Source: Arenimonas terrae (GTDB lineage Bacteria > Pseudomonadota > Gammaproteobacteria > Xanthomonadales > Xanthomonadaceae). From it: a stretch of DNA of 64,000 nucleotides. Below the pieces are notes generated by a model. That model was not told where the DNA came from and ran no database searches. It saw only the letters and a list, made by a program, of their open reading frames with translations. The translations under genes were made by a program, and so were the position numbers. The first letter of the stretch is position 1; every line of letters starts with the position of its first letter. Below are positions 1 through 64,000 of this stretch, piece after piece. Location: positions 1,612,001 through 1,676,000 of the forward strand of contig NZ_SMDR01000001.1 in NCBI RefSeq assembly GCF_006265115.1, read 5' to 3'.

Positions 1-569
1 ATCCGGCCGGCACGGGCCGTGCCGCTGAGCTGGCCCAGGTCCACGCCGAGCTCGCGCGCGAACAAGCGCACGGCCGGGCTGGCATGCGGCACCTTGCCGG
101 GCATCAGCGCATCGGCGTCGAAGGCGACCGGCGGCGAACGGGTCGGCGCGACGGCCGCGACCGCGGCATCGGAATGGGCCGCGGCCATCGGCGTCTTCGC
201 CGCGGCCTCCGCCGCCGGACGGGTGTCGGGCGCGGGCAGCGGCTTTTCCGCCGGCGCGGCATCGGGCGCCGGCTTCGCGGCAGATGCCGGCGCGGCGCCG
301 GCTTTGGCGGCGGGCGCGGCCGCACCGGCGACCGGCTCGATCAGCGCCACCACCGAGCCTTCCGACAGCTCGTCACCGATCTTGACCTTGAGCTCGCGCA
401 CGATGCCGTCGAACGGCGCCGGCACTTCCATCGTGGCCTTGTCCGATTCCAGCGTCACCAGGCCCTGGTCCTTCTTCACGGTGTCGCCGGGCTGCACGAG
501 CAGCTCGATCACCGGCACATCCTTGTCGTCGCCGATATCCGGCACCCGCGCTTCCTTCAGCTCGGCCAT
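1..569 (-). CDS. aceF: Dihydrolipoamide acetyltransferase (pyruvate dehydrogenase E2), N-terminal part
   Basis: This is the E2 core of the pyruvate dehydrogenase complex, which transfers acetyl groups from lipoate to coenzyme A in the cytoplasm. The 5' 189 codons are visible and the gene runs off the left edge. Residues 1-80 form a lipoyl domain (start MAELKEARVPDIG) with the lipoylation motif ESDKATMEVP. A long Ala/Pro-rich flexible linker of about 70 residues follows, then the start of the peripheral-subunit-binding domain (MPGKVPHASPAVRLFARELG). The catalytic domain lies outside the window. The ATG at 567-569 is the first in frame and begins the lipoyl fold directly. A 2-oxoglutarate dehydrogenase E2 is less likely because its lipoyl N-terminus differs; an E3 with a fused lipoyl domain is argued against by the subunit-binding domain. 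Confidence 0.9.
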   Translation of the reverse strand, partial: MAELKEARVPDIGDDKDVPVIELLVQPGDTVKKDQGLVTLESDKATMEVPAPFDGIVRELKVKIGDELSEGSVVALIEPVAGAAAPAAKAGAAPASAAKPAPDAAPAEKPLPAPDTRPAAEAAAKTPMAAAHSDAAVAAVAPTRSPPVAFDADALMPGKVPHASPAVRLFARELGVDLGQLSGTARAGR

Positions 570-1059
570 GGTTCCACCTGGATCCCGCGTTAGAGTCTCG
601 GCCCTATTCTCGCCCCGTTGGCCACTGGGGGCCAAGCGCCGCGGTGCGCGGCCACGCCTACGCGGGCGTATTGGCCCGACGGGACAAAAAAAAGACCCTC
701 CGTGGTTCCGGAGGGCTTTGGGGAGCGCAAACGCGGGAGGCGCGCGTGCTGTTCGCGCCTTGGCGGGGTTCGGTGACCAAACCCGAGCGCAAGAGGAATC
801 CTGCCGGGCCCGCGGGAGAAACGCCCGGAACCCGAGAACTTGCGGTGCCAGTGTGGACCAGGGGAATCACCGGCACCTGTGCCATTCGGCCGGTATCGCC
901 CGGCTTGACGAAGCCATGGACCGCGAACCCCGGGACAAGTTCCGCGGGTCGCATGTTCACCTGCCGTCAACGCCGGGCTCACCGCAGCTTGAAGTGCCCC
1001 GGGCCACCCTTTCGCGCCGGTCCGGTCCGGCGCCCCCCGAATCCCAGAGGAGTCCTTCC
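570..1059. other. 490-bp gap without a convincing gene
   Basis: The gap lies between the divergent aceF and barrel genes. Frames across it have atypical composition and no ribosome-binding sites, so I call no protein. It contains the minus-strand terminator at 684-715, so a minus-strand transcript starting somewhere in 720-1000 is plausible. The promoter for the barrel gene must also lie here. Confidence 0.6.
684..715 (-). terminator. Intrinsic terminator reading leftwards, without an obvious upstream gene
   Basis: A 7-bp stem (696-702 with 709-715, six-base loop) is followed on the minus strand by a run of eight T (complement of 686-693). No convincing minus-strand ORF lies to its right before the plus-strand barrel gene at 1060. 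It therefore ends either a small RNA or a leader transcript of aceF. Confidence 0.75.
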
Positions 1060-1671
1060 ATGCCCCGCCTTGCCCTGTCCTGCCTTGCCCTTGCCGCCGC
1101 GCTCGCGTCTCCCGTGGCCGCTGCCGAGGGATTCACCGCCACGCTCGGCTACCAGAACACCGATCCCAAATCCGACAACGGCACGCTCGCGGGCGCCGAT
1201 GCCTCGGTCAACGATGACTGGAGCCTGACCGGCAGCTTCGCCTATGGCTTCAACGACCAGTGGTCGGTGGAACTCTGGAGCGGCCTGGGCAAGTTCCAGC
1301 ACGAGGTTTCGCTGCAGGGGCTGGGCACCGTGGCCACGGTCGAACATCGTCCGACCAGCCTGAGCGTGAATTACCACTTCCTGCCCGAGAGCAAGTTCCG
1401 GCCCTTCGTCGGCGTCGGCTACGGCTGGATCAACGTCAGCGGAGAACAGAGCCGCGGCGCGCTGGCGGGCCTGGGCATCGACGGCGACAACGCCAACGGC
1501 ATCAGCTTCACGCTCGGCGCCGACTACTACGTCACCGACCGCTTCTTCCTGCGCGCCGACGTCCGCCGCCTCGACTTCGACACCGAGGTGACGGTCGAGA
1601 CGCTGGGCAATGTCGGCACCGCCGAAGTCGATCCGCTGGTCTACGGCCTCAGCGCCGGCCTGCGCTTCTAA
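1060..1671 (+). CDS. Outer-membrane beta-barrel protein (OmpA/OmpW-type, 203 aa)
   Basis: This is a small outer-membrane barrel of unknown substrate. Residues 1-21 form a signal peptide ending in AAA. The rest is alternating amphipathic strands (GFTATLGYQN, LSVNYHFLP, PFVGVGYGWINVSG, FFLRADVRRLDF) and it ends in a C-terminal Phe (SAGLRF), the usual BAM recognition signature. The ATG is preceded by AGAGGAG at a good distance. The in-frame sequence upstream of 1060 is not coding-like, so the much longer open frame is rejected. The fold could belong to the OmpW or the outer-membrane-beta-barrel families; the exact family was not resolved. Confidence 0.85.
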   Translation: MPRLALSCLALAAALASPVAAAEGFTATLGYQNTDPKSDNGTLAGADASVNDDWSLTGSFAYGFNDQWSVELWSGLGKFQHEVSLQGLGTVATVEHRPTSLSVNYHFLPESKFRPFVGVGYGWINVSGEQSRGALAGLGIDGDNANGISFTLGADYYVTDRFFLRADVRRLDFDTEVTVETLGNVGTAEVDPLVYGLSAGLRF

Positions 1672-1708
1672 AAAAGGGGGCGGCGCGGCCCCCCGGCCAC
1701 GCCGCCCC
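1671..1708 (-). terminator. Terminator for the EF-hand gene
   Basis: The stem GGGGCGGCG/CGCCGCCCC (1677-1685 with 1700-1708) is followed on the minus strand by six T. It sits between two convergent genes and probably also weakly stops plus-strand transcription. Confidence 0.7.
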
Positions 1709-1725
1709 GCCCCGCACCCGCGGCA

Positions 1726-2235
1726 TCAGCCCTCGCGCGACGCCTGGCGCTCTTCGCGGGCGGCGCGCTTGGCCGCATGCAGCTCCTCGCGGCTCAGTTC
1801 ACCGTCGCCGTTGCTGTCGATGGTGGCGAAGTTGTCGCTCCAGCGCGGCACCTTGCTGCCCAGCTCGGCGCGACTGATGGCGCCGTCGCCATCGTCGTCC
1901 ATGCCCTTGATCAGGCCGCGCTGGTAAGCCATGCCGGCGCGCATGCCGTGGCGGCCCTTGCGCATGTGCTGGCGGGCCTGGGCAATCTCCTGCTTGTCGA
2001 CCTCGCCGTCCTTGTTGGCGTCGATGCGGTCGAAGTGCTTGTTGAAACGTTCGCCGAAAGCCCGGGCTTCGACGCGGTCGAGGCGCCCGTCGCGGTCGGT
2101 GTCGGCCTCGGCGAAACGCGCTTCGGCCTTGGCCTGCCACTCGGCGCGGCGCGCCTCGCGGTCGGCATCGCCGGACTGGGCCAGCGCGAAGCCGCTGGCC
2201 AGGACCAGGGCGGTGCAGAACAGGGGCTTGAACAT
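1726..2235 (-). CDS. Secreted EF-hand calcium-binding protein (169 aa)
   Basis: A periplasmic or secreted calcium-binding protein. A signal peptide of about 20 residues (MFKPLFCTALVLASGFALAQ) precedes four EF-hand loops: DTDRDGRLDRVE, DANKDGEVDKQE, DDDGDGAISRAE and DSNGDGELSREE. All four have acidic residues at the ligand positions and Gly at loop position 6, so calcium binding is likely. GGAGA lies 5 bases before the ATG at 2233-2235. The frame continues upstream without a stop but that part is a shadow of the lipoprotein gene. Its physiological role is unknown; calcium buffering or sensing in the envelope is an inference. Confidence 0.9.
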   Translation of the reverse strand: MFKPLFCTALVLASGFALAQSGDADREARRAEWQAKAEARFAEADTDRDGRLDRVEARAFGERFNKHFDRIDANKDGEVDKQEIAQARQHMRKGRHGMRAGMAYQRGLIKGMDDDGDGAISRAELGSKVPRWSDNFATIDSNGDGELSREELHAAKRAAREERQASREG

Positions 2236-2398
2236 GATCGTCTCCGTAGTGGGCGGTGAAGTCCGCCTGTGCCTGCAAGAACGTCCGGGCCGGACCCGCG
2301 TTGACGCCCATGCCGCGCCGTTCAGCCGCGAGCCGAACTTGCCCGGACGCAGCGGCTGCGGCATGGTCATGCCGCCCCCCCACGCCAGGAGACCGCCG

Positions 2399-3265
2399 AT
2401 GTCCCGCGCCCATCTGCCCCTGCTGCTCGTGATCGCGCTCGCCGGCTGCCGCCAGGACCCGGCGCCGGAACCCGCGCCCGCCGTCGAACCCGCCGTGGCC
2501 GCCGCACCGGCCGAACCCGTCGCCGCACCGGCCGAACCACCCGCTGGCCAGGTGCCGCGCGCCTTCCTCTGCCGCGGCAACGAACCCTTCTGGGCCCTGG
2601 ACATCAGCGCCGGCAGCGCCCTGCTAAAGACCCCCGACGCCGAAACCGCGCTGGCCGGCGAACTCGAGGCCACCGGTACCGGCGCCTTCGCCTTCCGCGG
2701 CGCACCCGAGGACGAGCCGGAAGCGGCGGTGGAAGCGATGATCACGCCCGGCCAGTGTTTCGACTCGATGGCCGACGGCCCCGCCTCGCCCTACAGTGCG
2801 GTCGTGCGCATGGGCGAAGGCCGCGAAGGCAGCGGCTGCTGCAGCGTCGAATTCGGTCTCGACCTCGCCACGGCGCCGGCCTTCGAGGCCTCGGCCAAAC
2901 CCGAGGCGGAATGGACGCGGCACCTGGCCGAACTTTCCGACGCGATCGACCGCTGCGCGCTCGATGCCGGCGTCGCCACCGAAGCCGTCACGGCCGCCTG
3001 GCCGATGAACCGCGGAAAGGCCATGGTGCGGTTGCGCGATGCCGGCAAGGACCGCTTCGACTGCCTGATCGATCTGGAAACCGGCGAGATCGAATCGGTC
3101 GCGCCGGCCGGCGAACCGACCCCCGCCGAACAGGCCGGCCCGCTCTGGCTGCCCGCCGGCGACACGCCGCCGGTGCTCGACTGCGGCAAGGTCGAGCGGG
3201 TGATGGACGTGGGCGACACCGTGCGCGGCTACCTGCACTACACCCAGGGCTGCCCCACCGGCTGA
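2399..3265 (+). CDS. Lipoprotein of the COG3650 type (288 aa)
   Basis: An uncharacterised envelope lipoprotein. The type II signal peptide has the lipobox LAGC at residues 14-17 and is followed by a Pro/Ala/Glu-rich linker of about 35 residues. The core starts at FLCRGNEPFWALDIS, a motif of the COG3650 family, whose members bind no known ligand. A Cys pair (GCCSVEF) and further Cys near the C-terminus suggest disulfides. The start was chosen because the signal peptide begins there; the upstream in-frame sequence is antisense to the EF-hand gene. It is monocistronic and ends at a strong terminator. Confidence 0.8.
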   Translation: MSRAHLPLLLVIALAGCRQDPAPEPAPAVEPAVAAAPAEPVAAPAEPPAGQVPRAFLCRGNEPFWALDISAGSALLKTPDAETALAGELEATGTGAFAFRGAPEDEPEAAVEAMITPGQCFDSMADGPASPYSAVVRMGEGREGSGCCSVEFGLDLATAPAFEASAKPEAEWTRHLAELSDAIDRCALDAGVATEAVTAAWPMNRGKAMVRLRDAGKDRFDCLIDLETGEIESVAPAGEPTPAEQAGPLWLPAGDTPPVLDCGKVERVMDVGDTVRGYLHYTQGCPTG

Positions 3266-3287
3266 GGCCTGCAGACCCGGCAGAACC

Positions 3288-3317
3288 GACGGGCCGCGCA
3301 AGCGGCCCGTCTTGTTT
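3288..3317 (+). terminator. Intrinsic terminator after the lipoprotein gene
   Basis: Perfect 10-bp stem GACGGGCCGC/GCGGCCCGTC with a four-base GCAA loop, followed by TTGTTT. Confidence 0.85.
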
Positions 3318-3522
3318 CCGGGGTGGCCGGAATGCCCGGTTTCCGGCGGGTCCCGCCCGGGCCCGGGACTGCAGCGGCCCGCTGGCTGTCGGAAATCGCC
3401 CCGGACGGTGCATTTGGCCGGATTCACCTCCATAGTGTCGTTTTCGCCACTGCCGGGCCGGTCCGGCCAGCGCGACCCTGTGCCTGCCCCGGGCCCCGGC
3501 CCGATCCGCACGGAGTACGACC

Positions 3523-3951
3523 ATGAAACGTCTGATGCTGACCGCCCTGCTGTCCCTGACCCTGATCGCCCCCGCCGCCCTGGCCGCGGCGCCGGCGGCG
3601 GACGATGCCGTCTTCGTCGAAGGCGCGCGTTACACCGCGGTGCTCAGCCGCGGCGCCAACGCCTGGCGCCTGCTGCCCGCCGCCGGCGGCGAACTGCGGC
3701 TCAACGTCGCCGAGCATTGCCGCGCCGGCCAGGCTCCACCGCGCGGCCTGTGGCTGCTGACCCTGGACGGCCGCGGCCGCCCGCAGCTGGTCGCGCCCTC
3801 GGCGACGCCGCTGCCCGCCGGCCATCCCGGCCATATCCGCCTGGTCGGCTGCGACCAGCCGGTCGCCGCCGGCGACGCCACCCTCGCCCTCCCGCCCGGC
3901 CTGATCGCCTGGCTGCAGCAGAACTCGGGAACCATCTATGTCGCTCACTGA
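3523..3951 (+). CDS. Secreted hypothetical protein (142 aa)
   Basis: I do not recognise this family. Residues 1-22 form a clear signal peptide (MKRLMLTALLSLTLIAPAALAAA). The mature part of about 120 residues holds two Cys (AEHCRAG and LVGCDQP) that could form one disulfide. It ends 14 bases inside the start of the GlxA-type regulator gene, so the two are probably co-transcribed and translationally coupled. No ligand-binding motif is visible. Confidence 0.75.
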   Translation: MKRLMLTALLSLTLIAPAALAAAPAADDAVFVEGARYTAVLSRGANAWRLLPAAGGELRLNVAEHCRAGQAPPRGLWLLTLDGRGRPQLVAPSATPLPAGHPGHIRLVGCDQPVAAGDATLALPPGLIAWLQQNSGTIYVAH

Positions 3952-4960
3952 TACGCACCGCCCGGAAAAGCGCTTCACCATCGGCCTGCTGGCCATGGAC
4001 GGCTGCATCCTCTCCAGCCTGACGGGGCCGATGGACATCCTGCGGGTCGCGCAGAAGCTGGCCGAGGTGCGCGACCCCGCCACGCCCCTGCGCCTGCAGA
4101 CCGTGCTGGTCGGCGCCCGCGGCCAGGGCAGCGTCTCGGGCAGCGGAGGCCTGAGCGTCGGCCCGGTGCGCTCGCCCGACGTGGCGCTGGACCTGCTGCT
4201 GGTGCCCGGCTTCATGCATTCGAGCGCCGAGGACCTGCTCGAGCGCGTGCAGGGCTACGGCCCCGAGATGGAGCTGCTGCGCGCCATGAACCTGCGCGGC
4301 GTCGCGATCGCCGGCAGTTGCTGCGGCACCTTCCTGCTGGCCGAAGCCGGCCTGCTCGACGGCCGCGAAGCCACCACCAGCTGGTGGCTGCACGCGGCCT
4401 TCCGCAAGCGCTACCCGCGGGTGAAGGTGGACATCGAGCGCATGGTGGTCGAAGACGGCAATGTCACCACCACCGGCGCCAGCACCGCGGTGATGAGCTA
4501 CGTGCTGCAGCTGCTCGCCAGCAAGGTCGACCCGGCCCTGGCCCAGCACACCGGCCGCATGATGCTGATCGACCCCGACCGCCAGAGCCAGGCGCCCTAC
4601 ATCAGCCTGGCCCTGACCGAACGCCCGCGCCACTCGCTGTCGGAAAAGGCCGAACATTTCCTGCAGAAGGAGCTGCACCGCGAGCTGAGCATCGGCGAAC
4701 TGGCCGAGGCCTGCGGCACCAGCGAGCGCAGCCTGCTGCGGCACTTCCGCCAGCACTACGGCAACTCGCCGCTGGGCCACATCCAGCACCTGCGGGTCGA
4801 GCGCGCCAAAGCGCTGCTGGAGACGACGCTGCTGAGCTTCGACGAGATCGTCGAGCGCTGCGGCTACAGCGACGCCTCCAGCTTCCGCAAGCTGTTCAAG
4901 CGCGCGACCTCACTCACGCCCGCCGACTACCGCGAGCGCTTCCGGCTGCGGGCGGCCTGA
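3938..4960 (+). CDS. GlxA/FtrA-type AraC-family transcriptional regulator (340 aa)
   Basis: A cytoplasmic transcription factor. Residues about 12-200 form a DJ-1/PfpI (class I glutamine amidotransferase-like) domain with the nucleophile-elbow motif AGSCCGTFLLAEAGLLDGREAT typical of GlxA regulators. Residues about 235-335 form an AraC-type double helix-turn-helix (ELSIGELAEACGTSERSLLRHF and SFDEIVERCGYSDASSFRKLF). The start overlaps the preceding gene by 14 bases. The last 51 bases overlap the convergent acyltransferase gene. The effector is unknown; GlxA relatives control quaternary-amine or amino-acid catabolism, but no catabolic gene is adjacent. Confidence 0.88.
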   Translation: MSLTDTHRPEKRFTIGLLAMDGCILSSLTGPMDILRVAQKLAEVRDPATPLRLQTVLVGARGQGSVSGSGGLSVGPVRSPDVALDLLLVPGFMHSSAEDLLERVQGYGPEMELLRAMNLRGVAIAGSCCGTFLLAEAGLLDGREATTSWWLHAAFRKRYPRVKVDIERMVVEDGNVTTTGASTAVMSYVLQLLASKVDPALAQHTGRMMLIDPDRQSQAPYISLALTERPRHSLSEKAEHFLQKELHRELSIGELAEACGTSERSLLRHFRQHYGNSPLGHIQHLRVERAKALLETTLLSFDEIVERCGYSDASSFRKLFKRATSLTPADYRERFRLRAA

Positions 4961-6097
4961 GCCCGCCCGCCACTTGAGGCCGAACAGCGGCCGCAGCACG
5001 GCCACGCGGCGCACGATCTCGTGGCCCAGCCAGCAGGCCACGATCGTGCCGCCCACCACGAGCAGGGCTTCCAGCGGCGCGCCCAGGTGCATCGGCACCA
5101 GCCAGAACGCGATCAGCACGGTCGCGGTCTGGTGGATCACGTACCAGGGGAACACCGCCTCGCTGGCATAGGGCAGCCAGCGGAACGGTCGGTCCAGCGT
5201 TTGCCGGCTCCAGGCCAGGATGGCCAGCAGCGTGGTCCAGACGAACAGGCCGCGCAGCGCCCGGATCGCCGTCACCGCCGGTTCCGGGAAAACAACGTCG
5301 GACTTCAGCAGCCCGACGTAGACCACCATCATCGCCAGCGCCGCCCACAGCAGCGGCCGGCGCAGCCGCAGCAACTCGTTCCAGAAACCGGCCGAACGCG
5401 CGAACACGTAGCCGTAGAGGAAGACGGTGAAATATTCGGCGTTGCGGAACCAGTCCTCGACGAAGTTGCGGTCGGCGTCGCCGTAGCGCGGCAGCAGCAC
5501 CGTCAGCCAGAGCACCAGCGGCAGCGCCGGCAACAGCACCAGCCGCCACCCGCGCAGCGCCCCGGCCCAGGCCTGGACGCGCCGGCCAGGCCCCGATTCC
5601 AGCAGCGGCAGCAGGGCCGTCAGCGCCAGGGTGTAGAGCCACAGGTAGGCCAGGTACCACAGGTGGTTCCAGGTCAGGTCGTAGCGCCCCGGCTCCAGGC
5701 CCGGCGGAAACGGCTGCAGGCCCCAGTAGCTGAGCATGAAGCTGCCGAAACCCGGCGCCAGGTCGCCGTTGGCCACGCCTTCGCAGTAGGGCTGGACCGG
5801 CACCGTCACCAGCATGCCGAACAGCAGGGGGACGAACAGCCGCCAGGTGCGGGTCAGGGCGAAACGACCCGGCGCCCGCCAGGGCTGGTACAGCCCGATC
5901 GCCAGGCCCGAGACCAGGAACAGCAGGGGCATGCGCCATCGGTTCATGGCCAGCATCGGCCACTGCAGCCAGTCCTGCAGGTAGCTGCTCTTGAGGTGCC
6001 AGTCCCACTCGGCCACGTAGAGCATGGCGCAGTGGTAGGCGATCAGGGACAGCAGGGCGAGGACACGCAGGGCGTCGAGGTCGTGGCGGCGTTCCAT
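4910..6097 (-). CDS. Membrane acyltransferase family 3 / OpgC-like protein (395 aa)
   Basis: An integral inner-membrane acyltransferase that would transfer an acyl or succinyl group to an extracytoplasmic carbohydrate or lipid. The N-terminus (RRHDLDALRVLALLSLIAYHCAML) carries the family's Arg/Asp and the His in the first helix. About ten hydrophobic segments follow (for example LLFLVSGLAIGLY, LFVPLLFGMLVTVPV, WYVIHQTATVLIAFWLV). The C-terminal tail ends over the stop of the GlxA-type gene (51-bp convergent overlap). It is divergent from a membrane LytTR regulator, which is a likely controller. The substrate is not predictable. Confidence 0.85.
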   Translation of the reverse strand: MERRHDLDALRVLALLSLIAYHCAMLYVAEWDWHLKSSYLQDWLQWPMLAMNRWRMPLLFLVSGLAIGLYQPWRAPGRFALTRTWRLFVPLLFGMLVTVPVQPYCEGVANGDLAPGFGSFMLSYWGLQPFPPGLEPGRYDLTWNHLWYLAYLWLYTLALTALLPLLESGPGRRVQAWAGALRGWRLVLLPALPLVLWLTVLLPRYGDADRNFVEDWFRNAEYFTVFLYGYVFARSAGFWNELLRLRRPLLWAALAMMVVYVGLLKSDVVFPEPAVTAIRALRGLFVWTTLLAILAWSRQTLDRPFRWLPYASEAVFPWYVIHQTATVLIAFWLVPMHLGAPLEALLVVGGTIVACWLGHEIVRRVAVLRPLFGLKWRAGSGRPQPEALAVVGGRE

Positions 6098-6181
6098 GGA
6101 GCGCTCCGTGGGAAAGGGCCGCCAGACTGCGGGTGGCGACCCGCAACCGCCCAGCGCCGGGGGATGTCCCGCCCGTCCCCG

Positions 6182-6215
6182 GGGACGAAAGGCGGAACCC
6201 TGGGACGAACCGCGA
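6182..6215. promoter_or_regulatory. Candidate LytTR operator (two direct repeats)
   Basis: Two copies of GGGACGAA followed by a GCG-rich tail start at 6182 and 6202, a 20-base period, in the divergent promoter region of the acyltransferase and LytTR genes. LytTR proteins classically bind direct repeats about two helical turns apart. The match is by spacing and position only. Confidence 0.35.
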
Positions 6216-6249
6216 CCGTCCGCGGCGGCGCGGCGCCTAGAATGACGCC

Positions 6250-7131
6250 ATGACCGACCCCGCCCCGCGTAGACCCTCTGCCTACGAGCGTTACCTGCCG
6301 CATCGGCGCTGGGTCGAGGTCGGCTACTGGGTCTTCTTCGCTCTGCTGGCGGCGGTCGGCAACACGATCACGGTGACGATGGAGATGACACGGGCCGGCC
6401 TGCCCTTCCACCCGGCCGAGCCGGCGATCTGGGAGGGCAGCAGCAATGCCGTGCATCTGCTCCTGGTACCGGCCATGGTCTGGTTCACCCGGCGCTTTCC
6501 ACTGCACCTGGACACCTGGCGCCGGCAGTTGCCCTGGTACGTGCTGGCCAGCGGTGCCTACTGCCTGCTGCATGTGGTCGCGATGGTGGGGGTCCGCAAG
6601 GCGATCTACGCGGCGGCGGGCGAAAGCTACGACTTCGGTGACTGGCCGCGGCAGCTGCTGTACGAGTACATCAAGGACGCCCGGACCTTCCTCGGCGCGG
6701 TGCTGACGATCGAGGCCTACCGTTTCCTTCTGCGCCGGCTGCAGGGCGAAGCGAGCCTGCTCGACGCGCCAGACGACGATGCGCCGCCGGTGGAGCCGGT
6801 GGACCGACCGGAGCGTTTCCTGGTGCGCAAGCTGGGCCGGGAATTCCTGGTGGCCGCAGCCGACATCGAGTCGCTGCAGGCGTCGGGCAATTACGTCAAC
6901 CTGCGGGTGCGCGGGCGGGACTATCCGCTGCGCAGCACGATCGCCGCGCTCGAGGCGCGGCTGGACCCGGCGCGGTTCCAGCGGGTGCACCGCAGCCACA
7001 TCGTCAATCTCGACCACGTCGCCATGATCGAGCCGCTCGACACCGGCGACGCGCGGCTGCATCTCAAGGACGGCAGCACCCTGCCCTGCAGCCGCCGCTA
7101 CCGCTCCGCCCTCCGCGACCGGGCGGTTTAG
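6250..7131 (+). CDS. Membrane-anchored LytTR transcriptional regulator (293 aa)
   Basis: A regulator with an N-terminal membrane domain and a C-terminal LytTR DNA-binding domain. Hydrophobic segments lie at about residues 25-45, 60-80, 95-120 and 140-155. The LytTR domain (about 195-290) shows the hallmark stretches VAAADIESLQASGNYVNLRV, ALEARLDPARFQRVHRSHIV and RYRSALR. It has no receiver domain, so the signal is presumably sensed in the membrane. The ATG at 6250 is the first in frame after the promoter region. Its divergent neighbour is the acyltransferase, the most likely target. The stop codon abuts the first copy of a tandem 66-bp repeat. Confidence 0.88.
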   Translation: MTDPAPRRPSAYERYLPHRRWVEVGYWVFFALLAAVGNTITVTMEMTRAGLPFHPAEPAIWEGSSNAVHLLLVPAMVWFTRRFPLHLDTWRRQLPWYVLASGAYCLLHVVAMVGVRKAIYAAAGESYDFGDWPRQLLYEYIKDARTFLGAVLTIEAYRFLLRRLQGEASLLDAPDDDAPPVEPVDRPERFLVRKLGREFLVAAADIESLQASGNYVNLRVRGRDYPLRSTIAALEARLDPARFQRVHRSHIVNLDHVAMIEPLDTGDARLHLKDGSTLPCSRRYRSALRDRAV

Positions 7132-7262
7132 CCCTTGCGTTCGCAAGCAGGTCAAGTGCTCGAGGGCGGTTGATCCGGCGTGCGCCGCCGCAGACAGCGC
7201 TTGCGTTCGCAAGCAGGTCAAGTACTCGAGGGCGGTTGATCCGGCGTGCGCCGCCGCAGACC
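7131..7262. repeat. Two tandem copies of a 66-bp repeat
   Basis: Copy 1 is 7131-7196 and copy 2 is 7197-7262, with 3 mismatches in 66. Each contains an inverted TTGCGTTCGCAAG core. The first copy starts at the last base of the LytTR stop codon. Confidence 0.9.
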
Positions 7263-7364
7263 AGAGGGGGTGCCTGCCCGCTCGGGCGTGAGCGGCATCC
7301 TGCCCAACTCACGAGCGGCCGTTGCGGGCATCCTACCCTCCACTTCAGGTACCCCCTCTGGTCT
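7258..7364. repeat. Inverted repeat with internal GCATCCT direct repeats
   Basis: Perfect 14-bp arms (7258-7271 and 7351-7364) enclose 79 bases in which GGCATCCTGCCC and GGCATCCTACCC occur as direct repeats. The pattern resembles dispersed intergenic repeats of Xanthomonadales genomes. It has no coding potential. Confidence 0.7.
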
Positions 7365-7568
7365 ACGTCGTCGCCACGACTCACCTTCGCGAGCCGATGG
7401 GACAAGCGCGTGCCCCCGGAAGGCACGGAAGCTCGCAGATTGGGTGGAATCGGCTTCAAGGACAGATCCGGGCGAGCCGCAAGTCAGCGGAGGAAATGCC
7501 AGAAGCCTTTTCCAAGCGAGCTTCTCAAGCTCGATAACCCGGCCCGGACGGTCCGCAGGCCGTCGTGC

Positions 7569-7658
7569 GTGAGGGCTTTTTCCGGGGCTTCGAAAACATG
7601 GACGTTTTCGAAGAGCCTCCATGGATGGATTCACGGCGTTCCCGGAAAAAGCCCTCAC
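7569..7658. repeat. Nested arrowhead inverted repeat
   Basis: The outer arms are 18-bp perfect (7569-7586 with 7641-7658). Nested inside is a 10-bp stem CTTCGAAAAC/GTTTTCGAAG (7588-7597 with 7604-7613, six-base loop). Between the inner stem and the outer right arm sits CCATGGATGG. This looks like a dispersed intergenic palindromic element. Confidence 0.8.
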
Positions 7659-7661
7659 GTA

Positions 7662-7753
7662 CGGCGGCCTATCGCCTAGCGCGAGCCCGGCACAACGACC
7701 TCACACGCGGCGGCCTATCGCCTAGCGCGATCCCGGCACAACAACCTCACACG
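7662..7753. repeat. Two tandem copies of a 46-bp repeat
   Basis: Copies at 7662-7707 and 7708-7753 differ at 2 of 46 positions. They immediately precede the 3' end of the convergent hydroxylase gene. Confidence 0.9.
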
Positions 7754-7761
7754 CAGGGCCC

Positions 7762-8457
7762 TCAAACTCGGGAGCGATGCCGGGTGCGGAACAGCCAGTC
7801 GCCCAGCGGATAGGTGATGTTGAAGTTGTGGTGCGCCATCAGCCGCGGATCGTGGTGCGCCTGGTGCAACCCGCGCAGCCGCCGCACCAGCGCATGACGC
7901 GCCAGCCAGTGCTCCGGCGGCAGATGGTAGGCCGTGTGCAGCAGCTCGTAGTTGAGGAAGTAGGCCAGGCCCGAGGCGATGAACAGCCAGGCCACGTTGG
8001 CCGACAGCAGCCATTCCAGCGCGAACCAGACCGGCACCCCGAACAGCCCGAAGAAGAAGACGACCAGCACCGGTGGGAACAGCAGCGCCCGGAAATCGCG
8101 CGCCGATTCCACCGGCATCGCCTCGTGGGTGAAAAAGCGGTGGTGCTGGCCGGCATGCCGCCGGTAGACCAGGCCCAGCCCGCGGAACGGGCGGTGCATC
8201 GGGAAACGGTGGCCGAAATACTCGGCCAGGTTCGCGTACAGCAGCGACAGCGGCACCGCCAGCCATTCCATCGGCCGCACGTCCTGCAGCTGCGCCAGGC
8301 AGGCCAGCAGCACCGCCGAACCGACGCCGAAGGTGAACAGCGCATGTGCACCGCCGCGGTAGCCCGGCGGGATCCAGGCGGCGCGGTAATCGTCGCGATA
8401 ACGCGCGACCGCCTCCGGAATGCGGACAGGCGTGGAGATGGGCGGATCCGCGGCCAT
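7762..8457 (-). CDS. Fatty acid hydroxylase / sterol desaturase family membrane protein (231 aa)
   Basis: A di-iron integral-membrane hydroxylase that would oxidise a lipid acyl chain or related hydrophobic substrate. It has the His clusters of the superfamily: HRFPMH, HAGQHH, HTAYH and HQAHH (the latter within GLHQAHHDPRLMAHHNF). Hydrophobic helices lie between them (ALFTFGVGSAVLLACLAQL, LLFPPVLVVFFFGLFGVPVWF). The ATG at 8457 has GAGGGG upstream and is divergent from dinB, only 41 bases away. The substrate cannot be assigned; the length is typical of bacterial members. Confidence 0.85.
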   Translation of the reverse strand: MAADPPISTPVRIPEAVARYRDDYRAAWIPPGYRGGAHALFTFGVGSAVLLACLAQLQDVRPMEWLAVPLSLLYANLAEYFGHRFPMHRPFRGLGLVYRRHAGQHHRFFTHEAMPVESARDFRALLFPPVLVVFFFGLFGVPVWFALEWLLSANVAWLFIASGLAYFLNYELLHTAYHLPPEHWLARHALVRRLRGLHQAHHDPRLMAHHNFNITYPLGDWLFRTRHRSRV

Positions 8458-8498
8458 CGGGGCCCCTCGGCGTGGACGACCTGGAGGAGAATAGCGCC

Positions 8499-9575
8499 AT
8501 GGCCGGCCCCCGCAAGATCGTGCACGTGGACATGGACGCGTTCTACGCGTCGGTCGAACAGCGCGACGACCCGTCGCTGCGCGGCCGGCCGGTGGTGGTG
8601 GCCTGGCGCGGCGCGCGCTCGGTGGTGTGCGCGGCCAGCTACGAGGCGCGGAAGTTCGGCGTGCGCTCGGCGATGCCGGCGCTGCGGGCCGAGAAGCTGT
8701 GCCCGCAGGCCGTGTTCGTACCGCCGGATTTCGTGCGCTACAAGGCGGTGTCGCGCCAGGTGCGGGAGATCTTCGCCCGCCACACCGACCTGATCGAACC
8801 GCTGTCGCTGGACGAGGCCTATCTGGACGTCACCGGCAACAAGCAGGGGCTGGCCAGCGCCACCGCGGTGGCCGAGGCCATCCGCGCCGCGATCCGCGAG
8901 GAGACCAAGCTCACGGCCTCGGCCGGCATCGCGCCCAACAAGTTCCTGGCCAAGATCGCCAGCGACTGGCGCAAGCCCGACGGCCAGTTCGTGATCAAGC
9001 CGGCGATGGTGCTCGATTTCCTGGCGCCGCTGCCGGTGGGCAAACTGCCGGGCGTGGGCAAGGTGATGGAGGCGAAACTGGCGCAGCTGGGCATCGCCAG
9101 CGTCGGGCAGCTGCGCGCGCACGGCGGCGCCGAACTGGAGCGCCGCTTCGGCCGCTGGGGCCGGCGCCTGCACGAGCTGTCGCTGGGCATCGACGAACAT
9201 GCCGTGGAATCCGAACGTCCGACCACCCAGGTTTCGGCGGAAGACACCTTCGCCACCGATGTGCCGCTGGAGGCCACCACCGAGGCGATCGAGCGGCTGG
9301 CGGGCAAGGCCTGGGAGGCCGCGATGCGCGAGAGCGACCGCAGCGGCCGCACCGTGGTGCTCAAGCTCAAGACTGCCGACTTCCGCATCCTCACCCGCAG
9401 CCTGACGCCGCAGGCGCCGCCGACTTCGCTGGCCCAGGTGGTGGCGATCGCGCTCGAACTGCGTTCGCGGGTCGAGCTGCCGGTGCGCACGCGCTACCGC
9501 CTGGTCGGCGTGGGGCTGGCGAACTTCCGCCGGCACGACGAGCTGCCGCCGCAGCCGGAGCTGTTCGGGCCCTGA
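8499..9575 (+). CDS. dinB: DNA polymerase IV (358 aa)
   Basis: A Y-family translesion DNA polymerase. It has the palm carboxylate motif HVDMDAFYASVEQ (residues 9-21), the second catalytic motif PLSLDEAYLDV (about 100-110), thumb HhH motifs (KLPGVGKVMEAKLAQLGI) and a little-finger domain (about 240-345). It ends PQPELFGP; the QPELF segment resembles a beta-clamp-binding motif. The ATG at 8499 has GGAGGA ten bases upstream; the longer frame upstream is antisense to the hydroxylase. No LexA box is obvious. Confidence 0.95.
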   Translation: MAGPRKIVHVDMDAFYASVEQRDDPSLRGRPVVVAWRGARSVVCAASYEARKFGVRSAMPALRAEKLCPQAVFVPPDFVRYKAVSRQVREIFARHTDLIEPLSLDEAYLDVTGNKQGLASATAVAEAIRAAIREETKLTASAGIAPNKFLAKIASDWRKPDGQFVIKPAMVLDFLAPLPVGKLPGVGKVMEAKLAQLGIASVGQLRAHGGAELERRFGRWGRRLHELSLGIDEHAVESERPTTQVSAEDTFATDVPLEATTEAIERLAGKAWEAAMRESDRSGRTVVLKLKTADFRILTRSLTPQAPPTSLAQVVAIALELRSRVELPVRTRYRLVGVGLANFRRHDELPPQPELFGP

Positions 9576-9603
9576 AAAAAACGGGCGGCCCGCAGGCCGC
9601 CCG
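9575..9603. terminator. Bidirectional terminator between dinB and the small EF-hand gene
   Basis: Nine-bp stem CGGGCGGCC/GGCCGCCCG (9582-9590 with 9595-9603). On the minus strand it is followed by a T run, making it strongest for the leftward EF-hand gene. Confidence 0.85.
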
Positions 9604-9631
9604 TCCTTCAGGGAAAGCGGAGCCGGAAGGT

Positions 9632-9934
9632 TTATTCCTCGGCTTCCTCTTCCTCCGGCTGGTCCTGGTAGGCGTTGAACTCGTCGCGGCTCAGGCGCGA
9701 GTCCTGGTTGCTGTCGGCGACCGCGAACTGCAGGGACAGTTCGTGCTCGACCGGGATGTCGGTCTTGGCGACATAACCGTCGGCGTCGGTGTCGAGCTGC
9801 TCGAAGGTCACTTCGGCGGGGGCCGCGGGCGTCGGGGCCGGGTCGGCCGGCGGGGGCATGGTGCTGGCGAAAGCGGTACCGGAGAGCAGCAGGGTGAGCG
9901 AGGCCGCCAGCACGGTCGAGTTGAGCTTGTTCAT
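9632..9934 (-). CDS. Small secreted EF-hand protein (100 aa)
   Basis: It has a signal peptide of about 23 residues, then a Pro/Ala-rich stretch and two EF-hand-like loops, DTDADGYVAKTD and DSNQDSRLSRDE. The second has Ser where Gly is usual at loop position 6, so it may bind weakly. The acidic tail (EEEEAEE) adds negative charge. It is a second envelope EF-hand protein in the window, unrelated in length to the 169-aa one. Function unknown. Confidence 0.85.
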   Translation of the reverse strand: MNKLNSTVLAASLTLLLSGTAFASTMPPPADPAPTPAAPAEVTFEQLDTDADGYVAKTDIPVEHELSLQFAVADSNQDSRLSRDEFNAYQDQPEEEEAEE

Positions 9935-10093
9935 TGTCGAACTCCTATCGCTTGGGGGGATGAAGCCACCGGCTTCGAGGCCACCATGCCTCAGCGAAAA
10001 ACAACGGGCGCTGAGCGAAAAGTAAGCATTGCGTTAGCGCGGACCGTCACCGTGAAAATTTTTCCGACGGATGCCGCCTGCAACCCGTCCTGG

Positions 10094-10125
10094 CAAAAGA
10101 AGAAGGGCCGGCAAGGCCGGCCCTT
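10094..10125 (-). terminator. Terminator for the RcnB-like gene
   Basis: Ten-bp stem AAGGGCCGGC/GCCGGCCCTT (10103-10112 with 10116-10125) followed on the minus strand by TCTTCTTTT. Confidence 0.75.
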
Positions 10126-10148
10126 CGGGCTGCACTATGCGCGATCCG

Positions 10149-10736
10149 TCAGTAGTAGACGCCGTAAAGCACGTCCAGCACCAGGCCGGTGGCGATCGCG
10201 ACCAGCACCACGTCGCGGTCGACGCGCACCCAGTGGTGGCCATAGGGCGGCGGCGGCAGGCGGTAGTGGCGGTAGTCGACGTAGTAGTGGCGGTCGTAGT
10301 AGCCGCGCGGCAGGCGATGGCCCACACGCCACTGGTAAGCGCGATAACCCGGCGGGTAGACGTAGCGCACCGGCGCGCGGTAGCGGTATTGCGGATACCA
10401 GTGGTAGCCGTGCCAGCGGCGGTCGTCGTGGCGGGCGTAGCGGCCGTGGTCACGGCGGTCGTCGCGCCAGTCGCGGCGGTCGTCGCGCCATTCGCGGCGG
10501 TCGTCGCGCCAGTCGCGGCGGTCGTCGCGCCATTCGCGACGGTCGCCCCGCCACTCGCGGCGGTCGTCACGACGGTCCTCACGCCAGTCGCGGCGGTCGC
10601 CGCGCCGATCGTCCCGGTGTTCGCTGCGGTCGCCTCGTTCATGGCGGCCGCCCCGGCGGTCGTCGTCGGCCGCTGCTGGAAGAGCCGTTGCGCCGGCCAG
10701 CAACAGGGTCAGGGTAGCGAGCTTCAGCTTGTTCAT
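10149..10736 (-). CDS. RcnB-family periplasmic protein with Arg/Asp-rich repeats (195 aa)
   Basis: A periplasmic protein of the RcnB family; the founding member tunes nickel and cobalt efflux. A signal peptide (residues 1-23) is followed by about 75 residues of heptad-like repeats of the RRDWRDD/RREWRDD type, then a His/Tyr-rich segment (HGYHWYPQYRYRAP). The C-terminal RcnB motif is PPPPYGHHWVRVDRDVVLVA followed by IATGLVLDVL. The start was set at MNKLKLATLT, where the signal peptide begins and GAGGTGG precedes it. The His content suggests metal binding, but no metal transporter is adjacent. Confidence 0.85.
   Translation of the reverse strand: MNKLKLATLTLLLAGATALPAAADDDRRGGRHERGDRSEHRDDRRGDRRDWREDRRDDRREWRGDRREWRDDRRDWRDDRREWRDDRRDWRDDRRDHGRYARHDDRRWHGYHWYPQYRYRAPVRYVYPPGYRAYQWRVGHRLPRGYYDRHYYVDYRHYRLPPPPYGHHWVRVDRDVVLVAIATGLVLDVLYGVYY
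10454..10594. repeat. 21-bp coding repeats inside the RcnB-like gene
   Basis: About six to seven imperfect 21-bp units encode the heptad RRDWRDD/RREWRDD. Unit number is likely to vary between strains by slippage. Confidence 0.8.
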
Positions 10737-10926
10737 TTTCCACCTCGGTTTCGGGGCGCGGACCGTTTGATCCACGGCGCGAATCTTCGCTCCCGGACGA
10801 CTGAATTCGTGTTGAACATTTTTCACCCTGCCGGCAAGGGTTGCCGCCCAGTCAGCTTGTCGGGACCTGCCCCGCCGGCTGCCGACCGGCTAGAATCCGG
10901 CCCCGGACCCCCTTCACGCCACCGCC

Positions 10927-11409
10927 ATGCCCTCCTTCGACGTCGTCTCGGAAGTCGACAAGCACGAACTGACCAATGCCGTGGACACGGCCAACCGCGA
11001 ACTGGGCAACCGGTTCGACTTCAAGGGCCAGGACGCGAGCTTCGAGCTCGACGGTTTCGTGGTCACGCAGAAGGCGCCGAGCGATTTCCAGCTAAAGCAG
11101 ATGCTCGACATCCTGCGCGCGCGCCTGGTCGCCCGCGGCATCGACATCCGCTGCCTGGACGCGGCCGAGCCCGAGGTGAATCTGGCCGGTGCACGCCAGA
11201 AGGTCACCATCAAGCAGGGCATCGAGCAGAAGCTGGCCAAGAAGATCGTCGCCACGCTCAAGGAGGCCAAGCTCAAGGTCGAGGCGCAGATCAACGGCGA
11301 CAAGCTGCGGGTCAGCGGCAAGAAGCGCGACGACCTGCAGGAGGCGATGGCCCTGCTGCGCAAGACCGACCTCGAGATCCCGCTGCAGTTCGACAATTTC
11401 CGCGACTGA
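10927..11409 (+). CDS. yajQ: YajQ-family cyclic-di-GMP-binding protein (160 aa)
   Basis: A small cytoplasmic protein with two RNA-recognition-like folds. In Xanthomonas the family member binds cyclic di-GMP and acts with a LysR regulator (established for that protein, not shown here). The start MPSFDVVSEVDKHELTNAVD, the motif FDFKG and the end LQFDNFRD are family signatures and the length is normal. Two diguanylate cyclases and an HD-GYP protein are encoded elsewhere in the window, consistent with this second messenger being in use. Confidence 0.93.
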   Translation: MPSFDVVSEVDKHELTNAVDTANRELGNRFDFKGQDASFELDGFVVTQKAPSDFQLKQMLDILRARLVARGIDIRCLDAAEPEVNLAGARQKVTIKQGIEQKLAKKIVATLKEAKLKVEAQINGDKLRVSGKKRDDLQEAMALLRKTDLEIPLQFDNFRD

Positions 11410-11414
11410 AAAAA

Positions 11415-11462
11415 TCCGGGGTCGGAGTGCCTTTATCTCGATAAAGGCACTCCGACCCCGGA
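11415..11462. repeat. Perfect 22-bp inverted repeat containing the rsuA stop codon
   Basis: Arms 11415-11436 and 11441-11462 are perfectly complementary with a CTCG loop. On the minus strand a T6 run follows, so it can act as the rsuA terminator. The GGGGTCGGAGTG core resembles a dispersed intergenic repeat of Xanthomonadales rather than an ordinary terminator. Confidence 0.85.
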
Positions 11463-12164
11463 GTCTGTGTTCCAGATTTCGGCGCGATCGGCCTCGCCGA
11501 GCTCGCGCCACGCGCCCGGCTCCAGGCCGCCCAGGCCCAGCCCGCCCAACGAATGCCGGTGCAGGGTTTCGACGTGGTTGCCGACCGCGGCGAACATGCG
11601 CCGGATCTGGTGGTAGCGGCCCTCGACCAGGACGATGCGCGCGCGTCGCGGGCCCAGGGCCTCGAAACCGGCCGGCGCCAGTGGCGTCTTTTCCGATTCC
11701 AGCATCAGGGTGCCGCTGCCGAAGACCGCGGCTTCGTCGCCGCGGAAATCCTGCGCCAGCGTCGCCTCGTAGACCTTGGGCAGGTTGGCCTTGGGCGAGG
11801 TGATCCGGTGCAGCAGGCCGCCGTCGTCGGTCATCAGCAGCAGGCCCGAGGTATCGCGGTCGAGCCGGCCGACGGTGGAGAGCACCGGATCACGCAGCCG
11901 GAAGCGCGGCGGCAACAGGTCGTAGACCACGCGGCCCGGGTCCTTGGTCGAACAGGTGTAGCCGATCGGCTTGTGCAGCAGGATCAGCAGGCCCTGCGGC
12001 GGATCCAGCGGCTCGCCGTCCACGCGCACGTCGGCGTGCGCTACGGCGTCGTCGGCGTAAAGCACCTCGCCCTGCGGATCGGTGATGCGGCCCTCGCGGA
12101 ACATCAGCGCCACCTGCTTGCGGCTGCCGTAACCGAGGTTGGCGATCAGTTTCACCAGCTTCAT
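11433..12164 (-). CDS. rsuA: 16S rRNA pseudouridine synthase, RsuA family (243 aa)
   Basis: It converts a uridine of 16S rRNA to pseudouridine (U516 in E. coli for RsuA). An N-terminal S4-like RNA-binding domain (MKLVKLIANLGYGSRKQVAL) precedes the catalytic domain with VGRLDRDTSGLLLMTDDG, holding the catalytic Asp, and VEGRYHQIRRMF. The start codon overlaps the rsmC stop as ATGA, so the two rRNA-modification genes form an operon. The last codons (VGVPLSR) are encoded by one arm of a repeat hairpin, so the native C-terminus may have been rewritten by repeat insertion. An RluE/RluF-type specificity cannot be excluded. Confidence 0.88.
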   Translation of the reverse strand: MKLVKLIANLGYGSRKQVALMFREGRITDPQGEVLYADDAVAHADVRVDGEPLDPPQGLLILLHKPIGYTCSTKDPGRVVYDLLPPRFRLRDPVLSTVGRLDRDTSGLLLMTDDGGLLHRITSPKANLPKVYEATLAQDFRGDEAAVFGSGTLMLESEKTPLAPAGFEALGPRRARIVLVEGRYHQIRRMFAAVGNHVETLHRHSLGGLGLGGLEPGAWRELGEADRAEIWNTDSGVGVPLSR

Positions 12165-13189
12165 GCCTTCACCGCCTCGATCACCTTGAATCCGTCCTGT
12201 TCGCGCACCGTGCGCACGCTGGCGAAACCGCGGGCCAGCGCCTGTTCGTAGGCCAGGTGGCGGTTGGCCACCAGCCAGAAGCGCCCCCCCGGACGCAGCG
12301 CCTTCGCCGCGGCGGCGATGAAGGCGCGGCCCAGGTCCGGATCGTCGGCGCGGCCCTGGTGGAAGGGCGGATTGGCCACGATCACGTCGTAGCCGGCCGA
12401 CGGCAGTCCGGCCGCCACGTCGTGCCAGTGGAACCCCAGCGGCACACTCGCATCCGCCAGGTTTTCGCGCGCCAGCGCCAGCGCGCGCGCTTCGGCTTCG
12501 TAGAGGTCGAGCGCGGTGATGCCCGGGCAGCGCGCCAGCAGCTCGGCCGACAGGTAGCCCCAGCCGGCGCCGAGATCGGCGGCGCGCCCGGCCAGCCCGG
12601 CCGGCAGTTCCGCGGCCAGCAGGGCCGACGCGGCGTCGACGCGGTCCCAGGCGAACAGCCCGGGCCGGCTGCGGAACCGCCCGTCGGCGATCGCCCGCGG
12701 CGCATCCAGCGCGCGCCATTGCTCCACCAGGGCGCGGTCCACGCCCTCGCCCAGCGGTGCGGTCCAGCAAACCCGGCAGTGCCGCTTGGACAGGCTGTGC
12801 ACCGGGCCGGCGAGCCGGGCCAGGTCGTCTTCCAGCGAGCGCGCGCCCTCCTTGTTCGGCGCGCAGGCGACCACCACGCCGCCGGCTTCGGCCTGGGCGA
12901 TGGCGCGCGCCAGCAGCGCCCGCGATTCGTCGCGCTGGCGCGGCGCCAGCACCAGCACCTGGGCGAAGCGGCCGGAGTTCGCGTCCGACACCGCCAGCCC
13001 GTCGCGCTCCAGCGCCCCGGCCCAGGGCCGGAAGCTCTGCTCGCAGACCGGGCGGTACCGACGCACGGCATTCAGGGCCACGCCGGCGCGCGCGCGCAGG
13101 AACAGCGTCGCGCCCGGCGCCGGCCAGGCCAGGGCGCCGGAATCGAGCGGCAGGAACAGCACGTCGAGCGCGGGATCTTCGGCGGGCAC
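12161..13189 (-). CDS. rsmC: 16S rRNA guanine-N2 methyltransferase, RsmC-type (342 aa)
   Basis: A SAM-dependent class I methyltransferase expected to modify G1207 of 16S rRNA. The N-terminal half is the degenerate duplicated domain of RsmC. The C-terminal half has the SAM-binding motif AADLGAGWGYLSAELL and the target motif YDVIVANPPFHQG. The start is either GTG at 13189 (reported) or TTG at 13195; the GGAG sequence at about 13205 fits TTG spacing slightly better. The long frame further upstream is an antisense artefact. It is followed by rsuA with a 4-bp overlap. RlmG is a less likely alternative. Confidence 0.85.
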   Translation of the reverse strand: MPAEDPALDVLFLPLDSGALAWPAPGATLFLRARAGVALNAVRRYRPVCEQSFRPWAGALERDGLAVSDANSGRFAQVLVLAPRQRDESRALLARAIAQAEAGGVVVACAPNKEGARSLEDDLARLAGPVHSLSKRHCRVCWTAPLGEGVDRALVEQWRALDAPRAIADGRFRSRPGLFAWDRVDAASALLAAELPAGLAGRAADLGAGWGYLSAELLARCPGITALDLYEAEARALALARENLADASVPLGFHWHDVAAGLPSAGYDVIVANPPFHQGRADDPDLGRAFIAAAAKALRPGGRFWLVANRHLAYEQALARGFASVRTVREQDGFKVIEAVKA

Positions 13190-13254
13190 GGCCAAGCGGG
13201 GAGCTCCGCGGGGGAAGGCGGCGATTCTATAGGAAGGCCCCGCGACCTCCGCGC

Positions 13255-14400
13255 TCAGACGTCGGCGGTGCGGGTCGGCTGCACGCGGTTGCGGCCCTGC
13301 GACTTGGCCGCGTACAGCGCCAGGTCCACCGCGCGGTAAAGCCCGTCGCCGTCGCGGTGCTTGGCCGGGTCGAAGGCGCCGATGCCGATGCTGGCGGTGA
13401 TCTCCAGGCGCCGGCCCTCGCATTCGAGCGGATGACGGGCCAGGTCGTAACGGAAGGTCTCGGCCACGGCCGAGGCCACGCGCGGATCGCCGGGGATCAG
13501 CACGCCGAACTCCTCGCCGCCCAGCCGCGCCAGCAGGTTGGCCGGCGGCGGAAAGGCCCGCTGCAGGCGGTCGGCCACCGCCACCAGGCAGGCGTCGCCG
13601 ATGGCGTGGCCGTGCTGGTCGTTGACGCGCTTGAAGTGGTCGATGTCCAGTATCAGCAGCGAGAACACCGGCCCGCCCGCGGCGGCGAACTGCGCCGCCT
13701 CGTCGAGCTTGGCGGTGAAGTGGCGGCGGTTGTGCACGCTGGTCAGCGGATCGGTGCGGCTGAGCTGCTGGAACAGGTCGCGCTGCTCGCGCAGGGCCAG
13801 ATCCAGGTCCAGGCGCCGGCGGTACTCGGCGTGGCTGCGCAGCAGGGCGCCGGCCAGGTACAGCAGGTAGAACGACATCGCGATCGCCAGCGCGCGGTGC
13901 ACCGGGTCCGACCACAGCACCGCCAGCATCGGCAGGAACAGCAGGCCCACGCCGATCGCCGCCAGTGTGCGCAGGGTCGAATAGAGGTTGGCGAACACGG
14001 TGGCGTAGCCGATGGTGGCGATCAGCGCGACCAGGCGCGTGCTGCCGTCGAAACGCGGATCGAGCAGGATCCACACCTGCACCGTCGACCACAGCGCCGG
14101 CGCCAGCGGCAGCACCCAGGCGTAGTGACGCAGCCAGCGCCGGTTCGCCGCCGCGTCGGAGCCGGCCGGGGGCCGCATGCGCAGGCGCAGCACGCCCAGC
14201 CCCAGGAAGGCCAGGCCGATGCCGATCGCCGCCATGGGCTCGAATTCCTGGACATGGCCGATCAGGGCCACCACCGTCCAGCCGAACAGATACAGGAAAC
14301 CGGCGAGCTTGGAACGCTGGTAGGTGTCGGCCACCACCTGCTGGCGGCGCCAGTCGCGCGCGCCCTGGCCGCTATCGATGGCTGGATCAGTCAGCGCCAT
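13255..14400 (-). CDS. Membrane diguanylate cyclase with GGDEF domain (381 aa)
   Basis: It synthesises cyclic di-GMP. Six hydrophobic segments lie in residues about 30-200 (SKLAGFLYLFGWTVVALIGH, AAIGIGLAFLGLGVLRL, LAIAMSFYLLYLAGALL), forming an uncharacterised membrane sensor. A GGDEF domain follows (about 215-375) with the active site GGEEF at about 294-298 and DIDHFKRVNDQHGHAIGD for metal and base binding. No RxxD inhibitory site precedes GGEEF, so product inhibition may be absent. It is a single gene upstream of the rsmC-rsuA pair. Confidence 0.92.
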   Translation of the reverse strand: MALTDPAIDSGQGARDWRRQQVVADTYQRSKLAGFLYLFGWTVVALIGHVQEFEPMAAIGIGLAFLGLGVLRLRMRPPAGSDAAANRRWLRHYAWVLPLAPALWSTVQVWILLDPRFDGSTRLVALIATIGYATVFANLYSTLRTLAAIGVGLLFLPMLAVLWSDPVHRALAIAMSFYLLYLAGALLRSHAEYRRRLDLDLALREQRDLFQQLSRTDPLTSVHNRRHFTAKLDEAAQFAAAGGPVFSLLILDIDHFKRVNDQHGHAIGDACLVAVADRLQRAFPPPANLLARLGGEEFGVLIPGDPRVASAVAETFRYDLARHPLECEGRRLEITASIGIGAFDPAKHRDGDGLYRAVDLALYAAKSQGRNRVQPTRTADV

Positions 14401-14469
14401 GCCTCGCCCCCGGATGAACCGCGCCGGGGCGCGGTCCAGCGGCCACAGTCGGCCAGCCCGCCGACCCCG

Positions 14470-15480
14470 TCAAGCGGAACCGTCCACCGGGCAATGGCGG
14501 CCGGCGCGCGGCCCGCGCAGCACCGCCTGGAAGTAGTAGGCCAGCAGGTCGCGGGCCAGGGCGGCCTGGGCCGGATCCGGCAGCAGGGGCGCGGCATCGC
14601 GCTGCCAGCCGGAGATGCAGTCCGCGGCCGGCGCGGTGCCGTCGGCGCAGGCCAGCAGCTGCCCGAAGGCGCGGCGATAGGTGCGGAAACCATCCCGGTC
14701 CATCGGCGCGCCGTGCCCGGGCACCAGGGTCGTGAACGGCACGTCCTCGATCCGCGCCAGCTCCGCGGACCAGCGCCGCGGGCAGGCGGTGTCGAAGAAG
14801 GGGGCCGGCAGCGTGACCAGGTCGCCGGCCGCCAGCACTCCGCTGGCCGCGTCCCAGAGCCACAGATCGCCGGCCGTGACCGCATCGGCGGCATGGCCGA
14901 TCCGGCGCGGGCGACCGGCGAGCATGCGTTCGGCGTCCGCCTGCACCACCCGGTCCGGGCGCAGGGCCGCACCGGCATCGATCCGGGCGATCTCGGCCTG
15001 CCAGTCGGCGCGCGCCGCCGCGTCGCCGCCGCCCGCCAGCTGCGCCTGCAGCTGCCGTCGGTAGTCGGCGAGGAAGCCCACCAGCGCGCCGTCGATCGCC
15101 GCGCTGGCGTGCACCTCCAGCCTCGGGAAAGCCGCGCGCAGCGCCGGGTTGTTGCCGATGTGATCCAGATGCCAGTGGGTGTTGAGCACCGCCTGCACCG
15201 GCTTGCCGCGCGCGGCCGCAAGCTCGAGCAGACGGCGGGCGTGCGCCGCGTGGCGGCCGGTGTCGACCACCAGCAGACCGTCCGGCCCTTCGAACACGAC
15301 GCTGTTGCCATCGGGCTGCCGCGGCGGCGCATAGTCGCCGCGCAGCAGGAACACGCCGGGCGCGAGCGCCCGCACCCCCGCGTTTTCGGACGGCGGCGAT
15401 GCAGGCGTCGAGGCGCAGCCCGCGAGCACGCAGGACACGAACACGGCCAGGACGATCAGGGAGCGGTGGCAGCGGGTCAT
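14470..15480 (-). CDS. Metallo-beta-lactamase-fold lipoprotein hydrolase (336 aa)
   Basis: An envelope lipoprotein with a metallo-hydrolase fold. The signal peptide has the lipobox LAGC (residues 20-23). The metal motif NTHWHLDHIGNN is HxHxDH, and a further ligand His lies in LVPGHGAPMD. It is broadly like the MBL-fold proteins near quinoprotein relay systems, but no such partner is present. The ATG at 15480 has GGAGA upstream; extended upstream frames are antisense to the B3 gene. It is divergent from the B3-type enzyme with 123 bases between them. The substrate is unknown. Confidence 0.85.
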   Translation of the reverse strand: MTRCHRSLIVLAVFVSCVLAGCASTPASPPSENAGVRALAPGVFLLRGDYAPPRQPDGNSVVFEGPDGLLVVDTGRHAAHARRLLELAAARGKPVQAVLNTHWHLDHIGNNPALRAAFPRLEVHASAAIDGALVGFLADYRRQLQAQLAGGGDAAARADWQAEIARIDAGAALRPDRVVQADAERMLAGRPRRIGHAADAVTAGDLWLWDAASGVLAAGDLVTLPAPFFDTACPRRWSAELARIEDVPFTTLVPGHGAPMDRDGFRTYRRAFGQLLACADGTAPAADCISGWQRDAAPLLPDPAQAALARDLLAYYFQAVLRGPRAGRHCPVDGSA

Positions 15481-15603
15481 GGGCGGTCTCCGGCGCCCAC
15501 TTTGCACCGGCCTGTACCGCGAAGTAATGGGCTTGAGGTCAGGGGTGGCCGCGGCGGCCGGGCGCGTTTCACAATCCGTGCTCCCTTCCCCACGCGCCCG
15601 CCC

Positions 15604-16482
15604 ATGCTCACGACCCTGCTGCTCGCCGCTGCCGCTGCCACGGCCCCGCCCGCCGACCTGGCGCCGATCAACTGCAGCAACTGCGCGGCCTGGAACGAGG
15701 CGCAGGCGCCGTTCCGCCTGCACGGCGACAGCTGGTACGTAGGCACGAAGGGGCTGAGCGCGGTGCTGGTCGCCACGCCCGAGGGACTCGTGCTGATCGA
15801 CGGCGGCCTGCCGCAGAGCGCGCCGCTGATCGCCGCGAACATCCAGTCACTGGGCTTCGAGCTGGGCGACGTGCGCTATCTGCTGAACTCGCATCCGCAC
15901 TGGGACCACGCCGGCGGCCTGGCCGCGCTGCAGCGCCTGACCGGCGCGCCCGTGGTGGCCAGCGCCGCGGCGGCCGCGGCGATGCGCCGCGGCAACTCGC
16001 CGCACGGCGACTCGCAGGCCGGCTTCGGCGAAAAGGCCAACGCCTATCCGCCGATCGCCGTGATCCGGACGATTGCCGACCGCGGCACGCTGACGCTGGG
16101 CGGCACCACCTTCACGATGCACGCCACGCCCGGCCATACCGACGGCGGCAGCACCTGGACCTGGCGCAGCTGCGCGGGAGACGACTGCCGCGATCTGGTG
16201 TTCGCCGACAGCCTCAGCGCCGTGTCCTCGCCCGATTACCGCTTCAGCGACCATCCGGAGCAGGTGGCGGCACTGCGCGAATCGATCGCCCGCGTCGCCG
16301 GCCTGCCCTGCGACCTGGTCGTGTCGGCGCATCCTTCGGCCTCGGGGCTGATGGAAAAACTCGCGCGGCGCGAGGCCGACCCTTCGGTCAACGCCCTGCT
16401 CGATCCGCAGTCGTGCCGGACCTATGCCGAGGGCGGCGCGTCCGGGCTCGAGAAGCGGCTGGCGACCGAAGCCGCGCCCTGA
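15604..16482 (+). CDS. Subclass B3 metallo-beta-lactamase candidate (292 aa)
   Basis: A predicted periplasmic zinc beta-lactamase. It has a short signal peptide (residues 1-18), then a B3-like core: SHPHWDHAGG (HxHxDH), ATPGHTDGG with the second-site His, ADSLSAVSS with Ser where B1 enzymes have Cys, and VVSAHPSASG with the last His. Length and motif order fit B3 enzymes such as L1 or the LRA group. The ATG lacks a strong ribosome-binding site. The 3' end overlaps the convergent YiiX-like gene by 61 bases. Carbapenem hydrolysis is an inference from family membership; it could be a non-lactamase B3 homologue. Confidence 0.85.
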   Translation: MLTTLLLAAAAATAPPADLAPINCSNCAAWNEAQAPFRLHGDSWYVGTKGLSAVLVATPEGLVLIDGGLPQSAPLIAANIQSLGFELGDVRYLLNSHPHWDHAGGLAALQRLTGAPVVASAAAAAAMRRGNSPHGDSQAGFGEKANAYPPIAVIRTIADRGTLTLGGTTFTMHATPGHTDGGSTWTWRSCAGDDCRDLVFADSLSAVSSPDYRFSDHPEQVAALRESIARVAGLPCDLVVSAHPSASGLMEKLARREADPSVNALLDPQSCRTYAEGGASGLEKRLATEAAP

Positions 16483-17267
16483 GGCGCCGGCGACGCCGCG
16501 GCCTCGGGTTCCGGCGCGCGCCACTCGAGCTGGCGGAAGTCGAAGCCCTGCTCCAGCCGCGGCTTCACCACGGCGAAGAAGGGCGAGACGTCGAAATCCC
16601 GCGGCGCATACAGGCTGTGGTGGCGGATGTGCAGGATCTCGCGGCGTGCGCGCCGCACGCCCGGCGCGTCGGCGTCGATCAGCTCGACCTCGGGCAATAT
16701 CGGATACCGCACCGAGGCGAAGGCCTGCGCCAGCAGGGTCGAACAGATCGCCTTGGTCGGCTCGCCGCTGCCCAGCGACAGCGCGCGCCGGCGCATCGAA
16801 CCCGGCAGCGGCGGCGTGCGGATGAAATAGCGCGCCAGGTCGAAGATGTTCTTCAGGTCGTAGGTGATGCCCTTGCGATCGAGCATGAAGCGGATCACCG
16901 CATCCACCTCGGCGTTGTTCAGTCCGACCGGACGGCAGATGCGGGTGTGCAGGCCGGAGAAGGTGCTCAGCGGAATCGTGCGCACGCCCTCCACCACGTC
17001 CACGTCCACCAGCACGCGCGGCTCTTCGCCTTCGGGCGGAGGGCCCAGGGTGTCGCCGATGTAGAGGGCGGCGTGCGACCAGGTGGATTGCGTCAGGTAC
17101 TTGATCGCCGTCGCGAAGCGGCTGCTGCCCTCGACCAGCACCACGTCGCCCTTGCGCAACGTCGCCGCCAGCAGGCCGTAGGGGCTGGTCGGGATATGGC
17201 TGTTGCGGTCGCGCGGCTTGGCCAGGAAACGGGCCAGCTGGCGTCCGAGGTACTGCAGCGGCGACAT
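16422..17267 (-). CDS. YiiX/YebB-like permuted papain-fold (NlpC/P60-related) protein (281 aa)
   Basis: A predicted cysteine hydrolase of the YiiX/YebB family. KGDVVLVEG opens the fold, STWSHAALYIGD provides the likely catalytic His and KAICSTLLAQAF the Cys, the circularly permuted order of this group. There is no signal peptide, so it is cytoplasmic or membrane-associated. The C-terminal 30 residues are low-complexity Ala/Pro/Ser and overlap the end of the B3 gene. The DUF3014 gene lies upstream on the same strand with a 66-base gap, so they may form an operon. The substrate is unknown. Confidence 0.8.
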   Translation of the reverse strand: MSPLQYLGRQLARFLAKPRDRNSHIPTSPYGLLAATLRKGDVVLVEGSSRFATAIKYLTQSTWSHAALYIGDTLGPPPEGEEPRVLVDVDVVEGVRTIPLSTFSGLHTRICRPVGLNNAEVDAVIRFMLDRKGITYDLKNIFDLARYFIRTPPLPGSMRRRALSLGSGEPTKAICSTLLAQAFASVRYPILPEVELIDADAPGVRRARREILHIRHHSLYAPRDFDVSPFFAVVKPRLEQGFDFRQLEWRAPEPEAAASPAPQGAASVASRFSSPDAPPSA

Positions 17268-17333
17268 GCCGGCCCCTGACCAGTGAATACCGCGACAGCG
17301 TAGCGCAAGCGCCGCGGGCCGGCAGCCCTGCGC

Positions 17334-18152
17334 TCAGCCGGCCGGGCGCTGCCCGGCCAGCAGGTCGCGCAGCTGGCGCAGTTTTGTCTTCACCCGCGCC
17401 GCGTGGTCCGGCCCGATGCGCAGCATCGCCTTGTGCCCGACCGACGCGCCCTCCAGCCGCGGATCGGCGAAGGCCAGGCGCGGGCGGCCGTCGGCGGCCG
17501 GCACCAGCTCGATCGGACCGGCGATCTCGGGCGCCGCCAGCAGGTGGTCGATCACCTGCACCAGGCGGTCGTTGAACTGGCCGCCGGTGCCCAGTTCGGC
17601 CCAGGCCTGCTGGAACAGCGGATAGAAGCGCACGTAGGCCGCGACCAGCTGGCGCGAATCGGCGCCTTCGAACACCGCCACCGCGGTGTCGTAGCGGGCG
17701 TAGTTGGCGGCGTCGAGCCAGCGCCGTCCATCGGCCTGCGCCACCGCCAGCGTGCCGGCGACCGGCTGCGCCGCGTACACCTGGCGCGGCATGCTGGCCT
17801 TGGGCAGGTTGTCGATGGTGGTGACCAGGCGCTGCACCAGGAACTGCGGCACCAGCCAGTTGGACGGGTCGGTGCCCGCCATCAGCGCACCCAGCGCCGC
17901 CAGCGCGGCGGCGTCGCTGTCGGCCAGGGCGGGCAGCGGCTCCGCCGACTCGGCCGGCGGCACCGCCACCTGTTCGATCGGATGGCGCACTTCCGGCACG
18001 GCCTCGGGCGCCGTCGCCAGGGCCGGCGGCGGCGCGGCGGTTGCGGGCGCCGGCGCGGGCGCGCCGCGCGGATAGAAGAACCAGAGCGCACCGCCGCTGG
18101 CGGCCAGCACCAGGCCGGCCAGCCAGGGGCCATAGGAAACACTGCGGGCCAT
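17334..18152 (-). CDS. DUF3014 membrane-anchored protein (272 aa)
   Basis: A conserved protein of unknown function. A single N-terminal transmembrane segment (WLAGLVLAASGGALWFFYP) anchors it, followed by a Pro/Ala linker of about 45 residues and the DUF3014 domain (about 75-265: SNWLVPQFLVQRLVTTIDNL, RFYPLFQQAWAELG). The ATG at 18152 was preferred to the GTG one codon earlier, with GAGGGTGGG upstream. The neighbour downstream is the YiiX-like gene. DUF3014 proteins are common in Xanthomonadales; no role is established. Confidence 0.82.
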   Translation of the reverse strand: MARSVSYGPWLAGLVLAASGGALWFFYPRGAPAPAPATAAPPPALATAPEAVPEVRHPIEQVAVPPAESAEPLPALADSDAAALAALGALMAGTDPSNWLVPQFLVQRLVTTIDNLPKASMPRQVYAAQPVAGTLAVAQADGRRWLDAANYARYDTAVAVFEGADSRQLVAAYVRFYPLFQQAWAELGTGGQFNDRLVQVIDHLLAAPEIAGPIELVPAADGRPRLAFADPRLEGASVGHKAMLRIGPDHAARVKTKLRQLRDLLAGQRPAG

Positions 18153-18285
18153 CACCCACCCTCCATCGGGAACACGGCTCGTGTCCGGCCCTACCTTGTC
18201 CTCTTCTGCCTGAAGTCAGGCCGAACGCGGCACCGGCCCATCACGGGAGTATCCTGTGGCCTACCCGCTCCCCGGCCCGATCCCG

Positions 18286-19659
18286 ATGAACGCTGCACGC
18301 TGGTCCCTGCTGCTGACGAGCCTGGCCCTTGCCTGCGCCGCGCGCGCCGAAGCGCCCCCGCGGTTTCCGCCGCAGGCGGTCTGGCACCAGGACATCTCGG
18401 GCGCGCCGGTGCATCCGCAGTCCGCGTCGATGATCAGCACCTGGGTCGGCCTGGGCGGCTTCGGCTATGGCCGCATGCAGATCGACTTCAGCTTCCACAT
18501 CGTGAACGCCGCGCCGGGCGCACCGACCCGCAACATCATCGGCTACCCAAGCGCCGGCGAGTACTACGCGCCCGACTGCGAACCGATCGGCACGCCGATG
18601 CCGGTGCCGCTGGACGCGGCCATCGAGGGCCAGGCCGGGCTGAGCTGCACCAATGCCAACGGCGACTGCCACCTGCTGGTGGTGCAGGGCGACCGCCTTT
18701 ACGAAGCCTACCGCGCCAACGCGGTCGGACAGGACGGCCTGCAGGCGCAGTGCCTGGCGGTGTGGAAGCTCGAACAGGTCTATCCGGCCGACAACCGCGG
18801 CGAACACTGCACCAGCGCCGACGCCGCCGGCTTCCCGATCGCGCCGCTGCTGTTCAACGCCGACGAGGTGCACGCCGCGATGCAGGTGGCCAACGGCGAC
18901 CTGGGCCACGCGATCCGCTTCATCCTGCCCAACGCGCGCATGGCCAGCACGATCGTGGATGGCGACCGCTATGGCCAGTACGTGCGCCCGGCCAGCCACG
19001 CCGGCGGCCCGAACGGACCCGAGGGCACCATTCCCTACGGCTCGCGGCTGCGGCTGCGGGCGGATTTCCCGGTGAACCTGTATCCGGCGGCGGCGCAGGT
19101 GATCCTGCGGACGATGCAGCGCTACGGCATCGTGCTCTCGGACGGCGGCAACATCGCCCTGACCGCCGAATCCGACCGCTACACCGACCACACCTGGGCC
19201 GAGCAGGGCATCAACTCGCGCATCTTCGACCAGGCCGTGCCCGGCTCGCCGGTGCGGGCGCAGGACTTCGTCGTGCTCGACACCGGGCCGCGCATCCTCG
19301 AGACCTGGGAATGCGAGCGCAACGTCGACGCGCCCGATCCCGCCGGACTGACCGCGACCCTGATCGCGAAACACCGGGGCCCGATGCAGGTGCAGCTGGA
19401 CTGGACCGGCGGCGGCGAACGCATGGACGTCTGGCGCGGCGACCAGCTCGTGTCCACCGTGGACAACCAGGGCCGCTGGCTGGGCAAACACGGCGGCAGC
19501 CCGTCGCTGCCCTGGCGTGTCTGCAACGCCGATTCCCAGGCCTGCAGCGCCGGCGTGGTGCCGGCGCGCGACCGCTGGCTGCGCCCGGCCACCGCGCCGG
19601 CACGTCCGGCAACCCCGCCGCTGCGCCGCCCGCCCGCACCCCAGGCGCGCGAACGCTGA
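18286..19659 (+). CDS. Secreted protein of an uncharacterised family (457 aa)
   Basis: I cannot assign a function. Residues 1-24 form a signal peptide (start MNAARWSLLLTSLALACAAR). The mature protein is rich in Cys pairs (DCEPIGTP, SCTNANGDCHLL, CERNVD, CNADSQACSAG), suggesting disulfides and an extracytoplasmic location. Segments such as IDFSFHIVNA, CTSADAAGFPIAPLL and GSRLRLRADFPV look like those of a family of secreted proteins also found in Actinobacteria and Myxobacteria (recalled, not searched). The Pro-rich C-terminus is probably disordered. A start at 18256 would put extra residues before the signal peptide. Confidence 0.7.
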   Translation: MNAARWSLLLTSLALACAARAEAPPRFPPQAVWHQDISGAPVHPQSASMISTWVGLGGFGYGRMQIDFSFHIVNAAPGAPTRNIIGYPSAGEYYAPDCEPIGTPMPVPLDAAIEGQAGLSCTNANGDCHLLVVQGDRLYEAYRANAVGQDGLQAQCLAVWKLEQVYPADNRGEHCTSADAAGFPIAPLLFNADEVHAAMQVANGDLGHAIRFILPNARMASTIVDGDRYGQYVRPASHAGGPNGPEGTIPYGSRLRLRADFPVNLYPAAAQVILRTMQRYGIVLSDGGNIALTAESDRYTDHTWAEQGINSRIFDQAVPGSPVRAQDFVVLDTGPRILETWECERNVDAPDPAGLTATLIAKHRGPMQVQLDWTGGGERMDVWRGDQLVSTVDNQGRWLGKHGGSPSLPWRVCNADSQACSAGVVPARDRWLRPATAPARPATPPLRRPPAPQARER

Positions 19660-19824
19660 TCCGCCCGGGTCGCGGCACGCTCGCTGCGAGCGAGGTCACG
19701 CGTCCTAGGCCATTCGTCACTTGACGCTCTCTGGCGCCATGCCCAGAGTCGGCCGGGCTTTCCTCTCGCCGTCGGCGACGATCATTTCGCTGCCCGGCCC
19801 TGCCAACCCCGTTGGAGTGACACG

Positions 19825-21450
19825 ATGGACAGACGAGACTTCCTTGCGATCTCGGGCGTCGGCCTTGCCGGCCTGATCTTCCCCTACAGCCGCGCGATCG
19901 CCGCCGAGGAGCTGGTATCCGGCCTCGACATCGCGATCAAGAAGGCGATCGCCGACGCCGCCCTGCAGGCCGCCACCGATGCCGGCGCCAGCTACTGCGA
20001 CGTGCGCATCGGCCGCTACCTGCAGCAGTTCGTCATCACCCGCGAGGACAAGGTCCAGAACGTGGTGAACACCGAATCCACCGGCGTCGGCATCCGCGTG
20101 ATCGCCAATGGCGCCTGGGGCTTCGCCGCCACCCGCGACCTGAGCACCGCCGGCGTCGCCGCCGCGGCCCGCCAGGCCGCCGCCATCGCCAAGGCCAACT
20201 CCAGCCTGCAGGACAAGCCGGTGCAGCTGGCGCCAGTCAAGGGCGTGGGCGAGGTCAGCTGGAAGGCGCCGATCAAGAAGAACTCGATGGAAGTGCCGCT
20301 CAAGGAGAAGGTGGACCTGCTGCTGGGCGTGAACGCGGCCGCGGTCAAGGCCGGCGCCGACTTCGTCAATTCCACCCTGTTCCTGGTCAACGAACAGAAG
20401 TACTTCGCCAGCACCGACGGCAGCTACATCGACCAGGACGTGCACCGCATCTGGGCGCCGTTCACCGTCACCGCGGTGGACAAGGCCAGCGGCAAGTTCC
20501 GCACCCGCGACGGCCTGTCGGCGCCGATGGGCATGGGCTACGAATACCTCGACGGCGGCGGCAAGAAATACGTCTCGCCCAACGGCGTGATCAACTACGG
20601 CGACCGTTACGACATGCTCGAGGACGCCGTCGCCGCCGCCAAGCAGGCGCGCGAGAAGCTGACCGCACCCTCGGTCAAGCCCGGCAAGTACGACCTGGTG
20701 CTCGACCCGACCAACCTGTACCTGACCATCCACGAAAACGTCGGCCACCCGCTCGAGCTCGACCGCGTGCTCGGCTACGAAGCCAACTACGCCGGCACCA
20801 GTTTCGCCACGCTCGACAAGCGCGAGAACAAGTTCCAGTACGGCAGCGGCATCGTCAACCTGTTCGCCGACAAGGTGCAGGAAGGCAGCCTGGGCGCCGT
20901 CGGTTACGACGACGAGGGCGTGAAGTGCAAGAAGTGGGACCTCGTCAAGGACGGCATCCTGGTCAACTACCAGGCCATCCGCGACCAGGCCCACATCATC
21001 GGCGAGACCGAATCGCACGGCTGCTGCTACGCCGACTCCTGGTCGAGCGTGCAGTTCCAGCGCATGGCCAATGTGTCGCTGGCGCCGGGCAAGACCCCGC
21101 TCAGCGTCGACGCGATGATCAAGGACGTCGAGAAGGGCATCTACATCGTCGGCGACGGCTCGTTCTCGATCGACCAGCAGCGCTACAACGCCCAGTTCGG
21201 CGGGCAGCTGTTCTACGAGATCGAGAACGGCAAGATCACCCGCATGCTCGAGGACGTGGCCTACCAGATCCGCACGCCGGAGTTCTGGAACGCCTGCTCG
21301 GCCATCTGCGACGAGTCCGACTACCGCCTGGGCGGTTCGTTCTTCGACGGCAAGGGCCAGCCCGGCCAGATCTCGGCCGTGTCGCATGGCGCCAGCACCA
21401 CGCGCTTCGACGGCATGAACGTCATCAACACCGCCCGCAACATCGGCTGA
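19825..21450 (+). CDS. TldD-type metallopeptidase with Tat-like signal (541 aa)
   Basis: A TldD/PmbA-family metalloprotease subunit; TldD-TldE heterodimers degrade or mature small peptides such as microcins and CcdA. Residues 1-27 (MDRRDFLAISGVGLAGLIF and following) look like a twin-arginine signal, which cytoplasmic TldD lacks. The zinc motif HENVGHPLELD (HExxxH) lies at about 309-319, and further family motifs include GETESHGCCYADSW near 395. It heads a same-strand operon with the TldE-like partner 19 bases downstream. An assignment to the canonical tldD is avoided because of the signal sequence and divergence. Confidence 0.88.
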   Translation: MDRRDFLAISGVGLAGLIFPYSRAIAAEELVSGLDIAIKKAIADAALQAATDAGASYCDVRIGRYLQQFVITREDKVQNVVNTESTGVGIRVIANGAWGFAATRDLSTAGVAAAARQAAAIAKANSSLQDKPVQLAPVKGVGEVSWKAPIKKNSMEVPLKEKVDLLLGVNAAAVKAGADFVNSTLFLVNEQKYFASTDGSYIDQDVHRIWAPFTVTAVDKASGKFRTRDGLSAPMGMGYEYLDGGGKKYVSPNGVINYGDRYDMLEDAVAAAKQAREKLTAPSVKPGKYDLVLDPTNLYLTIHENVGHPLELDRVLGYEANYAGTSFATLDKRENKFQYGSGIVNLFADKVQEGSLGAVGYDDEGVKCKKWDLVKDGILVNYQAIRDQAHIIGETESHGCCYADSWSSVQFQRMANVSLAPGKTPLSVDAMIKDVEKGIYIVGDGSFSIDQQRYNAQFGGQLFYEIENGKITRMLEDVAYQIRTPEFWNACSAICDESDYRLGGSFFDGKGQPGQISAVSHGASTTRFDGMNVINTARNIG

Positions 21451-21469
21451 CCGGCCAGGAGCCCACGAC

Positions 21470-22804
21470 ATGAGCATCTTCACCGAAGAACAGGCCAAGG
21501 CCATCCTGGACAAGGTCCTCAAGCTGTCCACCGCCGACGAGTGCACCGCCACGCTGGCCGGCAACATCACCGGCAACATCCGCTTCGCGCTGAACGCGGT
21601 GTCCACCAGCGGCAAGGTCAGCGACACCCAGCTGATCGTGCAGTCGGCGTTCGGCAAGCGCGAAGGCATCGCCACCATCAACGAGTTCGACGACGCCGCG
21701 CTCGAGCGCGTCGTGCGCCGCGCCGAGGACCTGGCGAAGCTGGCCCCGGAAAACCCGGAGTACATGCCGGCGCTGGAGAAGCAGACCTACCGCCCCAGCC
21801 CGACCTTCGTGCAGGCCACCGCCGACATCACCCCGGAGCTGCGCGCCCAGGTCGCCAAGGCCTCGATCGGCCCCTGCAAGGACAACAAGCTGATCGCGGC
21901 CGGTTTCCTGCAGGACGACCAGACCTTCTTCGCCTTCGCCAACTCCAAGGGCAACTTCGGCTACCAGCGCGCCACCAACCTCGACTACACCTGCACGGTG
22001 CGCACCGAGGACGGCCGCGGTTCCGGCTGGGTCTCGCGCAACGCCGCCGACATCGGCAAGTTCAATGCCGCCGACGACATCCAGGTGGCGATCCAGAAGG
22101 CGCGCGATTCGGCCGAGGCCAAGGCGCTGGAGCCGGGCAAATACACCGTGATCCTGGAACCGGCCGCGGCCGCGGGCCTGATCAGCTTCATGATGTTCTT
22201 CTTCGACGCCCGCCAGGCCGACGAAGGCCGCAGCTTCCTGTCCAAGAAGGGCGGCGGCACCAAGCTCGGCGAGCAGGTCTACGACCCGCGCGTGAACATC
22301 GAGGCCGACCCCTGGCACCCGGAAGCCGCGGTCATGCCCTGGGACGGTGGCGGGCTGCCGCGCGAGAAGCATCCGATCATCAAGGACGGCAAGGTCGAGT
22401 ACCTGCAGTACTCGCGCTACTGGGCCAAGGAAAAGGGCAAGCGTGCGATCGGCCAGCCCGGCAACCTGATCATGTCCGGCGGCAACAAGTCCACGGCCGA
22501 GCTGGTCAAGGGCACGCAGAAGGGCATCCTGGTCACGCGCACCTGGTACATCCGCATGGTCGACCCGCAGACCGTGCTGCTGACCGGCCTGACCCGCGAC
22601 GGCACCTTCTACATCGAGAACGGCGAGATCAAGCACCCGGTGAAGAACTTCCGCTTCAACGAGTCGCCAGTGATCATGCTCAACAACATCGAGGAACTGG
22701 GCAAGCCCATCCGGCTCAGCGGCGACGAGTCGCCGTTCGTGATGATGATCCCGCCGATGAAGCTGCGCGATTTCACCTTCAGCTCCCTGTCCGACGCGGT
22801 GTGA
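21470..22804 (+). CDS. TldE/PmbA-type partner subunit (444 aa)
   Basis: The non-catalytic half of a TldD/TldE-like pair. It has the PmbA fold without the HExxxH motif, as expected for the E subunit. Family-like segments include YTVILEPAAAAGLISFM and IENGEIKHPVKNFRFNESP. It has no signal peptide, in contrast with its partner, so either it rides out with folded TldD through Tat or the pair stays on the cytoplasmic face. It starts 19 bases after the TldD stop with AGGAG upstream. Confidence 0.87.
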   Translation: MSIFTEEQAKAILDKVLKLSTADECTATLAGNITGNIRFALNAVSTSGKVSDTQLIVQSAFGKREGIATINEFDDAALERVVRRAEDLAKLAPENPEYMPALEKQTYRPSPTFVQATADITPELRAQVAKASIGPCKDNKLIAAGFLQDDQTFFAFANSKGNFGYQRATNLDYTCTVRTEDGRGSGWVSRNAADIGKFNAADDIQVAIQKARDSAEAKALEPGKYTVILEPAAAAGLISFMMFFFDARQADEGRSFLSKKGGGTKLGEQVYDPRVNIEADPWHPEAAVMPWDGGGLPREKHPIIKDGKVEYLQYSRYWAKEKGKRAIGQPGNLIMSGGNKSTAELVKGTQKGILVTRTWYIRMVDPQTVLLTGLTRDGTFYIENGEIKHPVKNFRFNESPVIMLNNIEELGKPIRLSGDESPFVMMIPPMKLRDFTFSSLSDAV

Positions 22805-22814
22805 CCGCTCCGCT

Positions 22815-22838
22815 CCCTCCCCCGTGCGCGGGGGAGGG
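22815..22838. repeat. Intercistronic CCCTCCCCC/GGGGGAGGG hairpin
   Basis: Nine-bp arms (22815-22823 and 22830-22838) followed by TTGGGGTGGGGG. This type of short palindromic repeat is widespread in proteobacterial intergenic regions and may protect the upstream mRNA. Confidence 0.7.
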
Positions 22839-22883
22839 TTGGGGTGGGGGCCCGCCGCCAAGCCACGCTGCCCTCGCCCTCCG

Positions 22884-23579
22884 ATGAACCGCCGCCGCTT
22901 CCTCACCGCCGCCACTGCCGCCCTTGCCGCCGGCGCCACGCGTCCGCTGCACGCAGCGACCGCCGACTACGACTTCTGGTTCACCCGCCTGATGTACGAC
23001 TCGGGCGACTGGGACGTGGACCAGCGCATGCCGGCCAACGTCATCACCTCGCTGATCGACTACACACAGCTGCGCGTGGACCCCAAGGAGCACGTGCTGG
23101 CGCTGTCGGACCCGCGCATGCTGCAGGCGCCGTTCTGCTACCTGTCCGGGCACAAGCTGGTCGAGTTCAATCCCGACGAGCGCCGCAACTTCGAGCGCTA
23201 CGTGCGCGGCGGCGGTTTCGTGTTCGTGGACGACTGCAACCACGACATCGACGGCCTGTTCGCCAAGTCCTTCGAGGAACAGATGGCGGCGATCTTCGGA
23301 CCACGCGCCCTGCAGAAGCTGCCGGAGCGACACCCGATCTATTCGAGCTTCTTCAAGTTCGACGGCCCGCCCGCCACCGGCTTCGAGCTCAACGGCTGGG
23401 GCGACGACCTGGTGCACGACTACCTCAAGGGCATCCACGTCGACGGCCGCCTGGGCGTGCTTTACAGCAACAAGGACTACGGTTGCGAGTGGGATTACGA
23501 CTGGCGCAACAAGCGCTGGCTGGCCGAGGACAACACCAAGTTCGCCGTCAACATCGTGATGTACGCACTTACCAGTTAG
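22884..23579 (+). CDS. DUF4159 protein with Tat-like signal (231 aa)
   Basis: It has an N-terminal twin-arginine-like signal (MNRRRFLTAATAALAAGATR), then a DUF4159 domain: FWFTRLMYDSGDWDVDQ, LALSDPRMLQAPFCYLSGH, RRNFERYVRGGGFVFVDDC and HPIYSSFFKF. The fold resembles class I glutamine amidotransferases without an obvious catalytic triad. In many bacteria DUF4159 genes sit in MoxR/BatA clusters, as here. The start at 22884 puts the RR motif at residue 3-4; the upstream in-frame bases lie in the repeat hairpin. Function unknown, presumably envelope. Confidence 0.85.
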   Translation: MNRRRFLTAATAALAAGATRPLHAATADYDFWFTRLMYDSGDWDVDQRMPANVITSLIDYTQLRVDPKEHVLALSDPRMLQAPFCYLSGHKLVEFNPDERRNFERYVRGGGFVFVDDCNHDIDGLFAKSFEEQMAAIFGPRALQKLPERHPIYSSFFKFDGPPATGFELNGWGDDLVHDYLKGIHVDGRLGVLYSNKDYGCEWDYDWRNKRWLAEDNTKFAVNIVMYALTS

Positions 23580-23593
23580 CGACATGGCATCGA

Positions 23594-23686
23594 GAAAGTA
23601 GGAAGTAGTGAATAGGAAGTAGAGAAAGCTGCAATTCCGTGACCCCGCTTTCTCTACTTCCTACTTCCTCCCCACTACTTCCTTTC
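23594..23686. repeat. Large inverted repeat with GGAAGTAG units
   Basis: The inner arms are 17-bp perfect (23613-23629 with 23647-23663). The outer arms (23594-23610 with 23673-23686) match apart from a 3-base indel. The purine-rich GGAAGTAG unit is repeated within each arm. It lies between the DUF4159 and MoxR genes and resembles a dispersed Xanthomonadales repeat. Confidence 0.85.
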
Positions 23687-23708
23687 GGACAGGCTCCCCA
23701 AGGAACAC

Positions 23709-24704
<996 letters not shown>

Positions 24705-24709
24705 GCCCG

Positions 24710-25606
24710 ATGTCCGGACCCGACTTCATCCCCGCGCCGGTGCGCGCCCGGCTCAAGGACCTGCGCCTGGCCGGGCGCCGGACCGCGGGCGGGCATGGCT
24801 TCGGCCAGCACCCCAGCCGCAGCCGCGGCGCCGGGCTGGAGTTCGCGCAGTACCGCGCCTACGAACCGGGCGACGAACTGCGTCAGATCGACTGGAAACT
24901 CTATGCACGTTCGGACCGCTTCTTCGTGCGCGAGGCCGAACGCGACAGCCCGCTGACCGCCTGGGTGGTGGTCGACTGCACGGCATCGATGGCGCAGGGC
25001 GATGCGGCGCGGCCGGGCTGGTCTCGCCTTGAGGCCGCGCGCGCGCTCGCCGCCTGCGTGTTCGAACTCGCGCTGCGCCAGGGCGACCGCTTCGGCCTGG
25101 CCGCGGTCGGCGGCGACGGCCTGCGCCTGGTGCCGCCCGGCGCCGGCCCGCGCCAGCGCGACCGCTGCCTGCTGGAACTGCAGGGCCTGCGCGCGCACGG
25201 CGACTGGCCGGCAGAAACGGCGCTGCGGCCGCTGTGGGAACGCATCGCCGCCGGCCACCTGGTGCTGGTGCTGAGCGACGATTTCGACGAGGGGACGGTG
25301 CAGCTGTGCGAACGCCTGGCGGCCGCGCGCCGCGAGGTGCTGAACCTGCAGATCCTCACCGCCGAGGAGCGCGACTTCCCGTTCCGCGGCGGCCACCGCT
25401 TCCGCGATGCCGAAACCGGCGCCGAAACCCTGAGCGACGGCGCGTCGGCGCGCGAGGGCTTCCTCGCCGCCTTCGCGCAGGCTCGGCGCGCACTATCGGC
25501 GCGCCTGGCCGCCAGCGGCATCCGCCACACCGCCCACGTGCTCGACGAGGCGCTGGACGCGCCGCTGCGTCGCCTGCTCGCGGCCTCGCCGGCGGAGCGC
25601 GCATGA
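24710..25606 (+). CDS. DUF58 protein, MoxR cluster (298 aa)
   Basis: A VWA-like DUF58 protein, the usual partner of MoxR ATPases. GHHF-type start motifs appear as RRTAGGHGFGQHPSRSRGAG and the hallmark FAQYRAYEPGDELRQIDWKLYARSD follows (about 47-70). A degenerate metal-ion site region is WVVVDCTASMAQG. The stop codon overlaps the ATG of the next gene (ATGA). It has no transmembrane segment. Confidence 0.92.
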   Translation: MSGPDFIPAPVRARLKDLRLAGRRTAGGHGFGQHPSRSRGAGLEFAQYRAYEPGDELRQIDWKLYARSDRFFVREAERDSPLTAWVVVDCTASMAQGDAARPGWSRLEAARALAACVFELALRQGDRFGLAAVGGDGLRLVPPGAGPRQRDRCLLELQGLRAHGDWPAETALRPLWERIAAGHLVLVLSDDFDEGTVQLCERLAAARREVLNLQILTAEERDFPFRGGHRFRDAETGAETLSDGASAREGFLAAFAQARRALSARLAASGIRHTAHVLDEALDAPLRRLLAASPAERA

Positions 25607-26802
25607 GCCTGGCCCTGCTGTTCCCGCTCGGCCTGGCGGCGCTGGCGGCGCTGGCGCTGCCGCTGTTGATCCACCTGGTGCGCCGCGAGGAGCAGCGACC
25701 CACCGATTTCGCCGCGCTGCGCTGGCTGTCGGCGCGGCTCAAGCCGCGCGCCAGGATCCGCTTCGAAGACCTGGTGCTGCTTGCGCTGCGCCTGGCCCTG
25801 GTCGCGACGCTGGCGCTGCTGCTGGCGCGGCCGGTGCTGTTCGGCGGCGCCGGCGATGCGCCCTGGCTGCTGGTGCTGCCCGGCGCGGATCCCACCGCCG
25901 CGCCGCCGCTGCCCGAAGGCGCGCAGCGCCGCTGGCTCGCGCCCGGTTTCCCGTCGCTCGATGCGCCGCGTCCGACGGAACCGGTCGCGGTCTCGAGCCT
26001 GCTGCGCCAGCTCGATGCCGAACTGCCGGCATTGACGCCCGTCACCGTGCTGGTGCCGGCCGTGTTCGACGGCGCCGACGGCGAGCGGCCGCGGCTGGCG
26101 CGCCGGCTCGACTGGCGGATCGTCGCCGGCGAGACCCCGACCGATACCGTCCCGCCATCGCCGGCACCGCGACTGGCGGTGCGCCACGCCCCCGAACGCG
26201 AACCCGCCCTGCGCTACCTGCGCGCGGCAGCGGCGGCCTGGACCGCTCTGCACGCCGCTTCGGACGCGGCGCCGGATGCCGCTTCGGCGGATGCACCCTC
26301 GGCGGCACCGCTGGACGTCGCGGGTGCCGATGCCGCACTGCCCGCGACCGACCGCCCCCTGGTCTGGCTGGTGCCGGGCGAACTGCCGGCCGCACTGCGC
26401 GACTGGCTGCGCAGCGGCGGCCATGCGCTGATCGAACCGGCCAGCAACTGGCCGCTGCCCGCGCCGGGCGTACCGGCCTGGCGCGCTGACGACGGCACCG
26501 TGCTCGCGCGCAGCGCCGCGTTCGGACGCGGCCGCCTCAGCCAGCTGCAGCATCCGCTGGCGCCGGACGTCCTTCCGGCCCTGCTCGACGCCGGCTTCCC
26601 GCGCCACCTGCACGACCTGCTGCACGCCCCCGCCCCGGCGCCGACCCGCGCCGATGCCGCCGCGCACGTACCGCTCGCGGGCGGCCCGGGCTTTCCGGAA
26701 ACACCGCGGCCGCTCGACACGCCGCTGCTGTGGGCGGCGGTGGCGCTGTTCGCGCTCGAACGGCTGTGGGCGACACGCCGTCGCCCGGAGGCCCAGGCAT
26801 GA
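25603..26802 (+). CDS. BatA-type N-terminal-domain membrane protein (399 aa)
   Basis: It has an N-terminal aerotolerance (BatA) domain: the first helix LLFPLGLAALAALALPLLIHLVRR, then TDFAALRWLSARLKPRARIR and a second helix LVLLALRLALVATLALLLARPVLF. A periplasmic domain rich in Ala/Pro and a final C-terminal helix (LWAAVALFALERLWATRR) follow. There is no VWA domain, so it differs from true BatA. The overlap with both neighbours by ATGA shows tight translational coupling in the MoxR operon. Confidence 0.85.
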   Translation: MSLALLFPLGLAALAALALPLLIHLVRREEQRPTDFAALRWLSARLKPRARIRFEDLVLLALRLALVATLALLLARPVLFGGAGDAPWLLVLPGADPTAAPPLPEGAQRRWLAPGFPSLDAPRPTEPVAVSSLLRQLDAELPALTPVTVLVPAVFDGADGERPRLARRLDWRIVAGETPTDTVPPSPAPRLAVRHAPEREPALRYLRAAAAAWTALHAASDAAPDAASADAPSAAPLDVAGADAALPATDRPLVWLVPGELPAALRDWLRSGGHALIEPASNWPLPAPGVPAWRADDGTVLARSAAFGRGRLSQLQHPLAPDVLPALLDAGFPRHLHDLLHAPAPAPTRADAAAHVPLAGGPGFPETPRPLDTPLLWAAVALFALERLWATRRRPEAQA

Positions 26803-28925
26803 GCGCTGAACGGCGCCTGCAGCAGGCGGCTGCCGCGGCGCGACACCGGCGGGCCGCGATCCGTATCGCTACCGGACTGGCGCCGGCGGCCGTGGCCATC
26901 GCCGGCGCCTGGCGGCTGTCCGGCGGAAGCGCCGCGGTGGCGGTGGCGATCGCCGCCGCCGGCCTCCTGTCGCTGCTGGCGTGGCGCGCCGCGCAGGACC
27001 TGGACGCCCGCTGGCTGGCGCGCCGGCTTGACCGGCGCGCCGACATGGAGGACAGCGCCGACCTGCTGTTCGCGGCAACGCCACTGTCCGGCCTGCAGGC
27101 GCTGCAGCGCGAACGCCTGCGCGGACGCCTTGCCACCGGAGCCGCACCCGAACTGCGCGAGCCCTGGCCTGCGCGCCGGTTGGCGATGCTTTTCCTGGCC
27201 GCACTGCCGCTGGTCCTGGTGCTGCTGTTCTGGCCGGCCCGCACCGCGCCGCCGGTCGAACGTGGGCCGGCCACTGCCGAAGCGCCCGGCACCCCCGCGA
27301 CCGACATCGCCCTGGTCTCCGCAAGCCTGGACATCGCACCGCCCGCCTACACCGGCCTGCCGGCGCGCGGCGGCGGCGAGCTCGGGGCCAAGGCGCCGGA
27401 AGGTTCGCGCCTGGCCTGGCGGCTGCGCTTCTCGCCGCAGCCGCCGGCGGTGGCGCTGGTGCTGCACGACGGCCGGCGCATCGAACTGCAGCGCGAGGGC
27501 GAGGACTGGACCGGCGGGCACGTGCTGGCGCGCTCCACGCTCTACCGCATCGTGCCCGATGGCGCGCTGCCGCTGCGCGACGGCCGCCTGCACCGGCTCG
27601 ATGCGATCGCCGACGAGCCGCCGCAGCTGCGCGTGCTCGCACCGGAACGCAACCTGACGCTGCGCGCCGAAGGCCAGCGCGACTGGGCGCTGTCCTTCGA
27701 GGCCAGCGACGACCACGGCCTGGGCAACGCGCGGCTGGTGATCACGCTGGCCCAGGGCAGCGGCGAACAGGTGACGGTGAGCGAACGCCGCCTCGCGCTC
27801 GCCGGCGAAGGCGACGCCAAGCAGCGCCGCTACGCGCGCCGGCTCGACCTGGCCGCGCTCGGCCTGGCCCAGGGCGACGACCTGATCGTGCGCCTGGAAG
27901 TGGACGACAATCGCCGCCCGCAGGCGCAGACCCGCCGCAGCGCCAGCTACATCCTGCGCTGGCCGCTGCCGCCGGCCACCGAGGCCACCGGCATGGAAGG
28001 CCTGGTCAAACGCGCCTTGCCGGCCTATTTCCGCAGTCAGCGTCAGATCATCCTCGATGCCGAGGCCCTGATCTCCGAACGCCCGCGCCTGGCGGCGGAC
28101 GACTTCCTGGCGCGCTCCGACGGCCTGGGTGTGGACCAGCGCATCCTGCGCATGCGCTACGGCCAGTTCCTCGGCGAGGAAAACGTCGGCGGCGAAGACG
28201 CGCCCGCGGGAGAAGCCGGCCAGCCCGAAGACGAACACCACGCCGGCGACGGCCACGACCACGGCGCCGAACCGCCGGCCGATTTCGGCGGCCCGGTCAA
28301 CGTGCTCGAGGACTACGGCCACACCCACGACGACGCGGAAGCCGCCACCCTGCTGGACCCGGAAACGCGCGCGATCCTGAAGAAGGCGCTGGACGCGATG
28401 TGGTCCTCGGAGGGCGAGCTGCGCCAAGGCCAGCCCGGACGCGCACTGCCGCATGCCTACCGCGCGCTCGGCTACATCAAGCAGGTGCAGCAGGCCACGC
28501 GCATCTACCTGGCGCGTGTCGGCCTGGAGCTGCCGCCGATCGACGAAACACGGCGCATGGGCGGCGATCGCACCGGCTTGGGCGACCGCCGCGACGGCCT
28601 GGTCGCCGCCGTCGCACCGGACAGCCCGGCGCTGGCGCTGTGGCAGGCACTGGCGCCGGAAGCCGATGCCGAAACCGGCGCGGCGCTGGATGCCTTCGCG
28701 GCCTGGCTGCGCGAGAACGAAATGCGCCTCGCCGATCCGCTCGACCTGGTCGCCGCGCTGGAAGCCGTGCGCGCCGATCCGGCCTGCAGCGACTGCCGCG
28801 CGCGCCTGCGCGAGCGCCTGTGGCCGCTGCTGCCGCGGCCCGCGGCGGCGGTGCTGCCGCGCGCCGTGCCGGACCGCGCCGGACAGGCCTATCTCGAAGC
28901 GCTGGCGCCGGAGTCGAAACCATGA
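26799..28925 (+). CDS. DUF4175 membrane protein of the MoxR operon (708 aa)
   Basis: A large membrane-anchored protein. Two hydrophobic regions lie near the N-terminus (about 25-65 and 130-150: LAMLFLAALPLVLVLLFWPA). The long extracytoplasmic region has Ig-like strands (ASLDIAPPAYTGLPARGG), a His/Asp-rich segment (EDEHHAGDGHDHGAEPP) that could bind metal, and a C-terminal helical part. The start is set by overlap with the preceding stop (ATGA); it also overlaps the next gene. Function unknown beyond membership of this operon type. Confidence 0.82.
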   Translation: MSAERRLQQAAAAARHRRAAIRIATGLAPAAVAIAGAWRLSGGSAAVAVAIAAAGLLSLLAWRAAQDLDARWLARRLDRRADMEDSADLLFAATPLSGLQALQRERLRGRLATGAAPELREPWPARRLAMLFLAALPLVLVLLFWPARTAPPVERGPATAEAPGTPATDIALVSASLDIAPPAYTGLPARGGGELGAKAPEGSRLAWRLRFSPQPPAVALVLHDGRRIELQREGEDWTGGHVLARSTLYRIVPDGALPLRDGRLHRLDAIADEPPQLRVLAPERNLTLRAEGQRDWALSFEASDDHGLGNARLVITLAQGSGEQVTVSERRLALAGEGDAKQRRYARRLDLAALGLAQGDDLIVRLEVDDNRRPQAQTRRSASYILRWPLPPATEATGMEGLVKRALPAYFRSQRQIILDAEALISERPRLAADDFLARSDGLGVDQRILRMRYGQFLGEENVGGEDAPAGEAGQPEDEHHAGDGHDHGAEPPADFGGPVNVLEDYGHTHDDAEAATLLDPETRAILKKALDAMWSSEGELRQGQPGRALPHAYRALGYIKQVQQATRIYLARVGLELPPIDETRRMGGDRTGLGDRRDGLVAAVAPDSPALALWQALAPEADAETGAALDAFAAWLRENEMRLADPLDLVAALEAVRADPACSDCRARLRERLWPLLPRPAAAVLPRAVPDRAGQAYLEALAPESKP

Positions 28926-30715
28926 GCGCCGCCTTCGCCCTCGCCGCTGTCCTGGCCGCGATCGTCGCCGCCGCCGCGCTGCGCATCCTGTCCGCCGCGC
29001 GTCGCACGCCCGGCGCCGGGCCGCACGCCGCCGCGCGACTGCTGGCGATGCTCGCCGCCGCCGCGCTGCTGTACTTCTTCCTGCTGCCGCCGGCCAGCAC
29101 GCCGCGGCCGCGCGCGCTCACCCTGCTGACTGCCGGCAGCAGCGCCGCAGACGCGGCGCCGGCCGGCGACGGGATCGTGCTGGCGCTGCCGGAAGCCCCG
29201 GCCCTGCCCGGCGTGGCGCGCGTGCCCGACCTGGGCACCGCACTGCGCCGGTATCCGGGCGCGTCGCCGCTGCGCGTGCGCGGCGAGGGCCTGGCCGCGC
29301 GCGACCGCGATGCCGCGACCGGCCTGGCGCTGGAATTCTCGCCGCCACCGCTGCCGGCCGGCCTGGTCGAACTGGCCGCGCCGGTGCAGGTCGGCAGCGG
29401 CCGGCAGTTCGCGGTCGCCGGCCGCGTCGAAGGGTTGGCGGGCGGCCAGGTCGAGCTGCTGGATCCGGCCGGCGCGCGCGTGGACGGCGCGACGCTCGAC
29501 GACACCGGCCGTTTCCGGCTCACCGCCGTCGCCGGCCCGGCCGGACGCGTGGACTACCGCCTGCGCACGAAGGCCCGCGACGAGCAGGTGCAGGAAGAGA
29601 TCGCGCTGCCCCTGGACGTGCGCGCCGGCGCGCCGCTGCGCGTGTGGCTGCTGGCCGGCGGTCCCGGCCCCGAACTGAAATACCTGCGCCGCTGGGCCCG
29701 CGACGCCGGCCTGTCCCTGCACACGCAGATCGCCGTCGGCGGCGGCGTCGACCTGGGCGATCCACCGCGGGCCATGACGCCCGCGACGCTGCGCGAGGTC
29801 GACCTGGTCGTGATCGACGACCGCGCCTGGCGCGACCTGGGCGAACGGGGCCGCGGTGCACTGCGCGACGCGGTGCGCGAAGGCCTGGGCGTGTTGCTGC
29901 GGCTCACCGCCGATCCCGGCACCGGCGAACGCCGCCTGCTGCAGGAATGGGGCTTCCAGGTCGAAACCGCCGAGCTCGCGCGCAGCCTGCGCCTTCCGGG
30001 CAGCGAAGCGGCGGACGCGGTCGCCGCGAGCACGGATGCCGACGACGCCGAGGCCCGCGCCACCGACACCCCGCCCCTGCTCAGCCGCCGGCCGCTGCAG
30101 CTGCGCGCCGCCGACGGCGTGGTGCTGCAGCGCGCGCCCGATGGCGAACCGTTCGCGCTTTGGCGCGCCGAGGGCCGCGGCCGCATCGCGCTCTGGACCC
30201 TGTCCGACAGCTTCCGCCTGGTACTTGCCGGCCGTCGCGCGGCGCACGGCAGCCTGTGGGCGCAGACCTTCGCCACGCTGGCACGTCCGGCCGGACTGGC
30301 AGCAGGCGCCGTGCCGGAAAACGCGCGGGTGGGTGAACGCACGATGCTTTGCGCCGCCACCGCGGAGACCGCGGTGCTGGCGCCGGACGGCACCGGCGTC
30401 GCGCTGGCGGTGGACCCGGCCAGCGGCACCCGCACCTGCGCCGCCTACTGGCCGGCGCAGGCCGGCTGGCACGAACGCGTGGATGGAGATATCCGCAGCG
30501 CCTTCCCGGTGCGCGCCGCGGAAGCCGCCGCCGGCCTGGCCGCCGCCGAACGCCGCGAGGCCACGGCAGCCCTCGCCGGCGCCGGGGCGGCGCATGCGGC
30601 GGCGATACCGGCCGCGATGCCCGGCCCGCGCTGGCCCTGGGGCCTGGGCTGGCTGCTGGCCAGCGCCCTGCTGTGGTGGCTGGAGCGCCCGCGCGCCGCG
30701 ACCGCGCGGGCCTGA
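28922..30715 (+). CDS. Membrane protein with glutamine-amidotransferase-like domain, last gene of the MoxR operon (597 aa)
   Basis: Two N-terminal transmembrane helices (about 3-22 and 37-57) and one C-terminal helix (LGWLLASALLWWLERP) flank an extracytoplasmic region. The middle segment LRVWLLAGGPGPELKYLRRW and REVDLVVIDDRAWRDLGE look like a class I glutamine amidotransferase-type fold lacking a Cys nucleophile, as in other BatA-cluster proteins. It overlaps the DUF4175 gene by ATGA. No terminator is visible after it; the next gene is convergent, 12 bases away. Confidence 0.78.
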   Translation: MSAAFALAAVLAAIVAAAALRILSAARRTPGAGPHAAARLLAMLAAAALLYFFLLPPASTPRPRALTLLTAGSSAADAAPAGDGIVLALPEAPALPGVARVPDLGTALRRYPGASPLRVRGEGLAARDRDAATGLALEFSPPPLPAGLVELAAPVQVGSGRQFAVAGRVEGLAGGQVELLDPAGARVDGATLDDTGRFRLTAVAGPAGRVDYRLRTKARDEQVQEEIALPLDVRAGAPLRVWLLAGGPGPELKYLRRWARDAGLSLHTQIAVGGGVDLGDPPRAMTPATLREVDLVVIDDRAWRDLGERGRGALRDAVREGLGVLLRLTADPGTGERRLLQEWGFQVETAELARSLRLPGSEAADAVAASTDADDAEARATDTPPLLSRRPLQLRAADGVVLQRAPDGEPFALWRAEGRGRIALWTLSDSFRLVLAGRRAAHGSLWAQTFATLARPAGLAAGAVPENARVGERTMLCAATAETAVLAPDGTGVALAVDPASGTRTCAAYWPAQAGWHERVDGDIRSAFPVRAAEAAAGLAAAERREATAALAGAGAAHAAAIPAAMPGPRWPWGLGWLLASALLWWLERPRAATARA

Positions 30716-30727
30716 GCCGGCACCGCG

Positions 30728-32362
30728 TCACCAGCCGATGCGCATGCCGGCCATGACGTGGTGGAAGTCCTTGCCGTCGTGGCGCTCGGCCTGGGCGGAG
30801 ACGTAGATCGCCGCCTCGCGGCTGATGCCCCATACCGCCTCGAGCGCCAGCGCGACGTGGCTGTCCTCGTCCGTCGCGCCGGTGATGCGCAGCGGATCGC
30901 CGGGCGCGCCGACCAGGGTCACCGGCAGCGCGCGCGCATCGCCGGACAGTTCGTGCGTATAGGTCAGACGGCCGCCGAGCTGCAGGTAGGCTTCACCGCC
31001 GAAACGCCATTCGTGGCCTGCATCCAGTCCGGCCCAGGCATTGCTGCGGCGCACGCCGTGGCCGTCGGCCGCCAGGGCCACGCCGCCCTGCTCGGCGAAA
31101 CCGCCGGTGCGCACCCGCTGCCAGTCCGCGCCCAGCAGGGGCGCGACGTGGAAGCGGCCGAAGCGGAAACGGTAGCCGGCTTCCGCCGCCAGCTGCTGCA
31201 CGTCCAGGCTGTAGTCCGCCGTGGATACGCCGCCCAGTGCCAGGTTGCCGTGCACGGCGTCCACCCGTCCGCGCCCCTGCATCGCCGCCGACGACACGAA
31301 CCAGGCCTCGCCTTCCCAGGCCGCCGTCAGCCCGTACTGGGTCAGCTCGAAATCGGCGGCTTCGACGGCGCCGACGGCATCAATATCCGACTCGGTGCGA
31401 TCGAGCGCCAGGCCCAGGGCAAATCCTTCCGCCGGGGCGAACACCACGCCGCCCGACAGGCCCGAGCGGCTGCGCCGGCTGCCGGCGACGGCGCCGCGCA
31501 CGGGCGTTTCGCTCTCGCCGCCATGGCCGCCGAACCAGAACCGCACCGGCGACCCGCCGCCCCCGGCACGCGCGGCCTGCGCGGCGCGGATGCCGCCGCG
31601 CGGCCCGCCTTCGCCCAGCAGGCGCGACCGGAAGCCGGTGCCGGCCTCGAACGCGCCCGACTGCACGGCGGTGTGCACCGCGCCGATGAGGGTGACGGTG
31701 CCGGTGTACTGGTAGAAACCGTAGTTGAGGTAATCCTCGTTGGTGAAGCTGGTCTCCAGGGTCGTCACGACGGTCGTCGTATGGGTGTTGGTGTTCACCG
31801 TTCCCGCCGCGACTTCGAACTCCTCGGAGGTGTCGCAGTCGGCGAAGTAGCCGTCGAGGCCGCCGAAGTTGGTCTCGCCGGACACGCCGAAGGAATAGCA
31901 GTAGCCTCGGTTGCCGACGAAGGCGATGTTGTTGGGCGCGTCGCCGGAGGTCAGCTGGGTGGTGACGACGCTGCTGGTGACCGTGCTGTAGCTGGTCTCG
32001 GTGAAACTGTCGAGGAACTCCTCGTAGGCATCCACCAGCTGCGCATCGCCCCAGGTCAGCACGCCGGGCGCACCGCCGACGTTCACGCCGCGGGTGGCGA
32101 TGTGGCCGGCGAGGCCGTTCACCACGTCCGGATCCTCGAAGGCGCGGTTGAAGGTCAGGTCGAACACGACCGCCTGGCCGTCGATGATGCCGATGACGTT
32201 GGTCTGGTAGCTGTCGTTGCGCCGTCCGTCGTAGGCGTAGTCGTAGGTCTCCATGTAACCGAAGGATTCGGTCGTGGTCTGGACCTGGGCCTGGCCGACC
32301 GCCGGCGCGGCCAGGCAGGCCGCGCACAGCGCGAACAGGTAGTGCGGATGCCGGTTGCCCAT
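30728..32362 (-). CDS. Secreted protein with C-terminal autotransporter-like beta-barrel (544 aa)
   Basis: The signal peptide (about 1-25) is followed by a Thr/Ser/Tyr-rich passenger (about 26-245). A C-terminal region of about 270 residues then alternates amphipathic strands (FALGLALDRTESDID, QYGLTAAWEGEAWFVSSA, AEAGYRFRFGRFHVAPLLGA, AYLQLGGRLTYTHEL) and ends in MRIGW, a barrel-type C-terminal aromatic. This is the layout of type V autotransporters. The passenger has no recognised enzyme motif. The convergent neighbour is the MoxR operon. Confidence 0.82.
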   Translation of the reverse strand: MGNRHPHYLFALCAACLAAPAVGQAQVQTTTESFGYMETYDYAYDGRRNDSYQTNVIGIIDGQAVVFDLTFNRAFEDPDVVNGLAGHIATRGVNVGGAPGVLTWGDAQLVDAYEEFLDSFTETSYSTVTSSVVTTQLTSGDAPNNIAFVGNRGYCYSFGVSGETNFGGLDGYFADCDTSEEFEVAAGTVNTNTHTTTVVTTLETSFTNEDYLNYGFYQYTGTVTLIGAVHTAVQSGAFEAGTGFRSRLLGEGGPRGGIRAAQAARAGGGGSPVRFWFGGHGGESETPVRGAVAGSRRSRSGLSGGVVFAPAEGFALGLALDRTESDIDAVGAVEAADFELTQYGLTAAWEGEAWFVSSAAMQGRGRVDAVHGNLALGGVSTADYSLDVQQLAAEAGYRFRFGRFHVAPLLGADWQRVRTGGFAEQGGVALAADGHGVRRSNAWAGLDAGHEWRFGGEAYLQLGGRLTYTHELSGDARALPVTLVGAPGDPLRITGATDEDSHVALALEAVWGISREAAIYVSAQAERHDGKDFHHVMAGMRIGW

Positions 32363-32411
32363 GGATCAACTCCCCTTGATGGTTCCCTCAGCAACGGCGG
32401 CCGGCCCCGTC

Positions 32412-34034
32412 TCAGGCCAGGCCGGGCTCCCCTGCCGCCAGCTCGGCCGCCAGTTCGGGCGACACGCCCGGGATGCGGCTCCAGTCGATGCGGTCGATCT
32501 GCGTCGCCGGCAGGAACCGGCGCGCGTAGTCCAGGTACACGCGTTCGCGCAGGAACACGTCGAACAGGTCCGGGTCGACGTGGTGGTCGAGCTTCATGCG
32601 GCCCAGGATGGTCAGCGATTCGCTCAGGGTCTTGCCCGGCTTGTAGGGCCGGTCGCTGGCGGTCAGCGCCTCGAAGATGTCGGCGATGCCCATCACCCGC
32701 GCCTGCACGCTCATCTGCTCGCGGGTCAGGCCGCGCGGGTAACCCTTGCCGTCCATGCGCTCGTGGTGGCCGCCGGCGTATTCGGGCACGTTCACCAGGT
32801 GCGCCGGCCAGGGCAGCGCCTCGAGCAGGCGGATGGTCATGGTGATGTGGTGGTTGATGATCTCGCGCTCGGCGTTGTTGAGCGTGCCGCGGCGGATCGT
32901 CAGGTTCTCGACCTCGTCGGCGCTCAGGAAGGGCTGGTCGCTGCCGTCGGAGCCGCGCCAGCGATAGGCGGCGATGCGGCGGATCTGCTCGACCTTGCCA
33001 TCGTCCATGAACTCGCCGCCGGTATTGGCGGCGCGCACGGCGGCGCGGTCGGCCTCGAGCTGGGCCAGGCGGGCGGCGTAGGCGCCGGCATCGAGTTCGC
33101 CGCGCAGGTGGGCGATCTCTGCGTCGCGCCTGAGCACCTCGAAGCGCGTGTCCACCAGCTCGATGCGGTCGAACAGGGTCTGCAGCTTGGTGGCCTTGTC
33201 CACCACGTGCACCGGCGTGGTGATCTTGCCGCAGTCGTGCAGCAGGCCGGCGATCTTGAGTTCGTAGCGGTCGGCATCGTCCATCGTGAACTCGGCCAGC
33301 GGCCCGGTCGTGGTGCGCGCGACCGCATCGGCCAGCAGGTTGGTCAGGGCCGGCACGCGTTCGCAGTGGCCGCCGGTATAGGGCGACTTTTCGTCGATGG
33401 CGGTGTTGATCAGCTTGATCAGGGCCTCGAACAGGTTCTCCAGCTGCTCGACCAGGCGGCGGTTGTTGAGCGCGATCGCCGCCTGCGAAGCCAGCGATTC
33501 CACCAGGTGCTGGTCGGCGTCGGTGAAGGCGCGGGTGGCGCCGTCGGGGCCCTTGGCGTTGATCAGCTGCAATACGCCGATGACGCGGCCCTCGTGGTCC
33601 TTCATCGGCACGGTGAGGAAGGACTGCGAGCGGTAGCCGGTGCGGGCATCGAAGGCGCGGGTGCCGCTGAAGTCGAAACCTTCGGCCGCATAGGCGTCGG
33701 CGATGTTGACGGTGCGTCCGGTCAGCGCCGCATGCGCCACCACCATGCCGTGGTTGCCCTGGCCATCGGCGCAGTAAAGCGGCAGCGGCGGGAAGGCGAT
33801 CGGCTGGCCCTGGCGGCCGCCCATCACGAAACCCAGCGTGTGGTTGCGCAGCACCTCGAACACCAGCTTGTCGCCGTCCACGCGGTAGAGCGTGCCGCCG
33901 TCGGCGTCGGCGAACTCGCGCGCGGCCTCGAGGATGCGTTCGAGCAGGGTAGGCAGGTCGCGTTCGCTCGACAGCGCGACGCCGATGGCGTTGAGGGTTT
34001 CGAGGCGGGCGAGGATGTCGTCTTCGCGGTACAT
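32412..34034 (-). CDS. GAF and HD-GYP domain cyclic-di-GMP phosphodiesterase (540 aa)
   Basis: It probably hydrolyses cyclic di-GMP. A GAF domain (about 15-195, VIGVLQLINAKGP) senses an unknown ligand. A HD-GYP domain follows with HCERVPALTNLLADAV, the HD pair in AGLLHDCGKITTP, HHITMTIRLLEALPWP and the signature GGHHERMDGKGYPRG. About 90 extra residues are inserted between the HD pair and the GYP part. The ATG at 34034 starts the predicted fold; the longer upstream frame is antisense to the serine hydrolase region. It is divergent from that gene. Confidence 0.92.
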   Translation of the reverse strand: MYREDDILARLETLNAIGVALSSERDLPTLLERILEAAREFADADGGTLYRVDGDKLVFEVLRNHTLGFVMGGRQGQPIAFPPLPLYCADGQGNHGMVVAHAALTGRTVNIADAYAAEGFDFSGTRAFDARTGYRSQSFLTVPMKDHEGRVIGVLQLINAKGPDGATRAFTDADQHLVESLASQAAIALNNRRLVEQLENLFEALIKLINTAIDEKSPYTGGHCERVPALTNLLADAVARTTTGPLAEFTMDDADRYELKIAGLLHDCGKITTPVHVVDKATKLQTLFDRIELVDTRFEVLRRDAEIAHLRGELDAGAYAARLAQLEADRAAVRAANTGGEFMDDGKVEQIRRIAAYRWRGSDGSDQPFLSADEVENLTIRRGTLNNAEREIINHHITMTIRLLEALPWPAHLVNVPEYAGGHHERMDGKGYPRGLTREQMSVQARVMGIADIFEALTASDRPYKPGKTLSESLTILGRMKLDHHVDPDLFDVFLRERVYLDYARRFLPATQIDRIDWSRIPGVSPELAAELAAGEPGLA

Positions 34035-34188
34035 GGCGATGGGCTGGCGGAGGTCCGCGCCCACACTGACGCCAAAGCCCGCGCCGCGCAATCGGGCGCC
34101 GGGCGGCCAGCCGCCGGCACGGTGCCGGGGCGTCGCTTTCGCGCTTGCCGACAGGTAGCGTGTGGACTTTCCCCGTCGGCCGCCGACC

Positions 34189-35598
34189 ATGCTGCGCATC
34201 CTGTTGCTTCCGCTGTGGCTGCTTGCCCTCGCCGCGCCCGTCCGGGCCACGGTGGTCCTGCCCGACACGCCCGCCGGCCGCGCCTTCGACGCCTGGCTGC
34301 AGGCGTTCAACGCCGCCGACCGGGCCCGTCTGGAAACCCTGCAGCAGGCATTTGCGACGCCCGAGCCGGTCGACGACACCCTCGGCTATCGCGAGTTCAC
34401 CGGAGGCTTCACCCTGCTCGCGGTCGAATCCAGCCAGCCGCACCGGCTGGTCGTGCGCGCGCAGGAACGCGACGGACAGATGGCGCCCGTTCGCCTGGTG
34501 GCCACCGTCGCCGGCGACCCTGACGGCCGACTGCTGGGGGTGGCTCCGGAAGGCCTCGACATCGGACGGCTGGACGAGGCCGCCGCCGTCGCCGGGCTGG
34601 CGCAGCGTGCCCGCGAGCTGGCCGAGGCCGACCGGTTTTCCGGCGCCTGGCTGGTCGCCCGCGACGGCCGGATCCTGGGCCAGGCGGCGCACGGCCTGGC
34701 CGACCGCCGTGCGAAGACGGCCAATACGCTCGACACGCGTTTCCGCTTCGGCTCCGCCGGCAAGATGTTCACCGCGGTGGCGGTGCTGCAGCTGGTGGAG
34801 GCCGGAACCCTCTCGCTCGACGGCACCGTGGACGACTACCTCCAGGGCTACCCGAACCGCGACGTGGCGCGGGTCACGCTGCGGCAGCTGCTGACCCACA
34901 CGGGCGGCACCGGCGGCATCGACATCTTCGGTCCGGAGTTCGCCGCCAACCGGCGCGCGCTGCGCACCCATGCCGACTATCTGGAGCACCACGGTGCGCG
35001 CGGCGTCGCGTTCGCGCCCGGCACGAAGGTGGACTACTCGAACTATGGCTACGTGCTGCTGGGCGCGATCCTGGAAAACGCCAGCGGCAAGGACTACTAC
35101 ACGCTGCTCGAGGAGAAGGTGTTCGCCCCCGCGGGCATGACCCGCACCGGCGCCGAACCGGAATCGGCCCGCGTCGAGGGCCGCGCGCTTGCCTACCGCC
35201 GCGAAGGCGATGCGTGGGTGGACGCCGCCGACACTCTGCCCTGGCGCGGCATGGCTGCCGGCGGCGGCTACACCACGGTGGGCGACCTGCTGAAGTTCGC
35301 GCAGGCGCTGGCGGACGGAAAGCTGCTGTCGCCGGAGATGTTCCGCCAGGCCACTACGCCGCAGATGGCCGAAAACTGGTATGGCTTCGGCTTCATCACC
35401 GTTGGCGAAGGGCCACTGCGGCGATTCGGCCACGGCGGCGATGCGGACGGCATGAACGCCGACTTCCGGGTGTTCCCGGAATCGGGCTGGGTGCTGGTGA
35501 GCCTGAGCCACTTCGATCCGCCGGCCGCGTACCGGCTGACCCGCTGGTTCGAACCGCGCATGCCGCTGGAGCGCGCGCCCGCGCCGACCGCCGACTGA
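34189..35598 (+). CDS. Serine hydrolase, beta-lactamase class C / DD-peptidase family (469 aa)
   Basis: A secreted serine hydrolase. It has a signal peptide (about 1-20), a family-specific N-terminal domain of about 130 residues, then the beta-lactamase-like domain with the SxxK motif FGSAGKMFTAV, the YxN motif VDYSNYGYV and a HGG-type third motif GHGGDADGMNADF in place of KTG. Such proteins are often peptidases or esterases, and lactam hydrolysis is not implied. The start was chosen at the signal peptide (34189) rather than the ATG 27 bases upstream. Confidence 0.88.
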   Translation: MLRILLLPLWLLALAAPVRATVVLPDTPAGRAFDAWLQAFNAADRARLETLQQAFATPEPVDDTLGYREFTGGFTLLAVESSQPHRLVVRAQERDGQMAPVRLVATVAGDPDGRLLGVAPEGLDIGRLDEAAAVAGLAQRARELAEADRFSGAWLVARDGRILGQAAHGLADRRAKTANTLDTRFRFGSAGKMFTAVAVLQLVEAGTLSLDGTVDDYLQGYPNRDVARVTLRQLLTHTGGTGGIDIFGPEFAANRRALRTHADYLEHHGARGVAFAPGTKVDYSNYGYVLLGAILENASGKDYYTLLEEKVFAPAGMTRTGAEPESARVEGRALAYRREGDAWVDAADTLPWRGMAAGGGYTTVGDLLKFAQALADGKLLSPEMFRQATTPQMAENWYGFGFITVGEGPLRRFGHGGDADGMNADFRVFPESGWVLVSLSHFDPPAAYRLTRWFEPRMPLERAPAPTAD

Positions 35599-35611
35599 GC
35601 GGGCCGGGGCC

Positions 35612-42264: not shown

Positions 42265-44034
42265 GTGATTGCACTCCGCCCGTTCCTCGCAAGCCTGCTG
42301 CTGGCGGGTTCGTTGCTGTGCTCCGCGGCGCCAGCCGGCGCCGCGGAGGACTACCAGTCCCTGCTCGACAATGCCGAGGAGCTGCGCAGCAGCGAACCGG
42401 AGCGTTTCCAGTCGCTGGTGGGCGAGCTCAATGCCCGGGTGCAGGAAGCAACGCCGGCGCAGCGCCAGCAGCTGCGCTACCTGAAGGCCTACGAGCTCGG
42501 CTACACCGGCCGTTTCGACCTCGCCGCGGAAGCGGCCATCGAGCTGATGAAGGAGGTGGACGACCCGCGCCTGCGGCTACGCGCCGGAGCGCTGATCGTC
42601 AACTCCTACGCCATCGCCCGCAATTTCCCCGAGGGCCTGCGCTACCTCGACCAGACCCTGCTTCTGATCGACCGCGTCCCCGACACCGAGCTGCGCAGCC
42701 ACGCCTGGTTCGCCGCGGCCTCGCTCTACACTCAGCTTGGACAGCATGAACTGGCCCGGCACTACGCCGAACGCGTGCTGGAGGCGAGCACCGTGCCGCG
42801 CACCCGCTGCTTCGCCGGCCTGCAGCGGCTGGAGGCGATGCTGCACCTGGGCGAACTTGCCGGAAACGACGCCGAGACCCGTGCGCTGGTGGACCTGTGC
42901 GATTCCCAGCGCGAGGTCCTGGTCGCCAACCTCGGCCGCACCCTGCTGGCGCGCCAGTGGGCCCGGAAGGGGGAACACGGCGCCGCGATCGCGATGCTGG
43001 AGCCGCGGCTCCCGGAAATCGAATCCACGCGCTACCCGCGCCTGGTCGGCGACGCGCAGTCCGTTCTGGCGGAGCTGAACCTGGCCCTGGGCCAGCACGC
43101 GCAGGCCGAGTCCTATGCCCAGCAGGCGGTGCGCCAGAGCCATGACATCGCCTTCTCGCTGCCGCTGGTGAACGCCCACCGCGTGCTCTACGAGGTCGCG
43201 CTCGCGCGTGGCGACAGTGCCGCCGCGCTGGGCCACTACCGGCGCTACGCCGAGGCCGACAAGGCCTACCTGGATTCGATCAAGGCCCGCGAGCAGGCCT
43301 ACCTCACGATCAAGCACGAGACCGCGCAGAAGAACCAGACCATCGAACTGCTCAACAACCAGAACCGCGTGCTGCAGCTCGAACAGCAGGTCAGCGCCAA
43401 GAGCACGCAGGCCACCCAGCTGCTGGTGGCCCTGCTCTGCGTGCTGCTGGCTTCGATCGCCTACTGGGCGGTGAAGATCAAGCGCATGCAGGTCTCATTC
43501 CGGCGCCTGGCGGAAACCGATGCGCTCACCGGCATCAGCAACCGTCTGCACTTCAGCCGCCAGGCCGAACAGGCGCTTGACTACTGCCGCCGCAACCGCG
43601 AGGACGCGGTGCTGGTGATGTTCGACCTCGACGAGTTCAAGGCCATCAACGACCAGCACGGCCACGCGATGGGCGACTGGGTGCTGCAGCAGGTCAGCGC
43701 GGCCTGCGGTCGGGTCGGCCGCAAGCACGACCTGTTCGGGCGGCTGGGCGGTGAGGAGTTCGCCTTCCTGATGGTCGGCGCCGACGCGAAAGCCGGGACC
43801 CAGCTGGCCCAGCAGTGCCGCGAGAACATCACCGCCATCGACACCGCCAACACCGGCGCGCGGTTCCGGGTGACCGCGAGCTTCGGCGTCGCCGCCACAT
43901 CGGACGCCAGTTACGACTTCCAGGCCCTGCTCGCCCGCGCCGACGAAGCCATGTACCGGTCCAAGCGCGAGGGTCGCGACCGCGTCACCGTGCACGGCGC
44001 GGCAATGGCGACGCCGGGCGTGCTGCCCGCCTGA
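42265..44034 (+). CDS. Periplasmic-TPR diguanylate cyclase (589 aa)
   Basis: A sensor diguanylate cyclase. The signal sequence (1-27) is followed by a large TPR-like helical region outside the membrane (28-380), a coiled-coil linker, one transmembrane helix (QLLVALLCVLLASIAYWAV, about 390-410) and a GGDEF domain (about 420-580) with FDLDEFKAINDQHGHAMGD and active site GGEEF at about 495-499. Start is GTG at 42265. It directly follows the borosin precursor (8-base gap). No RxxD inhibitory site is evident. The operon link to the borosin genes is notable but its meaning is unknown. Confidence 0.9.
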   Translation: MIALRPFLASLLLAGSLLCSAAPAGAAEDYQSLLDNAEELRSSEPERFQSLVGELNARVQEATPAQRQQLRYLKAYELGYTGRFDLAAEAAIELMKEVDDPRLRLRAGALIVNSYAIARNFPEGLRYLDQTLLLIDRVPDTELRSHAWFAAASLYTQLGQHELARHYAERVLEASTVPRTRCFAGLQRLEAMLHLGELAGNDAETRALVDLCDSQREVLVANLGRTLLARQWARKGEHGAAIAMLEPRLPEIESTRYPRLVGDAQSVLAELNLALGQHAQAESYAQQAVRQSHDIAFSLPLVNAHRVLYEVALARGDSAAALGHYRRYAEADKAYLDSIKAREQAYLTIKHETAQKNQTIELLNNQNRVLQLEQQVSAKSTQATQLLVALLCVLLASIAYWAVKIKRMQVSFRRLAETDALTGISNRLHFSRQAEQALDYCRRNREDAVLVMFDLDEFKAINDQHGHAMGDWVLQQVSAACGRVGRKHDLFGRLGGEEFAFLMVGADAKAGTQLAQQCRENITAIDTANTGARFRVTASFGVAATSDASYDFQALLARADEAMYRSKREGRDRVTVHGAAMATPGVLPA

Positions 44035-44075
44035 CTCCGGAGGCACGGCATGGATGCAGCGACGGAACGGTGCCG

Positions 44076-44594
44076 ATGAGCCGGGTGATCCTGGAAACCC
44101 CCCGCCTGCGCCTGCGCGAGCTGCACGACGGCGACGCCGGTTTCATCTTCGAGCTGCTCAACGACCCCGACTTCCTGCGCCACATCGGCGACCGTGGCGT
44201 GCACAGCCACGAGGACGCGCTTCGTTACATCGCCACCGGGCCGGTGGCGAGTTATGCCGGCCGCGGTTGGGGACTGTGGGCGGTGGAGCGCCGCGAGGAC
44301 GGCGCGCTGATCGGCATGTGCGGGCTGGTGAGCCGCGACACCCTGCCCGGCCCGGACCTGGGGTATGCCTACCTGCCCGCCTTCCGCGGACAGGGGTACG
44401 CCTTCGAAGCGGCCGCGGCGACCCTGGACTTCGCCTTCACCCGGGCCGGCCTGGACCGGCTGCTGGCCATCGTCACCCCGGCCAATGCCGGCTCGGTGCG
44501 GGTGCTGGAGAAGCTGGGCATGCGCCTTGAGCGCATGCAGGCCTTCGGTGGCGAGCCGCTTGCGGTGTACGCCGCGGACCGTCCGGCCGCCTGA
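44076..44594 (+). CDS. GNAT-family N-acetyltransferase, RimJ/RimL-type (172 aa)
   Basis: A second GNAT: ILETPRLRLRELHDGDAGFI at the start, LGYAYLPAFRGQGYAFEAAA for acetyl-CoA binding and TPANAGSVRVLEKLGM at the end. It lies 41 bases after the diguanylate cyclase on the same strand. It is not closely alike the GNAT upstream of the borosin enzyme. The ATG at 44076 begins the fold; the longer frame runs antisense or off-frame in the GGDEF gene. Substrate unknown. Confidence 0.88.
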   Translation: MSRVILETPRLRLRELHDGDAGFIFELLNDPDFLRHIGDRGVHSHEDALRYIATGPVASYAGRGWGLWAVERREDGALIGMCGLVSRDTLPGPDLGYAYLPAFRGQGYAFEAAAATLDFAFTRAGLDRLLAIVTPANAGSVRVLEKLGMRLERMQAFGGEPLAVYAADRPAA

Positions 44595-44791
44595 ACCGGC
44601 GCGTCCGCCGGCCGGTCCGGAAGGCCGCGTGACCGGCCTCGGCTTTCCCGGCCGTTGATCAACAGGCAAGCGGCGCTGGCGCCTCCGGGCGCGGACAGTG
44701 AAAGGCCAGGGGATCCACCGGCCGGACTGGCAGCACCGCGGGCATCCGGCACGACTCCCCCCGGCGTCGCCGTTTCCCAGGAGCAGCTTCC

Positions 44792-45151
44792 GTGAGTGCG
44801 CTTTCCCTCCGTATCCGCAAGGCCCGGGCGACGGCCGGCCTGTCTCAGGCCGAAATCGCCCTTCGTGTCGGCGTCAAACGCAGCGCCGTCACCCAGTGGG
44901 AACACCCGGCGGGCACCCGCCCCAGCGTGGACCACCTGATCCGCATCGCGATGGAAACCGACGTCGCTTTCGAGTGGCTGGCCACCGGCCGCGGCCCGAC
45001 CCGCAGCAACAGCAGCGAACCGGTGCCGCCGGTGATCCTGGACGACTTCGCCCGCGACGAGCACGAAAGCCAGGCGCTGAGCTACCTGCGGCACTTCTCG
45101 CCGAGCCGGCGGCGCATGGCGCTGGAGATCCTGGCGGCGCTGTCGCGCTGA
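44792..45151 (+). CDS. XRE-family transcriptional regulator (119 aa)
   Basis: An HTH DNA-binding protein. The helix-turn-helix is LRIRKARATAGLSQAEIALR and VGVKRSAVTQWEHPAGTRPS (residues 6-45). The C-terminal tail of about 50 residues has no recognised domain. Start is GTG with CAGGAG 8 bases upstream. The 197-base gap to the preceding GNAT gene probably holds its own promoter, so it is not certain that it belongs to the borosin operon. Confidence 0.9.
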   Translation: MSALSLRIRKARATAGLSQAEIALRVGVKRSAVTQWEHPAGTRPSVDHLIRIAMETDVAFEWLATGRGPTRSNSSEPVPPVILDDFARDEHESQALSYLRHFSPSRRRMALEILAALSR

Positions 45152-45173
45152 GCGGCGGCCGCGCCGCCGCCGC

Positions 45174-46208
<1,035 letters not shown>

Positions 46209-46641
46209 GGGGGATCTCCTTCCGGTGGGGCGTCCATTGCAGCCGACCAGACCGGGCGCGCACAACCGCCGCGACGGGACTCAGCGTTCAGCGCGGCGCA
46301 AAACGCGCACCGGCCTGGCCAACGGCCACCGATACGGCCGGGACCGCGGTTTGCGCACCCGCGCGCGGCGCGTGGCCGATGCCCGGAGCGCCGGGCGTTG
46401 GATTCCATGCAGCTGCCGCTCAGCTTCGCATCGTGAGGCAGCGCACAGATCGCCGGAAAACTGTGAAGCAGTCGTTGCACATACTGTGAGCACGCGCGTT
46501 TTTGCCTCGAAAACGTGCGCGAAATCCCACAGCACGCAACTGTGAGGCAGCGCGCAACCGCTTGAAAAACAGCTGCCTAGACTGCGCTCCAACGATCCGC
46601 CGTACCCCCACGGCAGGACTCTGGAAGAAGGCAGAAGGCTC
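46209..46641. other. 433-bp gap with TGTGAGGCAGCGC-type repeats
   Basis: The gap lies between divergent genes. Four related units (about 46431-46446, 46461-46480, 46483-46498 and 46539-46556) share TGTGA(G/A)GCAG. There is also a GTTTTTGCCTCGAAAACG palindromic stretch at 46498-46515. No convincing ORF is present. A regulator-binding array or repeat family is possible. Confidence 0.5.
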
Positions 46642-46953
46642 ATGAACGCGAACCGCCCGCTCACGAACCGCCCCCACCTCGCCGCCCGTCTCGGCCTGGC
46701 GCTGCTGCTCGCGCTCGCAGGCACCGCCTTCGCCGACACCGCCCACGCGGCCGCCGATCGCAGCAGCACCGCCAGCCTGGTCCAGGGCTCGGGCGCGCTG
46801 AGCAGCAGCGGCGTGGTCCAGTTCCGCATCGTCATCCGCGACACCCTGCGCCTGGGCGTGGCCCGCCAGCAGGACCCGGCGCGCGGCCCGCAGACCCGCA
46901 CCACGGTCACCCGCGAAGGCGACCGCGAGCTGGTGACCTACGCCAAGCCCTGA
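46642..46953 (+). CDS. Small secreted hypothetical protein (103 aa)
   Basis: Not recognised. A signal peptide (about 1-36, with MNANRPLTNRPHLAARLG then a hydrophobic core LALLLALAGTAFA) precedes a 65-residue mature part with the segment VVQFRIVIRDTLRLGV, probably strands. It has no Cys. The ATG has GAAGGCAGAAGG upstream. It has its own terminator and lies downstream of a repeat-bearing promoter region. Confidence 0.75.
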   Translation: MNANRPLTNRPHLAARLGLALLLALAGTAFADTAHAAADRSSTASLVQGSGALSSSGVVQFRIVIRDTLRLGVARQQDPARGPQTRTTVTREGDRELVTYAKP

Positions 46954-46975
46954 GGCGCCGCGAAGCCACAAAAGA

Positions 46976-47013
46976 ACGGGGCGGGCCGCTCGCGCGACCC
47001 GCCCCGTGTTTTT
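46976..47013 (+). terminator. Intrinsic terminator
   Basis: Stem ACGGGGCGGG/CCCGCCCCGT (46976-46985 with 46998-47007), then GTTTTTC. On the minus strand TTCTTTT follows, so it may also serve the HU gene. Confidence 0.85.
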
Positions 47014-47053
47014 CGCCGCGGGCGCCGTCAGGCGCACCGCCGCTGCGCGGTGA

Positions 47054-47434
47054 TCAGGCCGCGGCGTCCTTGAGCTTCTTGAGCGGGCGCACCTTCACCT
47101 TGACGGTGGCCGGCTTGGCGGCGAACCACTGCTCTTCCTTGGTGAACGGGTTGATGCCCTTGCGCTTCGGCTTGGCCGGAACGTTCACGACGGTGATCTT
47201 CAGCAGGCCCGGCAGGGTGAAGCTGCCCGCGCCCTTCTTGCTGACCGAACCGTGCACCGCGCCCTCGAGCGCGCCCATCACGGCGCGGACGTCCTTGGCG
47301 GCGACGCCGGTGGACTCGGCGATGTGCGAGACCAGGCCCGACTTGCTGAGCGCTTCCTTGATCGGCTTCGGCGCGGCCGGCTTGGCAGCGGCCTTCGGGG
47401 CAGCCTTCTTCTTCGCAGCTTTCTTGGTAGCCAT
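47054..47434 (-). CDS. HU-family DNA-binding protein with Lys/Ala-rich N-terminal tail (126 aa)
   Basis: A histone-like nucleoid protein. The first 25 residues are a Lys/Ala/Pro tail (MATKKAAKKKAAPKAAAKPA) as in the HU variants of Xanthomonadales and histone-H1-like tails. The HU fold follows: LSKSGLVSHIAESTGVAAKD, GALEGAVHGSVSKKGAGSFT, and the DNA-binding arm PAKPKRKGINPFTKEEQWFA. The ATG at 47434 opens the tail; the frame continues upstream without evidence of coding. Confidence 0.93.
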   Translation of the reverse strand: MATKKAAKKKAAPKAAAKPAAPKPIKEALSKSGLVSHIAESTGVAAKDVRAVMGALEGAVHGSVSKKGAGSFTLPGLLKITVVNVPAKPKRKGINPFTKEEQWFAAKPATVKVKVRPLKKLKDAAA

Positions 47435-47606
47435 GTTTTTTTGTTCCCGTTGTTGCTTGATTGGGTTGTTGGGGTGCCTGGAAAACCCTCCGGCAGTGCG
47501 AATGTAGGGCAACAGCGCGCCGCCGCCAAGCCCAAAACGGCAAAAAAACCCGGTTTTTTTGCGGGCGGCCGAATGGATCGGGTCCACGTCCGGCCAAACC
47601 CACCTC

Positions 47607-48662
47607 TCACGTGGGTTGATCGCGGTCCAGGCCGACCCACAGCCGGCGGTAGAGCAGCATCCCGGGAACGGCCAGCGGAACCGCAAGCAGCGGCAGGACC
47701 CCCTCGCGGGACAGCACCTGAAGGAACCGCAGCGGGACCGGGAGGGTTTCGCCCCGCTCGCGGAGGTCCCACGCGACCTGGGGCCACTCGTAGATGCCCA
47801 GGACTTTGCATAGCAACAACGGCACCGCGATTGCGGCCACGGCGGCGCCGATGCGGAAGTCCATGGCCACGTACGCGCCGATCCGGCCGCGATCCAGCGC
47901 CTTGCAAAGGATGCGGCGGACCGCGCCGCGCTCGCCCGATCCGTCGATCCACAGGCCGTCGCTGGCGGCACTGGTCCAGGCACCGAAGACCAGCAGGACC
48001 GCAAGAAGGAACGGCAGGCCCAGCCAGGCGGCTTGCGGGAACGATTGCGCGCGCAGATGCCCTGCAGCCCGGCCGGATGCGAAGTCGACGCCCCAGTCGA
48101 GCAACAGCAGCACCAGCAACGCGGCCAAGGCGTGCATTCCCGGCCACCGCCACCGCGGGCGCCAACGGGCCGGATCGCCGGCGAGCAGGATCCTGTCGCT
48201 CACGAAAAAGGACAGCGGTAGGTACAGCAGGACCGTGAACCAGGCGATCCACGTCATGTCCAGCCACTCAAGCACGATCAGTGCCAGCAGGGGCAGGACC
48301 AGCAGCGGCCACCAGCCGCGTGCCACGGCCCAGGTCCAGCGCCATGCCGCGATGGAATGGCCTTGCGTGTCCACGCGCAGCAGACGCGCGATGACTTCCA
48401 CCACCCCGCCGGACAGCGCACCTGCCAGCACCGGCACGAGAAGAAGGGTGGCGGCCAACGCCCTGAAGTCGGCATCCACCCCCCAGCGCCGCTGGATCGC
48501 CTCCGCAAGAATGCGTGCCGTAAGGTGGTCACCCGCGACAACACCCCATCCAAACCAGGACCCCACGAAGGTGAGCGCCAGGCATAGCCCGCACCACGCG
48601 CCGACCAACACGCCGATACGGCCCGCACGTAGGCCGGGCGACACCTTCTGTCCTGAAGTCAC
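47607..48662 (-). CDS. Multi-pass membrane protein, uncharacterised (351 aa)
   Basis: I do not recognise the family. At least eight hydrophobic segments are visible (for example IGVLVGAWCGLCLALTFVG, ALAATLLLVPVLAGAL, WPLLVLPLLALIVLEWLD, LAALLVLLLLDWGV, AAVAAIAVPLLLCKVLG). Start GTG at 48662 overlaps the DUF2237 stop (GTGA), and the sequence upstream in frame belongs to another reading frame of that gene. A hairpin near 47538-47556 with A7/T7 arms may terminate it. Confidence 0.72.
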   Translation of the reverse strand: MTSGQKVSPGLRAGRIGVLVGAWCGLCLALTFVGSWFGWGVVAGDHLTARILAEAIQRRWGVDADFRALAATLLLVPVLAGALSGGVVEVIARLLRVDTQGHSIAAWRWTWAVARGWWPLLVLPLLALIVLEWLDMTWIAWFTVLLYLPLSFFVSDRILLAGDPARWRPRWRWPGMHALAALLVLLLLDWGVDFASGRAAGHLRAQSFPQAAWLGLPFLLAVLLVFGAWTSAASDGLWIDGSGERGAVRRILCKALDRGRIGAYVAMDFRIGAAVAAIAVPLLLCKVLGIYEWPQVAWDLRERGETLPVPLRFLQVLSREGVLPLLAVPLAVPGMLLYRRLWVGLDRDQPT

Positions 48663-49036
48663 GTCGAGGTCGCCGCGTACAGCCGCAGCTGCTCCAGGTC
48701 CACCACGCCCAGGGCGTTGAGGTGGGTCGCTTCCAGCACCACGAACGGCGCCATGCCCGCCTGCCAGGCTTCCAGCCAGCGGGTCGCGCACAGGCACCAG
48801 CGGTCACCGGGGCGCAGGCCGGGAAAGTCGAACTCGGGGCGCGGCGTCGACAGGTCGTTGCCGCGGGCTTTCGAAAACGCCAGGAACTCCGCGCTCATCA
48901 CCGCGCAGACCACGTGCAGGCCGCGGTCGCTGGCGTCGGTGCGGCAGCAGCCGTCGCGGAAATAACCCGTGGGCGGATCCAGGCCGCAGGGCTGCAGGGG
49001 GCGGCCGAGGACATTCAGGGCGACGGGCGGAGTCAT
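48659..49036 (-). CDS. DUF2237 family protein (125 aa)
   Basis: A small conserved protein. The DUF2237 signature is NVLGRPLQPCGLDPPTGYFR followed by DGCC, with the Cys pair, then CAVMSAEFLAFSKARGNDLS and PGDRWCLCATRWLEAW. Conserved Cys suggest metal or redox use. It is coupled to the downstream membrane protein by a 4-bp overlap. Function is not established for the family. Confidence 0.9.
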   Translation of the reverse strand: MTPPVALNVLGRPLQPCGLDPPTGYFRDGCCRTDASDRGLHVVCAVMSAEFLAFSKARGNDLSTPRPEFDFPGLRPGDRWCLCATRWLEAWQAGMAPFVVLEATHLNALGVVDLEQLRLYAATST

Positions 49037-49060
49037 GGCCCGAGTGTAGCGACCGGCGGA

Positions 49061-49099
49061 CAAAAAAATACGGCGCCCCCATGCCCCAGGAGAGCGCCG
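49061..49099 (-). terminator. Terminator for the PA2169-like gene
   Basis: A CGGCGC/GCGCCG stem (49071-49076 with 49094-49099) is followed on the minus strand by a seven-T run. A further perfect hairpin CCGGGCG/CGCCCGG lies at 49102-49122. Confidence 0.6.
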
Positions 49100-49181
49100 C
49101 GCCGGGCGACTTCGGCGCCCGGAAGCAAAGGTCCCGCGCGGACCCGGCCAGCACGCCGGGCGTTCCGCGCGGGGGCCGGGC

Positions 49182-49622
49182 CTAGGCGGCCTTGGCCTTT
49201 TTGAGTGCCCGCATCCGGTCGTGCATCTGCTGCACTTCCGGCAGGTAGCGGGTGGCGAGCTCGCGCACCTTCGGCGGCTGGTCGCCGCCCAGTGCGTCGC
49301 GGAACGCGTGCAGCACGCGGTCCTCCTGCTCTTCCAGCGAGCCGATGTAGGCCGCGTCCGAATCCTTGGACAAGGTCGCCTTGAGATCGGCATAACCCTT
49401 GCGCACGCTGCCAAGCCAGGTGCCGTCCTGGTCGGGCGAATCACCCTCGTGGGCGATCTCGGCCTTCAGGTCGGCGGCGATCATGCTCTTGAGCCGGCTC
49501 ATCTTCAGGAACAGGTCCTGGTAGGCGGTGTTGGTGGTCTGGCGGGCGGCATGCTCGTAGAAGTCGATGCCGTCGTTGAGTGCCTGCACGAGGCCATTGA
49601 GCGTGGTGGCGGTCTTGGTCAT
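49182..49622 (-). CDS. PA2169-family four-helix-bundle protein (146 aa)
   Basis: A ferritin-like four-helix-bundle protein of the PA2169/DUF2383 family, of unknown function and often stress-linked. Sequence signatures are LVQALNDGIDFYEHAARQTT and SLEEQEDRVLHAFRDAL. It has no signal peptide. It starts with MTKTATTLNGLVQ. The upstream gene is a coiled-coil lipoprotein on the same strand, and an entericidin lies further up, so the three look like a stress-response group. Confidence 0.88.
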   Translation of the reverse strand: MTKTATTLNGLVQALNDGIDFYEHAARQTTNTAYQDLFLKMSRLKSMIAADLKAEIAHEGDSPDQDGTWLGSVRKGYADLKATLSKDSDAAYIGSLEEQEDRVLHAFRDALGGDQPPKVRELATRYLPEVQQMHDRMRALKKAKAA

Positions 49623-49709
49623 GGGTATTCTCCGTGGGGGGAGGTCCGCCGCAGGAGCGCGGTGGACCGGAGGGAGCGGCCGCGATGCGGCCGATGGATG
49701 GGTCCGCGA

Positions 49710-50159
49710 TCAGCGGTCGATCGCGTCGGCCTGCGCCTTCGCCGCTTCGAGGTCGGACGTGGCGCGCGCCTTGGCGTCCTCGTACTCGGCCTGCGCATCG
49801 GCGTTGCAGGCGTCGCGCTCGGAGTCGGCGAGTCCGTCGCAACGCTCCTTGGCGACGGACAGCGCGCCTTCGGCCTTGGCGATCTCGACGTCGTAACGCG
49901 CCTGCGCGGTGTCCTCGGTGGCGTCGGCGCGCGCCTCGGCCTGGTCCTCGAGGTCGCCATCGGCATTGGCCTCGGCAATTTCCTGGTTGGCTTCGGCGAC
50001 GGTCTCGCTGGCGTCGGCCTGCTGTTCGCGGACCTCGTCGGCGGCCTCGGCATTCGCCTCGGCGACGTCCTCCTGGACTTCGGCCGGCGTTTCGGGCTTG
50101 CACGCGCCCAGGCCGAGCACGATGGCGAGCGACAGGGTGGAGAGAAGGATTCTGTTCAT
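49710..50159 (-). CDS. Small coiled-coil lipoprotein (149 aa)
   Basis: It has a signal peptide with the lipobox LGAC (residues 17-20) followed by about 120 residues of Ala/Glu/Asp-rich helix with heptad-like spacing (AEANAEAADEVREQQADASE, EIAEANADGDLEDQAEARAD). The two Cys near the end (KERCDGLADSERDACNAD) form a CX9-10C pair. This suggests an elongated periplasmic helical protein. No family recognised with certainty. GAAGGATTCTG precedes the ATG. Confidence 0.82.
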   Translation of the reverse strand: MNRILLSTLSLAIVLGLGACKPETPAEVQEDVAEANAEAADEVREQQADASETVAEANQEIAEANADGDLEDQAEARADATEDTAQARYDVEIAKAEGALSVAKERCDGLADSERDACNADAQAEYEDAKARATSDLEAAKAQADAIDR

Positions 50160-50487
50160 GCGGGATCTCCGTGGGGGAAGGATTTCGTCGCGCGCCCCGG
50201 GCCTGGCGTGGCCCGGGACATGTGCCGACCAAAAAAGAGTCGCAAGGACCGTGCCAAGGCCGAGAACCCGGTGAAACGGCGCCTGCTCGCGGTCGCAGCG
50301 CGCGCGGCCGTGCAGCCTGCACGGCCGCGTGCCGGTGGCGGCTGCACAACGCACGGTCCACCGCCGGGAAACCGCGCCAGGAACGCGATTTCAATGCGCC
50401 GCGGCGCTGGCACGGAACTTGATGGTCTTTCGGTGCCGGACCGCGGTCCGGGGCTTTCCATCCCCATCGCACACCAAGGACAACGCC
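50160..50487. other. 328-bp gap between divergent lipoprotein and entericidin genes
   Basis: It should hold both promoters. I see no clear operator or ORF. The palindrome GGACCGCGGTCC (50441-50452) lies 36 bases upstream of the entericidin ATG and could be part of its promoter region. Confidence 0.4.
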
Positions 50488-50640
50488 ATGAACACTCTGC
50501 TGCGCAAGAGCTCCGCCCTGGCCCTGCTTGCCCTGATGCTCGCTTCCCTGTCCGCGTGCAACACCATCGAAGGTGTCGGCAAGGACGTCCAGGAAGTGGG
50601 CGAGGAAGTCGAAGAAGCGGCCGACGAAACCAAGAACTGA
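50488..50640 (+). CDS. Entericidin-family lipoprotein (50 aa)
   Basis: A tiny lipoprotein of the entericidin A/B family. The lipobox LSAC (residues 21-24) is followed by NTIEGVGKDVQEVGEEVEEA, the family's short helical mature part. It is too short to be found reliably by automated ORF calls. The start has CAAGGA upstream and a terminator follows directly. Entericidins take part in envelope stress or a programmed-lysis antidote pair in Enterobacteria; a role here is unknown. Confidence 0.88.
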   Translation: MNTLLRKSSALALLALMLASLSACNTIEGVGKDVQEVGEEVEEAADETKN

Positions 50641-50660
50641 GCCGCCGTCCGCTCCGTTGT

Positions 50661-50690
50661 GAAAAAGGCGCCCCTTGCGGGCGCCTTTTT
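50661..50690. terminator. Bidirectional terminator
   Basis: AAAAAGGCGCC/GGCGCCTTTTT palindrome (50662-50672 with 50680-50690) ends both the entericidin gene and, from the other side, the kinase gene whose stop lies at 50690. Confidence 0.9.
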
Positions 50691-51775
50691 CATTCCACCC
50701 GCGGCAGCTCGAGGGTGAAGCAGGCGCCGCCGCCGGGCCTCGGGTCGTACCAGAGGTCGCCGCCCATGGCGCGCGCCTTCTGCTTGGCCAGGGCCAGGCC
50801 CAGGCCGGTCGAGGCCTCGCCGCCGGTTCCCTGGCTGGCGAGCGGCTCGTAGCGGCGGAACAGGCGCGCGCGGTCCTGGCCGGACAGGCCCGGCCCCTGG
50901 TCCATGACCTGGAAACGCGCCGCCGCCTCGTGCCGCGCCGCAGCGACGGTGATCAGGCTGTCGCGCGGCGCGTACTTCACCGCGTTGGAGATCAGGTTGT
51001 TGAGCACGTGCGCGACCGCCACGCGCTGCCCACGCACCAGCAGGCTGCGGTCCAGGCGCAGGTCGAAGCGCATGCCCTTGCCGCTGGCCTGCGCGGCGTA
51101 ACCCTCCACCGCGTCCTGGACGACCTGGGCCGCCGGCAGCGGTTCCAACGGCGCGCCGTGGGCTTCGTCCGCCGCCTGGTCCAGCACCGCCTGCAGGAAC
51201 AGCAGGCCGCTGTTGGCCGAACTGCGCACCGAGTCGAGCAGCTTGCCGCGCCGGTCCGGATCGAGATCGGCGGCCTGCAGCAGCTCGCCGGCGAACAGCA
51301 CGTTGGTGAAGTGGTTGCGCAGATCGTGGGCGATCAGGTCCAGGCTGGCCTGGCGCTCCTGCGCCAGGCGCTGGACGCGGTCGCGCGCCCGCTTGAGTTC
51401 GGCGTGGGTGCGCACGCGGGCCAGCAGCTCTTCCGGCACGAAAGGTTTGGTGACGTAGTCGACCGCGCCGCTGGAGAAGGCGCGCACCAGCGATTCGCGC
51501 TCGTGGTCGGCAGTGAGGAAGATCACCGGCAGGCCACGTGTGGCCTCGCTGGCGCGCAGCGCCTGCAGCACCTGGAAACCGTCCATGTGCGGCATCCGCA
51601 TGTCCAGCAGCACCAGGTCGGGCGGCTCTACCGCGATGCGGTCCAGCGCCTCGAGGCCGCTGAAACAGGGCACCACGTCGAAACCGGCGCGGCTCAGCAG
51701 GCTGCCGACGGTGCGGACATTGGCCTCCTGGTCGTCCACGACCATGATCACCGCGCCGGGGACCGGGTCAGTCAT
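50690..51775 (-). CDS. Response-regulator-histidine-kinase protein (REC-HisKA-HATPase, 361 aa)
   Basis: A cytoplasmic two-component protein with a receiver first. The REC domain (about 8-125) has IMVVDDQEANVR, the phosphoacceptor in LVLLDMRMPHMDG and VDYVTKPF. The H-box is DLIAHDLRNHFTNVLFAGEL, with His at about 155. The HATPase domain follows with NNLISNAVKYAP, DQGPGLSGQDRARLF and STGLGLALAKQKA. It overlaps the larger hybrid kinase gene by 8 bases and is translated with it. It lacks a transmembrane segment, so phosphate probably reaches it from the neighbour. Confidence 0.9.
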   Translation of the reverse strand: MTDPVPGAVIMVVDDQEANVRTVGSLLSRAGFDVVPCFSGLEALDRIAVEPPDLVLLDMRMPHMDGFQVLQALRASEATRGLPVIFLTADHERESLVRAFSSGAVDYVTKPFVPEELLARVRTHAELKRARDRVQRLAQERQASLDLIAHDLRNHFTNVLFAGELLQAADLDPDRRGKLLDSVRSSANSGLLFLQAVLDQAADEAHGAPLEPLPAAQVVQDAVEGYAAQASGKGMRFDLRLDRSLLVRGQRVAVAHVLNNLISNAVKYAPRDSLITVAAARHEAAARFQVMDQGPGLSGQDRARLFRRYEPLASQGTGGEASTGLGLALAKQKARAMGGDLWYDPRPGGGACFTLELPRVE

Positions 51776-53924
51776 CGCTGGGCTCCTCCGGCAGCGGGCT
51801 GGCATCGAGCAGGCGTTTGACGGCGGGCACGTCGAAGGCCTCGACCGCCGCGTGCAGGCGCGCGGCGTGCGCTTCCAGCGCCGGCCAGCGCAACGCTTCG
51901 GCCAGGGCCTGCAGGCGGTCGGCGTAGTGGCCGACCTCGCGCATGCGCAGGCTGGCGCGCAGGCGCTGGCGGGCGTCGCCGGCGAGCTGGCGCAGTTCGG
52001 CCATCGCCTCGGCATCGTCGCGGCCCGGCCCCGGTTCGTCCCGGGCCACCGGGGCCTCGCCGGCGTCGGGTGCGGCGTCCTCGGGCGACGGCGGAAAATG
52101 CGCGGCCAGGGCCTCGAACAGGTCCACCTTCGAATAGGGCTTGCGCACGTAGCCGTCGAAACGCTGCCGCAGCCAGTGCTCGTCCTCGCTCATGCTCGAC
52201 GCAGTCACGGCGATGACAGGCAAGTTGGCGCTGAGCGGATCGGACTTGATCCGCAGCAGCGCCTGTTCGCCCGACAGGCGCGGCATGCGCAGGTCCATCA
52301 GCACCACGTCCGGACGCTGTTCGCGGATGTCGGCCAGGGCGGCGATGCCGTCGTCGGCCTGCCGCACCGTGTGGTGGGTGTCGCGCAGGTAGGCCAGGGC
52401 CAGGTCGCGGTTCCAGGCCACGTCATCCACCACCAGCAGCTTCAGCGGGGGCAGGCGGTTGAAGTCCACGCTGGGTCCGGTGCTGGGCTGCACGCTCACG
52501 GGCGCATCGGTCAACGCCCGGTCGGGGATCTCCAGGGTGAACGACGAGCCCTCGCCCAGCGTGCTGTGCGCGCGCAGCGTGCCGCCCATCAGGTCGGCGA
52601 GCCGGCGCGCGATGCTCAGGCCCAGGCCGGTGCCTTCGCGGCTCTTGCCGTCCACGCTGTCGCCCTGCTCGAACGGTTCGAAGATCAGGCCCAGCTGGTG
52701 CGCGGCGATGCCGGTGCCGCTGTCGGCCACCTCCACGCGCAGGTCGCAGCGGCCGTCGCGTTTGCACGGAACACAGCTGACGCGGACGATCACCCCGCCC
52801 TGCTCGGTGTACTTGACGGCGTTGCTGACCAGGTTGATCAGCACCTGGCGCAACCGCACCGGATCGACCAGCAGCGGCAGCCCGGCCTGGCCGGTGAACT
52901 CCGCGGCGAGGCTGATGCCCTTGTCGGCGGCGGCCTGCCTGAACATCGTCAGCACCTGGTCGACCACCTCGTGCAAGTCGGTCGGCTCCTCGCGCAGCTC
53001 GAGCTTGCCGGCCTCCATCTTCGACAGGTCCAGCACATCGTTGATCAGCGACAGCAGGGCCTGGCCGCTCTTGCGGATCGAGGCGACGTAGTCGGCCTGC
53101 ACCGGGTCGGTGGTGCGCTCGGCCAGCAGGTTGGTGAAACCGAAGATCGCGTTCATCGGGGTGCGGATCTCGTGGCTCATGCTGGCCAGGAACACCGACT
53201 TTTCCTGGCTGGTGCGGCGGGCCTGCTCGGCCTGCACCGCGGCGCGGAACGCCTCGGCCGCCTGCGCCTGCATGCGCCGCGTCGCCGAAAACCCGAACAG
53301 GCCGGCGACCAGGGCCAGGGCGTTGGCGACCAGCACCGTCGCCCAGTTCTGCCGGATCATCTGGTTGCGCTCTTCGTTGCGCAGCTCCAGCAGTTCGCCC
53401 TCCATGCGGATCATCTGTTCGATCAGCACCCGCATCTCGGCGCCCATCCGGGCGCCGACACCCTCGTTGAGCCGCTGCCTCACCGCCTGCGCCGCCGCGC
53501 CGCTGCCGCGGTTGGCCTGCAGCTGCAGCGCCTGCGTGGTGGCGGCGTACTGCAGCCGGCGCGTGTGCAGCTGGCGCAGCGCCTCGAGGTTGTTGGCCTG
53601 GGAGGGGTTGTCGCGCACCAGCTGCTGCAGCTGGTCCAGCGCCTCGTCCATCGCCAGCACCGTGCGCCGGTATTCGAGCAGGAAAGGTTCGCCGCCGGTG
53701 ATGGCGAAACGCAGGCCGTGCGATTCGCTGTCGCCCATCAGGCCCCAGAAACTGCTGATTTCCTGCAGCACGCGCTGGGTGTGGCTGGCCAACTCCACCG
53801 AAGCCTGCATCTGGTTGGTGGCGCGCAGCGACAGCAGCGAAGTGCCCATGACCACCATGACCGCAAACAGCAGCAGGCCGTTGTAGACGCGGTAGCGGAA
53901 GGTTGCTGGCGGGCGGTGTGGCAT
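51768..53924 (-). CDS. Hybrid sensor histidine kinase with CHASE3-like sensor and receiver (718 aa)
   Basis: A membrane phosphorelay kinase. Two transmembrane helices (YRVYNGLLLFAVMVVMGTSL and VLVANALALVAGLFGF) flank a CHASE3-like periplasmic helical domain. HisKA contains FLASMSHEIRTPMNAIFGFT; HATPase contains INLVSNAVKYTEQGG, EVADSGTGIAAHQLG and GTGLGLSIARRLAD; the receiver has LKLLVVDDVAWNRDLA and VVLMDLRMPRLSG. The helical C-terminus resembles a phosphotransfer domain without the conserved His. It starts at an ATG followed by HRPPATFR and its stop overlaps the next kinase by 8 bases. Signal unknown. Confidence 0.9.
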   Translation of the reverse strand: MPHRPPATFRYRVYNGLLLFAVMVVMGTSLLSLRATNQMQASVELASHTQRVLQEISSFWGLMGDSESHGLRFAITGGEPFLLEYRRTVLAMDEALDQLQQLVRDNPSQANNLEALRQLHTRRLQYAATTQALQLQANRGSGAAAQAVRQRLNEGVGARMGAEMRVLIEQMIRMEGELLELRNEERNQMIRQNWATVLVANALALVAGLFGFSATRRMQAQAAEAFRAAVQAEQARRTSQEKSVFLASMSHEIRTPMNAIFGFTNLLAERTTDPVQADYVASIRKSGQALLSLINDVLDLSKMEAGKLELREEPTDLHEVVDQVLTMFRQAAADKGISLAAEFTGQAGLPLLVDPVRLRQVLINLVSNAVKYTEQGGVIVRVSCVPCKRDGRCDLRVEVADSGTGIAAHQLGLIFEPFEQGDSVDGKSREGTGLGLSIARRLADLMGGTLRAHSTLGEGSSFTLEIPDRALTDAPVSVQPSTGPSVDFNRLPPLKLLVVDDVAWNRDLALAYLRDTHHTVRQADDGIAALADIREQRPDVVLMDLRMPRLSGEQALLRIKSDPLSANLPVIAVTASSMSEDEHWLRQRFDGYVRKPYSKVDLFEALAAHFPPSPEDAAPDAGEAPVARDEPGPGRDDAEAMAELRQLAGDARQRLRASLRMREVGHYADRLQALAEALRWPALEAHAARLHAAVEAFDVPAVKRLLDASPLPEEPSDD

Positions 53925-53972
53925 GGCGTCCCCTGTTCCCCTGTGGTGTCGCGTGGTCCCGCGTCGCGGGGG

Positions 53973-54521
53973 TCAGGTGTTCATCAGCCAGATCGTGCCG
54001 TTGAGCACGAGCGCGAAACTGACCCAGAGCACCTGCGGCAGCAGCAGGTAACCCGCCAGCGGCCGGAGCCGGCCGAAGCGCAGCGTCATCGCCAGCAGCG
54101 CCAGCCAGACCAGGCAGATGTCGAGGAAGGCCAACCCCGGCTGCTGCAGCCCGAAGAACAGCGGCGTCCACGCCAGGTTGAGCGCCGCATGCACGGCGAA
54201 GGCGAGCCAGGCGCCGCGGCGCTCGGCGGGGGTGCCCGCGGGTTCGCGCCAGACCAGCCAGGCACTGGTGCCCATGAGCGCGTAAAGCGTGGTCCAGACC
54301 GGGCCGAACAGCCACGACGGCGGATTCCAGCTCGGCTTCGCCAGCCCGGCGAACCAGGCGCCGGGTGAAAACAGCACGCCCACCAGCGAACCGGCCGCGA
54401 CCACGGCCAGCACCCACAGCAGCCAGGTGGCGATGGCCCGGGCATCCAGCGGTGGCCGTTGCACGGTGGCGTGGGACGGACGGGTGTTCGCGGACTGGGG
54501 GGCGGGGGCCTTGGCGTGCAC
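53973..54521 (-). CDS. TspO/MBR-family membrane protein (182 aa)
   Basis: A five-helix membrane protein of the TspO/peripheral benzodiazepine receptor family, which bind porphyrins and related ligands. WFAGLAKPSWNPPSWLFGPV is the family signature; NLAWTPLFFGLQQPGLAF and later helices follow. GTG at 54521 with GGAGG 8 bases upstream is the start; the GTG 36 bases further up would overlap the preceding stop. It is downstream of the AlgB-like regulator gene, 32 bases apart on the same strand, so an operon is likely. Confidence 0.88.
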   Translation of the reverse strand: MHAKAPAPQSANTRPSHATVQRPPLDARAIATWLLWVLAVVAAGSLVGVLFSPGAWFAGLAKPSWNPPSWLFGPVWTTLYALMGTSAWLVWREPAGTPAERRGAWLAFAVHAALNLAWTPLFFGLQQPGLAFLDICLVWLALLAMTLRFGRLRPLAGYLLLPQVLWVSFALVLNGTIWLMNT

Positions 54522-54553
54522 GTGCGGATCCTCCGTATTGGTTCCGCGCACGC

Positions 54554-55918
<1,365 letters not shown>

Positions 55919-56131
55919 AGGGCGCTCCGGGTCTGGAGGAACGTCAGCAAGACACATGCCAGTCGCCGGACCCCTGTCGATCCGGCGTTTCCGCGATCAC
56001 CCGGGCCAGGCGCCATGCACTTTGCAGTCCCGGATGTTACGAAACCGTGCATTACGCACGAGCCTGCCGGTCCGCGGCCCGCGCAAGGGATGGTCAGGCG
56101 AGCCGGCCCGGCGCCGGCCGCGCACCCCGGA

Positions 56132-56371
56132 TCAGCAGGCGCCCTTGTCCCAGGCCTTCACCCGGGCGGGCCGGCGGTCGGCGGTCTTGCGGCGGTCGGC
56201 CTGGTAGCGGACCTTGTCGCGACGGTCCTCGCCCTTGCGGCGGTCGCCGCCGTCGCGGGTATTGGCGGTGAATTTGGCGCGGCCCGTGGTGGGGGCCGGC
56301 GCGCTTTCGCCCTCCAGCGGCTCCAGGGCGAGCTGGTCGAAGGGGATGTCGGGCAGCTTCACGTGCGACAT
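56132..56371 (-). CDS. Small Asp-Arg-Arg-rich protein (79 aa)
   Basis: Unrecognised. It starts MSHVKLPDIPFDQLALEPLE, then has a basic segment with repeated DRR triads (GDRRKGEDRRDKVRYQADRR, then TADRR). The ATG at 56371 has GGAG 5 bases upstream. The upstream extension of the frame is not coding-like. Such DRRxxxxxDRR patterns occur in small Xanthomonadales proteins of unknown role. It lies divergent to the BlaI-type regulator gene. Confidence 0.65.
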   Translation of the reverse strand: MSHVKLPDIPFDQLALEPLEGESAPAPTTGRAKFTANTRDGGDRRKGEDRRDKVRYQADRRKTADRRPARVKAWDKGAC

Positions 56372-56443
56372 GCGGGCTCCGGGTGCGGCGGGGGACGTTT
56401 TCCACCAACGCAGTGCGGCGCCGGGATGTGCCATCAGTCATAG

Positions 56444-56466
56444 ACAGTTTGTTCTAGACAAACTGT
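56444..56466. promoter_or_regulatory. Palindromic operator for the BlaI-type regulator
   Basis: Nine-bp arms ACAGTTTGT/ACAAACTGT with a TCTAG spacer, centred about 55 bases upstream of the regulator ATG. Two further TCTAG motifs (56467-56471, 56476-56480) follow. Positions fit autorepression as in mecI/blaI operons. Confidence 0.65.
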
Positions 56467-56508
56467 TCTAGTGGGTCTAGGCTGCCCTCCGTCGCCCTCG
56501 CGCATCGG

Positions 56509-56898
56509 ATGGACATGGCCCGCAAACCCGCCCCGCCCAAGCCCACCCCGGCCGAACTCGACCTGCTGCGCGTGCTGTGGCCGCTGGGTGCCGCCACCGC
56601 CAAGCAGGTGCACGAAGTCGCGCAGCGCGACCGCCCGGAGCTGGCCTACGCCACCGTGCTGCGGCTGCTGCAGATCATGCACGGCAAGGGCCTGCTGGTC
56701 CGCGACGAAAGCGAACGCTCGCACGTCTATGCGCCGGCGCACGCACAGGAATCGCTGCGCACCAGCCTGCTCAAGGACCTGATCCACAAGGCCTACTCGG
56801 GCTCCGGCAAGGAGCTCGTGATGGCGGCCCTGCGCGGCCACGTCAGCCAGGAAGAAAAGGACGAAATCCGCAGGCTGCTGCAGGAGGACGGAGAATGA
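56509..56898 (+). CDS. BlaI/MecI/CopY-family transcriptional repressor (129 aa)
   Basis: A winged-helix repressor cleaved or inactivated by a partner BlaR1-type protease. It starts MDMARKPAPPKPTPAELDLL and has the winged-helix sequence QVHEVAQRDRPELAYATVLR and LLQIMHGKGLLVRDESERSH. An internal ATG at 56515 is an alternative start. Its stop overlaps the next gene's ATG (ATGA). Operator directly upstream. Confidence 0.92.
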   Translation: MDMARKPAPPKPTPAELDLLRVLWPLGAATAKQVHEVAQRDRPELAYATVLRLLQIMHGKGLLVRDESERSHVYAPAHAQESLRTSLLKDLIHKAYSGSGKELVMAALRGHVSQEEKDEIRRLLQEDGE

Positions 56899-58652
56899 TC
56901 ACCGCATCGGGACTCACCGCCGCGCTCGGCTGGGCGCTGCTGCACTTCCTCTGGCAGGGCCTGCTGGTCGGCCTGGCCGCCGGCCTGGTGCTGGCGCTGC
57001 TGGGCAATGCGCGGCCGCAGCTGCGATATGCGGTGGCCTGCGCGGCGCTGGCCCTGTGCCTGCTGCTGCCGGCGGCGACGACGCTGCGCGGGGCGACGAT
57101 GGCCGATGCACCCTCGCGCGTGGCCACGCCGGCCGACGGCGAGGTTTCCTTCGCCGCCGGCGTGGTCGAGGGCCTGCGCCAGCCCCTGATCGACACCACG
57201 CGCGAATGGCGCGGACAGCTGCAGCCCTGGCTGCCGGGCATCGTCGCGCTGTGGTCGCTGGGCACCGGGCTGTTCTCGCTGCGCATGGCCCTGGGCCTGG
57301 CCTGGGTGGCGCGCGCCGCCCGCCCCGGACACGGCCGCACGCACGCCTACTGGCAGGCGCAGCTCGATGCGCTGTCCGAACGCATGGCCCTGCCGCGGCG
57401 CGTGCTGCTGCGCGTGGTCGACGACCTCGACGGCCCGGTGGCCGCGCGCATCTGGCGGCCGGTGGTGATCGTGCCCGCGGCGCTGATCGCCCGCCTGCCT
57501 GCCGACCTGCTCGAAGCCCTGCTCGCCCACGAACTGGCGCACGTGCGCCGCCACGATTACCTGGTGAACCTGGTGCAGAGCGCGGTCGAAGCCCTGCTGT
57601 TCTACCACCCGGTGGTGTGGTGGCTGTCGCGCCGCATCCGCATCGAACGCGAGCAGATCGCCGACGACATCGCCGCCCAGGCCCTGGGCGAGCCGCGCCG
57701 GCTGGCGATCGCGCTCAACGAACTGGCGCAGTTCCGCGCCCCCGACCCGCACCTGGCCCCGGCCGCCCAAGGAGGTTTGCTCATGTCCCGCATCCAACGC
57801 CTCGTCCGCCCGCGCAGGCAGTCCCTTAGCTGGAAACTCGCCCTGCCCATCCTGGGCCTCAGCGCCGCCTGCATGACCGCCTTCGCGCAGGGCCATGTCG
57901 CCGGCATCGTCGCCAAGGACGAGGAGCCGGCGCGCATCTCGGTGCGCGCGGGCCAGGACACCCACTACGCCGTGGTCGGCGACAAGGGCGACGATTCGAT
58001 CAAGTTCACCGGCCACTACGACCAGCTCGAGGACATCACCCGGCTGCGCCGCGAGCTCGGCGACAACTTCATCTGGTTCCGCCGCGACGGCCGCGACTAC
58101 GTGATCCGCGACCCGGCGCTGGTGCGCCAGGCGCGCCAGGCCTGGCAGCCGACCGAACCTGTCGGCAACCGGATGGGCGCCCTGGGCGACCAGATGGAAG
58201 TCCACGGCGAGAAGATGGAAGCGATCGGCGCGCGCATGGAGCGCCAGACCGCGGGCAGCGAGCCGATCAGCACCGAGATGGAAAAGCTGGGCGAACAGAT
58301 GGGCGCGCTCGGCGAGCGCATGGAGCCGCTGACCCGGGCCATGCTCCGCACCGACGACGACGCGGAGCGCGACCGCCTGCACGCGGAGATCGACAGCGTG
58401 AGCGCGCAGATGGAGACGCTGGGCCGGCGCATGGAAACGCTGGGCGCGCAGCTTGAGGCCGTGCACGCGCCGATGGACGCCCTGGGCAAGGAAATGGAGC
58501 TCGCCGGCAAGCCGATGGAAGACCTGGGCGCGCAGATGGAAGCGCTGGGCAAGCAGATGGAAGTGCTGAGCGACGCCGCCAACCGCGAGACGCTGAGCCT
58601 GATCGACCAGGCGCTTCGCGACGGCAAGGCCGAGCGCATCGAGCGGCTCTGA
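56895..58652 (+). CDS. BlaR1-like M56 metallopeptidase with methionine-rich heptad C-terminus (585 aa)
   Basis: A membrane-bound M56 protease that would cleave the BlaI-type repressor on sensing a signal. Four or more transmembrane helices occur (LTAALGWALLHFLWQGLLVG, LPGIVALWSLGTGLFSL, LALPILGLSAACMTAFAQ). The zinc motif is HELAH at about 212-216. There is no penicillin-binding domain. Instead the extracytoplasmic C-terminus (about 420-580) is a series of heptads of the MEALGxQ type (GALGDQMEVHGEKMEAIGAR, TLGRRMETLGAQLEAVHAPM), probably a coiled coil. Signal unknown. A strong terminator follows. Confidence 0.88.
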   Translation: MITASGLTAALGWALLHFLWQGLLVGLAAGLVLALLGNARPQLRYAVACAALALCLLLPAATTLRGATMADAPSRVATPADGEVSFAAGVVEGLRQPLIDTTREWRGQLQPWLPGIVALWSLGTGLFSLRMALGLAWVARAARPGHGRTHAYWQAQLDALSERMALPRRVLLRVVDDLDGPVAARIWRPVVIVPAALIARLPADLLEALLAHELAHVRRHDYLVNLVQSAVEALLFYHPVVWWLSRRIRIEREQIADDIAAQALGEPRRLAIALNELAQFRAPDPHLAPAAQGGLLMSRIQRLVRPRRQSLSWKLALPILGLSAACMTAFAQGHVAGIVAKDEEPARISVRAGQDTHYAVVGDKGDDSIKFTGHYDQLEDITRLRRELGDNFIWFRRDGRDYVIRDPALVRQARQAWQPTEPVGNRMGALGDQMEVHGEKMEAIGARMERQTAGSEPISTEMEKLGEQMGALGERMEPLTRAMLRTDDDAERDRLHAEIDSVSAQMETLGRRMETLGAQLEAVHAPMDALGKEMELAGKPMEDLGAQMEALGKQMEVLSDAANRETLSLIDQALRDGKAERIERL

Positions 58653-58672
58653 GTCCGTCCGCGCGTTCCCCG

Positions 58673-58704
58673 ACGGGGCGGCCTGGCCGCCCCGTTTCTT
58701 TTTC
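58673..58704 (+). terminator. Intrinsic terminator of the BlaI-BlaR1-type operon
   Basis: Ten-bp stem ACGGGGCGGC/GCCGCCCCGT (58673-58682 with 58686-58695) followed by TTTCTTTTT. Confidence 0.88.
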
Positions 58705-58776
58705 TCCGTCCGTCCGCAGTTGCACCACCGCCCGTCGCGCGCGCCCGGCATCGCGGAGTATTTTTTTCGAAACCTA

Positions 58777-58804
58777 TTGACAGCGCTTCGCAAAGGCGTA
58801 TCGT
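58777..58804 (+). promoter_or_regulatory. Sigma-70-type promoter before the 39-aa ORF
   Basis: Perfect -35 TTGACA (58777-58782), 16-base spacer, -10 TATCGT (58799-58804). This is the best vegetative promoter in the window and drives the small ORF and possibly the following RNA region. Confidence 0.7.
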
Positions 58805-58848
58805 GCGCAACCTTCGCCACTGACGGCGAAGATAAAACAGAACACACC

Positions 58849-58968
58849 ATGACCCTCCGCATACCGCACATCGCCGACCTGCGACTTCCGAAGCCCGAAA
58901 ACTTCGGCGCGGACGCGTGCGCCCCGGCGAATTATCGCCGGGCACTGGACGGCGTCATTCCAGACTGA
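58849..58968 (+). CDS. Small protein in its own transcription unit (39 aa)
   Basis: Unknown. The 39-residue product starts MTLRIPHIADLRLPKPENFG and ends VIPD. It has a sigma-70-type promoter about 45 bases upstream and two hairpins after the stop, one of which is a terminator. No clear ribosome-binding site is seen, only AACACACC before the ATG. It may be a small protein or a leader of the tRNA-like/slipin/RtcB region. Confidence 0.5.
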   Translation: MTLRIPHIADLRLPKPENFGADACAPANYRRALDGVIPD

Positions 58969-59013
58969 TTTCCGCGCACGGGAGATCGGTCACCCCGATC
59001 TCCCGAGGCCTCG

Positions 59014-59052
59014 CGAACGCCCTCGGGTTCCGCCCCGGGGGCGTTTTGTTTT
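59014..59052 (+). terminator. Terminator after the small ORF
   Basis: AACGCCC/GGGCGTT outer stem (59016-59022 with 59039-59045) followed by TTTTGTTTT. A perfect hairpin GGGAGATCGG/CCGATCTCCC precedes it at about 58980-59004. Confidence 0.7.
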
Positions 59053-59364
59053 GGGCGTTCGCACAGGAAACGAATCGGCGATTCCCTTCCCGCCACGAAG
59101 CACCCGGACCGGCGGTCCGAGGTAACGGCGAGATCCGCAAGACGGCGCTGGCAGCGCTGTGCCTGGGTGCTTCGGCACGGGCGGAGACGGAAGGAAAACG
59201 CGAACAGATCGGATCGAAGGATCCGGACGATTTGCCGCCGGGCGACCGGCGGCAAAAACGAAGCGGGAACATCGGACGTCGAAGCGGATCGGGCTCAAAC
59301 CCCCGACCGGAACGCGCGGCTCTGCCGTGGCGTTTGCCTCGACCTCGCGCGCCCGCTTCGTCAA

Positions 59365-59431
59365 GGCGATTGCTCACTGGAGAGAGCAGCGGGAAACCGC
59401 ATGAGGCCGGTTCGATTCCGACTCGCCACCA
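59365..59431 (+). ncRNA. tRNA-like RNA 1, with D and T arms and encoded CCA but no anticodon arm
   Basis: A 67-nt element reading as a cloverleaf. A 5-bp acceptor stem GGCGA/TCGCC ends in ACCA. The D-arm is GCTC with loop ACTGGAGA and GAGC. The T-arm is GCCGG, TTCGATT, CCGAC with one C-A mismatch. In place of the anticodon arm is a short hairpin GCGG-GAAA-CCGC with a GNRA tetraloop. It lacks an anticodon, so it cannot decode. It directly abuts a second tRNA-like element upstream of slipin and rtcB. Confidence 0.6.
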
Positions 59432-59500
59432 CTGGATAGCTCAGTCGGGTAGAGCACAGCGCGTTAAACGCTGGTGTCGCGGGTTCGATTCCCGCTCCAC
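59432..59500 (+). ncRNA. tRNA-like RNA 2, with anticodon-type loop CGTTAAA
   Basis: A 69-nt element with D-arm (GCTC, AGTCGGGTA, GAGC), anticodon arm CAGCG-CGTTAAA-CGCTG, variable GTGTC and T-arm GCGGG-TTCGATT-CCCGC. The D and T arms match normal tRNAs. The acceptor stem pairs only CTGGA/TCCAC (4 of 5) with no CCA. Position 33 is G where U is nearly universal, so it is unlikely to be a functional decoder. The GUUAA in the loop recalls tRNA-Asn. It follows tRNA-like element 1 with no spacer. A decayed tRNA is the alternative. Confidence 0.55.
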
Positions 59501-59869
59501 ATCTGCTTGTAAAGGCAGCTGGTGATGCAACACCGGGCGCAAGCCCAAGGGACACGCCCCGCGCGTGCCGTCGCAACGGCCAGCCCATCGGCCGGCGCAA
59601 CGTCACGCACGCCGCCCGCACCGGGCGGCCGCCTTCGCCAGGCGCCGGGACGCGCGGAACGCCACGCACGCGGGCCAGGACGGCCAGCGCGCGTGGCGCA
59701 AAGCGCCGACCGCCGCCACGCGCACGCGGCCGACTCCGTGCGGGTCCGGCGCAGGGGCGTGCCCACTTTTTCCGGAGCGACCGCTCCGAACACGACGCGC
59801 GCGGACGACCCGCCGCCGCGGCGCGAACCGATAACCGGGTCGAACCATCAACGAATCAAGGAGGACGCG

Positions 59870-60988
59870 ATGTTGATGATCCGTAAGGTCGTGGTCGGCG
59901 ATGCCGAGCGCGCCCTCGTATACAAGAACCGCCGGTTCCAGCGAGTGCTGGGCCCGGGCGTGTACCGCCTCTGGGGTTTCGGCCTGCAGGTGACCGTGCA
60001 CGACCTGGCCACCGCCGAATACACCGGCAAGGACATCGAGGCGCTGGTGCAGGCCCTGGGCGCGACGCTGGCGGAAACCTTCCAGCTGGTCGACCTGGGT
60101 ATGCAGGAGATCGGCCTGGTGCACAAGCAGGGCAAGCTGGTGGATGTGCTGGCGCCGGGCAGCCGCAAGCTGTACTGGAAGGGCCTGACGCAGATCGACG
60201 TGCAGCGCATCGCGCTGTCCGACGGCCTCGAGGTCGACGCCGGCACCGCCCACCGCCTGCGCCAGCTCAACGTGCTCGACAAGCTGGCGGTGGCCGTGAC
60301 GGTGCCGTCGGAGTCCGCGGGTCTGCTGTTCGTCGACGGCAAGTTCGTGCGCGTTCTGGCGCCCGGTGCGGCCGCGTTCTGGAACGTCCGCAAGAACGTC
60401 GCGGTAGATGTGGTGGACCTGCGCGTGCAGGCGATGGAGGTCTCGGGCCAGGAACTGCTGACCCGCGACAAGGTGTCGCTGCGCGTGAACCTGGCGGCCA
60501 GCCTGCGCGTGACCGACCCGGTCGCCGCACGCAGCAAGGTCGCCAAGTACGCCGACCAGGTCTACCGCGAACTGCAGTACGGCCTGCGCAAGGCGGTCTC
60601 CGCCAAGTCGCTGGACGAACTGCTGGGCGACAAGGCCTCGCTGGACGCGGACATCTTCGCGTACGTGCGCGGCCAGGTGACCGGTTTCGGCGTCGAGGTG
60701 ATCGGCGTCGGCATCAAGGACGTGATCCTGCCCGGTGAGATGAAGGACATCCTCAACGGCGTGGTGCAGGCGGAGAAGGCGGCCCAGGCCAACGTCATCC
60801 GCCGTCGCGAGGAGGCGAACGCCACGCGTTCCCTGCTCAACACCGCGCGCCTGGTGGAGGAGAGCCCCACGCTCATGCGCCTCAAGGAACTCGAGGCGCT
60901 GGAGAAGGTCACCGAGAAGATCGACAAGCTCACCGTGTTCGGCGGCCTGGACGGCGTGCTGAAGCAGCTGGTGACGTTGAAGCAGTAA
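59870..60988 (+). CDS. Slipin, SPFH/Band 7 family protein (372 aa)
   Basis: A stomatin-like protein. The N-terminus has MLMIRKVVVGDAERALVYKN, then SPFH motifs (VLAPGSRKLYWKGL, VRVNLAASLRVTDP variants, VEVIGVGIKDVILP) and the C-terminal coiled coil VQAEKAAQANVIRRREEANA. It has no transmembrane helix at the N-terminus, unlike many stomatins. AAGGAGG lies 5 bases upstream of the ATG; the longer in-frame stretch from 59522 runs through hairpin DNA and is rejected. It is followed after 54 bases by rtcB, and a Band 7-RtcB pairing recurs in bacterial RNA-repair clusters. Confidence 0.9.
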   Translation: MLMIRKVVVGDAERALVYKNRRFQRVLGPGVYRLWGFGLQVTVHDLATAEYTGKDIEALVQALGATLAETFQLVDLGMQEIGLVHKQGKLVDVLAPGSRKLYWKGLTQIDVQRIALSDGLEVDAGTAHRLRQLNVLDKLAVAVTVPSESAGLLFVDGKFVRVLAPGAAAFWNVRKNVAVDVVDLRVQAMEVSGQELLTRDKVSLRVNLAASLRVTDPVAARSKVAKYADQVYRELQYGLRKAVSAKSLDELLGDKASLDADIFAYVRGQVTGFGVEVIGVGIKDVILPGEMKDILNGVVQAEKAAQANVIRRREEANATRSLLNTARLVEESPTLMRLKELEALEKVTEKIDKLTVFGGLDGVLKQLVTLKQ

Positions 60989-60991
60989 GCT

Positions 60992-61021
60992 CCGGATGGC
61001 GGCAGGGACGCCGCCATCCGG
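60992..61021 (+). promoter_or_regulatory. Intercistronic hairpin between slipin and rtcB
   Basis: An 11-bp stem CCGGATGGCGG/CCGCCATCCGG followed by TTATT. It may reduce or tune read-through to rtcB, whose own ribosome-binding site AAGGAAGGAAAGG follows. Confidence 0.6.
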
Positions 61022-61042
61022 TTATTCAAGGAAGGAAAGGAC

Positions 61043-62263
61043 ATGAACGGACACAACTACGAACTGCTGCACGCCGAAGGCAGCCCGACCCCGATCAAGG
61101 GCTGGGTGAAGGGCGTGCCGCTGGACGAGGGCGCGCACCGCCAGCTGCAGAACATCGCCGGCATTCCCTTCGTGGGGCCGTGGGTGGCGGTGATGCCCGA
61201 CGTGCACCTGGGCAAGGGCGCGACCGTGGGCTCGGTGATCCCGACCCGTGGCGCGATCATCCCGGCGGCGGTCGGCGTCGACATCGGCTGCGGCATGGCC
61301 GCGGTGCGGACCACGCTGCGCGCCGACCAGCTGCCCGACGACCTGGCGCCGATCCGCGCCTCGCTCGAGCGCGCCATCCCGGTCGGCAACGGCCGCGGCG
61401 GCGAGCACTGGAAGATCCCGGACAGCATCGGCACGCGGCTGGTGGACTCGGGGCTGGAGGCGCGGCTGCAGGCGATCCGCGCCAGGCACCCGAAGATCCG
61501 TCCCGACAAGCTGGACAAGCAGCTGGGCACGCTCGGCGGCGGCAACCACTTCATCGAACTCTGCCTCGACGAGGCCGACCAGGTGTGGGTGATGCTGCAT
61601 TCGGGTTCGCGCGGCACCGGCAACCTGATCGGCACCTACTTCATCGAGCTGGCGCGCCGCCAGCTGGAGAAGCGCGTGCTCGGTTTCCACCTGCCCGACC
61701 AGGACCTGGCCTTCTTCATGGAGGGCGAGCCGCTGTTTGAGGACTACGTGGACGCGGTGTCGTGGGCGCAGGACTACGCGCGCCACAACCGCGAGGCGAT
61801 GATGTCGCGGGTGCTGCACGACCTGCGGCACAAGCTGCCGAAGTTCCAGCTGGAGAAGATGGCGGTCAATTGCCACCACAACTATGTCAACCGCGAGACG
61901 CACTTCGGCGAGGAGCTGCTGGTGACCCGCAAGGGCGCTGTCAGTGCCCGCGCCGGAGAGCTGGGCATCATCCCGGGAAGCATGGGCACGCGCAGTTACA
62001 TCGTGCGTGGCAAGGGCGATGCCGACAGTTTCCACAGCTGCAGCCACGGTGCCGGCCGCGTGATGAGCCGGACCCAGGCCAAGCAGCAGATCACGCTCAA
62101 GCAGCACCGGGAGGCGACCGCCCACGTCGAATGCCGCAAGGACGCCGGCGTGGTGGACGAATCCCCGGCCGCCTACAAGTCCATCGACGCGGTCATGGCC
62201 GCGCAGTCGGACCTGGTGGAGGTCGTGCACACGCTGCGCCAGGTGGTCTGCATCAAGGGCTGA
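61043..62263 (+). CDS. rtcB: RtcB RNA-splicing ligase (406 aa)
   Basis: It joins RNA 2',3'-cyclic phosphate and 5'-OH ends using GTP and Mn2+, repairing or splicing broken RNAs. Active-site features are VGVDIGCGM with the metal-binding Cys at about 83, LGGGNHFIEL and HSGSRGTGN for metal and nucleotide, and HSCSHGAGRVMSR with the guanylylated His at about 335. Length and motifs match full-length bacterial RtcB. Neither archease nor RtcA is encoded nearby, and no RtcR-type regulator. It lies downstream of slipin and two tRNA-like elements, likely repair substrates or products. Confidence 0.96.
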   Translation: MNGHNYELLHAEGSPTPIKGWVKGVPLDEGAHRQLQNIAGIPFVGPWVAVMPDVHLGKGATVGSVIPTRGAIIPAAVGVDIGCGMAAVRTTLRADQLPDDLAPIRASLERAIPVGNGRGGEHWKIPDSIGTRLVDSGLEARLQAIRARHPKIRPDKLDKQLGTLGGGNHFIELCLDEADQVWVMLHSGSRGTGNLIGTYFIELARRQLEKRVLGFHLPDQDLAFFMEGEPLFEDYVDAVSWAQDYARHNREAMMSRVLHDLRHKLPKFQLEKMAVNCHHNYVNRETHFGEELLVTRKGAVSARAGELGIIPGSMGTRSYIVRGKGDADSFHSCSHGAGRVMSRTQAKQQITLKQHREATAHVECRKDAGVVDESPAAYKSIDAVMAAQSDLVEVVHTLRQVVCIKG

Positions 62264-62270
62264 CCTCGTG

Positions 62271-62300
62271 ACGCCGCTCCTTTCCGGGGCGGCGTTTTTT
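62271..62300 (+). terminator. Intrinsic terminator after rtcB
   Basis: Stem ACGCCGC/GCGGCGT (62271-62277 with 62289-62295) followed by TTTTTT. Confidence 0.88.
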
Positions 62301-62320
62301 CTTTGGCCGGATCTGGAGCC

Positions 62321-62406
62321 GGAAGCACCGGAGGAAGGAGGCCCTCTTTCTGCTCAGTGAAGCCTTTTATTTCGCAGAAAGAGGGCCTCCTTCCTCCGGC
62401 ACTTCC
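62321..62406. repeat. Hairpin element A of a large intergenic palindrome
   Basis: Arms of 33 bp (62321-62353 with 62374-62406, two mismatches) around a 20-base loop. The same element recurs in reverse orientation as element B at 62963-63052. Confidence 0.9.
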
Positions 62407-62557
62407 GGTGCGTGTCGTCCGGGCCGCTGACCGGAGTTCCTGCGTGGTGTCGGCGCTTTGCTTGCGCCCGGGCTTGGCGGGCTTCCGCGTGCGCGATCTT
62501 TCTTGCGTCTTGTCGTTTGCTAAGGCGCGCGCGCCCCTTGTCGGCCGCGCGCCTCCC

Positions 62558-62811
62558 GTGGGGCGCGTTCCTTCGAACGCGTCCGGTGCCATTGCCGCAC
62601 ATTGGTCAGGAGTACTCGCCGCTGCGCGGCGAAACGCCATAGCGGAATGGGCGTCAGAAGACGGGCGCCCGCTTCGGAGCGGCTCCGGCTTGGGTTGGTT
62701 TTGCTTGGCTTGGCTCGGCGCAGTTGCGGTTGCCGTTCGCCGCGCAGCGGCGAGTCCTTGTCGCAAGCTCGCTGCAATGGCACCGGACGCGTTCGAAGGA
62801 ACGCGCCCCAC
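62558..62811. repeat. Perfect 37-bp inverted repeat inside the large palindrome
   Basis: Positions 62558-62594 and 62775-62811 are exact reverse complements; further inverted matches flank the inner side (around 62612-62636 with 62734-62755). It is the innermost part of a roughly 730-bp palindrome bounded by elements A and B. Confidence 0.9.
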
Positions 62812-62962
62812 GATAGGCCGCCCGGCTCCGTTCGTGAGCGCGCTCCGTTCAACCGACTCATGGCGCAAGAACAATCCCACACGCGGAAGCCCGCGAGGCC
62901 TACGCGCAAGCAAATCGCCCACACCCCTCCGGAACTCCCCTCACGAAACCGCGCGAGTGGAA

Positions 62963-63052
62963 CCGGCAGTGCCGGAGGAGTGAGGTCCTCTTTCTGCGAA
63001 ATAAAAGGCTCCACTGAGCAGAAAGAGGACCTCTCTCCTCCGGTGCTGCCGG
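62963..63052. repeat. Hairpin element B, inverted copy of element A
   Basis: Arms 62963-62997 and 63018-63052 pair almost perfectly. The loop is the reverse complement of the loop of element A with one difference. Confidence 0.88.
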
Positions 63053-63138
63053 CGCCGGATCTCACGGGCGCGATCCCGGACGCCCCAGCCCCGCCAACAG
63101 GGCTAAAATGCCGCCCCGACCCCTTTCCGGATCCCGCC

Positions 63139-63375
63139 ATGAGCGACACCCCTCCCGACCGCCTCTGCGTCAACCCGCGCAGCCCCTACTACGACGAAGC
63201 CACGCTCGAGCGCGGCATCGGCGTGCGCTTCAACGGCACCGAGCGCCACAACGTCGAGGAATACTGCATCAGCGAAGGCTGGGTCCGGCTGCCGGTCGGC
63301 AAGTCGCTCGACCGCCGCGGCAACGCCATGACCATGAAGGCCAATGGCACCGTGGAAGTCTGGTTCCTGAGCTGA
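63139..63375 (+). CDS. DUF3297 family protein (78 aa)
   Basis: A small conserved protein of unknown function. The full product MSDTPPDRLCVNPRSPYYDE through GNAMTMKANGTVEVWFLS matches the compact DUF3297 form, with HNVEEYCISEGWVRLPVGKS in the middle. It is monocistronic and convergent with the partial sulfotransferase gene. The upstream frame extension lies in the palindrome and is not coding. Confidence 0.9.
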   Translation: MSDTPPDRLCVNPRSPYYDEATLERGIGVRFNGTERHNVEEYCISEGWVRLPVGKSLDRRGNAMTMKANGTVEVWFLS

Positions 63376-63391
63376 ACCCCGCCGGGCGGCC

Positions 63392-64000
63392 TCAGCCGCG
63401 CTCGCCTTCCGCGGCCGCCAGCGCCGCGGCCAGGGGCGCCAGCTGTTCCCGATACGGTTCCCAGTCCGGCGCCCGCGGCGCGCGGAGGCCTTCGCGCACC
63501 TGCGCGGCGCTGGCCGTGGACACGCTGCCGCCGCGCTCGCCGATCGCCAGCACGCGCGGATCGTAGTCGAGGCCGCAGTGCGCCAGCACGCGGCGCGCGG
63601 TGGTTTCGGGGTCGCGCACCAGGTCGGCGTGGGCGACGTCGAGCAGGCGGTCGCCCAGATGCGCACGCCAGTGCGCCATCAGGCCGCGGTAACCGCGGTG
63701 GTAGGCGGCCAGTTCGGCCTGGTCGTAGGAGTACGGCGCGATGCCGCCATAAAGCTGGCGCAGGTTGGAAAAACACACGTCCATCGGCGGCCGCCACATG
63801 TGGATGAAACGCGCGCGCGGCAGGGCGCGGGCGATCAGTCCCAGGGCGAGGAAGTTCGTCGGCAGCTTTTCCGTCCAGACGCGGCGGCCGCGGGCGCGCC
63901 AGGCCGAGCCGGCCATGAAGTCCGCGCCCAGCGCCGGCCAGTCGATGTCGATGCAGCGGCGCAGCGTTTCTTCGTCCAGACCGGCCGGGGCGCGGTGGTC
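63392..64000 (-). CDS. TPR/sulfotransferase-family protein, C-terminal part
   Basis: The 5' end is outside the window; 203 C-terminal codons are visible and the codon phase is in frame at 64000. The fragment starts DHRAPAGLDEETLRRC and has a sulfotransferase-type region: WTEKLPTNFLALGLIARALP, ARFIHMWRPPMDVCFSNLRQ (a PAPS 3'-phosphate loop pattern with Arg and Asp/Ser) and LVRDPETTARRVLAHCGLDY. This is the bacterial Sulfotransfer_3-like group that often carries N-terminal TPRs. The TPR part would be outside the window. Substrate unknown. Confidence 0.8.
   Translation of the reverse strand, partial: DHRAPAGLDEETLRRCIDIDWPALGADFMAGSAWRARGRRVWTEKLPTNFLALGLIARALPRARFIHMWRPPMDVCFSNLRQLYGGIAPYSYDQAELAAYHRGYRGLMAHWRAHLGDRLLDVAHADLVRDPETTARRVLAHCGLDYDPRVLAIGERGGSVSTASAAQVREGLRAPRAPDWEPYREQLAPLAAALAAAEGERG

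Follow-up and report, generated by a model that had tools for sequence, protein, structure and literature searches.

A tRNA-like RNA without an anticodon arm is a module of a large structured leader upstream of slipin and rtcB in Arenimonas terrae

What use might a bacterium have for an RNA that keeps the body and CCA end of a tRNA and lacks the arm that reads codons? The question is raised by a 64,000-nucleotide stretch of the Arenimonas terrae genome (the window), where such an RNA (RNA1) lies on the forward strand at positions 59364 to 59431. The reading we favor, to which we assign a probability of roughly 60%, is that RNA1 mimics a tRNA minus its anticodon and is one module of a large, structured slipin leader, which usually heads slipin-rtcB RNA-repair operons, and for which we propose a role as a tRNA decoy. 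The initial annotation had described RNA1 as an odd tRNA-like RNA in its own right; its fold is real, but it is not isolated, being part of the slipin/rtcB leader RNA, and it adjoins a second tRNA-like RNA (59432 to 59503) inside this larger conserved RNA, both of which the initial annotation missed.

The acceptor stem of RNA1 in the window consists of 5 bp between GGCGA (59365 to 59369) and TCGCC (59423 to 59427); TT at 59370 to 59371 separates its 5' strand from the D-arm (GCTC/GAGC, 59372 to 59375 and 59384 to 59387), the T-arm GCCGG-TTCGATT-CCGAC (59406 to 59422) forms 4 of its 5 pairs, and the 3' end reads A-CCA (59428 to 59431). The D-arm, T-arm, acceptor stem, and N-CCA of a canonical tRNA are thus all found, but an anticodon arm with a 7-nt loop is not; its position is taken by the GNRA hairpin GCGG-GAAA-CCGC (59389 to 59400). 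The earlier claim that such an RNA is unable to decode is supported by this arm, and we consider it virtually certain that RNA1 does not decode. Folded alone, RNA1 has a minimum free energy of -24.6 kcal/mol (z = -1.45), and since 15 of 200 shuffles were equally stable, the single-sequence fold lies within chance. ARAGORN called no tRNA genes over the window, and the best Rfam match of RNA1 was a sub-threshold hit to tRNA-Sec (22.7 bits, E = 0.11); RNA1 falls below the Rfam tRNA gathering score, and several of its homologues do pass Rfam tRNA or ARAGORN.

A single sequence is insufficient to establish the fold, which we instead consider established because comparison of homologues shows covariation. 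We aligned 45 of 58 candidate homologues, the window's own copy among them (the 13 left out include near-duplicates, copies lacking a D-arm, and ambiguous ones), and obtained a covariation score of 0.517, compared to 0.144 ± 0.011 in shuffled alignments (none of 500 reached 0.517) and at most 0.156 when the alignment was slid. Across the 45 sequences, 91.5% of cells are paired, and two-sided compensatory changes occur at each of the 7 pairs in the acceptor and each of the 5 in the replacement hairpin. The arms are therefore conserved as structure, which was the point on which the initial annotation had made its reading depend, and the proposed fold, with a D-arm, a T-arm, ACCA, and a GNRA hairpin where the anticodon arm would be, is confirmed by sequence and homologue covariation together. 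One detail does not generalize: conservation extends to the short stem and small loop, not to the GNRA sequence that caps the hairpin in the window. Among 52 parsed copies, the loop of this arm measures 3 nt in 6, 4 nt in 30, 5 nt in 6, 6 nt in 3, 7 nt in 5, and 8 nt in 2, with a GNRA sequence in 11 and UUCG in 4, so that a short-loop arm is the rule for RNA1 and GAAA is one form among several. Model R1, built from the alignment, matches the RNA1 of the window at 58.9 bits, a match that is not independent because this copy is among the model's 45 sequences.

The leader RNA that contains RNA1 is ∼540 nt long, lies upstream of the slipin gene and rtcB, and runs on the forward strand in the order 5' domain P3, RNA1, RNA2, a hairpin resembling a free anticodon arm, and the long-range stem P5. 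P2, the P3 domain, RNA1, RNA2, and P5 are all supported by a consensus fold of 27 Xanthomonadales leaders that was checked against shuffled and slid alignments. P2, an 11-bp hairpin in the 5' part (59231 to 59256), has two-sided changes at 10 pairs and a covariation score of 0.574, compared to 0.206 shuffled and 0.170 slid. The P3 domain (59259 to 59360), defined by the consensus fold, covariation, and a second model (R2), comprises two outer stems (59259 to 59268 with 59351 to 59360, and 59275 to 59282 with 59339 to 59345) and the inner hairpins P3a (59286 to 59308) and P3b (59310 to 59335). Taken alone, P3b covaries weakly in the Xanthomonadales set, which says little because the hairpin is nearly invariant there; it is supported by a U-A/C-G change across 50 sequences that include Pseudomonas and Betaproteobacteria. 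Farther 3' are a GNRA hairpin, GGGC-GCAA-GCCC (59535 to 59546), and P5 (59550 to 59764), in which 59550 to 59560 pair with 59754 to 59764 and enclose further helices; P5 shows compensatory changes and is followed by a U-run (59767 to 59771) some 100 nt ahead of the slipin start. This support for P5 comes from Xanthomonadales, and outside that order single-sequence helices are near chance level. Against Rfam 15, the leader matches no family except tRNA at gathering score, and the P3 domain has no match at all. In Arenimonas composti (L047, 4582 to 4700), P3 is intact and RNA1 and RNA2 are apparently deleted or fused. An inverted repeat, GAAGCACCC/GGGTGCTTC (59098 to 59178), lies farther upstream of the leader in the window and is partly kept in relatives, and a BlaR1-like M56 peptidase gene occupies 56577 to 58649.

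RNA2 (59432 to 59503, forward strand) is recognized by Rfam as tRNA at 45.6 bits, with a 4-bp acceptor and an anticodon arm, CAGCG-CGTTAAA-CGCTG, that lacks U33. Over 64 sequences its covariation score is 0.526, compared to 0.130 shuffled; the anticodon stem is well paired (99.7% of cells), and the three outermost acceptor pairs do not form in 50, 36, and 31 of the sequences. Of 87 copies, 68 have a 7-nt loop, 43 of them with U33, and 30 different anticodons occur; in some lineages RNA2 resembles an ordinary tRNA, with the anticodon CAT in 10 of the 68 seven-nucleotide loops. An N-CCA encoded exactly 1 base past the last acceptor pair is found in 6 of 82 RNA2 copies, compared to 26 of 52 for RNA1. 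The RNA1 count is consistent with the suggestion in the initial annotation that such an RNA may be recognized by CCA-adding, RNase P, or T-loop enzymes. Immediately 3' of RNA2 stands a hairpin resembling an anticodon arm without a tRNA body (CTGC-TTGTAAAG-GCAG, 59503 to 59518, forward strand), whose loop has 8 nt in the window and mostly 7 nt in relatives. If the loop must have 7 nt and the stem no fewer than 4 Watson-Crick pairs, a definition that leaves out the window's version, this hairpin occurs at 76 of 87 loci, compared to 25.0 in shuffles, and it carries U33 at 61 loci where 4.1 are expected. At 25 loci the loop is identical to one of the 35 anticodon loops of the window genome, which served as the native reference (against an expectation of 0.005, and none in a control region), a count in which many loci are closely related, 8 of 48 distinct loops being native. 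The commonest native match is the tRNA-Asp loop CTGTCAC, and among loci L047 to L126 the 7-nt loops after RNA2 often equal native Asp, Glu, Tyr, Lys, and Asn loops.

The first gene downstream of the leader encodes a 372-aa slipin (SPFH/Band 7 family; 59870 to 60988, forward strand; Pfam Band_7, E = 4.2e-30, or 1.6e-29 for a longer frame at 59522 to 60985) and is followed by the RNA ligase gene rtcB (61043 to 62263, forward strand; Pfam RtcB, E = 5.1e-126). We assembled 80 slipin loci (L047 to L126) from Xanthomonadales, Pseudomonas, relatives of Competibacter, Betaproteobacteria, and others, and a hand-made scan located tRNA-like units upstream of most of them. All 77 loci with at least 700 nt of upstream sequence have an RNA1/RNA2-type or P3 match; R1 matches the leader in 75 of these and R2 in 72. 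R2 matched P3 upstream of slipin at 72 of the 80 loci, with no other match across 867 kb; 48 of these matches belong to its training set and 24 were held out, with 5 held-out loci giving no match. In 276 whole genomes of the class, 18 of which encode slipin, P3 was recovered 8 times at E ≤ 1.6e-5, always upstream of slipin and in none of the 258 slipin-less genomes (Fisher P = 5.8e-11). At E ≤ 0.01 it was found in 16 of the 276 genomes: the 8 strong matches and a weak one in genome G251 lie upstream of slipin, and the remaining 7, all weak (E = 4.9e-4 to 8.8e-3), fall in slipin-less genomes. Half of the 18 slipin genomes have no P3 match under these stricter whole-genome filters. We are highly confident in both the identity of RNA1 and its linkage to slipin. 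In several loci tRNA arrays lie just upstream of the slipin leader, with 27 ARAGORN calls in L068, 15 in L124, 14 in L109, 9 in L098, and 5 in L099.

RtcB is absent just downstream at 22 of 68 slipin loci with at least 3 kb of downstream sequence, and the leader is tied to slipin more than to RtcB because 21 of these 22 keep an R1 or R2 match; the remaining locus, L106, has only 260 nt upstream. A scan of 10 neighbors from 9 of the RtcB-less loci revealed no shared or obvious repair enzyme. A control set of 22 RtcB loci from 21 of 184 genomes contained R1 matches in 3, namely, L160 and L161, where slipin lies beside RtcB, and L158; the window's own RtcB locus (L157) begins downstream of RNA1 and RNA2, making an R1 match impossible there. 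A plasmid search with the P. aeruginosa leader gave no matches, and slipin was present in only 1 viral contig in a search for phage links.

The window genome has no PF06956 match for the regulator RtcR, nor was RtcA found in it, and RtcR is encoded at 7 of the 80 slipin loci. Among the scanned leaders, only 6 (L111, L113, L117, L118, L119, and L120) have a sigma-54-like motif, TGGCACG-N4-YYGCW, immediately 5' of P3, and five of these (L111, L113, L117, L118, and L119) have RtcR nearby; given this motif ahead of P3 and the nearby RtcR, the leader would there begin the operon transcript. The slipin has no clear transmembrane segment, and in its structural model two extra beta modules (residues 4 to 45 and 71 to 115) precede the SPFH domain. 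The full model best matches stomatin (Z of 17 to 18), with MVP at Z of 10 to 12 over the SPFH part, and the N-terminal part alone reaches 6.8 with erlin SPFH1 modules and 4.4 to 4.7 with MVP repeats; the matches to MVP are too weak to claim a vault-like particle. Deletion of the rtc-locus SPFH gene (PaFlo8) in P. aeruginosa PA14 had no detectable effect in tests of biofilm, swimming, and pyocyanin (PMC13086221), which weighs against the reading we favor.

The evidence suggests that the leader's tRNA mimicry serves stress or repair and not protein synthesis. Its likeliest function, which we put forward tentatively and at slightly under even odds, is a decoy or scaffold role with slipin, by analogy to Ro and Y RNAs and judging by which tRNA features each mimic has retained or lost. 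Under stress, the leader would be transcribed together with the operon, RNA1 and RNA2 would be matured or bound as tRNAs, and soluble slipin may act as a scaffold on which the two serve as tRNA decoys in an RNA-damage response. RNA1 would present a tRNA body with its elbow and CCA end but no site for cleavage; the bait would be the anticodon loops of RNA2 and of the free anticodon arm, and RtcB would meanwhile reseal cut RNAs. RNA1 may never be released, because P3 and RNA2 directly adjoin it.

The strongest rival is a sensor acting in cis, in which enzymes that cut or mature tRNA act on the tRNA-like leader mRNA and thereby switch slipin-rtcB expression, with RtcB possibly resetting the switch. 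The modules all share a single co-oriented leader ahead of the slipin start, the anticodon-arm hairpins bear native tRNA loops, P5 precedes a U-run in Xanthomonadales, and since the window genome lacks RtcR another control is needed; but P5 and the U-run could be a plain 3' end, and P5 has its support within Xanthomonadales. We judge this sensor unlikely, though a serious contender. A bolder combination, which we regard as speculative, is a new large RNA class made of a dismantled tRNA (a body without an anticodon, a whole tRNA-like RNA with a drifting anticodon, and an arm without a body) that doubles as a cis damage sensor: cleavage of the mimic loops by anticodon nucleases, within the leader of slipin-rtcB, would increase expression of the repair genes, and RtcB would reseal the leader once the damage was mended. 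Tandem tRNA genes are often processed by tRNA-maturation cleavage, and the tRNA-like units could serve merely as RNase P and RNase E/Z processing signals through which the slipin-rtcB mRNA is released, as the N-CCA encoded in half of RNA1 copies might suggest; this is improbable in our view, as it leaves unexplained both the conserved P3, P5, and free anticodon arm and the consistent loss of the RNA1 anticodon arm. The longer tRNA arrays just upstream in several loci might suggest pseudogenes left by a decaying array, but the two-sided changes in acceptor, middle, and T helices and the retention in all 77 testable loci indicate selection for structure and make decay highly improbable.

The leader is present in Xanthomonas, Stenotrophomonas, Lysobacter, and Pseudomonas aeruginosa, and gene finders call such units odd tRNA genes or miss them, as ARAGORN did here. 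A conserved leader that imitates tRNA offers a direct handle on the purpose of RtcB in bacteria and on its RNA targets, through the questions of which enzyme binds the mimic and whether cutting it switches on repair.

Compared to canonical tRNA (RF00005), RNA1 shares the D-arm, T-arm, acceptor, and CCA and differs in its missing anticodon arm and its score under the tRNA gathering threshold, and RNA2 often lacks U33, the outer acceptor pairs, and CCA. Our literature search, with most subscription papers outside reach, returned no description of the slipin leader. In their 2016 abstract, Burroughs and Aravind reportedly name a "novel tRNA-like molecule" as a partner of SPFH/Band-7 repair modules, and what their molecule and ours have in common is a tRNA-like RNA beside SPFH/Band 7 in an RtcB operon. 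That report is not known to describe an anticodon-less body, a free anticodon arm, P3, or P5; these elements look new.

For the tRNA-like domain of YrlA in the Salmonella rtc operon, competitive inhibition of an anticodon nuclease has been suggested (PMC7790460). Like the YrlA Y RNA (RF02553) of rsr-yrlBA-rtcBA operons as portrayed there (PMC7790460), the leader is operon encoded, has a tRNA-like domain, and lies beside rtcB. Unlike in RNA1, the T-arm precedes the D-arm in the YrlA model, and the window scores only 21.1 bits against it (gathering score, 69), over the RNA1 T-arm and RNA2 D-arm; score and arm order rule out a circularly permuted tRNA or a Y RNA as the identity of RNA1. Other sub-threshold matches are in L117 (33.6 bits) and L050 (30.1 bits). 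These weak matches span the RNA1 T-arm and RNA2 D-arm (59406 to 59455 in the window, 4623 to 4674 in L117, and 4548 to 4611 in L050), which might hint that YrlA's permuted tRNA domain originated where one tRNA-like unit adjoins the next in tandem. Unlike YrlA systems, the window genome lacks a TROVE protein (Rsr; no PF05731 match). In L158, three YrlA-like RNAs (971 to 1465; 66.0 bits against the gathering score of 69) lie directly upstream of rtcB in a genome with no TROVE or slipin match.

A further parallel is the trn array of Anabaena, where an operon of 26 tRNAs is repressed by TrcR jointly with rtcB and a slipin gene, and without TrcR rtcB rises 77-fold and the slipin gene alr0740 rises 42-fold (PMC10272220). 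The trn tRNAs form a 26-gene plasmid operon rather than a structured leader, whereas RNA1 is anticodon-less; as in the locus described here, tRNAs, rtcB, and slipin come together, and in Anabaena they make up one translation-stress response (PMC10272220).

Follow-up and report, generated by a model that had tools for sequence, protein, structure and literature searches.

What is a tRNA-like element with a short acceptor and an aberrant anticodon loop doing in front of an operon that encodes a slipin and the RNA ligase RtcB? The element was analysed in a window of 64,000 nt from Arenimonas terrae (the whole stretch of DNA presented here) and in related loci. A sequence-only reading had described the segment 59432-59500 as tRNA-like yet no ordinary tRNA, joined without spacer to a first such element, and had proposed a decoy or nuclease target mimicking tRNA-Asn and connected with RtcB.

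Two tRNA-like elements in the slipin-rtcB leader

The sole Rfam match that cmscan returned for the window was to the tRNA family RF00005, at 45.6 bits against a gathering score of 29, and no Rfam family besides tRNA matched above cut-off in these 64 kb. It delimited a cloverleaf, hereafter element 2, whose ends agree to within one base with the segment singled out earlier (Table 1). ARAGORN called zero tRNAs in the window. The cloverleaf was the minimum-energy structure of element 2 folded by itself, and its folding energy was ordinary against shuffled sequences (z -0.85), so that it is the conservation and covariation seen in relatives that argue against chance.

Element 2 thus scores as a tRNA and shares the cloverleaf with canonical tRNA genes, but it differs from them in having a 4-bp instead of a 7-bp acceptor, no CCA end, G33 instead of U33 and an anticodon that is not fixed in evolution. 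The first description had correctly recognized the loop CGTTAAA with its G33 and the poor acceptor, as well as the tandem arrangement, element 1 ending in ACCA at 59431. In element 1, the anticodon stem is capped by a GNRA tetraloop (GAAA, 59393-59396) that replaces the anticodon loop. With a normal anticodon loop missing from element 1 and a complete acceptor from element 2, decoding by the pair is very unlikely.

Table 1. Features of the slipin-rtcB leader and operon (window positions).
Feature	Position	Strand	Description	Basis or occurrence
Intrinsic terminator of upstream gene	59015-59046	+	13-bp stem and T tract; separates that gene from the leader	
Upstream hairpin P0	59289-59306	+	TCGGG/CCCGA	Relatives: usually ACGGG/CCCGT, often with a variable 7-nt loop
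Conserved leader block	59307-59338	+	CCGGAACGCGCGGCTCTGCCGTGGCGTTTGCC, ~30 nt	Near-invariant across 18 loci; kept in A. composti too
tRNA-like element 1	59365-59431	+	5-bp acceptor, ends ACCA	Fold; compensatory pairs in acceptor, anticodon and T stems
tRNA-like element 2	59433-59499	+	4-bp acceptor, without CCA	RF00005 45.6 bits; covariation
Element 2 acceptor	59433-59436/59496-59499		TGGA/TCCA, 4 bp	
Element 2 D stem	59439-59442/59452-59455			
Element 2 anticodon stem	59457-59461/59469-59473		CAGCG/CGCTG	
Element 2 loop (loop 2)	59462-59468	+	CGTTAAA: C32 G33 U34 U35 A36 A37 A38	Hypervariable, anticodon-like
Element 2 T arm	59479-59495			
Third hairpin	59503-59518	+	CTGC-TTGTAAAG-GCAG	Degenerate form of relatives' 7-nt anticodon-stem-loop-like hairpin
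Fourth hairpin	59535-59546	+	GGGC-GCAA-GCCC (GNRA loop)	Conserved in relatives
Slipin/SPFH (Band_7) gene	59870-60988	+		PF01145, E 4e-30
rtcB RNA ligase gene	61043-62263	+	Only rtcB of the genome	PF01139, E 5e-126

The pair is accompanied by further conserved features in the leader. The block at 59307-59338 may be a promoter or an RNA structure, and a possible long-range helix closing the leader (~59312 with ~59560) had about 84% of its cells paired, with covariation that was not convincing. The suspected link to RtcB is supported by the slipin-rtcB operon that follows and by the presence of rtcB downstream of the pair in 38 of 39 long loci.

Conservation and distribution of the pair

In the host's family, about 40 of 149 genomes gave the pair in a DNA search. 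Twenty-nine pairs were aligned to build a covariance model, which detected the arrangement in at least 132 of 395 family genomes. Because this model gives ordinary tandem tRNAs up to ~104 bits, weaker matches were accepted only with an adjoining slipin. In the 29-pair alignment, 97.8% of base-pair cells were kept and 19 of the 37 pairs exhibited two-sided (compensatory) changes, including 6/6 in the acceptor and 4/4 in the anticodon stem of element 1 and 5/5 in the anticodon stem of element 2. The observed covariation was reached by 0 of 500 shuffles, and structures slid along the alignment dropped to 30-48% paired cells. The D and T arms were nearly invariant across relatives.

The association with the slipin was close to complete. 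Among 144 loci (about 10 of them retrieved via the slipin itself), the slipin lay on the same strand 194-673 nt 3' of the pair in 142, and the remaining two end at contig ends. Retrieval by the slipin yielded 80 named genomes (Lysobacter, Luteimonas, Xanthomonas, Pseudoxanthomonas, Rhodanobacter, Dyella, Solimonas, and others), and the RNA was found upstream in 76 of the 77 with sufficient upstream DNA. The single exception, A. composti, has kept slipin and rtcB and lost both cloverleafs; the loop is therefore dispensable there. Ahead of its slipin-rtcB genes, element 2 is reduced to its T arm (CGCGGGTTCGAATCCCGCTCCA), and the conserved block farther upstream persists (locus L225:2160-2205); the terminator structure of the upstream gene is the same as in the window. 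Within the genus, the presence of the pair was sporadic.

Outside the family, slipin homologues with 40-73% identity were preceded by tandem tRNA-like elements in most proteobacterial loci and in some beyond the class. Three-element tRNA-like arrays instead of two also occurred near slipins there (L120, L080). The slipin leaders of E. coli carry a T arm only; in its slipin-nucleotidyltransferase operon, a sigma-54-like promoter stands with this lone T-arm-like hairpin (L217:3690-3860), and in Citrobacter RtcR is divergent from the slipin-nucleotidyltransferase operon (L218). A phage origin was rejected, zero slipin homologues being found among 50,697 phage records. We conclude with high confidence that the element is a conserved, non-decoding tRNA-like RNA. 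Annotations should be read with caution, as ARAGORN labels the elements of many relatives as tRNAs with arbitrary anticodons.

A variable anticodon-like loop on a fixed body

Loop 2 was highly diverse: the 144 loci contained 90 distinct sequences, 3-8 nt long, with 35 anticodons. Among the 7-nt loops, position 33 was U in 57%, C in 26%, G in 13%, and A in 4%; a pyrimidine occupied position 32 in 89%, and A occupied position 37 in 90%. The significance attributed earlier to G33 as such was not upheld, since this position varies among loci and the nearest relative, A. daejeonensis (slipin 94% identical to that of the window), carries CTGTGAA, with U33, on the same stem. The proposed specific mimicry of tRNA-Asn did not survive either: CGTTAAA is absent from the 41 host tRNA loops that were read, and we rejected an exact tRNA-Asn decoy, the host tRNA-Asn loop being CTGTTAA. 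Some relatives do have this exact loop.

Comparison of 32 phylogenetically independent sister pairs indicated how fast the loop changes. The share of differing sites was 26.4% in loop 2 and 37.5% in the anticodon; in the leader it was 8.1%, in the upstream region 6.6%, and at slipin four-fold sites 7.7% (Wilcoxon p 4e-5 and 2e-4). The other parts of the tRNA-like fold differed at 11.5% (D loop), 5.8% (T loop), 0 (D stem), and 0.6% (T stem) of sites. Loop 2 was unlike between sisters in 24 of the 32 pairs and changed length in 5. Positions 32 and 37 evolved at 0.08, equal to background, and positions 33-36 at 0.29-0.50. Loop 2 thus evolves 3-5 times faster than its surroundings with the tRNA-like positions 32 and 37 kept, although the four-fold and leader sites used as reference may themselves be constrained, so that "faster than neutral" is not strictly proven. 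Judged from these sequence comparisons, the pattern is unlike that of filler free of any constraint and suggests that the anticodon itself is under diversifying selection.

The loops also resemble real tRNA loops more often than expected. Nine of 67 distinct loop 2 sequences were identical to a host tRNA loop against 1.9 expected with positions 32 and 37 fixed, an excess that can in part come from tRNA ancestry. However, 43% of the 7-nt loops lack U33 and so do not reproduce an anticodon loop faithfully. A bait for ordinary anticodon nucleases might be expected to retain U33, a point against that role. A kissing interaction of loop 2 with another part of the leader was rejected, as reverse-complement words were no commoner than after loop swaps between loci. 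In one genus, the alleles TCCGTAA and TCCTGAT alternated among close relatives with no intermediates, as if swapped as blocks (L202, L204, L206, L207, L212-L214, L216, L062, L067).

Most relatives have a further anticodon-like loop downstream of element 2, in the form of a 5-6-bp stem, varying by matched changes, with a 7-nt loop. This third-hairpin loop began with C-U in 112 of 136 cases, usually with A at position 37, and its sequences CTGTCAC (39) and CTTTCAC (29) are the exact anticodon loops of host tRNA-Asp and tRNA-Glu. In total, 83 of 136 were identical to some host tRNA loop, against 0.7 expected after letter shuffling (the loci are not independent). These loops varied moderately, at 14% in sister pairs.

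Known relatives and possible roles

Burroughs and Aravind (NAR 2016) reportedly described RtcB-type repair systems in which SPFH/Band-7 modules are paired with a cognate "novel tRNA-like molecule". The likeness lies in a tRNA-like RNA encoded together with Band-7 and RtcB, and here too a Band_7/SPFH gene adjoins the element and RtcB belongs to the same operon. This kind of RNA has thus reportedly been noted before; the hypervariable loop, the tetraloop-capped element 1 and the Asp/Glu-type hairpin appear to be newly added, and we know of no previous description of these three features. Our literature search found nothing that combines RtcB, a slipin/SPFH protein and a tandem tRNA-like RNA, nor a description of the RNA itself.

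The bacterial Y RNA YrlA is likewise a tRNA-mimicking RNA of an RtcB operon (rsr-yrlBA-rtcBA; PMC7790460). However, its partner Ro60/TROVE is absent here (PF05731, no match in the host genome) and the leader carries two full cloverleafs; with the YrlA model RF02553 scoring 21.1 bits against a gathering score of 69, membership in the YrlA/Ro60 system was rejected. The RtcR-controlled rtcBA operon of E. coli and Salmonella (PMC7790460) shares the tRNA repair ligase RtcB but differs in that a slipin replaces Rsr here. Control by RtcR and sigma-54 was rejected for our locus, the genome being without RtcR (PF06956, no match) and a search of the leader for a sigma-54 site finding none. Elsewhere in the window, an exact match to the sigma-54 -24/-12 consensus lies at 55946-55961 on the minus strand, at the start of an NtrC-type response regulator gene (54554-55957). 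A study of P. aeruginosa SPFH proteins places PaFlo8 in the rtc locus and leaves tRNA unmentioned (PMC13086221).

What could the pair then be doing? A functional tRNA, or an ochre suppressor reading UUA, would agree with the Rfam score of element 2 and with the ARAGORN calls, under various anticodons, in many relatives, but the 4-bp acceptor without CCA, G33, the 35 different anticodons, the missing anticodon loop of element 1 and the broad set of regular tRNAs in the host make this extremely improbable. Decaying tRNA pseudogenes would account for the truncated acceptor, the missing CCA and the sporadic presence in the genus; this reading is excluded by the covariation, for practical purposes, and would not explain the invariance of the arms in numerous genera and outside the family, or the slipin that always follows. 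A cis-regulatory leader, in which the pair and the later hairpins would govern the expression of slipin and rtcB, perhaps in response to RtcB or an enzyme that cuts tRNA acting on the leader, deserves more attention: the pair is everywhere 0.2-0.7 kb upstream of the slipin on the same strand, several conserved hairpins lie in between, and another sensor is needed as the genome has no RtcR. We nevertheless consider it improbable, because a hypervariable loop is unusual in a regulator, the leader is long and its continuity with slipin in one transcript putative, and the possible closing helix gave no clear covariation.

The main rival is a scaffold or guide RNA, in which the pair would serve the slipin as its cognate RNA, much as Y RNA serves Ro60, with only the elbow important and the exposed loop drifting as filler. 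The invariance of the D and T arms next to a varying loop speaks for it, as does the T arm retained alone upstream of the slipin in A. composti and E. coli, which may therefore be the minimal recognised part. Yet pure drift predicts neither a loop that outpaces leader, upstream and four-fold sites, nor constrained positions 32 and 37 within it, nor an enrichment for real tRNA loops; a scaffold of this form is thus disfavoured, and we regard it as rather unlikely, if less so than the regulatory leader.

A fixed tRNA elbow and a fast-changing anticodon loop beside a repair ligase find their best explanation in contact with enzymes that both bind and cut tRNA, and the RNA is most likely a tRNA mimic that does not decode and is linked to the damage and repair of tRNA. 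The decoy or nuclease-target idea thus keeps some support in its general form, a role around anticodon nucleases being the best fit found, and falls in its specificity for tRNA-Asn. The tandem mimic would be transcribed as the leader of the slipin-rtcB operon, or processed from it; its fixed elbow (D and T arms) would be the part recognised by a partner, either the slipin, RtcB or a tRNA-binding protein, and its variable loop would be engaged in an arms race with tRNA-cutting ribonucleases. The loop could be a bait, with RtcB sensing or resealing the cut, the mimic could be obliged to keep escaping cleavage as a cofactor of the slipin, or the RNA could compete for the nuclease, in the way that competitive inhibition of an anticodon nuclease has been put forward as a possibility for YrlA (PMC7790460). 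As the best explanation overall, a conserved non-decoding tandem mimic with a fixed elbow and a loop facing tRNA-cutting enzymes stands, in our estimation, an even chance of being right. The arms-race mechanism, suggested by the sequence pattern, is tentative and somewhat short of that. It is a more speculative possibility, and on balance an unlikely one, that these operons carry a rapidly diversifying tRNA bait, with a fixed body, a lineage-specific loop and a free Asp/Glu-type stem-loop, that is cut by tRNA-cutting toxins or soaks them up, with RtcB and the slipin resealing or sensing it.

If the loop is indeed a bait, its sequence would be a record of the tRNA-cutting toxins met by each lineage. 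Little is known of what bacterial RtcB acts on in nature, and a dedicated RNA encoded beside the ligase, with the body of a tRNA and a rapidly changing anticodon loop, is a concrete candidate substrate or sensor. With this candidate RNA, the question of what bacterial RtcB repairs, and against what, becomes directly testable.
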